Source of the DNA: Gluconacetobacter aggeris
GTDB taxonomy: Bacteria > Pseudomonadota > Alphaproteobacteria > Acetobacterales > Acetobacteraceae
Assembly: GCF_014174395.1 (NCBI RefSeq)
Contig: NZ_JABEQD010000011.1
Coordinates: 62,001-126,000 of the forward strand
Reading direction: 5' to 3'
Length of the DNA stretch: 64,000 nt
The notes below the pieces were generated by a model that was given only the letters and a program-made list of their open reading frames with translations, was not told the origin of the DNA and made no database searches. Numbering within the stretch: the stretch's first letter is position 1; each line of letters begins with the position of its first letter. The translations under genes were made by a program, and so were the position numbers. Shown piece after piece: positions 1 through 64,000 of the stretch.

Positions 1-2
1 TC

Positions 3-3000
3 GGCCAGCGCATGCGGTGGGCGCGTGGAATGTTGCAGATTCTGCGGCTGGATAATCCGCTGTTCGGACCCGGTCTGAAGGTTGCTCAGCGGCTATGTTA
101 TTTTTCTGCCATGGCGGGATTTCTGTTCGCTATTCCGCGTCTGATCTTTCTGGTCTCCCCACTCGCCTATTTGCTGTTCAACCAGACCCTGATCGCGGCA
201 TCACCCGAGGCGCTGCTGGCCTATGCCTTTCCGCATTTTTTTCATTCGATCGGGACGTCGGCGCGCGTGCAAAAGAACTGGCGCTATTCGTTCTGGAACG
301 AGATTTACGAAACGGTGCTTGCGCTCTTTCTTGTGCGAGTGACCATTATTACCTTGCTGTTTCCCAAGCACGGTAAGTTCAATGTGACCGAGAAGGGTGG
401 AACGCTCCAGAGTGCATATACGGATTGGCGGGCTCTTTACCCGAATATTCTCCTTTGCGCGGCCTTGGTAGCAGGTCTGGCATGGGGACTGCTGCGCTTG
501 GTCCTGATGCATAATGACATCATAACATTCAATGCATTGTGGATGAACGAACTGTGGATTTCAGTCAGCACGATAACCGTGCTTGCTGCTATCACCGTGG
601 GGCATGAGACGCGCCAGTTACGCCGCAACGCGCGCATTCATGCCGTACTCCCCGTGACGATAGGCCGTGATGACGGGCGGCTTGTCAGAGGGATGACGGT
701 TGATCTCTCGCGCGGAGGATGCCGAGTGTATCTGGATCCTGCGGATGTGAAGTCGTTTAGAACTGGTGCAGAAATAAAAGTGCACGTCGAATTACATGAG
801 GGGCCTATTCCTGCCCGGGTTGCGACAGTGCACGACGGAGTGATGAGCTTGGAATGGCAACCCGCTACGCTTCGTGATGAAGCACGGAGCATCCGCTTCG
901 CCTTCGGACGTGCCGATGCATGGGTTAACTGGTCCGACTATCCCCCCGACCGTCCGCTCCGCAGTCTGTGGCTTGCGGTCAGTTCCATTCGCAACCTGAG
1001 GGTTCGACGTGACAAGCCGGCGAGCGCCCAGCGCCATAGGGAGGCGATCGCGGCGCGGCTGCGCGCCAGCCAAGCCGTGGGCAGAAATGAGCGGCGCGCC
1101 GTAAGCCTGAGACCGCGTAAGACTAACATTACGATGATCGGCTTGCTCGCCCTGGGTTTAAGCATCAGCGGGGCTCAGGCTCAGACTTCTCCTCCGTCTT
1201 CGGACGTGCCTGCGACGGGAGGTGGGGACGACACGCTGCCCTTGCCGAATGCGGGAGAGCATGCCGCAAATCCTTCGGTTGGTGGGGCTCCGCTGATCAT
1301 GGGTATCCCCAGACCGACAGCCACAGCATCCACTGCCGTCGGAAATGTAGAACTTCCCGGCACGTCTACGCGGACATGGACCTTGCAGGAACTGGGCGCT
1401 CCCGCATCCCTGCGCATGACGCCTTTTGCCTCGATCCAGGGCCTCGATTTCGACCTGCCGCACAGCCAGCTTGTGACCGACGCTCATGTCACGTTCAGCG
1501 GTGCTTTGTCGCCTTCCTTGCTGCCGCAGAGCAGCAGTATTACGATCCGACTAAATGATCAGTATGTTGGAACGATTCCTGTCAATCGCGATCATCCGGA
1601 ATTCGGGCCGCTGACTTTTGCGGTTAATCCGGCCTTTTTCATGGGCAAGAATACGCTCAACTTTACCTTTGCAGGCCAGTATTCGGAAACGTGCGGTAAC
1701 GAAATCAGCCCTGCTCTATGGGGTGAGATTTCGGGGCAGTCTACCATCAGCATTACGACAGCTCCTTTGCCCGCGCGGCGCATCCTGTCCGCTCTGCCTG
1801 CGCCGTTTCTCGATACGGCGATGAACGAGCGCGCCGTTGTTCCTATCATCATGCCCGCAAAGCTCGATACGTCGTCGCAGCAGGACATTGCGGTGTTGAA
1901 AGCGGCATCCGTGGTTTCGTCCTGGTTCGGCAGGATCGTGGACTTCCATCATGTCACCTTTCCGGTTTCGGAGGAGGTTCCGCTGGGGGGAAATGCGGTG
2001 GCGATCGGTGTGCTCAACCGCCTGCCGCCCGTAATAGCCAAAGCCGTAAATGTTGTTGGCCCCACGGTGGCGGAAATTGCCAATCCGAGCGACCCGTTCG
2101 GTACAATCCTGGTGGTGAGCGGAAGGAATGAAGCAGAACTGCTGACCGCGGCGCGCGGGCTTGCCTTCATGTCCAACACATTTGGCGATATATCGAGCCT
2201 GACGGTTGCCCCTGTCACCTTGTCGCATCGGAAACCATACGACGCGCCAGCTTTCCTGCCGACTGATCGGTTGGTCCGGTTTGGCGAGCTGGTCAACTTT
2301 GGCAACCTGCAGGGCCATGGTTATGTTCCGGGCACGCTGGCGATACCTTTCCGGATCTCCCCGGATCTCTATACATGGCGCGGCAGATCCTTCGAGGCCG
2401 ATTTCCAGATTCGGACGCCGCTGGGCAGCATAATCGACATGGCCCAGTCCCGAGTGGATGTAAGCCTGAACGACGTTTATCTGCGCAGCTATTCCTGGGC
2501 TTTGCCGGATCGTCTGCCGAGCTGGATCAGCCGGTTTCTGCCACATGCTTCACAGATCCATAAGGATAAGGTGAACCTGCCACTGTGGAGCGTTTATGGC
2601 CAGAATCAGTTGAAGTTCTATTTTGACGGACGCCCGTTGGCGCGGCGGGACTGCAGTGCGATTCCGCAAGATCTGACCGTTGGAATCGATCCGGATTCAA
2701 CTCTGGATTTCCGGCGGGCCTATCATTTGGCGACGATGCCCAATCTGGCCTATTTCGCGAATAGTGGCTTTCCCTTTACCCGCATGGCCGATCTATCGCA
2801 GACAGCGATCGTATTGCCTTCCCGGCCTGGGACCGCATTCCTGACCGCCTATCTGGACTTGATGGGCATGTTCGGTTCCTTCACCTGGTATCCGACCGAA
2901 GGGATAACGATCGTGGGACCAAATGGCCTGGAGGCGGTGCAGGATGACGATCTGATCGTCATGGCTACGCTGCCAGGCAGCGATATGGTGTCATCCATTT

Positions 3001-3527
3001 TGGCGGGTACACCATATCGGCTCGAAAATGGCCAGCTACGCCTTGCGGAACATTCACTCCTGGACGGCATTCGCTATGCTTTTCCCGAAAGTAAATCGTC
3101 CCAGCCCGATACGGCGGCGCTGGAGGGGTCAGCATCATTGGGCGGAGGTGGCGCGCTGATCGGTGCCCAGTCGCCCTTTGCGGCCAATCGGTCTGTCGTA
3201 ATGATGCTAGGTGGTACGCCGCAAGGGTTGGAGGACCTGATTCATACGATACAGGATACCACCCTGCAAAAAGGGGTGCAGGGCGACCTTACCGTCGTCA
3301 ACGGGCAAAAGATCATCGCTTCACGCAGTGGCAAGACCTACACGATCGGTTCATTGCCCTGGTGGCTATGGTCCGACTGGTTCCTGCGCGAGCACCCTTT
3401 GCGCGTGATCTTTCTCTCTATCGCGGGTTCGCTGGTCGTCGGTCTGTCACTGCATAAGGGATTATCGTTGCGCGCGGCGCGGCGGCAGGCCTATCTGGAT
3501 GCAAGTGGCAGCGGGAAGAATGCATGA
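3..3527 (+). CDS. bcsAB: Cellulose synthase BcsAB fusion, 3' part (5' end outside window)
   Basis: The reading frame is open to the window edge. Its first codons read GQRMRWARGM, the QxxRW motif of processive family-2 glycosyltransferases, so the N-terminal half of BcsA lies upstream. BcsA membrane helices follow. A PilZ domain for c-di-GMP comes next, with RxxxR at about R204-R208 and DLSRGG near D231, counting from the Met codon at 12. A hydrophobic, signal-like stretch near residues 375-395 marks the join to BcsB, and a single helix near 1133-1152 would anchor BcsB's C-terminus. The protein polymerises UDP-glucose and passes the glucan through the inner membrane. Acetic acid bacteria commonly carry A and B as one polypeptide of about 1550 residues. 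bcsC overlaps its stop by ATGA. Codons are noticeably more A/T-rich than in genes beyond 9 kb. Confidence 0.96.
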   Translation, partial: GQRMRWARGMLQILRLDNPLFGPGLKVAQRLCYFSAMAGFLFAIPRLIFLVSPLAYLLFNQTLIAASPEALLAYAFPHFFHSIGTSARVQKNWRYSFWNEIYETVLALFLVRVTIITLLFPKHGKFNVTEKGGTLQSAYTDWRALYPNILLCAALVAGLAWGLLRLVLMHNDIITFNALWMNELWISVSTITVLAAITVGHETRQLRRNARIHAVLPVTIGRDDGRLVRGMTVDLSRGGCRVYLDPADVKSFRTGAEIKVHVELHEGPIPARVATVHDGVMSLEWQPATLRDEARSIRFAFGRADAWVNWSDYPPDRPLRSLWLAVSSIRNLRVRRDKPASAQRHREAIAARLRASQAVGRNERRAVSLRPRKTNITMIGLLALGLSISGAQAQTSPPSSDVPATGGGDDTLPLPNAGEHAANPSVGGAPLIMGIPRPTATASTAVGNVELPGTSTRTWTLQELGAPASLRMTPFASIQGLDFDLPHSQLVTDAHVTFSGALSPSLLPQSSSITIRLNDQYVGTIPVNRDHPEFGPLTFAVNPAFFMGKNTLNFTFAGQYSETCGNEISPALWGEISGQSTISITTAPLPARRILSALPAPFLDTAMNERAVVPIIMPAKLDTSSQQDIAVLKAASVVSSWFGRIVDFHHVTFPVSEEVPLGGNAVAIGVLNRLPPVIAKAVNVVGPTVAEIANPSDPFGTILVVSGRNEAELLTAARGLAFMSNTFGDISSLTVAPVTLSHRKPYDAPAFLPTDRLVRFGELVNFGNLQGHGYVPGTLAIPFRISPDLYTWRGRSFEADFQIRTPLGSIIDMAQSRVDVSLNDVYLRSYSWALPDRLPSWISRFLPHASQIHKDKVNLPLWSVYGQNQLKFYFDGRPLARRDCSAIPQDLTVGIDPDSTLDFRRAYHLATMPNLAYFANSGFPFTRMADLSQTAIVLPSRPGTAFLTAYLDLMGMFGSFTWYPTEGITIVGPNGLEAVQDDDLIVMATLPGSDMVSSILAGTPYRLENGQLRLAEHSLLDGIRYAFPESKSSQPDTAALEGSASLGGGGALIGAQSPFAANRSVVMMLGGTPQGLEDLIHTIQDTTLQKGVQGDLTVVNGQKIIASRSGKTYTIGSLPWWLWSDWFLREHPLRVIFLSIAGSLVVGLSLHKGLSLRAARRQAYLDASGSGKNA

Positions 3528-6500
3528 CGGTTAGCGGTCGTCTAACTGTTCGCCTGGGGCTGCTGCTGATAGGCGGCGGGACGGTTGTGTCCGTGCCGGT
3601 TCACGCCCAGGTTCAGAATGCGGGGCAAGGGGGCGGGCTCCCGCCGCCGCCGGCCGCAAGCTCGGCCGCGGCAGGTGCTTCGGCCGGGTCGTTGGTGTCG
3701 TTGCTGATCCAGCGGGCGCAATATTGGTATGATCAGGGGCGTTACGGCAACGCGCAGGATGCGCTGAGCCAGGTCAAGCAAATCGCCCCCAATGATCCTC
3801 GCGTTATGGCGTTGACCGGCCAGTGGGCTCTACGGCAGGGGGACATTGGCGGGGCGCAGCGCGTCGCGGCTTCCCTTCGGATATTGGCTCCGGACGCGCC
3901 CGAAACCATACGGCTCGATCAGGCGCTCCATTTGCAAGATACGTCGCAGGGTGAATTACCCGCGATCCGTGCCCTGGCACAGGCAGGACGAACGGCTGCG
4001 GCTGCGGCTGGCTACCGGCGCCTGTTTCCTAACGGGCCGCCTCCGCAATATGCCGTGGAATATTATCAGACCCTCGCTGGAGCCGTGGGGTATCGTGATC
4101 GGGGGCGCGAGGGGCTTCGTGCGCTGGTTGCGGCCAACCCGAACGATATGGCTGCCCAACTCGCCTATGCGCAGGCTTTGACATGGCTCCCCGCCACCCG
4201 TCAGGACGGGCTGGCGCGCTTAACGAAGCTGGCATCGATATCCAGTCTCTCCGCGGATGATCTCGCGGCCGTGCGGCGAGACTGGCGGGAGGCGTTGCAT
4301 TGGCTGCCCGAGGTGCCGGAAAGCACCCCTTATTTCGATGCTTGGCTGAAGGTGAATCCCAGCGATAATGAAATCAGCCGTCTGCGGCAGCGGGCATCGG
4401 CTGCCGAATCCGAACATGCGGTGCTGGAGCGCACTCAAGCCTATCAGGACCTGTCCGCCAGTGAAATCACGGACGCCGACAAGCATTTCAGCAATGCTCT
4501 AGCTCAGGCGCCGAACGATGCTGATGCTTTGGGCGGACTGGGATTGGTGCGTATGCGCCAGGGGCAGATGGCGCAAGCCCGGGATCTACTGGAAAAGGCA
4601 ATGCAAGCCGATCCCTCTTCGGCGGCAAGGTGGCAAAGCGCGCTGAATGCCACGAAGGTTTCCGGCTCATACGAGCAGGTGCGTCGACTGATGGAGCAGG
4701 GGCAGTATGATGCCGCAGGCCGGGCAGTCGACGCTGCCCTGCAAGTCGATCCATCACAAACCATGCTGGTGGCGCTGCGAGGCGAAATCGCACGGCGGCG
4801 CGGCCGGACGGCAGAGGCTGAAGCGTCATATCGTCAGGCGATACGCACCGAGCCTGACAACGTGGTGGCGCTGGAAGGTTTATACCAGATCCTGCGCGAA
4901 TCCGGCCGCACGCAGGAAGCTGATATGCTGATCGCCCGGATACGGCGTCTGTCACCGGCATTCGAACAGCAGATGGCGGGGAACGAGCTGATCGCACAGG
5001 CGGAACGGGCGACGACGCTTGACGACCGTATTTCCCTGTTGCGGCAGGGGCTGGAGGACCGGGGGAATGATCCCTGGCTGCGCCTCCGCTTGGCGCAGGC
5101 TCTTCTGCAGGCCGACCAGCGGACCGAAGCGCGAGAGGTGATGGCTCCGCTCTTGTCGCCAGGTAGAGCGGCGTCCGTGGCGGAATTGCAGGCTGGGATC
5201 TATTTTGCCAACCAGGCGAATGACTTTTCTGCCGTGCGACAATTGCTGCAGCGGCTGCCGCGCGGGAGCCGTACGCCCGATATTCGGCGCATCGCGGACA
5301 GGGTTGAGGAACTGCAACTGGTCCAGGACGCGCCACCGAATGCGGAAGAGGCCCGATTGTATTTCATGCAGATCGCGCGCCGCGGCAATGATCCTGATGG
5401 CGAGCGAGGCCGGATGATCGCCACTGCTCTGCTGGATCGCGACGATCCAAAAGGAGCGAGCGCTGTCTTGCAGACTTTCATGAACGCAGGTTCGCTGACA
5501 TTTCGCCAGCGGATTGCCTATGCTGGTTTGTTCATGCGCATGCAGGAACCGGAGCGCGCGCGCCATCTCCTTGAAAGGATAGAAGGTTCCAGCCTGACCT
5601 CGGATGACAGCGTTGCGCTGCGGAATATCCAGGCAGGGCTTGCGATCATGACGGCCGATCGCCTGAATGCCGAAGGGCGCCGTGCCGATGCGTATGACGC
5701 GTTGGCACCGGCCCTGACGACCGACCAGCCGGATCCGGCGGCGCGCCTGGCGTTGGCGCGCCTCTATCAGTCGGCGAACCAGACGCGTAAGGCGCTGTCG
5801 ATCGCCCGTGCGGTCATCACGCGATATCCTAACGATCTGGATGCCCGGCTGGCAGTGGTGCGGCTGGCATTGCAGAACGATGGCTTCGCATTGGCTGAAG
5901 AGCAGCTTCGCTTCATGACGGAGGAGGCGCCCGCCGATCCGCGTACCTGGCTGGCTTCAGCGACGCTTCATCGTGCGGGCGGTAACTGGACTGCCAGCCT
6001 CAGCGACCTTGCCAGAGCCCGTGATCTGAGAATGCAGCAAATCGGCAATCAGGAGCGGGCGGGGGGCGGACACGATGGCGGCGTGTTGATCGACGGCGAG
6101 AGTGCCCGGATCAATCCCTTCCGCAACACGGCACAGGCCACGACAGATGGCGGAGTCGGAACGCAGGATCCAATCCTGCGTAACATTGATAGCGATATCG
6201 CGAGCACAACGCAGGAATTCGCTCCCTTCGTTGATGCTGGACCGATCTTTCGGGGACGTTCCGGCACGGGCCTGAACCAGTTGACCGAGGGTGATCTGCC
6301 GATCACAGGCTCCTTTGCGCTTGGCACAGGGCGGATGTCGCTGAATGTGACGCCGACCGTTCTGGCATCGGGTGTTGGCAGCATGGATTACGTGGAGGGG
6401 CTGCGTGAAATCGGGACTGCGGCGCTAACGAAGGAATATGGCGCCGTGGCCAACCGCTTCCACGCTGTGGGCGTGGGAACAAATCTGGCCTATGCATGGA

Positions 6501-7297
6501 AATGGCTGAAGGTGGACGTTGGATCGTCTCCCCTGGGTTTCCGTGAGACGAATGTACTGGCCGGGGCGGAGGTCAGCCCGCAGATCACTAACCAGCTGCG
6601 TATTCGGGTCGCCGCCGACCGGCGGGCAGTGACCGATAGCGTGCTGGCCTATGCTGGCCTGCATGATGGTTTGAAGGGCAGCAATTGGGGAGGGGTGGTC
6701 CGCAATCGTTTGAACGGGCAATTGGAATACGGGGATCCGCTGCTCAATTTCTATGTTCGTGGAGGCTTCGCCTATATCCAGGGGCATAACGTCCAAGACA
6801 ATGAGGAATATGAATCTGGCGCTGGTGGCAGCGTTTCGGTTTTCAAGGATACGACAAACGAGGTTCGGCTGGGCGTGGACCTGACCTGGTTTAAATATAA
6901 CAACAACCAGTATCTGTTCAGTCTCGGCAATGGTGGATATTTCTCTCCACAGTCTTATTTCGCGCTGCTTGTGCCGGTGCGCTATTCGGGCCACTCCGGA
7001 AATTGGCTGTGGAATGTTAATGGTTCGATCGGTTATCAGTCCTATAGTTCGCGTTCCTCGTTGTTCTATCCGACCAGACCGGAGTTGCAGGAGCAGTTGG
7101 ATATTGCTGATCCGACTGCGGCCGTAGCAGGGGGCGTATCCGATTCCGGTTTGGTCGGCGGTGCGAGCGGTCACCTGTCTTATCAGGTGACGTCGGCGCT
7201 GCGCGTTTCCGGTGATTTTCAGTATCAGAAGGCGGGGCCGTGGAACGAGACGACCGCCGGCCTTTCGCTTCATTACTCTCTGCTTGGGACGCCATGA
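3524..7297 (+). CDS. bcsC: Cellulose synthase outer-membrane subunit BcsC
   Basis: This 1257-residue protein starts with a Sec signal peptide (hydrophobic core about residues 10-28, ending VHAQ). Many TPR-like repeats fill about residues 45-850, for example ALSQVKQIAPNDPRVMAL and ALAQAPNDADALGGLGL. The last ~330 residues look like an outer-membrane beta-barrel (BCSC_C). The family carries the cellulose chain across the periplasm and outer membrane, with the TPR part holding the peptidoglycan side. Its length is close to Komagataeibacter BcsC (about 1300). The start overlaps bcsAB by ATGA and the stop overlaps bcsD by ATGA, so the three genes are probably translated together. Confidence 0.95.
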   Translation: MTVSGRLTVRLGLLLIGGGTVVSVPVHAQVQNAGQGGGLPPPPAASSAAAGASAGSLVSLLIQRAQYWYDQGRYGNAQDALSQVKQIAPNDPRVMALTGQWALRQGDIGGAQRVAASLRILAPDAPETIRLDQALHLQDTSQGELPAIRALAQAGRTAAAAAGYRRLFPNGPPPQYAVEYYQTLAGAVGYRDRGREGLRALVAANPNDMAAQLAYAQALTWLPATRQDGLARLTKLASISSLSADDLAAVRRDWREALHWLPEVPESTPYFDAWLKVNPSDNEISRLRQRASAAESEHAVLERTQAYQDLSASEITDADKHFSNALAQAPNDADALGGLGLVRMRQGQMAQARDLLEKAMQADPSSAARWQSALNATKVSGSYEQVRRLMEQGQYDAAGRAVDAALQVDPSQTMLVALRGEIARRRGRTAEAEASYRQAIRTEPDNVVALEGLYQILRESGRTQEADMLIARIRRLSPAFEQQMAGNELIAQAERATTLDDRISLLRQGLEDRGNDPWLRLRLAQALLQADQRTEAREVMAPLLSPGRAASVAELQAGIYFANQANDFSAVRQLLQRLPRGSRTPDIRRIADRVEELQLVQDAPPNAEEARLYFMQIARRGNDPDGERGRMIATALLDRDDPKGASAVLQTFMNAGSLTFRQRIAYAGLFMRMQEPERARHLLERIEGSSLTSDDSVALRNIQAGLAIMTADRLNAEGRRADAYDALAPALTTDQPDPAARLALARLYQSANQTRKALSIARAVITRYPNDLDARLAVVRLALQNDGFALAEEQLRFMTEEAPADPRTWLASATLHRAGGNWTASLSDLARARDLRMQQIGNQERAGGGHDGGVLIDGESARINPFRNTAQATTDGGVGTQDPILRNIDSDIASTTQEFAPFVDAGPIFRGRSGTGLNQLTEGDLPITGSFALGTGRMSLNVTPTVLASGVGSMDYVEGLREIGTAALTKEYGAVANRFHAVGVGTNLAYAWKWLKVDVGSSPLGFRETNVLAGAEVSPQITNQLRIRVAADRRAVTDSVLAYAGLHDGLKGSNWGGVVRNRLNGQLEYGDPLLNFYVRGGFAYIQGHNVQDNEEYESGAGGSVSVFKDTTNEVRLGVDLTWFKYNNNQYLFSLGNGGYFSPQSYFALLVPVRYSGHSGNWLWNVNGSIGYQSYSSRSSLFYPTRPELQEQLDIADPTAAVAGGVSDSGLVGGASGHLSYQVTSALRVSGDFQYQKAGPWNETTAGLSLHYSLLGTP

Positions 7298-7725
7298 TGT
7301 TTTCTGACGTGTTATTTCTTCGGACATTTGCGGGTAGTTTCGACGAGCAGGTGGGGGAGGTGGCGCGTGACCGCTTCCTGCGTGTTGTCGGTACCCGGAT
7401 GGCCGAACGGCTGTTGCTTCCCCCCTGCGCGACGATCGAGGCATTGGAACTTGAGTTGAACGCCGCGTTAGCGCTGATACAGTGGGGCACGGCCTCGCTG
7501 CACATGGATCGGGACAGTCGGCGGCTGCTGATCCGTCATGCAGGGCTGCCCAAGGTTGGTGGATTGGGTGCGCCCGCCGGGACCTGGCTTCTGGCGTGCC
7601 TTGCCGGGCTATATGAAACGTGGATTGGGCGACAGCCCGATGCAACGCCTGGTTGCGTGATTTCGTGGGATGCCGGTCAGGATTGCAGCGACGGAACTAT
7701 TGTTCTCGAATATGGAATGGCGTAA
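7294..7725 (+). CDS. bcsD: Cellulose synthase subunit D
   Basis: The start is set at the ATG inside the ATGA overlap with the bcsC stop. An in-frame start exists further upstream but lies wholly inside bcsC. The 143-residue product keeps BcsD landmarks: IELN-like helix ALELELNAALALIQWG, then LPKVGGLGAPAGTWL and GLYETWIGRQP. BcsD is a periplasmic ring protein specific to acetic acid bacteria and some relatives. It helps gather glucan chains into crystalline ribbons. Its presence indicates a type-I-like cellulose operon. It is slightly shorter than the K. xylinus protein (156 residues). Confidence 0.92.
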   Translation: MMFSDVLFLRTFAGSFDEQVGEVARDRFLRVVGTRMAERLLLPPCATIEALELELNAALALIQWGTASLHMDRDSRRLLIRHAGLPKVGGLGAPAGTWLLACLAGLYETWIGRQPDATPGCVISWDAGQDCSDGTIVLEYGMA

Positions 7726-7824
7726 AAATAATCCTTCGCAGTACGGTGACGGCTGCGCCATAAGATATGGAAACGGATCGGTGCGCCCACCTTTCTGTCA
7801 TTGACCTTGTGAAGGAAAGTTTCT

Positions 7825-8472
7825 TTGGCGCCGCTTCTTCTTGGTTTGACCATTCTGCTGGTTGGCGATAGCCACGTGACGTTTAAAAACACGCTTCTGG
7901 CCACGCTTCCGGACGAACTGACGCGCCAGGGGGCCAAGGTCATCAGCTATGGCCTCTGTTCTTCGAAGCCGGAGGACTGGGTGGATGAAAAACCGACCAA
8001 CACGTGTGGATCCACCATGCGGGTTGGCGTCGAGCCCATTACCCTGTCGATGCAGCCCGGGGATGTGCCGCCCAATATTCCGGCCCTGCTGGAAAAATGG
8101 CATCCCAATGCGGTGATCGTCGTCTTTGGCGACGCGATGGCCGGGTATGGGCAGAAGGATATGCCGACCAATTGGATTGACGATCAGGTCCATGCATTGG
8201 TCGATCAGGTCGGTTCAACCAACTGCATATGGGTCGGGCCGACTTGGGGGGCGTATAACCCCCGTTACGGCAAGACCGACCAGCGGACGCTTCAATTGGC
8301 TGCTCTTTTGAAAAAAGACGTTCAGCCTTGTCATTACATTGATTCGACAACCCTGATGTCTCGCGGGCATGTTGAAACTGAAGACGGTATCCATCTGACA
8401 ACCACCGAATATCAGAAATGGAGCGCCGCCCTGTCAGCCCAGATCATACCGCTATTAGTTCATAAATCCTGA
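7825..8472 (+). CDS. SGNH/GDSL-fold protein ending the cellulose operon (BcsX/WssF-like?)
   Basis: The only good start is TTG at 7825: an in-frame stop sits at 7810-7812 and a strong GAAGGAAAG lies 5 nt upstream of the TTG. The 215-residue product has SGNH block I at once (LLVGDSH, Ser16) and a block-V DxxH (D187-H190, EDGIHLT). The expected GxND of block III reads FGDAM (102-105), so the oxyanion Asn appears to be missing. Four cysteines suggest an oxidising compartment, yet no clear signal peptide is seen. It follows bcsD by 99 nt and precedes the operon terminator. SGNH proteins such as BcsX/WssF accompany some cellulose-modification operons; acyl transfer or removal on the glucan is inference. 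No acyltransferase partner is visible in the window. Confidence 0.75.
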   Translation: MAPLLLGLTILLVGDSHVTFKNTLLATLPDELTRQGAKVISYGLCSSKPEDWVDEKPTNTCGSTMRVGVEPITLSMQPGDVPPNIPALLEKWHPNAVIVVFGDAMAGYGQKDMPTNWIDDQVHALVDQVGSTNCIWVGPTWGAYNPRYGKTDQRTLQLAALLKKDVQPCHYIDSTTLMSRGHVETEDGIHLTTTEYQKWSAALSAQIIPLLVHKS

Positions 8473-8485
8473 TCCAGCCCCCGCC

Positions 8486-8526
8486 ATGCCACGAGGCCTT
8501 GCAGATAGTGCAAGGCCTCGTGGCAT
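8486..8526 (+). terminator. Strong hairpin after the cellulose operon
   Basis: A perfect 17-bp inverted repeat (8486-8502 with 8510-8526) closes a 7-nt loop, 13 nt past the stop of the SGNH gene. Only a short T run follows (ATTTCG, beginning inside the stem's last bases), so it may act as a terminator or as a block to 3' decay. No other gene end is close. Confidence 0.75.
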
Positions 8527-8777
8527 TTCGTTGCGATCTGTTGTTCGCACCGGACGGTAATCACTCGGAGTGTCTTCCCTAGGGCGGCCCATTACGTGCT
8601 TCACGCGGGCATAAGATAATATTGTATTCTTGATATCCGGGCCAGCCCCGTTGCCTAGGAACGATAACGCGGCGGTGGAGACTATTTCGCCCTCCCATGA
8701 CACCGGATGGCGACGATCAGTCTATCTGAGGCGTTATCCGAAGTCATATCAAGACTTTAGCGTTTGGCTGCTGAACG
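8527..8777. other. Gene-poor, AT-rich stretch between terminator and integrase scar
   Basis: I see no convincing gene in these ~250 bases. Short open frames exist on both strands but none resembles a known family or has a good ribosome site. Local composition is more A/T-rich than the backbone (for example ATAAGATAATATTGT near 8610). It looks like decayed mobile DNA, in keeping with the integrase fragment beside it. Confidence 0.5.
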
Positions 8778-8909
8778 TCATGACGATGAACTTGTCGGGT
8801 GGAGGTCCCCCCCGTTCGGATTGACCAGCAGAAACAGGCCAAGCGAGTCGCTTAATTTATATGGCTTATCCTTGGGCGCAGCCTTCCGGGCCGCGACGTC
8901 CGTCAGCAT
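8778..8909 (-). pseudogene. N-terminal fragment of a P4-type tyrosine integrase
   Basis: On the minus strand an ATG at 8909-8907 opens 43 codons. Residues 1-34 (MLTDVAARKAAPKDK, then PYKLSDSLGLFLLVNPNGG) match the N-terminal arm-binding DUF4102 domain typical of integrases that insert into tRNA genes. Similarity stops at the GG. The frame then runs into an 11-bp copy of the tRNA-Cys 3' end and stops at 8778. A full integrase has about 400 residues, so over 90% is missing. The fragment starts ~160 bp from the 3' end of tRNA-Cys and points away from it, the usual tRNA-attL-int layout. Confidence 0.8.
8798..8808. repeat. att-like copy of the tRNA-Cys 3' end (distal copy)
   Basis: GGTGGAGGTCC occurs here and again at 9064-9074, in the same orientation, where it forms the last bases of tRNA-Cys including the encoded CCA. 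The integrase homology ends exactly at this copy, so it could be the attR core of a collapsed element or the deletion junction. The exact match is only 11 bp, shorter than usual att cores. Confidence 0.55.
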
Positions 8910-8910
8910 G

Positions 8911-8977
8911 GATACCCCCACGCCTGGCTTGATACCCCCATATCTACCCCACCTCTACCTGCGCTTCATGGGGTATC
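8911..8977. repeat. Repeated GATACCCCCA motifs upstream of the integrase start
   Basis: GATACCCCCA is present at 8911-8920 and 8931-8940 (20-bp period). A shorter CTACCCCA follows at 8944-8951, and an inverted TGGGGTATC lies at 8969-8977. They sit between tRNA-Cys and the integrase start, where arm-type integrase sites or the integrase promoter would be expected. Function is inference. Confidence 0.5.
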
Positions 8978-9063
8978 GCGGCGAAAACATCGGAACACCC
9001 CGCGTCCCACAGGGGCCGGTTTTCCTCAGTTTCGTCAATACATGCGATCATTGGTGAATATCT

Positions 9064-9074
9064 GGTGGAGGTCC
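9064..9074. repeat. att-like core at the 3' end of tRNA-Cys (proximal copy)
   Basis: This is the partner of the 11-bp copy at 8798-8808. It covers the encoded CCA, the discriminator base and part of the acceptor stem of tRNA-Cys, the usual crossover position for P4-type integrases. Confidence 0.55.
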
Positions 9075-9139
9075 GGGCGGGAATCGAACCCACATTCGCG
9101 GATTTGCAGTCCGCTGCATCACCATTCTGCCACCGGACC
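9066..9139 (-). tRNA. tRNA-Cys (anticodon GCA)
   Basis: Read on the minus strand, acceptor GGTCCGG pairs with CCGGACC, followed by T and an encoded CCA (74 nt in all). The anticodon loop ACTGCAAA has GCA in the middle, and the T-arm carries GGTTCGAATCC. It is the attachment target for the integrase scar downstream of its 3' end. Confidence 0.95.
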
Positions 9140-9156
9140 CGACATGGTGCGTTGGC

Positions 9157-9185
9157 TATATCCACGCTCTTGCGGTGTTGGTCAA
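9157..9185 (-). promoter_or_regulatory. Candidate sigma-70-type promoter of tRNA-Cys
   Basis: On the minus strand TTGACC (9185-9180) and GATATA (9162-9157) are separated by 17 nt. Transcription would begin some 10 nt before the mature tRNA 5' end. Confidence 0.6.
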
Positions 9186-9316
9186 GCCGTTGTGTGCAGG
9201 GAGCCTGCTAGGCAGATGGTGCGCGGGGACATAAAACGGGCTCAGGCTAGGGAAATGCCCCAGGGAACCACCGAAGATGGGGCCCGTGCCGGGGGTTACG
9301 TTGCGAAGGGAACGCC

Positions 9317-9997
9317 ATGAACCAGTCCGCGCCTGGAGATGCCATCCTCGATTACGATGCCGCGCGGCAGCGGATGGTGGATGCCCAGATCCGCCCCGTG
9401 CAGATCAATGATCCGCGAATCGTTGCCGCCATGCGGGTGCTGCCGCGCGAATCCTGTGTTCCGGCTTCGCTGCGGACCATCGCCTATGCCGACCAGAGCC
9501 TGGATCTGGGCCGCGGCCGGGTGCTGACCGAGCCGCGCATCGCCGGCCGCATGGTCCAGATCGCCGAGCCCGTGGCCGGGCAGCGCGCGCTGGTGGTGGG
9601 GGCGGGGACCGGATACATCGCGGCCCTGCTGGCGCGTCTGGGCCTGAAGGTCGTGGCGCTGGAGTCGGATTCGGCCCTGAGCGCGATCGGTAAGGCATTC
9701 TGCGCTGCCGAGGCGCCGGATGTGGTGTGGCGGGACGGCAAGCTGGCGGCGGGCGCGGCGGGCGATTCGCCGTTCGACCTGATCCTGATCGACGGCGCCG
9801 TGCGTGCTGTGCCGCCGGCCCTGGTAGATCAGCTTGCACCGCATGGCAGGATTGTCTGTGTGATCTGGCCCGAAGGTGGCGTGGCGGCGGCCAGCATCGG
9901 GGAAGCCTCCGCCACCGGGCTGGCGACGCGGCCGGTGTTCGATGTCGCGCTGCCGCTGCTGCCCGAACTGGAACCGGCGCCGGCCTTTGCGTTCTGA
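9317..9997 (+). CDS. pcm: Protein-L-isoaspartate O-methyltransferase family protein
   Basis: The 226-residue protein has the PCMT layout: an N-terminal helix with QIRPVQINDPRIV, then a Rossmann S-adenosylmethionine site (ALVVGAGTGYIAALLARLG, about residues 94-112) and a following acidic strand (VVALESD). The family methylates isoaspartyl residues for repair of damaged proteins. GAAGGG stands 6 nt before the ATG. In alphaproteobacteria this version is commonly found directly before a tolC gene, as here, and its repair activity is less certain than for canonical Pcm. Confidence 0.88.
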   Translation: MNQSAPGDAILDYDAARQRMVDAQIRPVQINDPRIVAAMRVLPRESCVPASLRTIAYADQSLDLGRGRVLTEPRIAGRMVQIAEPVAGQRALVVGAGTGYIAALLARLGLKVVALESDSALSAIGKAFCAAEAPDVVWRDGKLAAGAAGDSPFDLILIDGAVRAVPPALVDQLAPHGRIVCVIWPEGGVAAASIGEASATGLATRPVFDVALPLLPELEPAPAFAF

Positions 9998-10028
9998 ACC
10001 CTGACACCGTTTGATATATTCTTTACCT

Positions 10029-10062
10029 GGAAATGCGATACCCAACCCTGGGTAGCATTTCC
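10029..10062 (+). promoter_or_regulatory. Stable hairpin in the tolC leader
   Basis: A 14-bp stem (GGAAATGC plus TACCCA on the left, TGGGTA plus GCATTTCC on the right) has a 2-nt GA bulge and a 4-nt loop. It ends directly before GGGGAGAG, the likely tolC ribosome site. It could be an attenuator, an operator or a stability element between pcm and tolC. Confidence 0.55.
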
Positions 10063-10074
10063 GGGGAGAGACGA

Positions 10075-11508
10075 ATGAAGCGCGGGTGCGGAATTGGGGC
10101 TGGGATGGCTGCCCTGTTGTGCAGTTCGGCCGCGTGGGCGCAGCGCTATGACGGCAGCGGGTCGCCGACCTTCGTACCCCATACGTTGCAGGAGGCCCTG
10201 GCCGCGGCCTACCTGACCAATCCCACCTTGCAGAAGGAGCGCGCGACCCTGCGCGCGACCGACGAGCAGGTGCCCACCGCGCTGGCCGGCTGGCGGCCCA
10301 CCGTGACCAGCAATGCCGGCATGACCTATTTTTCCGGCGTCAGCACCATGGCCGCGCAGAACGGCTATGCCGGTTACAGCCGCAAATATGATGTTCCCGG
10401 CTATACGGCTGGCGTCACGATCTCGCAGCCGCTCTATTCCGGCGGGCGGACCACGGCCAGCACCCATAAGGCAGTCAATGCCGTGATGGCCGAGCGGGCG
10501 CAACTGATCGCGACCGAACAGCAGGTCTTCAGCGATGTCGTCAGCGCCTATGTCGGCGTGATCGAGAACGAGCAATTACTGCAGCTCAATATCAACAACG
10601 AAAAAGTGCTGCAGGAACAGCTGCGTGCGACCTCGGAGCGATTCCGGGTCGGCGAGATTACGCGGACCGATGTGGCTCAGGCCGAGGCCGCGCTGGCCAG
10701 CGCCCGTGCCTCCCGCCAGGAGGCCGAAGGCACGTTGCAGACGGCTCAGGCGACCTATGCCCAGATCGTCGGCATGTCGCCGCCGCCCAATCTGGTGCCG
10801 CCGCAGCCGCTGGTGCTGCCGGCGCGTTCGCAGAACGAGGCGATCGCCCAGGCGGTGCAGAACAATCCGAACGTCATCGGTGCCCTGTTTACCGAGGCAT
10901 CGCAGAAGGACGCGGTGGGCGTGGCCATGGCCGCGATCATGCCCCAGATCTCGGCCGAGGCGAGCTACGAGCACGGGCTCAACCAGAGCAGCGGCCGCTC
11001 CCTGATGGACGACAAATATGCGACGGTGAACATCCAGTTCCCGCTCTATCAGGGCGGGTCGGAATATGCCGCCGTGCGGCAGGCGCGCCAGCAGGTATCC
11101 GAGGCGCATCGCGCGGTGGATATCGCGCGCCGCGCGGCGATGCAGCTTGCCTCGTCCAACTGGCAGCAACTGGTGGCCTATACGGCGGCGATCAAGAGCA
11201 ACCGGATCGCCATTGAATCGAACATCGTCGCCCTGGATGGTGTCGAACGCCAGGCGATCGTCGGCACCAGCACGACGTTGGAAGTGTTGCAGCAGCAGCA
11301 GACCCTGCTTCAGGCACAGGTGGCGCTGGTGCAGAGCCTGAGCAACCTTGTGACCGCATCCTATGGGGTGGCGGCCGCCATCGGCCGGCTGACGGCGCAG
11401 GATCTGAAGCTGGATGTGCCGCGCTATGACGAGACCGCCTATTACAAGGCGGTCAGGGACCGGCTATGGGGGATAAGCGACCAGGCGGAGAACCAGCCGG
11501 GGCGCTGA
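10075..11508 (+). CDS. tolC: TolC-family outer-membrane efflux/secretion channel
   Basis: The ATG at 10075 follows GGGGAGAG by 5 nt. The earlier in-frame ATG at 10033 falls in a hairpin and would spoil the signal peptide. The 477-residue protein begins with a signal peptide (MKRGCGIGAGMAALL to AWAQ) and has two OEP repeats with long coiled coils (EGTLQTAQATYAQIVG and ALVQSLSNLVTASYGVAAAIG). The family forms the outer-membrane duct for type I secretion and drug efflux. It probably shares a transcript with pcm. No inner-membrane partner is visible nearby. Confidence 0.93.
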   Translation: MKRGCGIGAGMAALLCSSAAWAQRYDGSGSPTFVPHTLQEALAAAYLTNPTLQKERATLRATDEQVPTALAGWRPTVTSNAGMTYFSGVSTMAAQNGYAGYSRKYDVPGYTAGVTISQPLYSGGRTTASTHKAVNAVMAERAQLIATEQQVFSDVVSAYVGVIENEQLLQLNINNEKVLQEQLRATSERFRVGEITRTDVAQAEAALASARASRQEAEGTLQTAQATYAQIVGMSPPPNLVPPQPLVLPARSQNEAIAQAVQNNPNVIGALFTEASQKDAVGVAMAAIMPQISAEASYEHGLNQSSGRSLMDDKYATVNIQFPLYQGGSEYAAVRQARQQVSEAHRAVDIARRAAMQLASSNWQQLVAYTAAIKSNRIAIESNIVALDGVERQAIVGTSTTLEVLQQQQTLLQAQVALVQSLSNLVTASYGVAAAIGRLTAQDLKLDVPRYDETAYYKAVRDRLWGISDQAENQPGR

Positions 11509-11551
11509 TGTCATTCCGGCCTCTGCCGGGCAACGGTGACCAGGGGGCGAA

Positions 11552-11968
11552 ATGGCCAGGATGGTGTGCCGAAGCATGCTCTTGCTGGTGCTCGTGATGC
11601 CGGCGGCCCCAGGGGCGGTTGCCGCGCGGCCCGCCCATCGTCCCTTCGATACCAATATCTATGTCGCCATTCCGCCGCAGGCCGTGCCGGCTTCATCGTC
11701 CGTTACGGCCACGACGTTGCCGGATGGCGGGGGAGAACGGCTGGACGTCGTGGGCAAGCGGACGGTTTACGCAGCGGCGCCGGTGCCGGATCATCGGGTC
11801 CGCAAGCCGGCGGGGGACGATGGTTTCGACATTCCGCTCGGTCCGCTGGGGAAATTCCGTCTTGGGGGCGGTGGGGGGCCGGACCCGCATCATGATCCGG
11901 TGACGGGGACCTACCTGGCGCCGTTCGGCGAGGCGTATGAGGGATCGAGCCCCCTGATGACCCGCTGA
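11552..11968 (+). CDS. Small secreted protein of unknown function
   Basis: I do not recognise a family. The 138-residue product opens with a signal peptide (MARMVCRSMLLLVLV to AVAARP). It continues as a Pro/Gly-rich, probably disordered chain with GPLGKFRLGGGGGPDPHHDP near residues 96-115. It follows tolC by 43 nt on the same strand and has GGGGGCG before the ATG, so it may be the last gene of the pcm-tolC unit. Confidence 0.6.
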   Translation: MARMVCRSMLLLVLVMPAAPGAVAARPAHRPFDTNIYVAIPPQAVPASSSVTATTLPDGGGERLDVVGKRTVYAAAPVPDHRVRKPAGDDGFDIPLGPLGKFRLGGGGGPDPHHDPVTGTYLAPFGEAYEGSSPLMTR

Positions 11969-12082
11969 CGCCATTCCCGCCCGCGCGGCGTTTCTTTCGG
12001 GGCGAAGTTCGCTATAAGCGGCAGACCGTAAGGGCTCGCCCTGTCGGGCCGATTTTCCTTCATGCTCAGGTCTGGTTTTGCG

Positions 12083-14779
<2,697 letters not shown>

Positions 14780-14941
14780 GGGGCAGACCGAAACACGCGT
14801 CGGATTGGCGTCCGGCGGGCATGTTCGGTCAGGCTCCGCGGGTGGTCACGTTCCCTCCATCACGATCGCTTCTCTTTCAATCCCTGGCGGAGCATCACAT
14901 CTTCGAACGGTGCGGTGCGAATCCGCAGCAGGAGAGATGAG

Positions 14942-15514
14942 ATGACGAACGGAACGAAGGGGCGTGACCCATCCTGGCAGACCGCCTATCTGGCGGGTGG
15001 CTGCTTCTGGTGTACCGAAGCCGCCTTGCGCGAACTGGCGGGGATCGAGGACGTGACGCCCGGCTATGCCGGTGGTGATGTCCCGAATCCGAGCTATGAG
15101 CAGGTATGCACCGGCCGGACCGGCCATGCCGAACTTGTCCGCGTGACGTTTGACCCGAATGTGCTGTCCTATGCCGATCTGTTGCGGATCTTCTTCACGA
15201 TTCACGACCCGACGACCCTGAACCGGCAAGGAGAGGATGTCGGCACGCAATATCGCTCGGTCATCTTCTACGCGACGCCGGAGCAGGAGCGGGTGGCGGG
15301 TGAGGTGCGGGACGAGATCACGGCGACGCAGCTGTGGCCCGATCCGATCGTGACCGAGATCCAGAAGCTGACGCAGTTCTACGAGGCAGAGGCCTATCAC
15401 CACGATTATTTCGCCAAGCACCCGGAGCGCGGCTATTGCGCGGCGGTGATCGCGCCCAAGGTGGCGAAGGTGCGGCGGATTTTCTATGACCGGCTGGCGC
15501 TGGCCCGCCAGTAA
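14942..15514 (+). CDS. msrA: Peptide-methionine (S)-S-oxide reductase
   Basis: AGGAGAG lies 5 nt before the chosen ATG; a GTG nine codons earlier is less likely. The 190-residue protein has the catalytic GGCFWC motif (about residues 18-23) and the EVCTGRTGHAE and DPTTLNRQGEDVGTQYRS blocks of MsrA. It repairs oxidised methionine in proteins. It runs convergent with the ABC ATPase gene, whose stop lies only 7 nt away. Confidence 0.95.
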   Translation: MTNGTKGRDPSWQTAYLAGGCFWCTEAALRELAGIEDVTPGYAGGDVPNPSYEQVCTGRTGHAELVRVTFDPNVLSYADLLRIFFTIHDPTTLNRQGEDVGTQYRSVIFYATPEQERVAGEVRDEITATQLWPDPIVTEIQKLTQFYEAEAYHHDYFAKHPERGYCAAVIAPKVAKVRRIFYDRLALARQ

Positions 15515-15521
15515 CGGGGGA

Positions 15522-16868
15522 TCATTCGGTCTCGTCGTCCAGAAAGAGCTGGTCCGCTTCCTCGTCGTAATCGAACAGTTCGGCGTAGCGGGCCCAGCCG
15601 ATCAGGGTTTGCAGGGTCTGTTTGGCATAGTCGGGAGACATGCTGTCTTCCAGTTCCTCGCGGAACCGTTCGGCGCTGGCGCGGTGGTTGGGCCGTTCGT
15701 CCAGCACGGCGCGGATCACGCGCACCAGCGGGACATTGTGCAGCAGGCTATGCCAGAGGATCTGCCGCCGTTCGTCGTGGCTGCTCTGGACGAAGCGGGC
15801 GCCTTCGGCCGTCAGCAGGATGTCGCCATCTTCCAATTCGGCGAATTCCAGCAATTGCAGCGATTCGCCCAGCGGAAACAGATCGTCCAGCGCCAGTTGC
15901 AGGCGTGAGGCGAGGAGCGGCAGGTCGGCGCGCCCGTCCAGCGGATCGGCGGCCAGGGTTTCCATCATCCCCACCATCGTATTCATCGGCAGTTCGGGCA
16001 GGGCGACCTGTACCGGTGCCGCCGCCTGTGGCGCGGCCTCGCCGAGGGGGAGTTCGGCCTCGGACACGATCGGTGCCCGGCGGGTCATCAGGGCGTAGAT
16101 CTGGTCGACCAGTTGCCGGAAGGCCGGGTCCTCGCGGTTGCGGGGGTGGGCGAAGGGAACCGCGAGTTCGTGCGCCACGCGGCCTGGATTGGATGAGAAG
16201 ACCAGGATGCGGTCGCACATCAGCACCGCTTCCTCGATATTGTGGGTGACCAGCAGCATGGATTTGACCGGCAGCTTGCGCTCGGCCCACAGCTCGATCA
16301 GGTCGGTGCGGAGGTTTTCGGCCGTCAGCACGTCCAGTGCCGAGAAGGGCTCGTCCATCAGCAGCAGGTCGGGCTGAACCACCAGCGCCCGCGCCAGCCC
16401 CACGCGCTGGCGCATGCCGCCCGACAATTCCTTGGGATAGGCGTTCTCGTAGCCGCCCAGGCCGATCAGGTCGATCGCGTCCTCGGCCAGACGGTCGCGC
16501 TCGGCCGCGGCGATGCCCTTGGCTTCCAGCCCCAGTTCCACGTTCTTCTGCACGCTCAGCCAGGGGAACAGGGCGAAGGACTGGAACACCATCGCAATGC
16601 CGGGCACCGGTCCCGAGACCGGGTTGCCCTTCCACAGGATGCTGCCCTCGGTGGGGGGCAGCAGGCCGGCCACGATGCGCAGCAGCGTCGATTTGCCCGA
16701 CCCCGACCGGCCCAGCAGGCCGACGATTTCGCCCGAGCGCAGGGTCAGGTTCACGTCGTCCAGCACCACCAGGTCGGCGGCGCCGCCCTTGTGATAGGCC
16801 TGGCGGCAGCCGGTGACGCGGATCAGCTCTTCCTGGTCTTCGATCTGGGAGGAAGGCGAGAGGGTCAT
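15522..16868 (-). CDS. ABC transporter ATPase, nitrate/sulfonate class, with C-terminal AAA-associated domain
   Basis: A 448-residue protein. The N-terminal half is an ABC ATPase: Walker [10 protein letters not shown], signature [15 protein letters not shown], Walker [12 protein letters not shown], and the H-loop in [11 protein letters not shown]. The C-terminal ~150 residues match the acidic AAA_assoc_C-type extension (ends [15 protein letters not shown]) seen on a subset of NitT/TauT-like ATPases. It lies 20 nt after the fused permease, with which it must form the transporter. No periplasmic binding protein is encoded next to it, so the substrate is unknown. Confidence 0.9.
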
Positions 16869-16888
16869 GGCGCGGTCCCGAACGGTGA

Positions 16889-18616
16889 TCAGACGAAGGC
16901 GAAGTGGCGGCGGGCGTAATCGGCCAGCGGGCGCCACACCGCGCGATTGAACAGCAGCACGAAGGCCGCCATGACCGTCATGCCCAGCCCGACATGGGCG
17001 GTGTCGCCCGCGACCGTGGCGCGGGCGATATAGGCGCCCAGCCCGTGGGCGGCCAGATGGTCGTCGCCCCAGCTTGCGACCTCGGCGGCGATGGCGGCGT
17101 TCCACGCGCCGCCGGAGGCGGTGATGGCCCCGGTGACGTAATGCGGCAGGATGCCCGGCAGGGCGACCCGCAGCCACCAGAGCGGGCCGCGCACCTGCAG
17201 GCTGCGCGCGACCTCCAGCAGGTCGGCGGGAAAGGAGGACGCGGCGGCCACGACGTTGAACAGGATATACCACTGGGTGCCCAGGATCATCAGCGGGGTC
17301 AGCCAGATATCGCTGCTGAGGCGGAAATGGACGATCAGCACGACGAAGATCGGGAAGAAGAGATTGGCGGGGAATGCGGCCATGAACTGGGCGACGAATT
17401 GCGTGCGCCGGGCGCGCACCGGATCGAGCCCCAGCCAGATGCCCGCCGGTACCCAGACCAGCGAGGCCAGCAGCACCATGGCGACCACCCGCAGCAGCGT
17501 CAGCCCGCCCAGCCCGACGACATGCAGCAGTTCGCGCAGCGAGAAGGTGGCGTGTGCGTAGAGCCATACCTGCCACAGGGCGAGCAGGCTCAGTCCGGCC
17601 AGCAGGGTGCTCCATCCCAGATCGAGCAGGCGGGACGGCACGACGATACCGCGTCGTGCCTCGTGCGGGCGGCGGCCGAGGGGCAGGCCGCCGATGGCGG
17701 TCAGGCCCTCGCCGATGGCGTCGGTGATGCGGCGCAGCAGGGCGGTGCGCCGCAGCAGCACCAGCATCCAGGGATCGGAGGCCGGCGCGCTATCGGACGA
17801 TGCGGTGCCGAAGCGCGCGGACCAGGCGACCAGCGGCCGGAAGAGCAGTTGGTCGTATGCCAGGATCACCACCAGCATCGTCAGGATGGCGTAGAGAACC
17901 GCCCACAGATCGCGCTGCGCGATGGCGGTGCCGACATAGGAGCCGATGCCGGGGAGCAGGATATCGGTGTTTCCGACCGTGATCGTCTCGGAATAGACCA
18001 CCATGAACCAGCCGCCGGACATCGAGACCATGGCGTTCCACACCAGGCCGGGCACGGCGAAGGGCACGTCCAGCCGCCAGAATTTCTGCCATGCCGTCAG
18101 GCCGAAGCCGCGCGCGACCTCTTCCAGGTCCGGCGGCACGGCACGTAGCGACTGGTACATGCTGAAGGCCATGTTCCAGGCCTGGCTGGTGAAGATCGTG
18201 AAGATCGCCGCCAGTTCGGCCCCCAGGATGCGCCCGGGGAACAGGCCCATGAAGAAGACGACCGTGAAGGTGAGGAATCCCAGGATCGGCACCGATTGCA
18301 GCACGTCCAGCACCGGCACCAGGATCAGCGCGGCGCGGCGGCTCTTGGCGGCCCAGACCGCATAGGTGAAGGTGAACAGCAGCGACGCGCCCAGGGCCGC
18401 GAACATGCGCAGGGTCGTGCGCACCGCGTAGCCGGGCAGCCAGGCGGGATCGAGATGGATCACGGCGGCGTTCGGCGCCGCGATGGGCGCCAGCATGTGG
18501 CGCCCGGCCGTGGCCAGCAGCACGGCCAGCCCCAGCATGCACAGCAGGGCGGCCAGATCGAACAGGTTAGGCCGGCTGTCGCGGGATAAAAAGGCGGGAA
18601 GCCAACGCGCCGTCAT
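16889..18616 (-). CDS. ABC transporter permease, two permease domains fused
   Basis: 575 residues with two tandem BPD_transp_1-type domains. Each carries an EAA-like loop that contacts the ATPase (VARGFGLTAWQKFWRLDVP in the first half, VARSLQVRGPLWWLRVALP in the second). About a dozen membrane helices are apparent. A fused permease means one copy per transporter instead of a dimer. It is the first gene of a two-gene unit with the ATPase. This pair occurs widely in proteobacteria, usually without a binding protein. Confidence 0.88.
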   Translation of the reverse strand: MTARWLPAFLSRDSRPNLFDLAALLCMLGLAVLLATAGRHMLAPIAAPNAAVIHLDPAWLPGYAVRTTLRMFAALGASLLFTFTYAVWAAKSRRAALILVPVLDVLQSVPILGFLTFTVVFFMGLFPGRILGAELAAIFTIFTSQAWNMAFSMYQSLRAVPPDLEEVARGFGLTAWQKFWRLDVPFAVPGLVWNAMVSMSGGWFMVVYSETITVGNTDILLPGIGSYVGTAIAQRDLWAVLYAILTMLVVILAYDQLLFRPLVAWSARFGTASSDSAPASDPWMLVLLRRTALLRRITDAIGEGLTAIGGLPLGRRPHEARRGIVVPSRLLDLGWSTLLAGLSLLALWQVWLYAHATFSLRELLHVVGLGGLTLLRVVAMVLLASLVWVPAGIWLGLDPVRARRTQFVAQFMAAFPANLFFPIFVVLIVHFRLSSDIWLTPLMILGTQWYILFNVVAAASSFPADLLEVARSLQVRGPLWWLRVALPGILPHYVTGAITASGGAWNAAIAAEVASWGDDHLAAHGLGAYIARATVAGDTAHVGLGMTVMAAFVLLFNRAVWRPLADYARRHFAFV

Positions 18617-18652
18617 GACCCTCTTTCCTGTCTGCCCAATGCCTCCGGCCCG

Positions 18653-19111
18653 TCAGGCGGTGCCGGTGCTGCCGAAGCCGCCGGACGCGCGGGCGGTCTC
18701 GTCCAGGCTCTCGGCCTCCTGCCACGCGACGCGGACCACCGGGGCCAGCACGGCCTGGGCAATACGCATGCCGCGCGTGATCGCCAGCGGGGCGTTACCC
18801 GTGTTCAGCAGGATGATGCCGATTTCGCCGCGATAATCCTCGTCGATCGTGCCGGGCGTGTTGGGCAGGGTGATGCCGTGCTTCAGCGCCAGGCCGGAGC
18901 GGGGGCGGACCTGCAGTTCATAACCGGGGGGCAGGGCGACGCACAGGCCGGTGGGCACCAGCATGCGGGCGCCGGGTGCCAGTTCGACCGGTTCCTTTAC
19001 CGCCGCCAGCAGGTCCATGCCGGCGGCGCCCGCGGTGGCGTAGCCGGGCAGCGGCAGGTCGGCCGCGTGGGGCAGGCGGCGGACGGCGACGGAAACGATG
19101 GGGGCGGTCAT
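18653..19111 (-). CDS. dut: dUTP diphosphatase
   Basis: The 152-residue trimeric dUTPase carries the five classic motifs, including [33 protein letters not shown] and the C-terminal ASGGFGSTG arm. It hydrolyses dUTP to dUMP, keeping uracil out of DNA and supplying dTMP synthesis. The start is the ATG in the 4-bp ATGA overlap with the coaBC stop, so the two are probably coupled. Confidence 0.96.
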
Positions 19112-20376
19112 GAAATACTCCGGCCGGAAGAGAAATCGGGGGTGAAGAAGGTGGCGATCCGATCGGCCAGATGCGCGGCCACGTCCTGCTTGTCCATGCG
19201 GGGCCACTGTTCGGCGCCGTCGCCGGTGATCAGGATGATTTCGTTTTCCATGCCGCCCATGATGCCGGTTTCCGGCCGTACGTCATTGGCGACGATCCAG
19301 TCGCAGCCCTTGCGCTGCCGCTTGGCCGCCGCGTGCTGCGCGACCGTATCGGTTTCGGCGGCGAAGCCGACGACCAGGGCGGGGCGATTGGGGCCGGGGG
19401 TGGACAGTTCGGTCAGGATATCGGGGTTGGGGACCAGCGTGAGCGTCGGCGGCGGGGCGCCGGCCGTCTTCTTGATCTTGCTGGTCGCTTCCCCCGCCAC
19501 GCGCCAGTCGGCGACGGCGGCGGCGCAGACGGCGATGTCGCAGGGCAGGGCGTCGCGGCAGGCGGCCAGCATCTGCCTGGCCGTTTCGACCCGGCGCAGG
19601 GTGACGCCCGTGAGCGGAGGCAGGTCGACCGGTCCGCTGACCAGGGTGACGCGCGCGCCGAGGGCGGCGAGGGATTCGGCGATTTCGTAGCCTTGCCGGC
19701 CGGACGAGCGGTTGGCGAGATAGCGTACCGGGTCGATCGGCTCGTGGGTCGGGCCGGCGGTGACGAGCGCGTGCCGGCCGGCGAGCGGGCCGGTGGCGGG
19801 GACGACGGGGGCCGGGCCGGCGAGGTGGCGGAAAATCGCCTCGGCGATCACGGGCGGTTCGGCCAGGCGGCCGGGGCCGGTCTCGTTGCAGGCCATCAGC
19901 CCGATTTCGGGGCCGACCACCATGACGCCGCGCGTGCGCAGGGTGGCCAGATTGGCCTGGGTGGCGGCGTGGTCCCACATCCGGACATTCATCGCCGGGG
20001 CGATCAGGACCGGCTTGTCGGTGGCCAGCAGCAGCGTGCTGGCCAGGTCGTCGGCCAGTCCGGCGGCCATGCGGGCCATGATGTCGGCCGTGGCCGGGCA
20101 GACCGCCAGCAGGTCGCCGGACCGCGAGAGCGCGATATGGCCCATCTCGTTCTCGTCGGTCAGCGAGAACAGATCCTCATACACTTTCTCGCCGGTCAGG
20201 GCCTGGAGGCTGAGCGGGGTGACGAACTGTTTGCCTGCCGCCGTCAGCACCGTGCGGACACGCAGGCCCGCCCCCGTGAGCAGGCGGATGAGTTCGAGCG
20301 TCTTGTAGGCGGCGATTCCCCCGCAGACGATCAGCAGGACCGTGCGGCCGCCGACCGGGGCGGGGGCGGCATGCAT
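19108..20376 (-). CDS. coaBC: Bifunctional phosphopantothenoylcysteine decarboxylase / phosphopantothenate-cysteine ligase
   Basis: 422 residues. The N-terminal FMN-dependent CoaC domain shows GGIAAYK, the active-site His in MGHIALSR and the [13 protein letters not shown] flap with its Cys. The C-terminal CoaB domain shows [25 protein letters not shown] and the KIKK lysines. It performs two consecutive steps of coenzyme A synthesis. It starts 2 nt after ubiE and overlaps dut, forming a ubiE-coaBC-dut unit usual in alphaproteobacteria. Confidence 0.96.
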
Positions 20377-20378
20377 CG

Positions 20379-21173
20379 TCAGATCCGCCAGCCGGAATGG
20401 ATGGCCGCGATGCCGCCCGAGAGGTTGCGGACCGTTACATGTTCCAGCCCGGCATTGCGCATCATGGTGGCCAGGGTCTCCTGGTCGGGGAACATGCGGA
20501 TGCTCTCGGCCAGATACTGGTAGCTCTCGCGGTCGCCGGCGATGGCGGCGCCCATGCGCGGCAGCACATGGAACGACCAGGCGTCATAGATCGGTGAGAG
20601 GGCCGCGACCTGCACGCGGGAGAATTCGAGGCACAGGAAGCGCCCGCCGGGACGCAGCACGCGCCGTGCCTCGCGCAGGACGGCGTCCTTGTCGGTGCAG
20701 TTGCGCAGGCCGAAGGCGATCGACACCCGGTCGACCGAACGGTCGGGCAGGGGAATGGCCTCGGCATCCATCACCGCGAAATTCAGGCTGGAAATCAGCC
20801 CGCGCTCCAGCGCCCGTCCGCGCCCGACGGACAGCATGCTGGCATTGATGTCGGAAAGGATGGCCCGGCCGCCGCCGGCGCGCAGCCAGCCGAACGAGAT
20901 GTCGCCCGTGCCGCCCGCCAGGTCCAGCAGCGTGAGGTCCGGATGGGCGCCCAGCTCGGTCACGAAGATTTTCTTCCAGGCCCGGTGGATGCCCAGCGAC
21001 ATCACGTCGTTCATGATGTCGTAACGGGTGGCGACGCTGTCGAACACGGCGCGCACCATGGGCTTCTTCTCGGCCAGGGGCACGTCGCGGAAGCCGAAAT
21101 CGGTCGTCTCCGCGCCGGAGGGGAGGGCGACGGCGGCGGCGTCGATGGCGGAGGGCGTGGTATTGTCGGTCAT
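20379..21173 (-). CDS. ubiE: Ubiquinone/menaquinone C-methyltransferase UbiE
   Basis: The 264-residue SAM-dependent methyltransferase carries the UbiE blocks [31 protein letters not shown] and [12 protein letters not shown]. It methylates the quinone ring in ubiquinone synthesis, needed for the respiratory chain that serves periplasmic dehydrogenases. It is divergent from mutM with only 29 nt between starts, so their promoters must overlap. Confidence 0.96.
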
Positions 21174-21202
21174 GGTTCAGGGATATAACCTCAGATCCAC
21201 TC

Positions 21203-22075
21203 ATGCCGGAACTCCCTGAAGTCGAAACAGTGATGCGTGGGATGCGGTTGCATCTCGACGGGAAGACGATCGCCCGGGTGGCGGTGCGTCGCGACGGCAT
21301 GCGCACGCCCTTTCCGACCGACCTGGCCAGCCGGCTGGAAGGCGCGCGGATCAGCGGTTTTGCCCGCCGTGGGAAATATATCCTGATGCGGCTGGACCGG
21401 GGCGAGACCATGCTGCTGCATCTGGGCATGTCCGGGCGGGTGCTGCTGTCGCTGCCCGGCCAGGCGCCGAAGCCCGGCCGGCATGAGCATCTGTCGTTCG
21501 AAACAACGGACGGCACGCATTTCGGCCTGATCGACCCCAGGCGCTTCGGTACCGTGGACCTGATGCCCACGGTGGATGAGGAAAAGCATCGCCTGCTGGC
21601 CCGACTCGGTCCCGAGCCGCTGGGGAACGGATTTTCGCAGGACTGGCTGCATCATGCCCTGGCGCGGCGGCGGACCTCGATCAAGGCGGCGCTGATGGAC
21701 CAGTCGGTGGTGGCGGGGATTGGTAACATCTACGCGTCCGAGGCGCTGTTCCGTGCCGCGATCCATCCGGCCCGGATGGCCTGCGGGCTGGATGGGCCCG
21801 AGGAGGCGCGCCTGGTCGAGGCGATCCGCGTGGTGCTGGAGGAAGCGATCGCGGCCGGTGGATCAAGCCTGCGCGACTATGCCCAGCCGGATGGGGAACT
21901 GGGCTATTTCCAGCATGCCTGGCGCGTCTATGGCCGTGCGGGGCAGGGGTGCCCGGATTGCCCCGGCGGCAAGGCCTGCGGCGGCGTGGTGCGGATCGAG
22001 CAGGCGGGGCGCTCGACCTTCTTCTGCCCTCTGCGCCAGGTCCATCCGGCCGGCGCGCCGACGGCGGCCGGGTGA
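21203..22075 (+). CDS. mutM: Formamidopyrimidine-DNA glycosylase
   Basis: 290 residues beginning MPELPEVET, with the catalytic Pro2 and Glu3. The helix-two-turn-helix region ([16 protein letters not shown]) is intact. It excises 8-oxoguanine and formamidopyrimidines. The C-terminal zinc finger is unusual: CPDC is present and the second half reads [10 protein letters not shown], whereas the family usually has CPxCQ. The fourth ligand is therefore Arg (CGC) in place of Cys. Start and length are normal, so the gene looks functional, but metal binding should be weakened unless the extra Cys in GGKACGG substitutes. Confidence 0.94.
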
Positions 22076-22113
22076 CCGGCATGGCGGTATTTCCAGCCGT
22101 GCGGAAGAGTTGT

Positions 22114-22143
22114 CTTGACGGGGGTGGAAGGCTTGGACTAGAT
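22114..22143 (+). promoter_or_regulatory. rpsT: Candidate promoter of rpsT
   Basis: CTTGAC (22114-22119) and CTAGAT (22138-22143) are arranged as in alphaproteobacterial housekeeping promoters (CTTGAC, about 17 nt, CTATAT; here 17 nt after TTGACG). The predicted start leaves a ~65-nt leader before rpsT. Confidence 0.6.
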
Positions 22144-22216
22144 CGCCACCCTGATCTGGATGTCCGAGGCCTGCTGGCGACGGACCTCGTAACCATATTT
22201 TTTTGAACTGAGAACC

Positions 22217-22486
22217 ATGGCGAACACTGCTTCCGCGCGTAAGCGCATCCGTCAGAACGAGCGCCGCAACGCGCGCAACACGGCGCGCGTCTCGCGCATG
22301 CGCACCTTCGTGAAGAAGGTCGAGGCGGCGATTGCCTCGGGCAACAAGGAAGAGGCGACCAGCGCCCTGCGCGCGGCCCAGCCGGAAATGCAGCGCGCCT
22401 CGGGCAAGGGTGTGATCCACGCCAACACCGTTTCCCGCAAGATTTCGCGTCTGTCGGCCCGCATCAAGGCCCTCGTCGCCGCCTGA
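22217..22486 (+). CDS. rpsT: 30S ribosomal protein S20
   Basis: 89 residues, starting [18 protein letters not shown], with the basic helices and the [20 protein letters not shown] ending of S20. It binds 16S rRNA early in 30S assembly. It lies alone between mutM and dnaA, with its own promoter and terminator. rpsT upstream of dnaA is a familiar alphaproteobacterial order. Confidence 0.97.
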
Positions 22487-22505
22487 CCGGCCGGCGCCGG
22501 CCGGT
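22486..22505. repeat. 20-bp perfect GC palindrome at the rpsT stop codon
   Basis: A perfect self-complementary 20-mer (ACCGGCCGGC followed by its reverse complement) starts on the last base of the rpsT stop codon. It could fold as a hairpin on the rpsT mRNA or bind a dimeric protein. ATTGCTTC follows. Confidence 0.6.
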
Positions 22506-22547
22506 ATTGCTTCAAGGCCGGCAAATAGACGTACAGAACTAGGCAGA

Positions 22548-22590
22548 AGGTCGTTTCTCTCGTTCAAGGAGAGGGGCGGCCTTTGCTTTT
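22548..22590 (+). terminator. rpsT: rpsT terminator
   Basis: A 13-bp stem including G-U pairs (22548-22560 with 22570-22582) around a 9-nt loop is followed by TTGCTTTT. This is the best intrinsic terminator between rpsT and dnaA. The ~330 bases after it, up to the dnaA start, show no gene and no obvious DnaA box. Confidence 0.7.
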
Positions 22591-22917
22591 ATTGTGCGGG
22601 TTCCGCCTGACTGCTTCAGGTTATGGTGACTGGTCGTGTTGCGCGTGGCGCCGGATTTTCCCGGCCCCGCCGACCCAGTTTTCCGTTGCCTCGGTCGGGT
22701 CGGTGACCTATCTTCGGCTTCTTCATTTCGTGACGACTGAGCAGGACATAGTGGCCGCGCCTTTTTCGGTGTCGGGCAAGGGGAGGCGTGTTCTCCTTGC
22801 GTGACGGCTGGTGGCGGGTGGATTGCGCGGGCGTTCGGTATGAGGGGGGCGGAAAACGTAGGGATGGATCTTCCGCATTGTCGGGAGGTTACCGTCTCCA
22901 GGGGGCCGGGATTGAGC

Positions 22918-24363
22918 ATGACGGGCGAACTGAGTGGATATGATGCCGTCGCGGAAGCCCGCTCGGTCCGGAATGTTCTGGACATCCACTGGTCGCGGAT
23001 CTGTTCACGCCTGCAGACCGAGGTTGGCGAGGTCGAATATCGCACCTGGCTGAAACAGATCAGCATCGGCCCGGTCGATGGCGACGAGATCACGCTCAAT
23101 CTGCCCACACGCTTCCTGCGCGACTGGGTGCGCACCCAGTATGGCGACCGGCTGAGCGCGCTGTGGAATGCCGAGCTGCCGTCGATCCGCCGTGTGGAAT
23201 TGCAGGTGGGCCGGCCCGAGCCGGTTGCCGAGCCCGAGGGGGCAGCGGATGACGAGGTCGGTTCGGCCGATGCAGCGCCCGCCGCTGGCGCGGTGGACGA
23301 GCGGGTGGCCGAGGCGCGGAGCGAACTGAACCGTCACGATCTGGCCGCGCCGCTGGACCCGCGCTTCACCTTCGATACGTTCGTGGTCGGCAAGCCGAAC
23401 GAATTTGCCTATGCCTGCGCCCGCCGGGTGGCGGAGCGGCCTTCCAGCCCTGGTTTCAATCCGCTGTTCCTGTACGGTGGCGTGGGCTTGGGCAAGACGC
23501 ATCTGATGCATGCCATCGGCTCGGAGCTGACGCGGGGCGGCAAGGTCTCGGTCGCCTATATGTCGGCCGAGAAGTTCATGTACCGCTTCATCGCCGCGAT
23601 CCGCTCGCAATCGACGATGGAGTTCAAGGAGCAGTTGCGGTCGGTCGACGTGCTGATGATCGACGATCTGCAGTTCCTGATCGGCAAGGACAACACGCAG
23701 GAAGAATTCTTCCATACGTTCAACGCACTGGTCGATGCCGGGCGGCAGATCGTCGTGTCGGCCGACAAGTCGCCGTCCGACCTGTCGGGGCTGGAAGACC
23801 GGCTGCGCACGCGTCTGGGCTGCGGCATGGTGGCCGATATCCACGCCACGACCTTCGAATTGCGGATCTCGATCCTGGAATCGAAGGCGGCGGCGTCGGG
23901 TGTGCCGGTGCCGGCCAAGGTGCTGGAATTCCTGGCGCACAAGATCACGTCGAACGTGCGTGAGCTGGAAGGCGCGCTGAACCGCCTGATCGCCCATGCC
24001 AACCTGTTCGGCCGTCCGGTGACGCTGGAAGCCACGCAGGACGTTCTGCACGATATCCTCAAGGCCCATGACCGGCGGGTGACGATCGAGGAAATCCAGC
24101 GCAAGGTGGCCGAGCACTGGAATATCCGGCTGACCGATATGTCCTCGGCCCGGCGCGCGCGCGCGGTGGCGCGCCCCCGGCAGGTCGCCATGTATCTGGC
24201 CAAGCAGCTGACCAGCCGGTCCCTGCCGGAGATCGGGCGCAAGTTCGGCAACCGTGATCATACGACCGTCATGCATGCCGTGGCGCGGGTGACCGAACTG
24301 ATGGAGCGGGACAGCGCGTTTGCCGAAGACGTTGAACTGCTGCGCCGCATGCTGGAAAGCTGA
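22918..24363 (+). CDS. dnaA: Chromosomal replication initiator DnaA
   Basis: 481 residues from the ATG at 22918. Longer in-frame starts exist (22801 GTG, 22864 ATG) but add residues unlike the family. Domain I (WSRICSRLQTEVGEVEYRTW) is followed by a linker, then the AAA+ domain with Walker A YGGVGLGKTH (about 186-195), Walker B LMIDDLQF and an arginine finger. The C-terminal DNA-binding helix-turn-helix has the signature RQVAMYLAKQLTSRSLPEIG then FGNRDHTT. It melts oriC in its ATP form. Confidence 0.96.
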   Translation: MTGELSGYDAVAEARSVRNVLDIHWSRICSRLQTEVGEVEYRTWLKQISIGPVDGDEITLNLPTRFLRDWVRTQYGDRLSALWNAELPSIRRVELQVGRPEPVAEPEGAADDEVGSADAAPAAGAVDERVAEARSELNRHDLAAPLDPRFTFDTFVVGKPNEFAYACARRVAERPSSPGFNPLFLYGGVGLGKTHLMHAIGSELTRGGKVSVAYMSAEKFMYRFIAAIRSQSTMEFKEQLRSVDVLMIDDLQFLIGKDNTQEEFFHTFNALVDAGRQIVVSADKSPSDLSGLEDRLRTRLGCGMVADIHATTFELRISILESKAAASGVPVPAKVLEFLAHKITSNVRELEGALNRLIAHANLFGRPVTLEATQDVLHDILKAHDRRVTIEEIQRKVAEHWNIRLTDMSSARRARAVARPRQVAMYLAKQLTSRSLPEIGRKFGNRDHTTVMHAVARVTELMERDSAFAEDVELLRRMLES

Positions 24364-24530
24364 GGGGCGGGTTCCAGCGGCCTGTATGGCGTTGCAGCCC
24401 GGTGGGCCTTTGCGCCCCCTGCGCGGGCTGCTAAAATCACGGGACCGAAGGTCATATCTGGCGGTCCGGGCGTATGGCCGGGGCGGCCATGATCCCGGTG
24501 GCGAACGCCGGGCAAGGAGAGTCTGTACCT

Positions 24531-25655
24531 ATGAAGCTGAAGGCTGACCGCGCGACGTTGCTGAAGGCTCTGGCGCATATCCAGAGCGTCGCCGAGAAGC
24601 GGAACACCATTCCGATTCTCGCCAACGTCCTGATCAATGTCGCGGATGGTCGGCTGACGCTGACGGCGACCGACATGGAAATCGCGGTGGTCGAGGAAAT
24701 CGGCGCCGAGACCGCCCGCAATGGTGCGGTGACCGCGCCCGCCGCCGTGCTGCACGAGATCGTCCGCAAGCTGCCCGACGGGGTGGCGGTCGAGCTGGAT
24801 CACGCGGGTGGCGATGCGCCGCTGGCCCTGCGGGCGGGGCGCTACACCACCAGCCTGAATGTGCTGGATGTGGACGATTTCCCGTCGATGACGGCGGGCA
24901 CGCTGCCCAACCATTTCACGGTGCCGGCGGCCGTGCTGCGCGGGCTGATCGACCGCACGCGTTTCGCGATCTCGACCGAGGAGACGCGGTACTACCTCAA
25001 CGGCATCTACCTGCATGTTGCGGCCGGGGACACCGGGCCGATGCTGCGCGCGGTGGCGACCGACGGCCACCGCCTGGCGCGGGTCGAGACCGAGGTTCCG
25101 TCGGGGGCCGAGGAGATGCCGGGCGTGATCGTGCCGCGCAAGACCATCGCCGAGTTGCGCAAGCTGCTCGACGAGGGGGCGGAAGACGTGGTGGTGGGCC
25201 TGTCCGATACCCGCATCCAGTTCTCGGTCGGGCCCGTCACGCTGACCTCGAAGCTGATCGACGGCACGTTCCCGGAATATGACCGCGTCATCCCGCGCGG
25301 CAACGACCGTATCCTGCGTGTGGGCAAGAAGGATTTCTCCGATGCCGTGGCACGCGTCGCCGCGATCAGCCAGGAACGCTCGCGCCCCGTCAAGCTGTCG
25401 ATCGGCCGCAACCTCCTGACGCTTTCGGCCGTCAGCCCCGACCAGGGAACGGCGAAGGAGGAACTGGACGAAAACCATGTGACCTACGACGCCGAACCGA
25501 TGGAGATCGGCTTCCAGGCCCGCTATCTGAACGACATCACCGATCAGATCGAGCGCGACGTGGAATTCGCCTTTTCCGACAGTTCCGCCCCGACCATCGT
25601 GCGTGATGTCGCCAGCCCGTCGGCGCTTTACGTGCTGATGCCGATGCGGGTCTGA
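24531..25655 (+). CDS. dnaN: DNA polymerase III sliding clamp (beta subunit)
   Basis: 374 residues from the ATG preceded by AAGGAGAG. It has three clamp-like domains, beginning MKLKADRATLLKALAHIQSV and ending SALYVLMPMRV, the conserved C-terminus that forms the partner-binding pocket. It encircles DNA and tethers replicative and repair polymerases. It lies 167 nt after dnaA and 22 nt before recF, so dnaN, recF and gyrB are probably one operon. Confidence 0.97.
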   Translation: MKLKADRATLLKALAHIQSVAEKRNTIPILANVLINVADGRLTLTATDMEIAVVEEIGAETARNGAVTAPAAVLHEIVRKLPDGVAVELDHAGGDAPLALRAGRYTTSLNVLDVDDFPSMTAGTLPNHFTVPAAVLRGLIDRTRFAISTEETRYYLNGIYLHVAAGDTGPMLRAVATDGHRLARVETEVPSGAEEMPGVIVPRKTIAELRKLLDEGAEDVVVGLSDTRIQFSVGPVTLTSKLIDGTFPEYDRVIPRGNDRILRVGKKDFSDAVARVAAISQERSRPVKLSIGRNLLTLSAVSPDQGTAKEELDENHVTYDAEPMEIGFQARYLNDITDQIERDVEFAFSDSSAPTIVRDVASPSALYVLMPMRV

Positions 25656-25677
25656 TCGCGGAGACGCTGGCCGCATC

Positions 25678-29357
<3,680 letters not shown>

Positions 29358-29360
29358 GAC

Positions 29361-29416
29361 CCTGGCTGGAAGGGGGGGCGGCGGCGCGTTCGCTCGCCAG
29401 CCCGCGTTCAGCCAGG
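29361..29416 (+). terminator. Candidate hairpin after gyrB
   Basis: CCTGGCTG (29361-29368) pairs with CAGCCAGG (29409-29416) across a GC-rich 40-nt loop that can itself fold. It starts 3 nt after the gyrB stop. There is no T run, so it may be a factor-dependent or processing site. Confidence 0.4.
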
Positions 29417-29466
29417 CTCCGCCCCATCGGCCGGCTTCCCTTTTCCCCGTTTCGTGGAGAGCAGTG

Positions 29467-30276
29467 ATGCGTCTGTCACGCCGATTCCCGGCATTGGGAT
29501 TTTCCGCGCTGGTGCTGGCGGCCATGCTTGGCGTGTGGGCGCCCGTGGCGCGGGCGGCGAACGATCCCGCGCAGATCGTGCATGTTTATGGCGTCTATAA
29601 TCACGGGTTCCGCGCGCTGACGATTGCCGCGCGCTATGCGGTGACGCCGAACGGTTATGCCGTGCGGTCGACGATCCGCAGCGGGGGCCTGCTGGGGCTG
29701 CTGGTGCGCATGAACATCACCTCCCAGGCGACGGGGCAGTTCCTGCCCGATGGGGTGCGGCCGCTGACCTATGACAGCGCGGGTTATTCGCGCGGGGCGG
29801 ACCGGCATGTGGTGCTCGATTACAGTGGCGGGCAAACGCACATCGCCCTCCAGACTCCACCGGAGCCCAGTCGTGACCCGATTCCCGCTGCCGATCTGGC
29901 GCCGGCGATGGATTCGCTCAGCGCGCTGATGCGGTTGCAGCAGACGGTGCGGAGCCATCATCAATGTGACGGATCGGCCACCGTGTTCGACGGGGCGCGC
30001 CTGCTGCGGATGGATGCGCACACGGTCGGCATGCAGGACATGGCGAGCGATTCCCGTCAGCCCTATCGGGGGGCGGCGTTGCGCTGTGATTTCAGCGACG
30101 TGCAGATCGCCGGGTTCCGCAAGACCGATGGGCCGGATTCGGCGGCACGCAAGCCGATTAGCGGTTCGGTCTGGTTTCAGGACGTGCCGGGTGACGGGCT
30201 GACGATCGTGCGCATCGCCTTCGACCATCCGAAGCTCGGGCACCTGACGGTGCTGCTGCTGCCGAATGCCGCGTAG
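29467..30276 (+). CDS. DUF3108-type periplasmic protein
   Basis: 269 residues with a signal peptide (MRLSRRFPALGFSALVLAAM to ARAA). The rest is beta-rich and fits the DUF3108 pattern: YGVYNHGFRALTIAARY early, a central DYSGGQTHIALQ and the C-terminal FDHPKLGHLTVLLLP. Members are periplasmic or outer-membrane-associated proteins of unknown function. It stands alone after gyrB and converges on gph across a shared terminator. Confidence 0.7.
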   Translation: MRLSRRFPALGFSALVLAAMLGVWAPVARAANDPAQIVHVYGVYNHGFRALTIAARYAVTPNGYAVRSTIRSGGLLGLLVRMNITSQATGQFLPDGVRPLTYDSAGYSRGADRHVVLDYSGGQTHIALQTPPEPSRDPIPAADLAPAMDSLSALMRLQQTVRSHHQCDGSATVFDGARLLRMDAHTVGMQDMASDSRQPYRGAALRCDFSDVQIAGFRKTDGPDSAARKPISGSVWFQDVPGDGLTIVRIAFDHPKLGHLTVLLLPNAA

Positions 30277-30293
30277 GGCTAGGCTGCACTCCG

Positions 30294-30350
30294 GAACCTG
30301 ACCGGACGCGCGCGCTGGCTTGCCGCCAGCGCGCATTTACGGACAGGTTC
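30294..30350. terminator. Nested inverted repeat, bidirectional terminator
   Basis: An inner 10-bp stem GCGCGCTGGC / GCCAGCGCGC (30310-30319 with 30325-30334, 5-nt loop) sits inside an outer stem GAACCTG / CAGGTTC (30294-30300 with 30344-30350), with CCG/CGG pairing between them. It lies exactly between the convergent DUF3108 gene and gph, so it can end both transcripts. Confidence 0.75.
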
Positions 30351-31031
30351 TCAGGCGGGGATTAACTGGTCGGCCAGATGCGGGATTTCGGCGATCGAAT
30401 CGCCTCCCGCCGTCGCGCCGGCTTCCATGTCCGGGCGGCCATAGCCCCAGCGGGCGAAGATCGCGCGGACGCCGGCTCCTTCGGCGGCCGCGATATCATT
30501 GTGATGATCGCCGACCATGACGGCGCGTATGGGCGTTCCATGCGCCTGCTGAATGGTGCCGAGCAGGTGGATGGGGTTGGGCTTGCGGGCGGGGAAACTG
30601 TCGCCGCCGCCGATCGTATCGAAGATGCCCGCCAGCCCCAGCGCGTCGATGATGCGGGTGGCGGCGGCGACCGGCTTGTTGGTGCAGATCGCCAGCCGCC
30701 AGCCCTGCGCCCGCAGCGTGTTCAGCGCGTAATCCGTGCCGGGGAAAAGGCGGGACTGCTCGGTGGAGCGGGGCGTGTAATCGGCCATGTAGCGCTCCAC
30801 GGCCTGATGCGTGTCGATCGCGGATGCCTCGGGGCCGGCATGGGCCAGCAGGCGGCGCACCAGCGCGGCCACACCGTCGCCCACCATGGCGCGCACCAGT
30901 TCCGGCGCGATGCCGGGCAGGCCGTAGCCTTTCAGCAGCCGGTCGGCGCTGGCGGCGAGGTCCGGCAGGCTGTCCAGCAGCGTGCCGTCCATGTCGAAAA
31001 CGGCGAGGCGGGGGAGGGTGTCTGATGGCAT
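30351..31031 (-). CDS. gph: Phosphoglycolate phosphatase (HAD family)
   Basis: 226 residues with HAD motif I DMDGTLLDS, motif II ICTNKP, and motif III/IV Lys plus MVGDHHNDI. The Cof-type helical cap is of the Gph class. It removes 2-phosphoglycolate made in DNA repair and oxygenation side reactions. AGGAGA lies 6-7 nt before the ATG. Related HAD phosphatases cannot be fully excluded. Confidence 0.85.
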   Translation of the reverse strand: MPSDTLPRLAVFDMDGTLLDSLPDLAASADRLLKGYGLPGIAPELVRAMVGDGVAALVRRLLAHAGPEASAIDTHQAVERYMADYTPRSTEQSRLFPGTDYALNTLRAQGWRLAICTNKPVAAATRIIDALGLAGIFDTIGGGDSFPARKPNPIHLLGTIQQAHGTPIRAVMVGDHHNDIAAAEGAGVRAIFARWGYGRPDMEAGATAGGDSIAEIPHLADQLIPA

Positions 31032-31112
31032 GGGCTTCTCCTGGAAGCGGTCCTGTCGGCCTGGATGCAGTAATTCGTAAACCTAAGTGATGGCCTGCGA
31101 TCACCCCTCTAT

Positions 31113-31141
31113 TTGACAGGGCCGATGCTCGCCCGCTACCC
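31113..31141 (+). promoter_or_regulatory. glmU: Candidate glmU promoter giving a leaderless mRNA
   Basis: A consensus TTGACA (31113-31118) is followed after 17 nt by CTACCC (31136-31141), a partial match to the alphaproteobacterial CTATAT. Transcription would start about 7 nt later, at or next to the ATG at 31149, which lacks a ribosome site. Confidence 0.45.
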
Positions 31142-31148
31142 GCATGAC

Positions 31149-32522
31149 ATGAATGCCCAGTCTCTGTCCGCGACGCCAGCGGACCCTGCCGCCCGTCGTC
31201 CCGCCACGGCCGTCATCCTGGCGGCGGGGATGGGGACGCGCATGAAATCCGACCAGCCGAAGGTGATGCACCCGCTCGCCGGCCGGCCGATGCTGCGTTA
31301 CCTGCTGGATCACGCCGCCATGGTGTTCGACCGGATCGTCGTCGTCGCCGGTCCGGGCATGGAGCAGGTCGCGGCCCTTGCCGCGCCGTATCAGGTCGTC
31401 GTGCAGGCCGACCGGCTGGGCACCGCCCATGCCGCGGCCCAGGCGGCCGATCTGTTCGGCGACGGCGATGTCGCGGTGCTGTATGGCGACAATCCGCTGA
31501 TCACGCCCGAGAGCATGCGCAACCTGGTGGCCTGCCGGGCAACCCCCGGCGTCGGGCTGGCGCTGATGGCGATGCGGCCCCGTGACCCGGGCCGTTATGG
31601 CCGCATCGTCAGCGAGGACGGGCTGGTGCGGCGGATCGTGGAATGGGCGGACGCGAGCGAGCAGGAACGGGCGATCGACCTGTGCAATGCCGGCGTGCTG
31701 TGCGCCGAGGCCGGCAGCTTCCGGCGCTGGCTGTCCATGGTGCGCAACGACAATGCGCAGGGCGAATATTATCTGGGCGACGTGGTGGCCCTGGCCGTGG
31801 CCGAAGGGCAGCAGGTCCGCGCGGTGGAAGCCCCTGAGGACGAGCTGCGCGGCATCAATTCCCGCGCCGAGCTGGCCGAGGCCGAGGCCTGCGTCCAGAA
31901 GCGGCTGCGCGCGGCGGCGATGGATGCGGGCGTGACGCTGGTGGCGCCGGAGACAGTCTTCCTCTCGGCCGATACCGTTTTCGAGCCCGATGTGCTGGTT
32001 CAGCCCCATGTGGTGTTCGGGCCAGGGGTGCGCGTGCGTCGCGGGGCGGAGATCCGTGCCTTCAGCCATCTGGAAGGCTGCGTGGTCGGGCCGGGGGCGC
32101 TGATCGGGCCCTATGCGCGGCTGCGGCCGGGCAGCGATGTCGGGGCGGCGGCCCATGTGGGCAATTTCGTCGAGCTGAAGGGCACGACCCTGGGTGCCGG
32201 GGCGAAGGCCAACCATCTGGCGTATCTGGGTGATGCGGCGATCGGCGCCGGCACCAATGTCGGGGCCGGAACGATCACCTGCAATTACGACGGTGTGTTC
32301 AAGCATCGTACCGAGATCGGCGCGGATTGCTTCATCGGGTCGGACGCGATCCTGGTTGCGCCGGTGGCGATCGGCGATGGGGCACTGATCGCGGCGGGCA
32401 GCGTTATTACCGAGAATGTGGAGGCCGGCGCGATGGCATTCGGGCGCGCGCGGCAGGAAAACAAGGACGGACGGGGGGCGGCGCTGCGCGACGCCCTGCG
32501 CAGGAAGAAGGAGCAGGGGTGA
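31149..32522 (+). CDS. glmU: Bifunctional N-acetylglucosamine-1-phosphate uridyltransferase / glucosamine-1-phosphate acetyltransferase
   Basis: 457 residues from the ATG at 31149, the length of E. coli GlmU (456). A TTG at 31113 and an ATG at 31125 are in frame but less likely. The N-terminal pyrophosphorylase has AVILAAGMGTRMKS near residue 20, and the C-terminal half is a left-handed beta-helix of hexapeptide repeats (NYDGVFKHRTEIGADCFIG). It makes UDP-GlcNAc for peptidoglycan and lipid A. It overlaps glmS by one base (TGATG), so both steps of amino-sugar supply are coupled. Confidence 0.96.
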   Translation: MNAQSLSATPADPAARRPATAVILAAGMGTRMKSDQPKVMHPLAGRPMLRYLLDHAAMVFDRIVVVAGPGMEQVAALAAPYQVVVQADRLGTAHAAAQAADLFGDGDVAVLYGDNPLITPESMRNLVACRATPGVGLALMAMRPRDPGRYGRIVSEDGLVRRIVEWADASEQERAIDLCNAGVLCAEAGSFRRWLSMVRNDNAQGEYYLGDVVALAVAEGQQVRAVEAPEDELRGINSRAELAEAEACVQKRLRAAAMDAGVTLVAPETVFLSADTVFEPDVLVQPHVVFGPGVRVRRGAEIRAFSHLEGCVVGPGALIGPYARLRPGSDVGAAAHVGNFVELKGTTLGAGAKANHLAYLGDAAIGAGTNVGAGTITCNYDGVFKHRTEIGADCFIGSDAILVAPVAIGDGALIAAGSVITENVEAGAMAFGRARQENKDGRGAALRDALRRKKEQG

Positions 32523-34345
32523 TGTGTGGCATAGTCGGCGTCGTCGGCGGCAGGGACGCTACACCGATCATCTTCGACGCCCTGAGGCGGCTGGAATATC
32601 GCGGATATGATTCCGCCGGAATCGCGACGCTGGTGGATGGGCGGATCGAACGGCGCCGGGCAGCCGGCAAGCTGGACAATCTGGCCTCCGTGCTGGCGCG
32701 CGCGCCGCTGGCCGGGGTGACGGGGATCGGCCACACGCGCTGGGCCACCCACGGCGCCCCGACCGAGAACAATGCCCATCCGCACGGCACACCCCGCGTG
32801 TCGGTGGTGCATAACGGCATCATCGAGAATTTCGAGGCGTTGCGGCGGGAGCTGGAGCAGGCGGGCTACGTCTTCGTGACCGAGACCGACAGCGAGACCG
32901 TAGCGCAACTGGTCGATTTCCATCTGGCGCGCGGCCTGTCGCCGCGCGAGGCGGCGTTCGCCACGCTGCGCCGGCTGGAGGGGGCCTATGCGCTGGCGAT
33001 GATCTTCGCCGGGCATGACGACCTGCTGATCGGCGCGCGACATGGGGCGCCGCTGGTGGTGGGTTATGGCGAGAACGAGATGTTCCTCGGCTCCGACAGC
33101 CTGGCCCTTGCGCCGCTGACGCGCCGCATCGCCTATCTGGACGATGGCGACTGGGTGATGGTGACGCCGGAGGGCGCGGAATTCTTCGACGCCTCGGGCG
33201 AGCGGGTGGAACGCGCGGTGCGCACCACCGCGCTGATCGCCGGTTCGGTCGGCAAGGATGGTTATCGCCACTACATGGACAAGGAACTGCACGAGCACCC
33301 GGTGGTGATCGGGCAGACCCTGCAGCGGCTGATTGACCCGGCGACGCGGCGGGTCGTGCTGCCGGACCTGCCGTTCGACCTGGCGTCGCTGCCCCGTGCG
33401 GCGGTGACGGCCTGCGGCTCGGCCTTCTATGCCGGGTTGATCGGCCGTTACTGGCTGGAGGCGGTGGCGGGCCTGCCGGTCGATATCGATGTGGCCAGTG
33501 AGCTGCGCTATCGCGATCCGCCGCTGACGCCGGGCGGGCTTGGCCTGCTGATCTCGCAGTCGGGCGAGACGGCGGATACGCTGGCCGCGCTGCGCGGCAT
33601 GCGGGCACGCGGGCAGCATATCCTGTCGGTCCTGAATGTGGAACAGAGCACGATGGCGCGCGAGAGCGATGTCGTGCTGGGCACCGTCGCCGGGCCTGAA
33701 ATCTCCGTGGCCAGCACCAAGGCCTTCACCGCGCAGCTTTCGGTGCTGGCGTGCCTGACGATCGCGATCGGGCGGGCACGCGGCACGCTGTCGCTGACGC
33801 AGGAGCAGGAACTGGTGGCCGAACTGCTGGACCTGCCCAGCCGTGCGAACGAGGTGTTCGACCAGGCGCCCGCCATCCGTGCGATGGCGGCGGTCGTCGC
33901 CGAGGCCCGCGACGTGCTGTATCTGGGGCGTGGGTCGGCCTTTCCGGTGGCCATGGAAGGGGCGCTGAAGCTGAAGGAGGTCTCGTATATCCATGCCGAG
34001 GCCTATGCGGCGGGCGAGATGAAGCATGGCCCCATCTCGCTGATCGACAGCACGGTGCCGATCGTGGCCACGCTGCCCTCGGGCCGGCTGTTCGAAAAGA
34101 CGCTCTCCAACCTGCAGGAAGCCCGTGCGCGGGGTGGCCGTCTGCTGGTCTTCACCGATACGCAGGGGGCGCCGCGGCTGCGCGATCTGGCCGAAATCGT
34201 GGTTGCGCTGCCGACGGTGAGCGAATTCACCGCCCCGGTGCTGCAGACGATTCCGGTGCAGATGCTGGCCTATGAAGTGGCCCTGCTGAAAGGGACGGAT
34301 GTGGACCAGCCGCGCAACCTGGCCAAGTCGGTCACCGTCGAATAG
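32522..34345 (+). CDS. glmS: Glutamine-fructose-6-phosphate aminotransferase (isomerizing)
   Basis: 607 residues. After Met1 comes the nucleophile Cys2 (CGIVGVVG) of the glutaminase domain, with HTRWATHG. Two SIS isomerase domains follow (ACGSAFYAG, ISQSGETADT), and the end is DVDQPRNLAKSVTVE, the classic C-terminus. It makes glucosamine-6-phosphate from fructose-6-phosphate and glutamine. No room exists for a glmS ribozyme leader, since it overlaps glmU. Confidence 0.97.
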   Translation: MCGIVGVVGGRDATPIIFDALRRLEYRGYDSAGIATLVDGRIERRRAAGKLDNLASVLARAPLAGVTGIGHTRWATHGAPTENNAHPHGTPRVSVVHNGIIENFEALRRELEQAGYVFVTETDSETVAQLVDFHLARGLSPREAAFATLRRLEGAYALAMIFAGHDDLLIGARHGAPLVVGYGENEMFLGSDSLALAPLTRRIAYLDDGDWVMVTPEGAEFFDASGERVERAVRTTALIAGSVGKDGYRHYMDKELHEHPVVIGQTLQRLIDPATRRVVLPDLPFDLASLPRAAVTACGSAFYAGLIGRYWLEAVAGLPVDIDVASELRYRDPPLTPGGLGLLISQSGETADTLAALRGMRARGQHILSVLNVEQSTMARESDVVLGTVAGPEISVASTKAFTAQLSVLACLTIAIGRARGTLSLTQEQELVAELLDLPSRANEVFDQAPAIRAMAAVVAEARDVLYLGRGSAFPVAMEGALKLKEVSYIHAEAYAAGEMKHGPISLIDSTVPIVATLPSGRLFEKTLSNLQEARARGGRLLVFTDTQGAPRLRDLAEIVVALPTVSEFTAPVLQTIPVQMLAYEVALLKGTDVDQPRNLAKSVTVE

Positions 34346-34465
34346 TCGATTGCCCCGAGGGGGAGCGGCTCTGGCCCATCCCTGCAGGGTGTTGTCTTCG
34401 GTCGCTGGAGGCAACATCCTCTCGCCGGCTATACGCCGGGCCTGCCCGGCGGTGGGAAGGGAGCG

Positions 34466-35482
34466 ATGTCCATGACGAAGGTGGCAACCGGTGTGCGGCC
34501 GCGGGTTCTGGTACGGGGGGCCGGCGTTGCGGGCCTGACCAGCGCGGTGACGCTGGCCGAGCGCGGCGCCGACGTGGTGCTGCTGGAGGTCGGCACGCGC
34601 GAGGGGGCCGGGGCGTCGTGGATGGCGGGCGGCATGCTTGCGCCGTGGTGCGAGGCCGAATCCGCGCCGCCTGAGGTGACGCGCGATTCGATCGAATCGG
34701 TCGATTGGTGGGCGGCTCATGTGCCGGACGTGGCGCGCAATGGCACGCTGGTCCTGGCCCCGCCGCGCGACGTTGCTGATATTACGAGATTTTCCCGGCG
34801 GACCAGCCATTTCGACCTGGTGGATGGCGATCGTATTGCCGAACTGGAACCTGATCTGGCCGGCCGGTTCGACAAGGGGCTGTTCTTTCCCGAGGAGGGG
34901 CATCTCGACCCCCGTAAGGCCCTGGCGGCGTTGCGCGAGCGGTTGATCGCGCTGGGGGGCACGGTTCAGCTCAACGCGCCGGCCGATCGCATGGCCGGTG
35001 ATCCGTGGCATGGGGCGCGGCCCGACTGGGTGGTGGATTGCACCGGGATCGCCGCCGAAAAGCGGTTGACCGGATTGCGGGGCGTGCGGGGCGAAATGGT
35101 GCTGCTGCGCTGCCATGAGGTGACGCTGCATCGCCCCGTTCGCATGCTGCATCCGCGTATTCCGGTTTACATCGTGCCACGGGCGGACCATCTGTTCATG
35201 GTGGGGGCGACGATGGTCGAGAGCGAAAGTTTCGCCAGCATGACCCTGCGCTCGATGGTGGAACTGCTGACTGCAGCCTATGTGCTGCATCCGGCCTTCG
35301 GCGAAGCCGAAATCGTCGAGACCGGGGTTGGCGTGCGGCCCGCCTATCCGGACAATGTGCCGGCCGTGACCGTCGAGGGGCGCACGGTCTATGTGAACGG
35401 CATGTATCGCCATGGTTTCCTGCTGTCGCCCTCGCGGGCGCGGCGGGTGGGCGACATCGTGTTCGGTGCCTCTGCCGCCTGA
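34466..35482 (+). CDS. thiO: Glycine oxidase ThiO (FAD-dependent)
   Basis: 338 residues with an N-terminal dinucleotide-binding fold (VLVRGAGVAGLTSAVTLAERGADVVLLE) and the DAO-type GVGVRPAYPDN and MYRHGFLLSPS near the C-terminus. In thiamine synthesis it oxidises glycine to the imine used for the thiazole ring. It heads the thiO-thiS-thiG-thiE cluster, with GGGAAGGGAG before the ATG. I find no TPP riboswitch in the 120 nt upstream. Confidence 0.92.
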   Translation: MSMTKVATGVRPRVLVRGAGVAGLTSAVTLAERGADVVLLEVGTREGAGASWMAGGMLAPWCEAESAPPEVTRDSIESVDWWAAHVPDVARNGTLVLAPPRDVADITRFSRRTSHFDLVDGDRIAELEPDLAGRFDKGLFFPEEGHLDPRKALAALRERLIALGGTVQLNAPADRMAGDPWHGARPDWVVDCTGIAAEKRLTGLRGVRGEMVLLRCHEVTLHRPVRMLHPRIPVYIVPRADHLFMVGATMVESESFASMTLRSMVELLTAAYVLHPAFGEAEIVETGVGVRPAYPDNVPAVTVEGRTVYVNGMYRHGFLLSPSRARRVGDIVFGASAA

Positions 35483-35530
35483 CGTTCCGGACGGAGCGAT
35501 GTGCGTTATGCGGGGGCAGGGAGGAATGAC

Positions 35531-35728
35531 ATGAGGATACTGGTGAACGAGGAGCCGCGCGATATCGCGACGGCGACCCTGGCCGGCCTGCTGGACGAGC
35601 TGGGCTATGGCGACGCCAGGGTGGCGACGGCGGTGAATGGTGCGTTCGTGCCGGCAGCGCGGCGCGGTTCATTGACGCTGGACGAGGGCGCGCGGGTCGA
35701 GATCCTGGCGCCGATGCAGGGGGGATAG
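35531..35728 (+). CDS. thiS: Sulfur carrier protein ThiS
   Basis: 65 residues with the ubiquitin-like fold pattern. It begins [12 protein letters not shown] and ends PMQGG, with the C-terminal Gly-Gly that is thiocarboxylated. It donates sulfur to the thiazole. It sits 48 nt after thiO and 4 nt before thiG. No thiF adenylase gene is seen beside it. Confidence 0.93.
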
Positions 35729-35732
35729 ACCC

Positions 35733-36503
35733 ATGCTGTTCTATGGTGCCGAACTGTCATCCCGGCTGATGCTGGGCACCGCCCAGTATCCGTCGCCCGA
35801 AATCCTGGCCGATTCCGTGCGGGCCGCCCAGGCGGGGGTGGTAACGGTGTCGCTGCGGCGCGAGTCGATCGGTAGTCGCGCCGGACAGGCCTTCTGGTCG
35901 CTGATTCGTGACCTCGGCGTGCCCGTGCTGCCCAATACGGCCGGTTGCCATACGGTGAAGGAGGCCGTGACGACCGCCCACATGGCGCGCGAGGTCTTCG
36001 AGACCGACTGGATCAAGCTGGAGGTCATCGGGGAATCGGACACGCTGCAGCCCGACATGTTCGCGCTGGTCGAGGCGGCCCGAATCCTGAGCGAGGACGG
36101 GTTCAAGGTCTTTCCCTACATGACCGAGGATCTGGTCGGCGCCGAGCGGCTGATGCGGGCGGGCTGCCAGGTGCTGATGCCCTGGGGGGCGCCGATCGGG
36201 TCCGGCAAGGGGTTGAACAATGTGTTCGGCCTGCGGGCATTGCGGGCGCATTTCCCCGATGTGCCGCTGGTGGTGGATGCGGGGATCGGCCTGCCGTCCC
36301 ACGCGGCGCAGGCGATGGAACTGGGCTATGACGCGGTGCTGATCAATACCGCCGTGGCGCAGGCGGGCGATCCGGCCCGGATGGCGATGGCGTTTCGCCT
36401 GGCGGTCGAGGCCGGGCTGATCGCCCGCGCCGCCGACCCGATGGAACAGCGCGACATGGCCGTGCCATCCACCCCCGTCCTCGGCCGGGCGGTGCTGGCA
36501 TGA
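35733..36503 (+). CDS. thiG: Thiazole synthase
   Basis: 256 residues of the ThiG TIM-barrel: [15 protein letters not shown], the Schiff-base Lys in [11 protein letters not shown], and the phosphate site [22 protein letters not shown]. It joins deoxyxylulose-5-phosphate, the ThiO product and ThiS sulfur into the thiazole phosphate. It overlaps thiE by ATGA. Confidence 0.96.
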
Positions 36504-37132
36504 GCCTGCCATCGCGGATCTATCCGGTCGTCGACCGGGCGGAATGGGTCGATCGGCTGGGTGGGGCCGGGGCACGGCTGATCCAACTGCGGATCAAGGA
36601 TCTGGAGGGCGCTGAGCTGCTGGCCGAAATCCGCACGGCCCGAGCATGTGCCGCGCGCCATGGCGTGTGCCTGGTGCTGAACGATTACTGGCAACTGGCA
36701 CTGGATGAGGGGATCGATTTCATCCATCTGGGCCAGGAGGATCTGGACGAGGCCGATCTGCCCGCTATCCGGGCGGGGGGACTGCGGCTGGGGGTCAGCA
36801 CCCATTCCACGGGCGAACTCGACCGGGCCCTGTCGGTCGGCCCTGATTATGTCGCCCTTGGCCCGGTCTGGCCGACGAAGCTGAAGCAGATGCCCTGGGG
36901 GCCGCAGGGCGTCGAGCGGCTGAGCGAATGGAAGCGGCTGGTCGGGTCGGTGCCCCTGGTGGCCATCGGCGGGATCACGCTGGGGCGCGCCGCGTCCTGT
37001 ATCGCGGCAGGGGCGGACTGCGTTTCCGCCGTGTCCGACTTCATCGGCCAGCCGGACCCGGAAGGCCAGGTCCGGGCATGGCTGGCGGCCACCGCGGATG
37101 GTGCCGTGTTTCAGAACGGCAGCATAACGTGA
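36500..37132 (+). CDS. thiE: Thiamine-phosphate synthase
   Basis: 210 residues with ThiE motifs: [36 protein letters not shown] and AIGGITL. It couples hydroxymethylpyrimidine diphosphate to thiazole phosphate. It is the last gene of the thi unit. The 154 nt after it show no clear terminator and precede the antiporter gene. Confidence 0.94.
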
Positions 37133-37286
37133 CCAGCCGGAGCCGTTGCCGCTAGGCAGCCGGTATGCTTTTTCGGGGCAGTGGCACGGGCGGGGGAGAG
37201 TTGCCGCGTCGCGGGGCCACGGCCATCGGAAGGTCATACTCTCATGCCATGATGGCCGGCGTGGGATGACAGAGAGGTGTTGACGG

Positions 37287-39914
37287 ATGGCGGTGACAGG
37301 TCTGGCAGCGGTTCTTCTGGCGATCGCCGCACTTCTGGTGGTCGTCAGCGCGGTGCAGCCGGTCGCCCGACGTCTGGAGATCTCGGAGACGGTGCTGCTG
37401 GCGCTGGCGGGCATCGTGCTGGGCGGCAGTGCCGACCTTGTGCTGCGCTCGTCCTATACCGACCTGTTCAACGGCGCCGCCGAGACCCTGCTGGACTTTC
37501 CGCTGAACAGCGAAGCCTTTCTGCTGATCTTCCTGCCGGCGCTGGTGTTCCAGGGGGCGCTGGCCATCGATGTCCGCCGCCTGGCCCATGAGACGGCGAC
37601 CGTGCTGCTGCTGGCGGTGGTTGCGGTGGTGGTCTCGACCGCGACCATCGGGCTTGCCCTGTTTCCCTTCGCCGGCCTGCCGTTGTCAGTCTGCCTGCTG
37701 CTGGGGGCGATCGTGGCGACCACCGATCCGTCGGCGGTGGCGGGAATCTTCCGCGATATCGGGGCCAGCAGCCGGCTGACCCGGCTGGTCGAGGGCGAGG
37801 CGCTGCTGAACGACGCGGCGGCGATCTCGATCTTCTCGCTGCTGCTGGCGGCGGTGACATCGCATCACCGCATTGCGCCGGGCAGCGCGCTGCTGGAGTT
37901 CCTGGTCTCGTTCACTGGTGCCATCGTCATGGGGGTACTGTTCGGACGGCTGACGCTGCTGATGATCACCACCATCGGCGCGGCGCCGGCGGCCGAGATC
38001 ACGCTGACCGTGGCCCTGCCTTATATCGTCTATATCCTGTGTGACGAATTCCTGGGCTTCTCGGGCGTGGTTGCCGCCGCGTCGGCGGGGCTGACCATGT
38101 CGGTCTACGGGCCGTCGACTTTCCGGCCCCAGACATGGCGCTTTCTCAACGAATTGTGGCAGCAACTGGTGTTCTGGGCCGGGTCGCTGGTGTTCGTGCT
38201 GGCGTCGATGCTGGTGCCGCGGCTGCTGGTGGGCATGACGCGCTGGGATTGCGTGCTGATCCTGCTGGCGACGGGGGCGGGGTTGCTGGCGCGCGGCGCG
38301 GTGGTGTTCGGCCTGCTGCCGCTGCTGGCGGCCACGCGCCTGTCGCCGCCAGTGCCCACGCCCTTCAAGGTGACGATGGTCTGGGGCGGACTGCGGGGGG
38401 CGATCACGCTGGCGCTGGCGCTGGCGGTGACCGAGAACCATCATGTTACGACCCCGGTGGCGCATTTCATCGGCATCATCGCCACCGGGTTCGTGCTGAT
38501 CACGCTGTTCGTCAACGGCACCACGCTGCGTTATCTGGTGCTGTTCCTGAAGCTCGACCAGCTTTCGCCGATCGATCAGGCCCTGCGGCACCAGGTGCTG
38601 GGCATCGGGCTGGGCGAGGTGCGCGATCGCACCAGCGAAGTGGCCGAGGAACTCGGCTTCTCCCGCGCCGTGTCGGACACCGTCATCAGCCAGCTTGGCC
38701 GGCAGGTGGAGGAAGAGGAGCAGGCTAATACCTTCGATACCGCGCTGGGCGACCGGCAGCGGGTGACGCTTGCGCTGATCGTGATCGCGAACCGCGAACG
38801 CTCGATCCTGCTGGACCTGTTCCGCATCCAGGGCCTGTCGCGGCCGGTGATGGAGACGCTGCTGCGCTCGGCCGAGGCGATGGTCGACGGTGCCCGGCTG
38901 GAAGGTCGATTCGGCTATGTGCGCGCCCTGCGCCGGCGCCTGCGCCCGTCTCTGCGGTTCCGGATTGCGCAGGCGATCCATCATCGCTTTCATTTCGACC
39001 AGCCGCTGATGTCCTGCATGAGCGAGCGGTTCGAGATGCTGATGATCAGCTATTTCGTCTCGCTGTCGCTGATCCGCTTCATGCGCACCCGCATGGAGCC
39101 GACGCTGGGCAGTCGCATCGGCGAGATCGTCGGCGAGGTGCTGGAACGGCAGCGCAAGCTGCTGAACGAGGCGCTGCAGACGCTGCGGCTGCATTACCAG
39201 GGCTATTCGGAGGCGCTGGAAATGCGCCTGCTGCAACAGGTCTCGCTGCGGCTGGAAGGCGAGGAATATGATTCCCTGCTGTCGGAATCGCTGATCAGCG
39301 ACGAACTGCATCGGGAGCTTCATCGCGATGTCGAACGGCGGCGCGGGCATCTGGGCGCCCCCCTGACATTCAATATCAAGGCCGGGATCGAGGCGCGGAT
39401 GCGTGCGCTACCGGTCTTCCGAGGCCTGTCGGACGAGGTTCTGCATACGCTCGCCCCGCAATTGTCGATCCATTTCACCTCGCCGGGCGAGCGGCTGTAC
39501 CGGCGCGGGCATCGGGTCCGGGCCGTCTATTTCATCAGCGCGGGTCTGGCGGAGACCCATTACCCCGAACATGACGTCCGGTTCGGTTCCGGTGACGTGA
39601 TCGGTGCGGAGGAGGCCCTGTCGCGCATGCCGGCGCGGGCGGTCACGCGGTCATTGCAGTTCGGCCAGTTCCTGAGCATGAGCCCGCGGCGTTTCCGCCG
39701 GCTGGTGGCGGATTATCCGGAAATCCTGGCCAATCTCGATGAGCTGACCCGGGCGCGGCACACATCGGAACGGTCCGGGGTGACGCTGTTGCCGGGCGAA
39801 AGCGCGGTTCTGAAACCGTCCGACGATGCGATTGCGCTGGCGACGGCCGATCTGTCGGATGCGCTTCCCGTATCGACCGAGGAGCAGGAGCACCGGCCGG
39901 TGCCCCCATCCTGA
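37287..39914 (+). CDS. Na+/H+ antiporter (CPA1/NhaP type) with C-terminal cyclic-nucleotide-binding domain
   Basis: 875 residues. The N-terminal ~420 form 11-13 membrane helices with CPA1 motifs ATTDPSAVAGIF and EGEALLNDAAAI, which hold the ion-binding acids. A long helical cytosolic region follows. Residues ~700-800 resemble a cNMP-binding/Crp-like domain (LPVFRGLSDEVLHTL, ERLYRRGHRVRAVYFISAG). It should exchange Na+ or K+ for H+ at the inner membrane, with gating by a nucleotide or by the tail. The layout recalls plant SOS1. It stands alone. Confidence 0.85.
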   Translation: MAVTGLAAVLLAIAALLVVVSAVQPVARRLEISETVLLALAGIVLGGSADLVLRSSYTDLFNGAAETLLDFPLNSEAFLLIFLPALVFQGALAIDVRRLAHETATVLLLAVVAVVVSTATIGLALFPFAGLPLSVCLLLGAIVATTDPSAVAGIFRDIGASSRLTRLVEGEALLNDAAAISIFSLLLAAVTSHHRIAPGSALLEFLVSFTGAIVMGVLFGRLTLLMITTIGAAPAAEITLTVALPYIVYILCDEFLGFSGVVAAASAGLTMSVYGPSTFRPQTWRFLNELWQQLVFWAGSLVFVLASMLVPRLLVGMTRWDCVLILLATGAGLLARGAVVFGLLPLLAATRLSPPVPTPFKVTMVWGGLRGAITLALALAVTENHHVTTPVAHFIGIIATGFVLITLFVNGTTLRYLVLFLKLDQLSPIDQALRHQVLGIGLGEVRDRTSEVAEELGFSRAVSDTVISQLGRQVEEEEQANTFDTALGDRQRVTLALIVIANRERSILLDLFRIQGLSRPVMETLLRSAEAMVDGARLEGRFGYVRALRRRLRPSLRFRIAQAIHHRFHFDQPLMSCMSERFEMLMISYFVSLSLIRFMRTRMEPTLGSRIGEIVGEVLERQRKLLNEALQTLRLHYQGYSEALEMRLLQQVSLRLEGEEYDSLLSESLISDELHRELHRDVERRRGHLGAPLTFNIKAGIEARMRALPVFRGLSDEVLHTLAPQLSIHFTSPGERLYRRGHRVRAVYFISAGLAETHYPEHDVRFGSGDVIGAEEALSRMPARAVTRSLQFGQFLSMSPRRFRRLVADYPEILANLDELTRARHTSERSGVTLLPGESAVLKPSDDAIALATADLSDALPVSTEEQEHRPVPPS

Positions 39915-40028
39915 ACGAAGGGGCTGGCGGCGGGGCATGGTCGGTTCGATACTGTTCTGATATCGGTACTGCGGGCTGGCGGTGGACTGCCTGCCCGCGA
40001 CCCGGTTTGTCTGGTCCGGAGGGTTTGT

Positions 40029-40484
40029 ATGCTGACATTGCAGGTAAACGGCGCAGCGCATCAGGTGGATGTTCCCGATGACATGCCGCTGCTGTGGGTC
40101 CTGCGGGATGTCCTGGGGCTGCCGGGCACGAAATTCGGCTGCGGTATCGGCGAATGCGGGGCCTGCACCGTCCATGTCGATGGCAAGGCCGTGCGGGCCT
40201 GTTCGCTGCCGGCCTCTCTGGTGGGCGACCGGCCGGTCACGACGATCGAGGGACTGGCCGAGGACGAGGTGGCGACGGAGGTCACGAAGGCCTGGCTGGA
40301 TATCGATGTGGTGCAGTGCGGCTATTGCCAGCCCGGCCAGATCATGGCCGCCATCGCGCTGTTGAAGGGCAACCTGCATCCTTCGGATGACGAAATCGAC
40401 CAGGCGATGTCGGGCAATATCTGTCGTTGCGGCACCTATCGCCGGATCCGCGCGGCTATCCGTAACGTGGCCGGAGCGGTCTGA
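40029..40484 (+). CDS. 2Fe-2S subunit of a molybdenum hydroxylase/aldehyde dehydrogenase
   Basis: 151 residues with the two [2Fe-2S] sites of the xanthine oxidase family: [21 protein letters not shown] in the ferredoxin-like half, and [10 protein letters not shown] with CRCGTYRRI in the helical half. It relays electrons from the Mo cofactor to the cytochrome subunit encoded two genes on. It has a good GGAGGG site and overlaps the large subunit by TGATG. It fits the small subunit of the acetic-acid-bacterial membrane aldehyde dehydrogenase or isoquinoline 1-oxidoreductase alpha. Confidence 0.93.
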
Positions 40485-42637
40485 TGCCTGTCGGAACGAT
40501 TGCGATTTCGCGCCGCCGCGCCCTGCTCGGGGCGGGCGGCCTGCTGATGGCGGCGATGGTGCCGCTGGAGCGATCGCGGGCCGCGACGCGGATCGTCGAG
40601 GACCAGACGGGTCCGTTCGCCCCCAACGCCTTCGTGCGGGTCGCGCCGGATGGCAGCATCACGCTGATCCTGCCGAATGTCGAAATGGGGCAGGGGATCT
40701 ATACGGGTGAGGCGATGCTGATCGCCGAGGAACTGGACGTGGGGCTGGACCAGATCCAGATCGAGGCGGCGCCGCCGGACGATGCCTATATCACCAAGGC
40801 GCTGGGAACGGAGGCCACCGGCGGATCGACCTCGACGATCGCGACCTGGACCAGCCTGCGCGAGGCCGGCGCCGTGGCCCGCACCCTGCTGGTCCGCGCG
40901 GCGGCCAACCGCTGGATGGTCGATGCGGCATCGTGCCAGACCGAGGCCGGGATGGTGCGCCACGGGCCCTCCGGGCGCACCCTGAGCTATGGAGAACTGG
41001 CGATCGAGGCCGCTGCCCTGCCGGTTCCGGCCGGCCCGGTCGCGTTGCGCGATCCGTCGACCTTCCGCCTGATCGGCCATGCCCAGCATCGGCTGGACGG
41101 GCCGGCCAAGGTCGCAGGCACGGCGACCTTCGGCATCGACATCCGGCAACCGGACATGAAGGTCGGTACCGTCGCGGCCTGCCCGGTGATGGGCGGCGTG
41201 CTGCTGCATGTCGATGACAGTGCCGCGCGGAAGATTCCCGGCGTGCGGGACGTGCTGACGATCGGCAACGCGGTCTGCGTGGTGGGCGACCATTTCTGGG
41301 CCGCGCGCAAGGGGTTGGAAGCCCTGGCGATCACCTGGGACGAGGGCGTCAATTCCACCGTCTCCACTGAGACGGTCTATCGCGGACTGCATGAGGCCCT
41401 GCAGGGGCCGGCCATCGTCGCCCACACCAAGGGCGACGCCAAGGGGGCCATTGCCGGGGCGGCGACGCGGGTGGAGGCGGTCTATCAGCAGCCGCTGCTG
41501 GCGCATGCGCCGATGGAGCCGATCAACTGCACCGTGCATGTGACGCCCGAGCGATGCGATATATGGGTGGGCACCCAGGTGCCGATGCGGGCCCGCGATG
41601 CGGCGGCCGAGATAACGGGCCTGCCGAAGGACAAGGTCTTTCTGCATAACCAGTATATCGGCGGCGGCTTCGGACGGCGGCTGGAGCATGAATATGTCAC
41701 GCAGGCGGTGCAGTTTGCCCGCCAGGTGGCGTACCCGCTCAAGATCGTCTGGAGCCGCGAGGAAGACCTGGCGCTCGACCGGTACCGTCCGGCCTATGTC
41801 GACCATCTGGTGGGCGGGCTGGACGCGCATGGCAAGCTGGTCGGGTTGTCGCACCGCATCGTCGGGCCGGCGGTGGTTGCGCGCTGGGCGCCCGAGGCGC
41901 TGCTGCCGAATGGTGTCGATGACGACCTGCTGGCCGCGACGGTCGAGACGCCTTATGCGATCCCCGCGAGGTTCCTGGATTATGCGCGGCGCGAGGCGCC
42001 GGGGGTCGTGACCGCCTGGTGGCGCGGGGTGGGGGGGACGCGCGGCGTCTTCGTCATTGAGAGCTTTATCGACGAACTGGCGGCCAGCGCGAAGGTCGAT
42101 CCGGTGGAGTTCCGCCGCCGCATGACGGGCGACCATTCCCGCGCTCGTGCGGTGCTGGACCTGGCGGCCGAGAAGGCGGAATGGGGCAGCAAGCTGCCGG
42201 AGGGCGTCGGGCGCGGCGTGGCGCTGCAATATGTCTTCGGCTCGTACCTTGCCACCGTGATGGAAGTCGAGGTCTCCCAGATGGGCACCGTGCGCGTCCG
42301 CCGTGCCGTCGTCGCCGTGGATTGCGGACGGGTGGTCAATCCCGACCAGGTCGTGTCGCAGATCGAGGGGGGACTGATCTTCGGCCTGAGCGCCGCCCTG
42401 TTCAACGAGGTTACGCTGGAGAAGGGGCGGGTGCAGGAAAAGAATTTCAATACCTACAGGGTCCTGCGCATGAACGAATCCCCGGCCATCGAAGTGCATC
42501 TGATCGACAGCACCGAGGACCCGGGCGGCATCGGCGAAACCGGGACGGCCGCCGCCGCTGCCGCCGCGGCCAATGCGATGGCCGCCGCCACGGGCCGGCG
42601 CTATCGCCGGTTGCCTCTGACGGGGGCGCAGGCATGA
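40484..42637 (+). CDS. Molybdopterin-binding large subunit, aldehyde dehydrogenase / isoquinoline oxidoreductase type
   Basis: 717 residues with a Tat-like leader (SRRRALLGAGGLLMAAM), so the folded enzyme is probably exported. Mo-cofactor motifs are present: VEMGQGIYTGEA, GGGFGRRLEHEY, and the catalytic Glu in GGIGETGTAA near the C-terminus. In acetic acid bacteria this three-part complex oxidises acetaldehyde to acetate on the periplasmic side and passes electrons to ubiquinone. Substrate cannot be fixed from sequence alone. The next gene overlaps by ATGA. Confidence 0.9.
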   Translation: MPVGTIAISRRRALLGAGGLLMAAMVPLERSRAATRIVEDQTGPFAPNAFVRVAPDGSITLILPNVEMGQGIYTGEAMLIAEELDVGLDQIQIEAAPPDDAYITKALGTEATGGSTSTIATWTSLREAGAVARTLLVRAAANRWMVDAASCQTEAGMVRHGPSGRTLSYGELAIEAAALPVPAGPVALRDPSTFRLIGHAQHRLDGPAKVAGTATFGIDIRQPDMKVGTVAACPVMGGVLLHVDDSAARKIPGVRDVLTIGNAVCVVGDHFWAARKGLEALAITWDEGVNSTVSTETVYRGLHEALQGPAIVAHTKGDAKGAIAGAATRVEAVYQQPLLAHAPMEPINCTVHVTPERCDIWVGTQVPMRARDAAAEITGLPKDKVFLHNQYIGGGFGRRLEHEYVTQAVQFARQVAYPLKIVWSREEDLALDRYRPAYVDHLVGGLDAHGKLVGLSHRIVGPAVVARWAPEALLPNGVDDDLLAATVETPYAIPARFLDYARREAPGVVTAWWRGVGGTRGVFVIESFIDELAASAKVDPVEFRRRMTGDHSRARAVLDLAAEKAEWGSKLPEGVGRGVALQYVFGSYLATVMEVEVSQMGTVRVRRAVVAVDCGRVVNPDQVVSQIEGGLIFGLSAALFNEVTLEKGRVQEKNFNTYRVLRMNESPAIEVHLIDSTEDPGGIGETGTAAAAAAAANAMAAATGRRYRRLPLTGAQA

Positions 42638-43896
42638 GCCGCCCGATCATGATGCGCCTCGGGCGCCGGGCCGCCGGCATGGCCGTTCTGGCCGGGATGG
42701 TGCTGACCTGCGTTGCCGCGCGGGCACAGGATGCCGATCTGGCGCGGCGCGGCGCCTATCTGGAACAGGCGGCGGATTGCGAGGTCTGCCACACGAAGCC
42801 GGGTGGCATCCCCTTCGCCGGGGGGCGCGCGTTCGATCTGCCGGGGATCGGCACCATCTACGCGCCCAATATCACCCCGGATCATGAAACCGGGATCGGG
42901 CGCTATACCGATGCGCAGTTCGATGCGGCCGTTCGTCGCGGCGTGGCGCCCGGATGGCGGCATCTCTATCCCGTCATGCCCTATGCGTCCTATGCCAGGA
43001 TGACGGAGGGGGATGTTCGCGCCATTCGCGCCTATCTGATGACCCTGCGGCCGGTCCATGCGCCGGCACCGGCCAATCAGGTGCGCTTTCCCTATAATAT
43101 CCGGCTCGCGATGATCGGATGGAACCTGCTTTATCGCCCGTCGGGGCCTCTGGCGGACGATCCGGGGCGTTCGGCGGCGTGGAACCGGGGGCGCTATCTG
43201 GTCGATGCCGCGGGCCATTGCGGCGAATGCCATTCGCCCCGCAACATGCTCCAGGCGCTGTCGGTGACGAAATCCTATGCCGGGGCGCCGATCGATGGCT
43301 GGCTGGCCTATAATATCTCGTCGGATGTCGATAGCGGCATTGGCGCGTGGAGCGACCCGCAACTGGCGGCCTACCTCTCCACCGGGCATGCCGACGGGCG
43401 TGGTACGGCCGTAGGGCCGATGGCGGAGGTGGTCAGCCACAGTCTGCGTTATCTGACGCGGGAGGATATCGCGGCGATGGTGACCTATCTGCGCAGCCTG
43501 CCCGCGCGGCGCTCGGACGAAACCGTTGGTGTCGTGTCACCGGAGACCCTTGCCCAGGCGGGCCCGAATCACAGCAATGGCGGGCGGCTGTTCGCCGGTG
43601 CGTGCGCCGGATGCCATCTGACGGATGGGTATGGGCGGCAGGTCGATTTTGCGGCCTTGTGGGGCGCGCGCAGCCTGGGTGAGATCGACGGGCGGAATCT
43701 GGTCCGGACCATGGTGGAGGGCGTGACGCTGCAAAGCGCGCATGGGGCGATGATCATGCCGGCGTTCGGGCCCGAATATCGCAACCAGGATCTGGCCGAC
43801 ATTGCGAACTATGCCATCGGTCATTTCGGGAACCGGGTCGGCCATGTGACGGCCAAGGACGTCGCCGCCACCCGGGCAAGCGTCCCGCCATCCTGA
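42634..43896 (+). CDS. Tri-haem cytochrome c subunit of the molybdenum dehydrogenase
   Basis: 420 residues from the ATG in the ATGA overlap; the longer open frame upstream is a shadow of the large subunit. A signal peptide (GRRAAGMAVLAGMVLTCVAARA) is followed by three CxxCH haem sites, CEVCH, CGECH and CAGCH, in three c-type domains. This is the membrane-facing electron-transfer subunit type of acetic-acid-bacterial alcohol and aldehyde dehydrogenases. Together the three genes encode one complex. Confidence 0.93.
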   Translation: MSRPIMMRLGRRAAGMAVLAGMVLTCVAARAQDADLARRGAYLEQAADCEVCHTKPGGIPFAGGRAFDLPGIGTIYAPNITPDHETGIGRYTDAQFDAAVRRGVAPGWRHLYPVMPYASYARMTEGDVRAIRAYLMTLRPVHAPAPANQVRFPYNIRLAMIGWNLLYRPSGPLADDPGRSAAWNRGRYLVDAAGHCGECHSPRNMLQALSVTKSYAGAPIDGWLAYNISSDVDSGIGAWSDPQLAAYLSTGHADGRGTAVGPMAEVVSHSLRYLTREDIAAMVTYLRSLPARRSDETVGVVSPETLAQAGPNHSNGGRLFAGACAGCHLTDGYGRQVDFAALWGARSLGEIDGRNLVRTMVEGVTLQSAHGAMIMPAFGPEYRNQDLADIANYAIGHFGNRVGHVTAKDVAATRASVPPS

Positions 43897-43980
43897 GCGG
43901 GACGAACTCACGACGACGGCTCAGGGCCTGCTCTGTGCGGGCCTGCCGGATCGTCTATAGAAGGTGGAAAGACCGACCGA

Positions 43981-44055
43981 TGGTAGCGGCGGACGGATTT
44001 GAACCGCCGACCAAGGGATTATGATTCCCCTGCTCTACCGCTGAGCTACGCCGCC
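43981..44055 (-). tRNA. tRNA with anticodon CAT, probably elongator tRNA-Met
   Basis: Read on the minus strand: acceptor GGCGGCG pairs with CGCCGCT (G1-U72), A73 and an encoded CCA, 75 nt in all. The anticodon loop is ATCATAA, and the T-arm holds GGTTCAAATCC. G1-U72 with A73 is typical of alphaproteobacterial elongator tRNA-Met. The variable-region TTGGTC also resembles tRNA-Ile2, whose CAT is modified to lysidine, so identity is not fully certain. Confidence 0.9.
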
Positions 44056-44073
44056 ATCGTGTCGGTGACGTGG

Positions 44074-44102
44074 GAAATATCCCCCCGTCCGGGTAAAGTC
44101 AA
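44074..44102 (-). promoter_or_regulatory. Candidate promoter of the CAT tRNA
   Basis: On the minus strand TTGACT (44102-44097) and TATTTC (44079-44074) are 17 nt apart, placing a start about 10 nt before the tRNA. The -10 is weak. Confidence 0.45.
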
Positions 44103-44229
44103 CCCACGGATCGTGTTTGAAGTGAAGGCTCCCATCATGGTTAAAGAAGCGCCTCGTCCCCATTGATATGACGCCATTCATGCCGTCGGCATTCCGCATT
44201 GCCCCTACGGAAAGAGTGAACCCGGATTC

Positions 44230-45399
44230 GTGAAAAGCACCTTCATCGACCTCCTGACCCAGATTCGCGAGTCCTTCGACTGGCTTCCCGCCACCGTGGC
44301 CTCGGTGCTGATGCTGTGCGCGGCGGTGCTGATGGCCGAGATCTGCAGCCGGATCATGACCAAGCTGGTGCTGCGCATTCCGGGGCAGAAGAGGGGCGCG
44401 TTCGTCCGGTCGTTCACGACGGCGATGCAGCGCCCGGCGCGGGTGATGCTGGCGATTATCTTCGTTGGGACCGCGCTGCCGGCTTCGGGTTTTTCCTATC
44501 GTACGATGCAATGGACCGGCCATGGGCTGCTGGTGCTGTTCGTGCTGATGGTGGGCTATGCCGCGATCGTGGCCATGCGCATCCTGTCCGATGCCTATCT
44601 GGCGCGGATCACCGGCAAGGACGACCGCGACGATATCCTGCTGCGCACGCACATGACCCAGGTCCGCGTGCTGCGGCGCATGGCGGATATCCTGGTGGGG
44701 CTGCTGACGATCGGATCGGCGCTGATGACGTTCGAATCGGTGCGGGAATATGGGTTGAGCCTGTTTGCGTCGGCGGGCGCGGCCTCCGTGGTGGTCGGCC
44801 TGGCGGCCCGTCCGCTGCTGACCAACCTGATCGCGGGCATGCAGATCGCCATGACGCAGCCGATTCGCATGGAAGATCTGATCATCATCAATGGCGACTG
44901 GGCGTGGGTGGAGGAAATCACCGCCACCTATGTCGTGCTGCGGGTCTGGGACTGGCGGCGGCATATCGTGCCGATTTCCTGGTTCCTGGAAAATCCGTTC
45001 CAGAACTGGACCCATAATTCGGCGGCATTGATCGGGGTGGTGTTCCTGTATGTCGATTTCCATGCGCCCATGGACCGTATCCGCGTGCGCCTGCGTGAGA
45101 TCGTGCATGCCAGCCCGCTGTGGGACGGCAAGGTGTTCGATGTTCAGGTGGCCGATTGCAGCGCCCAGGTCATGACCGTGCGGATCATCGCCAGCGCGCG
45201 CTCGGCGATGGTGAGCTGGGATCTGCGGTGCGAGATCCGGGAAAAGATCATCGTCTTTCTGCGGGACGAGTGCCCCGAGGCCCTGCCGCGCGAGCGGCTG
45301 GCCCATGTCTCGTCCCTGGCGGGGCAGGAGGCCCTGATGGTGGCGCCCCTGATCGATCGGCCCCCGCCGGGAGCCTATACCGGCCCCTCCGGCCCGTAA
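44230..45399 (+). CDS. MscS-family mechanosensitive channel
   Basis: 389 residues with a GTG start. Four or five helices precede the pore-lining TM3 (LFASAGAASVVVGLAARPLL, then TNLIAGMQIAMTQPIRMEDL), followed by the beta domain (ITATYVVLRVWDWRRHIVPISWF) and an alpha/beta C-terminal vestibule. It opens under membrane tension to release solutes on osmotic downshock. It is a single gene, converging on the amino-acid permease with only 27 nt between stops. Confidence 0.9.
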   Translation: MKSTFIDLLTQIRESFDWLPATVASVLMLCAAVLMAEICSRIMTKLVLRIPGQKRGAFVRSFTTAMQRPARVMLAIIFVGTALPASGFSYRTMQWTGHGLLVLFVLMVGYAAIVAMRILSDAYLARITGKDDRDDILLRTHMTQVRVLRRMADILVGLLTIGSALMTFESVREYGLSLFASAGAASVVVGLAARPLLTNLIAGMQIAMTQPIRMEDLIIINGDWAWVEEITATYVVLRVWDWRRHIVPISWFLENPFQNWTHNSAALIGVVFLYVDFHAPMDRIRVRLREIVHASPLWDGKVFDVQVADCSAQVMTVRIIASARSAMVSWDLRCEIREKIIVFLRDECPEALPRERLAHVSSLAGQEALMVAPLIDRPPPGAYTGPSGP

Positions 45400-45426
45400 G
45401 CGCCAATCCATGCGCTATTCAGGCTT

Positions 45427-46965
45427 TTAAACGATTGCCGTGCTGTCTTCCCGGCCCAGGCGCGAGTGGGAGTGGCCGTAGAGCGTGTAGCTGAGGATGC
45501 CCAGTATCACATAGGTGCCCAGCAGGATCATCGGCAGCGGGTTGCCGTTGAACAATGCGCGGACCATGTCCACGAATAGCGGGCCGGCCATGATCAGGCA
45601 GAACAGGATGCCCAGCGCCGGCGCCACGCCGATCCACACGCCGCCGACCCGGATGCCCCCGAGCGGCACGCTGAAGGGGCGCGGAAGATCGGGCCGTGCG
45701 TTGCGCTGCCAGATGACCGTGAAGCAGACGATGCCGAAGGCGGCGGCGGTGCCCAGGCTGACCAGGTCGCTGATGATGTCGATCGGCAGGGTTGCCGTGG
45801 CGATCGCCACGATCGCGCCCAGCACCATGGTCCCGACCCACGGCGTGCGGAAGTTCGGATGCAGGCGGCAGAAGATCGGCGGCAGCAGCCCGTCGCGGGC
45901 GATGGTGAAGAAGACGCGGGTCTGGCCATAGAGCAGGCCCAGGATCACCGAGCAGAGGCCGACCACGGCGCCGACCTTGATCATCAGTGCCAGCCAGGGC
46001 TGGCCGATCGCGTCGACGGCGATGGCCAGCGGGTCGGCCACGCCCAGCTGGCGGAAGGGAACGACCCCGATCAGCACCGTTGCGACGCACATATAGACCA
46101 GCGTGCAGAACACCAGCGAACCGATGATGCCCAGCGGCACGTCCCGCTTCGGGTTGCGGGCTTCGGCCGAGGCGGTCGACACGGTCTCGAACCCCACATA
46201 GGCGAAGAAGATCACCGAGGCGGCGCGAAAGATGCCGGGCACCCCGAAATGAAACCCGCCTTCGCTGGGCGGAATGAAGGGCAGCAGGTTATGGGGATGG
46301 ACGTAGCGGATGCCGAAGACCAGGAAGAGCATCAGCACGCCGACCTTCACGAATACGATCAGCGTGTTGATCCGTGCCGATTCCTCGATGCCGAGAACCA
46401 GCAGCCCCGTGACCACGACCACCGACAGGGCGCCCACCAGATCGAGCCTGGGGGCCACCAGCAGGCTGGCGCCGTGGGCCGTGGGCAAGGTCTGGACCAG
46501 GGTGGTGCTCAGGAACGCGGGTACATGGACGCCCAGATCGTGGAGCAGGCTGGTGGCGTATCCGGAAAAGCCTGCCGCCACGCCGGCGCAGGACACGCCA
46601 TATTCCAGCAGCAGCAGCCAGCCGACCGCCCAGGCCGCACCCTCGCCCATCGAGACATAGGCATAGCTGTAGGCCGAACCGGAGACCGGCATCGTGGAGG
46701 CCAGTTCGCCATACGACAGCGCGGTGAACAGGCAGGCCAGGCCGGCGACGAGGAACGAGAGCAGGATGGCCGGGCCCGCGTAATTGGCGGCGGCGGTGCC
46801 CGTCATGACGTAAATTCCGGCGCCGATGGTCGACCCGATACCCAGCATCATGAGCTGGATGGGACCAAGGGTGCGCCGTAACCCGTGGTTCTGGCTCTCG
46901 GATTCGATTTGCTGGATGGTTTTGCGAAGCCGCAGGCGGCTGGTAGACGCTGGAGGGAGAGACAT
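45427..46965 (-). CDS. APC-superfamily amino-acid permease (cationic amino-acid transporter type)
   Basis: 512 residues from the ATG giving MSLPPASTS; a more upstream start at 47094 adds an atypical tail. It has about 12-14 helices. The APC signature helix 1 is MLGIGSTIGAGIYVMTG, and the CAT-like features are ALSYGELASTMPVSGSAYSYAYV and FFAYVGFETVSTASAEARNP. It probably takes up an amino acid with protons; the substrate is not predictable. It is monocistronic. Confidence 0.88.
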   Translation of the reverse strand: MSLPPASTSRLRLRKTIQQIESESQNHGLRRTLGPIQLMMLGIGSTIGAGIYVMTGTAAANYAGPAILLSFLVAGLACLFTALSYGELASTMPVSGSAYSYAYVSMGEGAAWAVGWLLLLEYGVSCAGVAAGFSGYATSLLHDLGVHVPAFLSTTLVQTLPTAHGASLLVAPRLDLVGALSVVVVTGLLVLGIEESARINTLIVFVKVGVLMLFLVFGIRYVHPHNLLPFIPPSEGGFHFGVPGIFRAASVIFFAYVGFETVSTASAEARNPKRDVPLGIIGSLVFCTLVYMCVATVLIGVVPFRQLGVADPLAIAVDAIGQPWLALMIKVGAVVGLCSVILGLLYGQTRVFFTIARDGLLPPIFCRLHPNFRTPWVGTMVLGAIVAIATATLPIDIISDLVSLGTAAAFGIVCFTVIWQRNARPDLPRPFSVPLGGIRVGGVWIGVAPALGILFCLIMAGPLFVDMVRALFNGNPLPMILLGTYVILGILSYTLYGHSHSRLGREDSTAIV

Positions 46966-47077
46966 AAAATTCACAATATCAGATCGGGGAAAGCCTGTAT
47001 CGTTGCAAAAGCTGTTTCCGCGCAAGATGGCAGGCAACACGCGCAGGATCGTCGCCGGCGCGCGTGGCCAGGCCCGC

Positions 47078-47863
47078 TTAGTGGCGATGGTCACCCAGGA
47101 TCGTGGCCACGCTCGGCTCGATGATCCGTGCGATCTCCTGCTGTGCAGCCGCCGTCGGGTGGAGCGGCGGGTCGGGCGGGGTCAGGTGCGGGTCCAGGAA
47201 GCGTGACGGGTCGGGCGCGCCGTTTGCTTCCACGGCCGCTCCGGCATCCTGCAGGTGCAGCCACGGACGGCCCCGGCGGATATCCGCCGCCAGCATGCTG
47301 TTCAACTGCCGGGTGTTCGCGCTGACCCAGGCCGAGCGGATCGAAGGCAGGACCTCCAGCAGCAGGACCTGCGTGGTCGGGAAGCGGGCATGGATTGCAT
47401 CGGCGATGCGGGTGATGCCGGGATAGGTATGGGCCGCGTCGGTATGGACATGGCCGAAATTATTGGCACCGATCATGACCACGAACAGGCGCGGACGGGT
47501 GCGGAAATCCAGCTCGCCATGGGCCAGCCGCCACAGGACATGGCAGGTGCTGTCGCCCTTGAAACCCAGATTGATGGCGTGCCGGTCGCCGTAATAATGC
47601 TGCCAGACCGGTGCGAAATCGCGCCAGGGTTCCGGCCCGTTGCGCTCCCAGTTCTGGGTGATGGAATCCCCCAGCCATACCAGATCGTAACGGCCGCTGG
47701 CGATTGCCGCCTGCTTTTCCGCGAAGCGCTGGTGCCACCACGGCGTATCCATGCGCGAGACCTGTTCGACGGCCAGATTGGCGGTTGCGGCCGGTGCGGC
47801 GGCGGGTGCGGCGAGGGCGAGCAGGGCGGTGATCGCCAGAAGGGGGCGAAGAGAGCGTGTCAT
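47078..47863 (-). CDS. Exported SGNH/GDSL hydrolase (PAF-acetylhydrolase-like)
   Basis: 261 residues from the ATG giving a clear signal peptide (MTRSLRPLLAITALLAL, cleaved after APAA). SGNH blocks: I VWLGDSITQNWE, II INLGFKGDST, III VVMIGANNFGH. The last block reads DPPLHPTAAAQQEIA, so Asp and His are spaced D-x3-H instead of the usual DxxH. Lipid or carbohydrate esterase activity in the periplasm is likely but the substrate is unknown. It follows uppP on the same strand after a hairpin. Confidence 0.8.
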   Translation of the reverse strand: MTRSLRPLLAITALLALAAPAAAPAATANLAVEQVSRMDTPWWHQRFAEKQAAIASGRYDLVWLGDSITQNWERNGPEPWRDFAPVWQHYYGDRHAINLGFKGDSTCHVLWRLAHGELDFRTRPRLFVVMIGANNFGHVHTDAAHTYPGITRIADAIHARFPTTQVLLLEVLPSIRSAWVSANTRQLNSMLAADIRRGRPWLHLQDAGAAVEANGAPDPSRFLDPHLTPPDPPLHPTAAAQQEIARIIEPSVATILGDHRH

Positions 47864-47880
47864 GATATCCGGAATGCTAT

Positions 47881-47900
47881 GAGGCCGTGCAAACGGCCTC
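47881..47900. terminator. Hairpin between uppP and the GDSL hydrolase
   Basis: GAGGCCGT and ACGGCCTC form a perfect 8-bp stem with a 4-nt loop, directly after the uppP stop (minus strand). No T run follows, so it may separate message levels of the two genes without fully ending transcription. Confidence 0.5.
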
Positions 47901-48758
47901 TTAATGGCCGAGGACGAAATAGGCGACGGCACCGGCAATGATGCAGTAATAGCCGAACGGGCGCAGCGCCCACTGCTCGTGCTGGCGGAAATAGCGCATC
48001 AGGAAGGCGGTGCTGGCCAGGGCGGTTACGGCTGCCACCACCGCGGCCACCGTGGCCAACTGCATCTGTCCGGGCGCGAGGGTGACGTGGCGCATGTGCG
48101 CGGCCTCGCGCACCGCGGCGCCGATGATGACCGGCTGGGCCATCAGGAATGAGAAATGCGCCGCGCCTTCATGGTTGAGCCTGCGGAACAGGCCGCCGAC
48201 CATGGTGGCCCCCGAGCGGGAGATGCCGGGGAAGAAGGCGAGGCACTGCCACAGGCCGATGATCAGGGCGTCGGCATAGGTGAGCGAGGCGATGGGGCGC
48301 CCGAGCTGGACGGCTTGGCTGCCGCGCAGCCGATCCGCGATCAGCAGCAGGAAGCCGTTGAGGACGAGGAAGATGGCGGCATAGCGGGCGCTGCCGAACA
48401 ATGCGCGCAGCCAATGTTCCAGCAGCCCGCCGATGATGACGGCGGGAATGGTCGCCACGACCAGAAGGGCGAGGATGTGGATGCTCTCGGCCTGTCGCTG
48501 GCTGCCGTAGCGGCCGGTGATGCCCTGGAAGATGGCCATCCAGTCGCTACGGAAGAAATACAGCAGCGCGACGGCCGTCCCCAGATGCAGCATGACCAGG
48601 AAGGGGAGGAAGATTTCCCCCTGCGGGTCGAACACCCAGCCGAGCAGGGCGGGGACAATGACGGCGTGGCCCAGGCTGCTGACCGGAAAGAGTTCGGTCG
48701 CCCCCTGGAGGATCGCGATCATGATGGCTTGGAAAACTGTCATTGTCCGGCTGTCCAT
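47901..48758 (-). CDS. uppP: Undecaprenyl-diphosphatase UppP (BacA)
   Basis: 285 residues, all helical membrane protein. BacA motif 1 reads QGATELFPVSSLGHAVI and motif 2 PGISRSGATM. It removes one phosphate from undecaprenyl pyrophosphate so the carrier can be reused in peptidoglycan and polysaccharide synthesis. A start five codons later (MTVFQAIM) is also possible. It is divergent from the MCE gene, with ~100 nt between. Confidence 0.94.
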   Translation of the reverse strand: MDSRTMTVFQAIMIAILQGATELFPVSSLGHAVIVPALLGWVFDPQGEIFLPFLVMLHLGTAVALLYFFRSDWMAIFQGITGRYGSQRQAESIHILALLVVATIPAVIIGGLLEHWLRALFGSARYAAIFLVLNGFLLLIADRLRGSQAVQLGRPIASLTYADALIIGLWQCLAFFPGISRSGATMVGGLFRRLNHEGAAHFSFLMAQPVIIGAAVREAAHMRHVTLAPGQMQLATVAAVVAAVTALASTAFLMRYFRQHEQWALRPFGYYCIIAGAVAYFVLGH

Positions 48759-48861
48759 GGCGATTTAAACTGGCGTGGTGCCCATTTTTCATCAGTTCGG
48801 CAAGCACTTGCCGGACAGTGTGGCGAATTGTGGGCCGACGGGAAGAGGAGAGGGGCATTTG

Positions 48862-49326
48862 GTGCGGGAAAAAGGAAGCGCGATCGTCTTCAGCAGCCTG
48901 GTCCTGCTGGTGGCGGTGGTATTCTACGTCTACGCCCGGGCCTCGCAGACCGACCTGAGCCATGAACGCTATCCGCTGACGGCGCGGTTCATTTCGGCCA
49001 ATGGGCTGCATGTGGGGGCGGATGTCCAGTTGGCCGGCGTGCCCGTGGGACGTGTGACCGACATCGTCCTGGACCCCGTGATGGCGGTGGCGAATGTGCG
49101 CTTTACGGTGGATCGGGCGCTGTCCCTGCCGGCCGACAGCGGGGTGATGATCGGCAGCGCGACCATGACCAGCGACGATTCGCTGATGATCCAGCCCGGC
49201 ATGGCGAAGGACCGGCTGGCTCCGGGGGCGGTGATTACCAACGCGCAGGAAGCTGTCAGCCTGGAGCAGCAGGTCAGTAATTACATCTTCGGGAATGGCG
49301 GCCTGTCCTCCGATTCGACGCCGTAG
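48862..49326 (+). CDS. MlaD-family (MCE-domain) protein, solitary
   Basis: 154 residues from GTG at 48862, chosen because AGGAGAGGGG lies just upstream; longer frames add a non-membrane tail. One N-terminal helix (SAIVFSSLVLLVAVVFYVYA) is followed by a single MCE domain (YPLTARFISANGLHVGADVQ, then LAGVPVGRVTDIVLD). MlaD is the periplasmic lipid-binding ring of the Mla phospholipid transporter. The usual mlaE and mlaF partners are not adjacent, so they are elsewhere or this copy acts apart. Confidence 0.85.
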   Translation: MREKGSAIVFSSLVLLVAVVFYVYARASQTDLSHERYPLTARFISANGLHVGADVQLAGVPVGRVTDIVLDPVMAVANVRFTVDRALSLPADSGVMIGSATMTSDDSLMIQPGMAKDRLAPGAVITNAQEAVSLEQQVSNYIFGNGGLSSDSTP

Positions 49327-49367
49327 CGCCTGCCGGATTGCCCGGTGCGGCGCTGCTGAACCGGCTC

Positions 49368-50465
49368 TCAGTCATTAAGCGGATAGGAGGCCAGGAGTTT
49401 CTTCTGGCGACGCCAGTAACGCAGCATCGTGAAGGCCCCGGCTGACCGCCAGCCGGCCTTCTTCTTCTTTGCGCCGATGCGAAACGTTTCGCGGTAATGC
49501 ATGAACTGCGCGGCATAGGCCTCGCGCAATGTGGTGCGCGAATCCCAGATATGGGTCGCCTCGGACCCCACGCCGTTGATTTCGATGATCTCGAACCCAC
49601 GACCGAGTCGGAGTGCGGCTACCGATTCGAATTTCAGGTCGATTCGCCCGAAATGGAAATCCGGTATGTCGTGCATGATCCGGTCGATCTGTTCCGTCAG
49701 GGCCGGGGTGACGTCGTCGGCGCCGTTGCGGAAGATCGACCCCTTGCAATGATTGCCGGCGAAGACCAGGCGCATCGTCTCGCCCGCCGGCAGGATGTCA
49801 TGCACCCGCGTACCGAGCCGGGGCAGGTAGAGATGCGGGACCAGGTGGGTGCGGGCATCGGCGTCGATCAACTGGCGGACGGTCGAGCGGCCATCCCCGA
49901 CCAGAACCGGTGCTTCCTTGTAGGTCACCGAGGTGATCCGGCCCCGCTCTTCGTCCGGATGGCGGATGTAGAAGATCCCGGCCTCGTGCTCGTAGGGGAT
50001 CAGGCGCTGCATCACCAGCCGGATTCCGGCGGGGAACAGGGCCAGGGCCGTGGCCAGTTCTTGGGGAGTCGTGACCAGCTTCACGCCCGTGCCGTTGCAT
50101 CCGATATCCGGCTTCAGGACCACCGGCAGCGTCAGCCCGGCCCGTGTCAGGGCCGCGGTCGCCGCGGCCTCGTCGTCGGTCGAGCCGGTGGTGACGGTGG
50201 TGTAGGGCGCGATCCACTGGCGCGCGACGTCGCCGGCCATGTCCAGGATGTCGGTCTTGCTTTCGCCGCACAGCCCGCCGGTTTCGATCCGTGGATTGGC
50301 GGCGGTGGGCAGGCTGAGGTCGCCATGCCGCAGCCCCATCAGGATCCAGTAGAGGACGATGGGGGTGTAGAAGGCCCAGCCCGGCCAGAATTCGAACATC
50401 GACAGCGGGGAGGGCGGCCGGGAGGCGCCGGCCCGGGGCGCGGCGGCGGTGGGGGCATGGGTCAT
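49368..50465 (-). CDS. Membrane-anchored ATP-grasp ligase of unknown substrate
   Basis: 365 residues from the ATG in the ATGA overlap with the dedA gene. One membrane helix near residues 26-45 (FWPGWAFYTPIVLYWILMGL) leads into a cytosolic ATP-grasp domain. The phosphate loop is VVLKPDIGCNGTGVKLV, with KEAPVLVGDGRSTV further on and the metal-binding FGRIDLKFES...FEIIEINGVGSE. ATP-grasp enzymes join a carboxylate to an amine, thiol or similar group; D-Ala-D-Ala ligase is the best-known relative. Substrate is unknown. Coupling to a DedA membrane protein suggests a lipid or envelope precursor. Confidence 0.75.
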   Translation of the reverse strand: MTHAPTAAAPRAGASRPPSPLSMFEFWPGWAFYTPIVLYWILMGLRHGDLSLPTAANPRIETGGLCGESKTDILDMAGDVARQWIAPYTTVTTGSTDDEAAATAALTRAGLTLPVVLKPDIGCNGTGVKLVTTPQELATALALFPAGIRLVMQRLIPYEHEAGIFYIRHPDEERGRITSVTYKEAPVLVGDGRSTVRQLIDADARTHLVPHLYLPRLGTRVHDILPAGETMRLVFAGNHCKGSIFRNGADDVTPALTEQIDRIMHDIPDFHFGRIDLKFESVAALRLGRGFEIIEINGVGSEATHIWDSRTTLREAYAAQFMHYRETFRIGAKKKKAGWRSAGAFTMLRYWRRQKKLLASYPLND

Positions 50466-51037
50466 CGGGACGGACTCCGCACATTGGCCACGATCCGGCC
50501 GACGAGAAGGATGGTCAGGGCGAATCCTCCCATTCCGGCCCATTTCCATGCACCCAGATGCGTGATCAGGAAATGGCCGACCTGTAGCGACACCGCGAAG
50601 AGCAGTGTTGTCCAGATCAGGGTTGCCAGGATGGCCGCAAGGGCGAAGCGACGCACCGATGCGCCGAAGAACCCGCACGCCGTATAGAGCGGCAGTCGGG
50701 CGCCAGGGATGAAGCGGCTGATGAACACGATGCGGAACACGTTCCGGCCGAACCAGTTTCCGCCATTCTCATCCTGGGGGACCTTGACCCACCGCCGGGC
50801 CGCCGGCCACAGGGCCGCAAGCCTGCCCAAGCCGTACAGGCCCAGGTCGCCGGCCACGATCCCGACATAAAGCGCGAGTAAGGCAACGGGCAGCGCGACC
50901 TGGCCGGTCTGGACCTCCATGGCGGTCAGGATGGTCGCGGCGTCTTCGAGGATGAACGTGCCGATGATGATGACCAGCGCCTGGATTGCGGGCGCGGCAC
51001 CGGCTTTGGCGAACAGGGCGGAGAGTGAGGGAAACAT
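50462..51037 (-). CDS. DedA-family (VTT-domain) membrane protein
   Basis: 191 residues from the ATG giving MFPSLSALFAKAG; the much longer upstream open frame is antisense to mltB. DedA traits: FILEDAATILTAM early, the re-entrant GDLGLYGLGRLA, and the conserved FISRFIPGARLPLYTACGFFG. Relatives flip undecaprenyl phosphate or scramble phospholipids and support proton-motive-force homeostasis. It overlaps the ATP-grasp gene by ATGA, so the two are made together. Confidence 0.88.
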   Translation of the reverse strand: MFPSLSALFAKAGAAPAIQALVIIIGTFILEDAATILTAMEVQTGQVALPVALLALYVGIVAGDLGLYGLGRLAALWPAARRWVKVPQDENGGNWFGRNVFRIVFISRFIPGARLPLYTACGFFGASVRRFALAAILATLIWTTLLFAVSLQVGHFLITHLGAWKWAGMGGFALTILLVGRIVANVRSPSR

Positions 51038-51265
51038 GACCGTGGCGCCGCCGTTCAATCCCGGAACGGCAGAAAGAAGCGGGTCGGAATCCTCACGTCG
51101 TGAACCTCTTGCCCATGGAATCCGTTCCGCGCGGCCGCCGGACGGGCCAGCCGGGGCGGCGCCCGGATTGGGGACCTTGTGGCATGCTTCGCCACCACCG
51201 CCAAATCGCCTGCCGCCAGCGGCGAGGATTGAAAGCCCCCGGCGGATTGTGGCACAGCTTTCCTC

Positions 51266-52237
51266 ATGATCGGACGCCGTGATTTCCTGCTGTCGGCCTC
51301 GGCCGCTTTCTTCGCCGGCGTGCCCACGGCGCGCGCGGCGGAGCAATCTTATGCCGCGTTTCTGGCCGGCGTGCGGGCCGAGGCGGTGGGGCATGGATTG
51401 TCGGCCACGATCATCGATCGGGCCCTGGCCTTGCAGGCGCCCAATGCGCGAGTCCTGGAGCTGGACCGCCACCAGCCTGAATTCACCCTGACCTGGGCCC
51501 AGTATCGCCAGAAGGTGCTGACGCCGAAGAAGATTGCAGACGGGCGTGCGGCGGCGGGCGCGCGCACCGCGCTGCTGACGGAGGTCAGCGGGCGGTACAG
51601 CGTCGATCGCCAGCCGCTGGTGGGGATCTGGGGGCTGGAATCGGCTTACGGCACGCGGATGGGGACGTTCCATGTCGCGGACGCGCTGGCCACGCTGGCC
51701 TATGACGGGCGGCGGGCGTCGTTCTTTCGGTCGGAGCTGATGAATGCGCTGCGCATTCTGGACCATGGGGATGTCGAACCCGATTCGATGCTGGGCAGCT
51801 ATGCCGGCGCGATGGGGCAGCCCCAGTTCATGCCCAGTGCCTATCTGCGTTACGCGGTCGATTTCACCGGCACCGGCCGCCGCGACATCTGGAACAGCGA
51901 GCCGGACGTGATGGCGTCGATCGCCAATTACCTGGCCCGTTGCGGCTGGGTGGCGGGCGAGCCCTGGGGGCAGGAGATCACGGTGCCCGCGACGGTGGCG
52001 CAGGCCGAACTGGGGCGCGGCAATGTGCGCACCCTGGAAGAATGGATGGCGCAGGGCGTGCGCAGGGCGGATGGACGCGCGTTTTCGCGCAGCGATATTC
52101 GCGGGGCGGTGATCCGCCCGGATGGGCCGGGGGGCGAGGCCTTTATGGTCTATCGCAATTTTTCGGTGATCCGCCGCTACAACCCATCGGATTTCTACGC
52201 GCTGGCCGTTGGCCTGCTGGGCCGCGACGTCACGTGA
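51266..52237 (+). CDS. Lytic murein transglycosylase, MltB-like
   Basis: 323 residues with a twin-arginine-like signal (GRRDFLLSASAAFFAG to ARA). The SLT_2 domain has catalytic Glu in VGIWGLESAYGT, then YAGAMGQPQFMPSAYLRYAVD and VMASIANYLARCGW. It cleaves peptidoglycan strands to anhydro-muropeptides. Unlike E. coli MltB there is no lipobox, so it should be soluble in the periplasm. Its stop overlaps the rlpA GTG start. Confidence 0.92.
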   Translation: MIGRRDFLLSASAAFFAGVPTARAAEQSYAAFLAGVRAEAVGHGLSATIIDRALALQAPNARVLELDRHQPEFTLTWAQYRQKVLTPKKIADGRAAAGARTALLTEVSGRYSVDRQPLVGIWGLESAYGTRMGTFHVADALATLAYDGRRASFFRSELMNALRILDHGDVEPDSMLGSYAGAMGQPQFMPSAYLRYAVDFTGTGRRDIWNSEPDVMASIANYLARCGWVAGEPWGQEITVPATVAQAELGRGNVRTLEEWMAQGVRRADGRAFSRSDIRGAVIRPDGPGGEAFMVYRNFSVIRRYNPSDFYALAVGLLGRDVT

Positions 52238-53100
52238 CGCGCCGTGCCTTTCCGGTGATGCTGGCCGTGCTCGGGCTGGCGGGCTGTCATCGGGCCGAAC
52301 CGCCATTGCCGCCAGCCGACCCGCATTACGTCGTCGGTGCGCCCTACCAGATGGACGGGGTGTGGCAGTATCCGCGCGAGGATTTCGGCTATCGGCAGAC
52401 CGGGCTGGCAGTCGCCGACCCCGACCAGACGCCCTATGTCACCACGGACGGCGAGCATTACGATCCGCAATCGCTGACCGGCCGCCATGCCACCCTGCAA
52501 CTGCCGGCGATCGTGACTGTGCGCAATCTGGAGAATGGGCGGGAGCTGAGCATCCGCCTGAACGATCGGGGGCCGGAAGCGCGCGGACGGCTGATCGGCC
52601 TGACGCCCCGCGTGGCTGCCCTGCTGGGGATCGGCGCCAATCCGGTGCGGGTCGAGATCATCGGGCATGAGGCCGAGAACGAGCAACTGGCCGAGGCCCT
52701 GCCGGGCGGCCAGCATCTGGATGTCGCGGCAGCGCCGGTCCACCAGATCCGCGCGGAATCGCTGGATCGTCCGGGCACCGGCGGGACGATCGTTTCGGCC
52801 CCGACCGGCACGGTCGGGGCGGCCGATGTTTCGGCGCTGATGCGCGACCTGCCGCCTGAGGTGCGGCAGGGATATGTCCAGGGCGGAATGTTGTGGGTGG
52901 ATGCGGGAACGTTCTCCACCCTGCGCTATGCCCAGGTGGCCGCCGCGCGGACCGGTGGCCGGGTGATACCGGTGCAGGATCATGGCCGGGCGGCCTGGAG
53001 GGTCCATGTCGGGCCCTTCATGAATGTCGCCGGGGCGGATCGGGCGCTGGACCAGCTTTTGGGCGACGGAATGACCGGCGCCCGGATCGTCGTCGAATAG
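52234..53100 (+). CDS. rlpA: Septal-ring lytic transglycosylase RlpA family lipoprotein with SPOR domain
   Basis: 288 residues with a GTG start in a GTGA overlap. The lipobox LAGC puts the lipid on Cys18. The double-psi beta-barrel holds GEHYDPQSLTGRHATLQLP and LNDRGP, matching the RlpA catalytic face. A C-terminal SPOR domain (about 215-288, AWRVHVGPFMNVAGADRALDQL) would direct it to denuded glycan at the septum. It follows the MltB-like gene and precedes dacC-like by 2 nt. Confidence 0.88.
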   Translation: MTRRAFPVMLAVLGLAGCHRAEPPLPPADPHYVVGAPYQMDGVWQYPREDFGYRQTGLAVADPDQTPYVTTDGEHYDPQSLTGRHATLQLPAIVTVRNLENGRELSIRLNDRGPEARGRLIGLTPRVAALLGIGANPVRVEIIGHEAENEQLAEALPGGQHLDVAAAPVHQIRAESLDRPGTGGTIVSAPTGTVGAADVSALMRDLPPEVRQGYVQGGMLWVDAGTFSTLRYAQVAAARTGGRVIPVQDHGRAAWRVHVGPFMNVAGADRALDQLLGDGMTGARIVVE

Positions 53101-53102
53101 GG

Positions 53103-54359
53103 ATGAACGTGCAGACCCGAAGGTTTCTTCTGGCCGGGACGGCCTTGCTGGCCGCCACCGGTTCTCTGGCGGTTGCCGCGCCGCGTCGGCGCCATGCCCA
53201 TGGCGCCGCCAGCGCCCCGGCCGCCGCGCAATCGGATGACGAATCCGGCCCGGACCAGGCGCAGGCTCCGGCCGGGCCGCCGGCCGCCAGCCTGATCGGG
53301 CCGGTCGATACTGTTGCCCGCTGGGCGTGCATCGTGGATGTCACGACCGGCACGGTGCTGCTGGAAAAGGCGGCGGACGAGCGCATGCCGCCCTCGTCGC
53401 TGACCAAGATGATGACGGCCTATATCGTCTTCAGCATGCTGAAATCGGGCCGCCTGAAGCTGGACCAGGCGCTGCCGGTCAGCGAGAAGGCGTGGCGCAT
53501 GCAGGGGTCGAAGATGTTCGTGCCCCTGGGCGAGAGCATCCCTGTGCAGGACCTGATCCAGGGCATGGTCATCCAGTCCGGCAATGACGCGTGCATCGTG
53601 CTGGCCGAAGGTATTTCCGGGTCCGAAGAGCAGTTCGTCGCCCAGATGAACGAGGTGGGCGGAAAGATCGGGCTGATCAATTCGCATTTCATGAATGCCA
53701 CCGGCTGGCCGGCCGACAACCACTATATGTGCGCCCGTGACGTGGCGACCGTGGCGGTGCGCCTGATCCGCGATTTCCCGGAATATTATCACTTCTTCTC
53801 GGAGAAGGATTTCCGCTTCAACAAGATCTCGCAGGGTAATCGCAATGTCCTGGTGGACAAGGGGCTGGCCGACGGGCTGAAGACCGGTCACACCGATGCC
53901 GGCGGGTTCGGGCTGTGTGCCAGCGCCGATCGGGGCGGCAACCGCGTGGTTCTGGCGCTGAACGGCATGCCGTCGAGCAACGCCCGTGCGCATGAGGGCG
54001 AGCGGCTGCTGGAATGGACGTTCGCGAACTTCGAGAATGCGACCCTGTTCCGCAAGGGCGATGTCGTGGACCAGGCGCCTGTCTGGCTGGGCACCCAGCC
54101 GACGGTGCCGCTGGTTGCGACGCGGGACGTGGTGATGACGCTGCCGCATGGATGGCGTACGCGCGTCCATATCGGGGTGGATTATCAGGCGCCCGTCGCG
54201 GCACCGGTGGCGGCGGGGCAGTTGCTGGGTGATCTGGTGCTGACCAATCCGGGCCTGCCCGATATCCGCATGCAGCTTGTGGCCGGGCAGGCCGTGCCGC
54301 GGCTGGGGCTGCTGGCGCGGGCCTCGACGGTGCTGGGCCAGAAACTGGGCCGGCACTGA
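53103..54359 (+). CDS. dacC: D-alanyl-D-alanine carboxypeptidase (PBP5/6 type)
   Basis: 418 residues, with a cleavable signal starting RRFLLAGTALLAATG. Serine-peptidase motifs are SLTK (active Ser in MPPSSLTKMMTAYI), SGN in IQSGNDACIVLAEG and KTG in GLKTGHTDAGG. A PBP5-type C-terminal domain follows. It trims the terminal D-Ala of pentapeptide stems in the periplasm. The paralogue name (dacA or dacC) is not settled by sequence. It lies in a run with rlpA and tmk. Confidence 0.93.
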   Translation: MNVQTRRFLLAGTALLAATGSLAVAAPRRRHAHGAASAPAAAQSDDESGPDQAQAPAGPPAASLIGPVDTVARWACIVDVTTGTVLLEKAADERMPPSSLTKMMTAYIVFSMLKSGRLKLDQALPVSEKAWRMQGSKMFVPLGESIPVQDLIQGMVIQSGNDACIVLAEGISGSEEQFVAQMNEVGGKIGLINSHFMNATGWPADNHYMCARDVATVAVRLIRDFPEYYHFFSEKDFRFNKISQGNRNVLVDKGLADGLKTGHTDAGGFGLCASADRGGNRVVLALNGMPSSNARAHEGERLLEWTFANFENATLFRKGDVVDQAPVWLGTQPTVPLVATRDVVMTLPHGWRTRVHIGVDYQAPVAAPVAAGQLLGDLVLTNPGLPDIRMQLVAGQAVPRLGLLARASTVLGQKLGRH

Positions 54360-54364
54360 AGCCG

Positions 54365-55000
54365 GTGTCGGGTCTGTTCATTACCTTCGAAGGCGGTGAG
54401 GGCGCCGGCAAATCCACCCAGGTCGCATTGCTGGAGGCGCATCTGCGTGCTGGCGGGTGCGACGTGGTGCGCACGCGCGAGCCGGGTGGGACGCCGGGCG
54501 CCGAGGCTCTGCGTGACTTTCTGCTGTTCGGCGGGCATGACCTGTCGCTGCGGGCCGAGATCCTGGCTCATTTCGCCGCGCGGTGTGACCATGTGGACCG
54601 GCTGATCCGGCCGGCGCTGGCACGCGGTGCGGTGGTGATCTGCGACCGGTTTGCCGATTCCACCATGGCCTATCAGGGCTATGGGATCGGGCAGGGCGAT
54701 CCTGCGACGATCGGACTGATCGACGCGCTGACGGCACAGGTCGGGCTGGTGCCTGACCTGACGCTGGTTCTGGCGCTGGACCGTGCGCGGGCCCGGCAGC
54801 GCCTGGATGCGCGCGGTGGCCGGTCCGACCGTTACGAGGCGGCGGACGAGGCGTTCCATACCCGGGTGGCCGAGGGATTCGAGACGATTGCCCGGACCCA
54901 CGCCGGGCGGTGCGTGCGCCTGTCCGCCGACCGGCCGGCCGAGGTGATCGCGCGGGATGTCGCGCAACGGGTCGATGCGCGGCTGGCGGGACCCGCCTGA
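54365..55000 (+). CDS. tmk: Thymidylate kinase
   Basis: 211 residues with a GTG start, 5 nt after the dac gene. P-loop FEGGEGAGKSTQ, DRY-type VVICDRFADSTMAYQGYG, and the LID region RLDARGGRSDRYE. It phosphorylates dTMP to dTDP. The tmk-holB adjacency is widely conserved. Confidence 0.96.
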   Translation: MSGLFITFEGGEGAGKSTQVALLEAHLRAGGCDVVRTREPGGTPGAEALRDFLLFGGHDLSLRAEILAHFAARCDHVDRLIRPALARGAVVICDRFADSTMAYQGYGIGQGDPATIGLIDALTAQVGLVPDLTLVLALDRARARQRLDARGGRSDRYEAADEAFHTRVAEGFETIARTHAGRCVRLSADRPAEVIARDVAQRVDARLAGPA

Positions 55001-55978
55001 ATGGCGGGTACCACGCCGCGCGACGGCCAGGAACCGGTGGGGCATGACGATGCCCGCCGCGCTTTCGAGGAGGCATGGGGCGCCGGGCGGCTGCATCATG
55101 CCTGGCTGCTGACTGGCCCCGAAGGGATCGGCAAGGCGAGCTTCGCCTTCTGGATGGCGCGGGTGCTGCTGAAGGCGACCGGGGCGGACAGTAGCGCCGC
55201 GCGGCGGATCGCGGCCGGCAGCCATGCCGATCTGCTCTATATCGCGCGCGGCGTGGACGAGAAGCGCCAGCGGATGCGGGCCGAGATCGTGGCCGACGAT
55301 GTGCGTCCGATCGGCCAGTTCCTGCACCGGACGGCGGCCGAGGATGGATGGCGCGTCGTGATCGTGGACGGCGCGGAGTTCATGAATCGCAGTGCGGCCA
55401 ACGCGATCCTCAAGATCCTGGAGGAGCCGCCGCCGCGTGCGATCCTGATCCTGACCTGTGCCGCGCCCGGCCGCCTGTTGCCGACCATTCGCAGCCGCTG
55501 CCGCACGCTGCGGCTGGAGCCGTTGCAGGCGGCGCAGATGCGGGACGTGCTGACCCGGGTGGCGGCGGATGTGCCGCCCGAGGATATCGCGCGGGTGGCG
55601 CCGCTGGCCCATGGGTCGCCCGGCCGCGCGCTGGCCCTGCTGGCGGGCGATGGCGCGGCACTGGGCGCGCTGGTGGCGCGGGTGCTTGAGAGCCCGCCGG
55701 ATGCGGGGGCGATGTACGAGATTGCCGAGAGCGTGCTGAAGCGGGAAAATGGCTTCCCGGTCTTCTTCGATCTGTTGTGTGATGCCATATCGAAGCACGC
55801 GCGTGCCCTCGCCCTGCAAGACGGGCGAGGCCGGGAGGATGCGGACGGATCGTTGCCGGCGCACCGCATGGCGGAACTGTGGCGTCGCCTGACCGACCTT
55901 CGGGTCGAGACGGAACGGTTCAATCTGGATAAACAACAGGCCCTGCTGAGTGGCCTGACTTTGGTGAGTGGAAGATGA
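55001..55978 (+). CDS. holB: DNA polymerase III delta' subunit
   Basis: 325 residues. AAA+ clamp-loader fold: HAWLLTGPEGIGKASFAFWMAR at the P-loop, and the SRC motif in LLPTIRSRCRTLRLEPL. It is part of the loader that places DnaN on DNA. It begins directly after the tmk stop and overlaps metG by ATGA. Confidence 0.93.
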   Translation: MAGTTPRDGQEPVGHDDARRAFEEAWGAGRLHHAWLLTGPEGIGKASFAFWMARVLLKATGADSSAARRIAAGSHADLLYIARGVDEKRQRMRAEIVADDVRPIGQFLHRTAAEDGWRVVIVDGAEFMNRSAANAILKILEEPPPRAILILTCAAPGRLLPTIRSRCRTLRLEPLQAAQMRDVLTRVAADVPPEDIARVAPLAHGSPGRALALLAGDGAALGALVARVLESPPDAGAMYEIAESVLKRENGFPVFFDLLCDAISKHARALALQDGRGREDADGSLPAHRMAELWRRLTDLRVETERFNLDKQQALLSGLTLVSGR

Positions 55979-57513
55979 CAGGGCGCTATTACGTCACGAC
56001 ACCGATCTATTATGTGAACGGGGCGCCGCATATCGGTCATGCCTATACCTCCGTCGCCGCCGACGTCATGGCGCGCTTCAAGCGGCTGGCGGGACATGAT
56101 GTCTTCTTCCTGACCGGCACCGACGAACATGGGCAGAAGGTCGAGCAGGCCGCCCAGGCCGCCGGCGTGGCGCCGATTGCCTTCGCCGACCAGGTTTCGG
56201 CCGATTTCCGCGCGATGTACGATGTGATGAACGTTTCGTACGACGATTTCATCCGCACGACGGAGCCTCGGCACATTGCCGGCGCGACCGCGCTGTGGGA
56301 GCGGATCGCGGCGAACGGGCATATCTATCTGGGCGCGTATGAGGGCTGGTACGCGCTGCGCGACGAGAGCTTCTACAATGAAGACGAACTCGTCACCCGC
56401 CCCGACGGCACGAAGGTGGCGCCGACCGGCGCGCCGGTCGAATGGGTGCGCGAGCCGTCCTATTTTTTCCGCCTGTCGGCTTTCGCCGATCGGCTGCTGG
56501 AACTGTACGAGACCCGGCCCGGCTTCATCGAACCCGCGTCGCGGCGCAACGAGGTTGCCAGCTTCGTGCGGCAGGGCCTGCGCGACCTGTCGATCAGCCG
56601 CACCAGCTTCCGCTGGGGCATCCCGGTGCCGGGCGATGCGGACCATGTGATGTATGTGTGGGTGGATGCGCTGGCCAATTACCTGTCGGCCACCGGCTTC
56701 CCCGATGCGGACAATCCCCGCGCCGGATTCTGGCCCGCCAACCTGCATCTGGTCGGCAAGGATATCGTCCGCTTCCACGCCGTCTACTGGCCCGCGCTGC
56801 TGATGGCCGCCGGGCTGGAGCTGCCGGCATGCGTGTTCTCGCATGGGTGGTGGACCATCGAGGGCGAGAAGATGAGCAAGTCGCTGGGCAATGTCGTCGA
56901 CCCGCGCGACCTGGTGGCGCAGTTCGGCGTCGATCCGCTGCGCTTCTTCCTGATGCGTGAAATGCCGTTCGGCGGCGATAGCGACCTCAGCCGCCGGGCC
57001 ATCATCAACCGGCTGAATGTCGAACTGGCGAACGATCTGGGCAACCTCGCCCAGCGCACCCTGACGCAGGTGGCGCGCAATTGCGGCGGCGTGCTGCCGG
57101 CGCAGGGCGTGCGGACCGAGGCCGATGATGCGCTGCTGGCGCAGGCATCGCTGCTGCCGACGCTGATGCACGGGCATATCGACCGCCATGCGCTGACCGA
57201 CGCGCTGGAGGATGTGTGGCGCGTGATCCGGGCCTGCAACGCCTATATCGACCACCAGGCGCCGTGGGCGCTGCGCAAGACCGACATCGAGCGGATGGCG
57301 GTGGTGCTGCGGGTGCTGGTGGACGCGCTGCGTGTGATCGGCACCATGCTCCAGCCCTACATGCCCGGCAGTATGGACGCATTGCTGACCCAGTTGGGCG
57401 TGGCGCAGGACGAGCGCGATTTCGCCGCGCTGGAGCGCCCGCTGCCCGAGGGCCGTGCCCTGCCGGCGCCGCAGGGGATTTTCCCGCGTTATGTGGAGGA
57501 AGCGGCGCAATGA
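55975..57513 (+). CDS. metG: Methionyl-tRNA synthetase
   Basis: 512 residues, the short alphaproteobacterial form without the C-terminal dimer domain. HIGH motif in YYVNGAPHIGHAYT, KMSKS in GEKMSKSLGNVVDP, and no CxxC zinc knuckles in the connective peptide, so it belongs to the zinc-free class. It charges both initiator and elongator tRNA-Met. It overlaps holB and tatD by ATGA on each side. Confidence 0.97.
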   Translation: MTGRYYVTTPIYYVNGAPHIGHAYTSVAADVMARFKRLAGHDVFFLTGTDEHGQKVEQAAQAAGVAPIAFADQVSADFRAMYDVMNVSYDDFIRTTEPRHIAGATALWERIAANGHIYLGAYEGWYALRDESFYNEDELVTRPDGTKVAPTGAPVEWVREPSYFFRLSAFADRLLELYETRPGFIEPASRRNEVASFVRQGLRDLSISRTSFRWGIPVPGDADHVMYVWVDALANYLSATGFPDADNPRAGFWPANLHLVGKDIVRFHAVYWPALLMAAGLELPACVFSHGWWTIEGEKMSKSLGNVVDPRDLVAQFGVDPLRFFLMREMPFGGDSDLSRRAIINRLNVELANDLGNLAQRTLTQVARNCGGVLPAQGVRTEADDALLAQASLLPTLMHGHIDRHALTDALEDVWRVIRACNAYIDHQAPWALRKTDIERMAVVLRVLVDALRVIGTMLQPYMPGSMDALLTQLGVAQDERDFAALERPLPEGRALPAPQGIFPRYVEEAAQ

Positions 57514-58301
57514 GTGCGCTGATCGACTCCCACTGCCATCTCGACCATTTCACCGACGACGAGATCCCGAGCCTGCTGGAGCGGGCCCGCGCGGCGGGGG
57601 TCGGCGGGATGGTGACGATCGGTACCCGCCTGTCGCGCGCGCAGCAGCAGAAGGACCTGACCCGTTTCGACCGGCCGGAAGTGCGGGTGTGGTGCACGGT
57701 CGGCACCCATCCAGACCATGTCGAGGAATGCGAGGTTGCCGATGCCGAGGGCATTATCGCCCTGGCCGACGATGCACGCGTGGTGGGGATCGGCGAGAGC
57801 GGGCTGGATTATTTCCATGGCGCGGAAGGCGTGCGCCCGTTGCAGCAGGCGCGCTTCCGCGCCCATATCGCGGCGGCGCGACGGATGGACCTGCCGCTGG
57901 TCATCCATGCGCGCGAGGCCGATTCGGACGTTGCCGCGATCCTGCGCGACGAGGTCGAGACAAACGGGCCGTTCCGTTTCCTGCTGCATTGCTTTGCATC
58001 CGGGCCAGATCTGGCGCGGGTGGGGTTGGAGCTGGGGGGGTATATCAGCTTCTCGGGAATCCTGACCTTTCCGCGCTCCGACGCGCTGCGTGCGATCGCG
58101 CGGGACATCCCCGGGGACCGGCTGCTGGTCGAGACCGATTCGCCGTACCTTGCCCCGGTGCCACGGCGCGGCAAGCGTAACGAGCCGGCGCTGGTCGCCC
58201 ATACGGCGCTGCGCCTGGCCGAAGAGCGCGGCATGGACCCGGAGCAACTGGCGGACCTCACCACCGCCAATTTCCACCGTCTGTTCAGCCGGGCAGCCTG
58301 A
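57510..58301 (+). CDS. tatD: TatD-family metal-dependent deoxyribonuclease
   Basis: 263 residues from the ATG overlapping metG. TIM-barrel hydrolase ligands: DSHCHLDHF, GESGLDYF, HAREADSD, HCFASG and VETDSPYLAP. Members are 3'-5' DNases in DNA repair; YcfH-type activity is likely. The metG-tatD-MBL order is conserved in proteobacteria. Confidence 0.93.
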   Translation: MSALIDSHCHLDHFTDDEIPSLLERARAAGVGGMVTIGTRLSRAQQQKDLTRFDRPEVRVWCTVGTHPDHVEECEVADAEGIIALADDARVVGIGESGLDYFHGAEGVRPLQQARFRAHIAAARRMDLPLVIHAREADSDVAAILRDEVETNGPFRFLLHCFASGPDLARVGLELGGYISFSGILTFPRSDALRAIARDIPGDRLLVETDSPYLAPVPRRGKRNEPALVAHTALRLAEERGMDPEQLADLTTANFHRLFSRAA

Positions 58302-58304
58302 GCG

Positions 58305-59096
58305 ATGGAACTGGTCGTCCTGGGATGCGGCGGCTCGGCCGGCGTGCCGATGATCGGCGGGCCGGACGGGCGGGGCGACTGGGGGATCTGCGATCCGGCG
58401 GAACCCCGCAATTGCCGGACGCGTGCATCGGTCCTGCTGAGGGGCGATGACGGGCAGGCGGTGCTGATCGATACCGGCCCCGACCTGCGCGCGCAGTTGC
58501 TGGCGCAGGGCATCGACCGGTTCGATGCGATTCTCTACACCCATGCCCATTCCGACCATATCGCGGGGCTGGACGAGGTCCGGGCGATCAACCGGGCGAT
58601 CGACCGGCCCCTGCCGGTGCTGGCCACGCCGCCCGTGCTGGCGGATCTGGAGGCGCGGTTCAACTATGCCTTCCGCCCGTGGTCGCCGCCCGGCTTCTAT
58701 CGCCCCGTCGTGGTGCCGCGGGAGGTGCATGCCGGCCAGACGGTCGACATCGCAGGGCTGCGCCTGACGCTGTTCGAACAGATCCACGGCCGCACGCTGT
58801 CGCTGGGCGTGCGATGCGGGACGATTGCCTACTCCACCGACGTCGTCGACCTGCCCGAGGAGGCGTTCGCCGCCTTGGCGGGGGTGGAGACGTGGCTGGT
58901 GGATTGCTTCCAGCGGTTCTCGCCCCATAACGCCCATGCATGGCTGGACCGGGTGCTGGAATGGCGCGCCCGCCTGATGCCGCGCCGCGTGATCCTGACG
59001 CATATGGGCACCGACATGGATTGGGCCTGGATGCGCGACAACCTGCCGGAGGGGGTGGAAGCCGCCTTTGACGGCCTGCGCGTGCCTTTTTGCTGA
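58305..59096 (+). CDS. MBL-fold metallo-hydrolase (PhnP-like)
   Basis: 263 residues. It begins LGCGGSAGVPMIGG, typical of the PhnP/YycJ-type subgroup, and holds the metal motif THAHSDHIAGLD plus YSTDVVDL and the late LTHMG. PhnP relatives are phosphodiesterases acting on cyclic nucleotides or phosphonate intermediates; the exact substrate is unknown. It starts 3 nt after tatD and ends the packed rlpA-to-MBL run. Confidence 0.85.
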   Translation: MELVVLGCGGSAGVPMIGGPDGRGDWGICDPAEPRNCRTRASVLLRGDDGQAVLIDTGPDLRAQLLAQGIDRFDAILYTHAHSDHIAGLDEVRAINRAIDRPLPVLATPPVLADLEARFNYAFRPWSPPGFYRPVVVPREVHAGQTVDIAGLRLTLFEQIHGRTLSLGVRCGTIAYSTDVVDLPEEAFAALAGVETWLVDCFQRFSPHNAHAWLDRVLEWRARLMPRRVILTHMGTDMDWAWMRDNLPEGVEAAFDGLRVPFC

Positions 59097-59276
59097 TCCG
59101 CGATTGCGGGGGGAAGGGCACCCGGTTGTTCTGAAAACCCCTGCTGTCCGGGTGTGTGTTTCCGGAGCGCACGCGATTTAGGTTGAATCCCGAAGGCGGG
59201 GAGCGATAGCCTCGAAGTTGACGGCCCGGGATCTCGCAGCGCGATACCTGACTGCGATTCCACCATATGCCAGTCG
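59097..59276. other. First part of the MBL-prkA intergenic region
   Basis: No gene is seen. CACCCGG (near 59119) can pair with CCGGGTG (near 59147) over a long loop followed by a TGTGTTT tract, which might end the long upstream operon. The whole 59097-59483 gap is non-coding as far as I can tell. Confidence 0.35.
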
Positions 59277-59333
59277 CCCTTGTCTGGGGCGGCAGCGTGC
59301 CTATCTGCCTCTAAATGGGCCAGACAGCAAGGG
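59277..59333 (+). promoter_or_regulatory. prkA: Structured element upstream of prkA
   Basis: CCCTTG-TCTGG (59277-59287) pairs with CCAGA-CAG-CAAGGG (59320-59333), giving 11 bp with a 3-nt bulge and a 32-nt loop. It lies ~150 nt before the prkA start and may be an operator or part of a long leader. Confidence 0.35.
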
Positions 59334-59483
59334 GGAATGTGTGTTGGACAGCCGATTGCAGAGCCGACAGGACTGACGGTTTTTCCCGCTCCGGGGGCCG
59401 CTCCCCGGAAGAGATGCGTATCCATGGTGCATGGTCGTCCAGAAGAATGACGGATTCTGGCGCCGGTTCGGAGACTTCCCAGG

Positions 59484-61430
59484 ATGGTTTCTGATTTCAA
59501 TGTGTTTTCTCTGGCCACTGCGATGCGCGATCAGCGTCGCGAAATCGAGATGAGCCTGTCCGACTATCTTGAAGCCTGCCGTACCGATCCGTCGTGCTAT
59601 GCAACCGCGGCGGAGCGCATGCTGAAGGCGATCGGCGAACCGAGGAGCGTCGATACCTCGCGCGATCCGCGCCTGTCGCGCATCTTCATGAACCGTACCC
59701 TGCGGATCTATCCGGCCTTCTCCGATTTCTACGGCATGGAAGAGACGATCGAGCAGATCGTGGGCTTCTTCCGGCATGCGGCGCAGGGGCTCGAGGAGCG
59801 CAAGCAGATCCTCTATCTGCTCGGCCCGGTGGGCGGCGGCAAATCGTCCCTGGGCGAACGGCTGAAGGCCCTGATGGAGAAGGAGCCGATCTATGTGCTG
59901 AAGGCCGGGCGGCATGTCAGCCCCGTCTTCGAAAGCCCGCTGGGCCTGTTCGACCCCGACCGGATGGGCGATGCCCTGCAGGAGCGGTACGGCATTCCGC
60001 GCCGGCTGCTGGGCGGTGTCGCCAGCCCGTGGGCGCTGAAGCGGCTGGAGGAATTCGATGGCGACCTGTCGCGCTTTTCCGTCATCAAGGTCCATCCGTC
60101 CCGGCTGCGCCAGATCGCGATCGCGAAGACCGAACCCGGCGATGACAACAACCAGGACGTGTCGGCGCTGGTGGGCAAGGTCGATATCCGGCAGTTGGAG
60201 CATTTCAGCCAGAACGACCCCGATGCCTACAGCTTTTCGGGCGGCCTGAACCGGGCGAACCAGGGGCTGCTGGAATTCGTCGAGATGTTCAAGGCGCCGA
60301 TCAAGATGCTGCACCCGCTGCTGACGGCGACGCAGGAGGGCAATTATGTCGGGACCGAGAATATCGGCAGCATTCCGTTCACCGGCGTGATCCTGGCCCA
60401 TTCGAACGAGGCCGAGTGGCAGAGCTTCCGCAATAATCGCACCAACGAAGCTTTTCTGGACCGGGTCTGCGTCATCAAGGTGCCCTATTGCCTGCGGGTG
60501 GCGGAGGAGACGAAGATCTATGAGAAGCTGGTCCAGTCCTCCAGCCTGGCGAACGCACCCTGCGCGCCCAATACGCTGGAAATGCTGGCCCGTTTCGCGG
60601 TCCTGTCGCGGCTGAAGCCGCACCCGAACTCCACACAGTTCGCCAAGATGCGCGTCTATGACGGCGAGAATATCCGCGAGACCGACCCCAAAGCCCGCAC
60701 GATGCAGGAATATCGCGACGCCGCCGGGGTGGATGAAGGGATGGACGGTATTTCCACCCGCTTCGCGTACAAGGTGCTGTCCGCGACCTTCAACCATGAT
60801 TCTTCCGAGATTTCCGCCGATCCGGTGCATCTGATGTACGTGCTGGAACAGGCGGTGCGGCGGGAGCAGTTCCCGACGGACATCGAGGCGAACTATCTGG
60901 CGACGCTGAAATCGGAACTGGCCGGGCGCTATGCCGAATTCCTGGGGCACGAGATCCAGAAGGCCTATCTGGAGAGCTATAACGATTACGGCCAGAACCT
61001 GTTCGACCGCTATCTGGACTATGCCGACGCCTGGATCGAGGACCAGGATTTCAAGGACCCCGACACCGGGCAGATGCTCAATCGCGAGTTGCTGAACGCC
61101 GAACTGACCAAGATCGAGAAGCCTGCGGGGATCGCCAACCCCAAGGATTTCCGCAACGAGGTGGTGAAGTTCTCGCTCCGCGCGCGGGCGGGCAATGGCG
61201 GGCGCAACCCGTCCTGGACGTCCTATGAGAAGATCCGCGACGTGATCGAGAAGCGGATGTTCAGCCAGGTCGAGGATCTGCTGCCCGTCATCAGCTTCGG
61301 TTCCAAGAAGGACGGCGAGACCGAGCGCAAGCATGACGAGTTCGTCGAGCGGATGGTCTCGCGCGGTTATACGGAACGCCAGGTCCGCCGACTCGTTGAG
61401 TGGTACATGCGGGTGAAGCAATCCGCCTGA
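59484..61430 (+). CDS. prkA: PrkA-family serine protein kinase (YeaG-like)
   Basis: 648 residues, full length for the family. The N-terminal AAA+ half has Walker A LLGPVGGGKSSLGERL (about residues 112-127) and a Walker B region. The C-terminal PrkA kinase-like half holds KIEKPAGIANPKDFRNEVVKF, and the end reads GYTERQVRRLVEWYMR. E. coli YeaG works with YeaH in adaptation to nitrogen starvation and stationary phase, and the same partners follow here. Confidence 0.94.
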   Translation: MVSDFNVFSLATAMRDQRREIEMSLSDYLEACRTDPSCYATAAERMLKAIGEPRSVDTSRDPRLSRIFMNRTLRIYPAFSDFYGMEETIEQIVGFFRHAAQGLEERKQILYLLGPVGGGKSSLGERLKALMEKEPIYVLKAGRHVSPVFESPLGLFDPDRMGDALQERYGIPRRLLGGVASPWALKRLEEFDGDLSRFSVIKVHPSRLRQIAIAKTEPGDDNNQDVSALVGKVDIRQLEHFSQNDPDAYSFSGGLNRANQGLLEFVEMFKAPIKMLHPLLTATQEGNYVGTENIGSIPFTGVILAHSNEAEWQSFRNNRTNEAFLDRVCVIKVPYCLRVAEETKIYEKLVQSSSLANAPCAPNTLEMLARFAVLSRLKPHPNSTQFAKMRVYDGENIRETDPKARTMQEYRDAAGVDEGMDGISTRFAYKVLSATFNHDSSEISADPVHLMYVLEQAVRREQFPTDIEANYLATLKSELAGRYAEFLGHEIQKAYLESYNDYGQNLFDRYLDYADAWIEDQDFKDPDTGQMLNRELLNAELTKIEKPAGIANPKDFRNEVVKFSLRARAGNGGRNPSWTSYEKIRDVIEKRMFSQVEDLLPVISFGSKKDGETERKHDEFVERMVSRGYTERQVRRLVEWYMRVKQSA

Positions 61431-61447
61431 GGCGCTGTTGCCAAGGC

Positions 61448-61557
61448 GCCGCTACAGGCGAGTCCTGGGCGTGTTTTTCCCGCCTCGCGGTGACCGGCCG
61501 GCAAGGCCGCTCCGCTTCGATGCGCGAAAACCTTCTTCGGACGCGATCTGTAGCGGC
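61448..61557 (+). promoter_or_regulatory. Long-range inverted repeat between prkA and yeaH
   Basis: GCCGCTACAG (61448-61457) and CTGTAGCGGC (61548-61557) are perfect complements 90 nt apart. The space between can fold further (a GTTTTTC run faces GAAAAC). It fills most of the 187-nt gap and may be a processing site, attenuator or small RNA. No gene is seen in the gap. Confidence 0.45.
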
Positions 61558-61617
61558 CCGCTCCTGACGCAGCATCAGCAGTTTTGAAACCGCCTCTGAA
61601 CGGAATGGTGCCGGCCA

Positions 61618-62925
61618 GTGGATATCATTGACAGACGTCCCAATCCCCATGGGAAAAACCTCGAAAACCGGCGGCGCGTGCTGCAGCGGGCTCGCTCGGC
61701 CGTGCAGACGGCGGTACGGGACGCGGTGGCGCGCGGCAGGATCCGGGAGGTGGGGCAGGGTAACGCGGTCTCGGTCCCGTCGGATTCGCTGCATGAACCC
61801 TCGCTGCATCGCGTCTTTTCCGAGGGCGTGCGCGAGATCGTGCTGACCGGTAACCGCGAATTCTCGCGCGGAGACCGGCTGCAACGGCCGCCGGCTGGGG
61901 CTGGCGGGCAGGGCTCCGGGGCCGGGCAGGCCGGCGAGAGTGGCGGGGGAGAGGATTCCTTTCGCTTCGTGCTGAGCCGGGACGAATTCCTGGACCTGTT
62001 CTTCGACGACCTGGAATTGCCGGACCTGCTGAAGCGCGAGATCTCCACCACCGAAAACGGGGTGCCCGCCCGTTCCGGCCTCAGCAACGAGGGTGCGCCG
62101 TCGCATCTGGATCTGGGGCGGACGATGCGGCGCTCGATCGCGCGGCGCCTGGGGCTGGGCCGGCCCAAGCCGGCGGAATTGCAGGAGGTCGAGGAACGTA
62201 TCGCCGAACTGGAGGCCCTCCGTCCGGCCTCGGCGGAGGATCTGGAGGAACTGGAGGGGCTGCGCGAACGGCGCGGCACGCTGCGCCAGCGGCTGGCGCG
62301 GATTCCATGGGTCGATCCGGTCGATCTGCGCTTCCGGCGCTATACCATCATGCCGCAGCCGGCGACGCGGGCGGTGATGTTCTGCATCATGGATGTCTCG
62401 GGTTCGATGACCGAGCGGATGAAGGATCTGGCGAAGCAGTTCTTCCTGCTGCTGCATGTGTTTCTGGAGCGGCGGTACAAGAAGGTCGAAATCGTTTTCA
62501 TCCGCCATGCCGAAAGCGCCGAGGAAGTGGATGAGGATGCGTTCTTCCACGATCCGCGCACGGGCGGCACCATCGTCTCGTCGGCGCTGGAACTGATGCA
62601 TACCATCCAGCGGGAGCGTTTTCCGTCGGCCAACTGGAATATCTATGTCGCCCAGGCATCGGACGGCGACAACGCGTCGTCCGACACCGCGCGCACCGCC
62701 AGCCTGTTGCGGGACGATATCCTGCCGGCGGTGCAATATTATGCCTATATCGAAATCACGGGGTCGGGGGCGGTGATCCGCGGCGAGACGGATCTATGGC
62801 GCAGCTATCGCGCCATCGCCGATGAGAACGATCATCTGGCGATCCGTCAGGTCGGCGACCGCAAGGAGATTTTCCCGGTCTTCCGCGACCTGTTTTCCCG
62901 TCAGCACCATTCGGCGGAGGCTTGA
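61618..62925 (+). CDS. yeaH: YeaH/YhbH family protein
   Basis: 435 residues with a GTG start (MDIIDRRPNPHGKNLENRRR, the usual beginning). It has a Gly-rich region near residues 90-115, a charged coiled segment (VEERIAELEALRP) and a von Willebrand-type domain whose metal site is IMDVSGSMTERMK. It is the standard partner of PrkA. It overlaps spoVR by TGATG, so the two are coupled. Confidence 0.93.
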   Translation: MDIIDRRPNPHGKNLENRRRVLQRARSAVQTAVRDAVARGRIREVGQGNAVSVPSDSLHEPSLHRVFSEGVREIVLTGNREFSRGDRLQRPPAGAGGQGSGAGQAGESGGGEDSFRFVLSRDEFLDLFFDDLELPDLLKREISTTENGVPARSGLSNEGAPSHLDLGRTMRRSIARRLGLGRPKPAELQEVEERIAELEALRPASAEDLEELEGLRERRGTLRQRLARIPWVDPVDLRFRRYTIMPQPATRAVMFCIMDVSGSMTERMKDLAKQFFLLLHVFLERRYKKVEIVFIRHAESAEEVDEDAFFHDPRTGGTIVSSALELMHTIQRERFPSANWNIYVAQASDGDNASSDTARTASLLRDDILPAVQYYAYIEITGSGAVIRGETDLWRSYRAIADENDHLAIRQVGDRKEIFPVFRDLFSRQHHSAEA

Positions 62926-64000
62926 TGGACCAGATCGTATCAGGGGGCGGCTCTCCGGCCCGGTCCGGGGGGCTGCTCTATTCCGGCAATGACTGGAATT
63001 TCCAGATCATCCGCGATTGCTATGACGCGATCGAGGAGATTGCGACCCGTGAGCTGGGGCTGGAGATCTACACCAACCGCGTGGAGATCATCACCTCGGA
63101 GCAGATGCTCGATGTCTACACCGCGCATGGCATGCCGGTAGGATACAAGCACTGGTCGTTCGGCAAGCGCTTTATCGGGCATGAGAATGCCTACCGGCGC
63201 GGGCTGATGGGGCTGGCCTATGAGGTCGTCATCAATTCCGATCCCTGCATCAGCTATCTGATGGAGGAAAACTCGGCGACGATGCAGGCGCTGGTGATTG
63301 CGCATGCCGCATTCGGCCATAACCATTTCTTTCGCAATAACAGGTTGTTCCGGGAGTGGACGGACCCGTCGGACATTCTGGACTATCTGGAATTTGCCCG
63401 TGGCTACATTGCCCGGTGCGAGGAACGGCATGGATTGCGGGCGGTGGAGCGCGTGCTGGATGCGGCCCATGCCCTGCAGAACCAGGGGGTCAACCGGCAT
63501 TCGGGTGCCCGCAAGCTGGATCTGAAGGCCGAGCAGCAGCGCGCGAAAGAGCGGCGGGCGTACGAGGACAGCGTCTTCAACGACCTGTGGCGCACCCTGC
63601 CCACCGAGGCCGGCGATGCGGCGGGAACGGCGGAAGGGGCCCATGCACGCCGGCTTCTGGGGCTGCCCGAGGAAAACCTGCTCTATTTCCTGGAGAAGAA
63701 TGCGCCGCGCCTGGCCCCCTGGGAGCGGGAGATCATCCGCATCGTACGGATGATCGCGCAATATTTCTATCCGCAGCCCCAGGTGAAGATGATGAACGAG
63801 GGCTGCGCCACCTGGGTGCATGTCTACATCATGCGGCGCCTGCACGAACTGGGGCGGATCGACGACGCGGCCTATCTTGAGGTCATTCATTCGACGTCGA
63901 ACGTGATCAGCCAGCCGGGCTTCGACGCGGGGGGAGGGGCGTCGTTCAATCCCTATGCGCTGGGCTATGCCATGATGACCGACATCGTGCGGATCTGCAC
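62925..64000 (+). CDS. spoVR: SpoVR family protein (3' end outside window)
   Basis: The frame from the ATG in the TGATG overlap is open to the window end, giving about 358 residues. It shows family blocks: LYSGNDWNFQIIRDCYDAIEE, GMPVGYKHWSFGKRF, YEVVINSDPCISYLMEENS, AHAAFGHNHFFRNN and MNEGCATWVHVYIM. The many His and Glu residues suggest a metal site. In E. coli this is YcgB. The third member of the prkA-yeaH-spoVR stress unit, it completes the trio in one operon direction. Confidence 0.95.
   Translation, partial: MDQIVSGGGSPARSGGLLYSGNDWNFQIIRDCYDAIEEIATRELGLEIYTNRVEIITSEQMLDVYTAHGMPVGYKHWSFGKRFIGHENAYRRGLMGLAYEVVINSDPCISYLMEENSATMQALVIAHAAFGHNHFFRNNRLFREWTDPSDILDYLEFARGYIARCEERHGLRAVERVLDAAHALQNQGVNRHSGARKLDLKAEQQRAKERRAYEDSVFNDLWRTLPTEAGDAAGTAEGAHARRLLGLPEENLLYFLEKNAPRLAPWEREIIRIVRMIAQYFYPQPQVKMMNEGCATWVHVYIMRRLHELGRIDDAAYLEVIHSTSNVISQPGFDAGGGASFNPYALGYAMMTDIVRIC

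Follow-up and report, generated by a model that had tools for sequence, protein, structure and literature searches.

A 266-bp stub of a tRNA-Cys-integrated element beside the cellulose operon of Gluconacetobacter aggeris

The tRNA-Cys locus and its insertion

The window (the whole 64-kb stretch of G. aggeris DNA that was analyzed) begins with a cellulose operon, in which Pfam confirmed BcsB with PilZ, BcsC and cellulose synthase subunit D at 12-7722. Beyond it lies an intact tRNA-Cys gene (GCA; 9066-9139, minus strand; ARAGORN), whose 3’ end was the integration target of the insertion described here. The 11-mer GGTGGAGGTCC covers this 3’ end (9064-9074, the attL-side core copy) and recurs at 8798-8808 (the attR-side copy). 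These are its only two occurrences in the window, compared with a mean chance expectation of 0.03, and two copies appeared in 1 of 100 dinucleotide shuffles. The direct repeat, which has a spacing of 266, lengthens to 14 nt with one mismatch. An earlier reading of the window, made from the sequence only, had pointed to an 11-bp direct copy of the tRNA 3’ end at these two positions, and the exact repeat is confirmed. Within 30 kb downstream of tRNA-Cys in G000, the genome of the window, there is no further exact core copy.

An N-terminal fragment of a tyrosine integrase, 34 codons long and representing the arm-binding domain, occupies the minus strand at 8808-8909 and is cut off at the core. 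Translation from the ATG at 8909 to 8808 gives the 34 residues MLTDVAARKAAPKDKPYKLSDSLGLFLLVNPNGG. This peptide matches positions 1-30 of the 83 positions of Pfam PF13356 (Arm-DNA-bind_3) with an E value of 0.0007 and 20.1 bits, which is below the gathering score of 27, and it matches PHROG 3423 with an E value of 5.2e-9. It is identical to the integrase of phage phiKM1 at 25 of 33 residues, and identity to each of the 6 relatives compared is 20-25 of 33. The BLOSUM score to the phiKM1 integrase is 131, versus a best score of 62 in 20,000 shuffles; the other five frames of the insert score 15-27. The PF13356, PHROG 3423 and phiKM1 matches bear out the sequence-only reading, which had recognized the start of a DUF4102/P4-type integrase, 34 codons long, on the minus strand. 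The core-binding and catalytic domains are missing, and the frame ends 9 codons past the last integrase-like codon, in the core and flank. Homology to related integrases surely reaches the PNG codon (8811-8813). The next two positions, 8809-8810, are two G within a run of seven G, after which the core begins at 8808; since they sit in the G run, the end of the integrase homology coincides with the core only to within 2 bp. The earlier statement that homology stops exactly at the core thus holds for its position near the core, while its exactness is good to within 2 bp.

The 255 bp between the cores (8809-9063) are absent from the close relative G007 and, together with one core copy, make up a 266-bp insertion. 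In G007 the tRNA-Cys joins the flank that begins at window position 8797 directly through a single exact core, which represents an empty site; the flank after the core, CCCGACAAGTTC, is immediately behind the tRNA. The core that lies over the tRNA 3’ end in the window is the single copy at this place in G007, and the flank that follows the attR-side copy in the window directly adjoins the tRNA there. The tRNA side of G007 (window 9061-9300, 98% identical) adjoins the far flank (8602-8808, 93% identical) with a 14-bp overlap. Identity of the flank is 93% over 257 bp, with blocks on either side of the site at 97.2% and 97.6%; in a wider comparison, the long blocks common to G000 and G007 are 94.8-97.6% identical. 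Five other close relatives (G001, G003, G005, G006 and G010) carry CCCG directly behind the tRNA CCA, as does G007. Six more distant genomes with a readable tRNA-Cys (G002, G004, G008, G009, G011 and G012) have other tails, and G013 gave no match in the search of 59 relatives, which together with G000 made up the first search.

The insert was found in none of the 13 other genomes of the genus; 7 of the 13 matched it at an E value of 0.1, with scraps of 18-39 bp only. When 299 family genomes (own included) were searched with few candidates scored per genome, 8 matched at E ≤0.001; the matches in the 7 (of 298) other genomes were partial, the whole insert being absent from them, and mostly covered integrase gene starts together with the DNA preceding them. 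No viral contig shared even one exact 22-mer with the insert, and a plasmid search gave no match to the insert, with an 841-bp query matching the tRNA region only. In the phage collection, the sole match was the integrase region of Komagataeibacter phage phiKM1. None of these genus, family, viral and plasmid searches yielded a complete parent of the element, which counts against the remnant reading. The sequence-only reading had named element-free relatives carrying the same 8798-9064 DNA as a test of its proposal, and there are none among the 13 genus genomes; the comparison of the tRNA-Cys 3’ flank among relatives, which it had also suggested, yielded the empty site in G007. The 255 bp between the cores are an insertion at tRNA-Cys, and the empty site in G007 together with the two cores shows that integration took place there. 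An insertion flanked by two cores, one of which completes the tRNA-Cys, is the arrangement that marks a tRNA-integrated element.

Attachment layout and related elements

Upstream of the integrase start, three putative arm-type boxes lie on the minus strand in the same register as in related elements: a degenerate box 1, TGGGGTAGAT (8942-8951), box 2, TGGGGGTATC (8931-8940), and box 3, TGGGGGTATC (8911-8920), the last just ahead of the integrase start. Counting from the tRNA 3’ end, with the first base behind the tRNA as 0, these GGGGTA boxes of the window start at +115, +127 and +147, and the integrase starts at +156. A TTGAC box near the core (9034-9038, minus strand) is at +27. Offsets of the GGGGTA boxes and the integrase start are identical in phiKM1, G223, G004, G012 and G153; they exceed these values by one in G177 and G259 and by two in G251. 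This ruler is therefore kept in all 9 rows compared (boxes at +115-117, +127-129 and +147-149; start at +156 to +158), the rows being the window, phiKM1 and 7 genome loci that were picked because the boxes are present. They are partly dependent: over the 260 bp compared, G223 and phiKM1 do not differ; at another locus, 14 kb of G012 and G004 are 100% identical (rounded); and G177 resembles G259. TTGAC occurs at +27 or +28 in 8 of the 9 rows, the window among them, G153 being the row that lacks it. In more distant integrases of this type, start distances are 142-170 (6 loci) and the boxes are fewer or different, so the ruler is limited to this subgroup.

The box pattern has one match each in 8 of the 299 family genomes, all 8 at an integrase start of this kind, while a reversed control of the pattern gave 5 matches in the same search. 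From the ruler and the box pattern, the left end of the insert reads as a standard attL of the phiKM1 integrase type. The position and repetition of the GGGGTA boxes suggest that they are arm-type binding sites.

tRNA-Cys is occupied by related elements in two species of another genus, and is an integration site in use in this family. In G. entanii LTH 4560 (G177, NZ_NKUF01000018), a full 400-aa integrase with PF13356, PF22022 and PF00589 is located at tRNA-Cys, while in N. hansenii JCM 7643 (G259, NZ_BANE01000085) the integrase at tRNA-Cys is broken by a stop and frame changes. Both elements share the tRNA, the layout and the integrase family with the stub, but their integrases start at +157 and are identical to the stub peptide at 21 and 20 of 33 residues, respectively. 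The phage phiKM1 (LC644974), described in PMC8566455 as predicted active by PHAST, resembles the stub in 25 of 33 residues, in box register, in start distance and in targeting a tRNA 3’ end; unlike the stub, it is at tRNA-Ser and has a complete 52-kb record with a full integrase and right-arm boxes. The target also differs in phiAP1 of Acetobacter pasteurianus, which is likened here by its description in PMC8566455: it is a temperate phage with a tyrosine integrase and an att at a tRNA 3’ end, as for the stub, but with tRNA-Ser as target and an att site of 14-24 bp. The same source reports that a vector carrying the phiAP1 integrase and attP integrated (PMC8566455).

Searching 100 family genomes with the peptide gave matches in 23 (own included) at an E value of 0.001. 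tRNA-Cys was present at none of the 19 peptide-search loci scanned, and 7 of the 19 had at least one tRNA. A pattern scan of genome contigs returned 7 stretches, 2 of which were counted as real; in the remaining 5, ARAGORN found no tRNA and no integrase was seen in the printed frames. Another five PF13356 integrases are encoded in G000 itself, in frames of 414-460 codons. ARAGORN found no tRNA at their loci, and they lack the exact box pattern ahead, since the stub is the only match to the pattern in G000.

Other truncated genes were observed among these loci. In N. hansenii (G259), a muramidase-like frame (read by eye) is located behind tRNA-Cys beside the broken integrase, and a second GGACCTCCA lies ~2.2 kb behind tRNA-Cys, possibly reflecting another reduced prophage. 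At tRNA-Ser in G004 and G012, another integrase of this type is truncated, being cut after approximately codon 39. We considered this truncation as a repeat of the window junction and rejected it, as the cut reads as a transposase fragment (frames by eye).

Probable loss of most of the element and alternative explanations

In phiKM1, with the far core located from the tRNA-Ser end, two boxes lie 97 and 84 bp before the end of that core. The stub has no right-arm boxes, and its integrase fragment abuts the far core; therefore, the element has lost codon 35 and all that followed up to the right core, and with it integrase activity and the right arm. The sequence-only interpretation is largely right: the locus reads as a grounded prophage or island stub in which the left attachment arm survives. 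Very probably, a phiKM1-type element inserted at tRNA-Cys and later lost all DNA that lay between integrase codon 34 and the far core. The 255 bp are too short for any structural phage gene, and the relatives include a phage; ‘prophage remnant’ is an equally apt name, as the nearest complete relative found is the phage phiKM1.

The events probably proceeded as follows. A temperate phage or phage-like integrative element recombined its 11-bp core with the tRNA-Cys 3’ end, and the N-domain of its integrase would have bound the GGGGTA boxes in front of the integrase gene, as the conserved spacing suggests. A later loss, most likely a single deletion, would have removed all DNA between integrase codon 34 and the far core, with any cargo and any right-arm boxes. 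What remains is a 266-bp stub with neither integrase nor right arm, presumably unable to excise by itself. We infer that the deletion took place after integration. The sequence-only reading had proposed an element that lost nearly everything by internal deletion; the empty site and the ruler support the element remnant, whereas the deletion is deduced from what is missing.

The deletion ends ≤2 bp from the core and inside a G run, which points to an aberrant integrase reaction or a short-homology deletion. Had the integrase recombined the right core with a core-like site in its gene, the junction would fall at this position, and a short-homology deletion could have occurred in the run of seven G. 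A random deletion ending ≤2 bp from the core is improbable, so that a special mechanism is needed. Two candidate seats of the deletion were dismissed. A pseudo-core in related integrase genes is absent from 8 rows and from two full genes. The right arm of phiKM1 and the entanii integrase gene (near codons 30-33) share an identical 11-bp stretch, which was considered as a deletion hot spot and set aside, since these are different elements, the integrase gene of phiKM1 lacks it, and no right-arm remnant lies behind the G run of the window.

The end of the fragment ≤2 bp from the far core is also what would be left as int(N) by a split (‘suicidal’) integrase, i.e., one with the core inside its gene, cut by integration after codon 34, the rest having been lost next to the tRNA. 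Split integrases have been described, in PMC8371274 as found exclusively in archaea. The distance from the tRNA to the integrase start is that of standard unsplit relatives, the left junction resembles an ordinary attL, and no int(C) is present at the tRNA, all of which argue against such a split. Furthermore, 8 related genes match the tRNA-Cys core in only 5 or 6 of 11 bases near this position (8 of 16 loci gave rows in this comparison, the other 8 missing the motif used, and only the entanii and hansenii loci are tRNA-Cys elements), and two full genes have no 11-mer closer than 7 of 11 to their own core, with a shuffled mean of ~8. We consider both this explanation and its premise, a bacterial integrase that carries its attachment core at codon 35 and is split by integration, to be extremely unlikely; if true, behavior called exclusive to archaea (PMC8371274) would occur in a bacterium. 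Similarly improbable to the extreme is that the 266 bp are a miniature non-autonomous cassette moved in trans by related integrases. The two perfect cores, the intact-looking left arm and the full-length related integrases in the family would suit a cassette, but the unit was seen once, in one genome, by the genus, family and box-pattern searches, it has no right-arm boxes such as those of phiKM1, and the five other long-frame PF13356 integrases of G000 have no exact box pattern ahead of them.

A host origin of part of the insert was suggested by its first 36 bp. The trailer-like part (9030-9062, minus strand) resembles the tRNA-Cys trailers of G009 and G002: bases 4-36 behind the tRNA align colinearly with the G009 trailer (28 of 34 columns identical), with a score of 32 that was reached by none of 7,400 single-base shuffles, and the G002 alignment is weaker (score 22, p = 0.0007). 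G008 and the other tails and element ends had p values of 0.05 or above (37 compared, G009 and G002 included). The G002 trailer continues into a strong hairpin (z = -4.3) while the window stretch has none (z = 0.7), and among 299 genomes, 124 matched the left-end 79 bp at an E value of 1, all but the own genome with E of 0.004 or worse, which we took as chance. The trailer likeness counts against a simple phage end, which would not predict a trailer. Either the element once acquired a host trailer, or the species of G009 and G002 retain an old scar left by an element of this type. The likeness also favors an origin of the 266 bp as ancestral host DNA lost in six relatives by recombination between short repeats. 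The remainder of the insert is nevertheless phage-type integrase DNA in standard attL layout and, as G000 falls inside the close group (based on sequence identity rather than a tree), parallel losses would be needed in G001, G003, G005, G006, G007 and G010, making this origin very unlikely. A short core and a Pfam score under the cut-off might be expected if a chance 11-bp repeat coincided with a chance open frame; this is refuted by the empty site and the ruler, with the PHROG match and the shuffle control also against it, leaving it next to no probability.

Comparison with known remnants and the variable slot

The well-preserved stub belongs with the grounded prophages and islands already known at tRNA genes, and its biology is as expected. 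Loss of a recombinase or attachment site is described as fixing prophage remains in place (PMC6379469), and prophage remnants at tRNA sites, 5.2-19.5 kb in size, are described in O. oeni (PMC8074189). In these accounts, grounded or cryptic prophage remnants are kilobases long, compared to 266 bp for the stub. No comparable stub in Gluconacetobacter or the acetic acid bacteria was found in the literature searched, a scope outside which most subscription journals fall. By combining the empty site and the conserved attachment ruler, a stub of 266 bp can be recognized with confidence. Gene callers would probably miss such stubs, and the ruler could locate other short stubs, as well as true element ends, in acetic acid bacteria.

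The sequence-only reading had set the element beside the cellulose operon. Its location there is correct, and no further link was found. Among the 12 relatives whose flanks were compared over ~15 kb behind the tRNA, only G007 has the operon at this place. The idea that the element delivered the operon was rejected, as G007 carries the operon although the insert is missing there, and as G000 has no additional exact core copy in the 30 kb downstream of the tRNA. The stub either came later than the operon or arose independently of its arrival.

The slot from tRNA-Cys to approximately +14.5 kb varies among close relatives. It contains the cellulose operon in G000 and G007 and polysaccharide-type genes (read by eye) in some others, and is ~12 to 25 kb long in the five genomes in which both borders were seen (G000, G007, G003, G001 and G010). 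In G010, a 412-aa integrase-like frame is located ~+23.8 to +25.0 kb behind tRNA-Cys, adjacent to the distal end of the slot, and neighboring frames resemble relaxases and resolvases (translations read by eye). Between bcsD and the stub, window positions 7825-8472 hold a 215-aa frame that has no Pfam match at an E value of 0.01, appears by eye to encode an SGNH-type hydrolase, and is conserved in G007.
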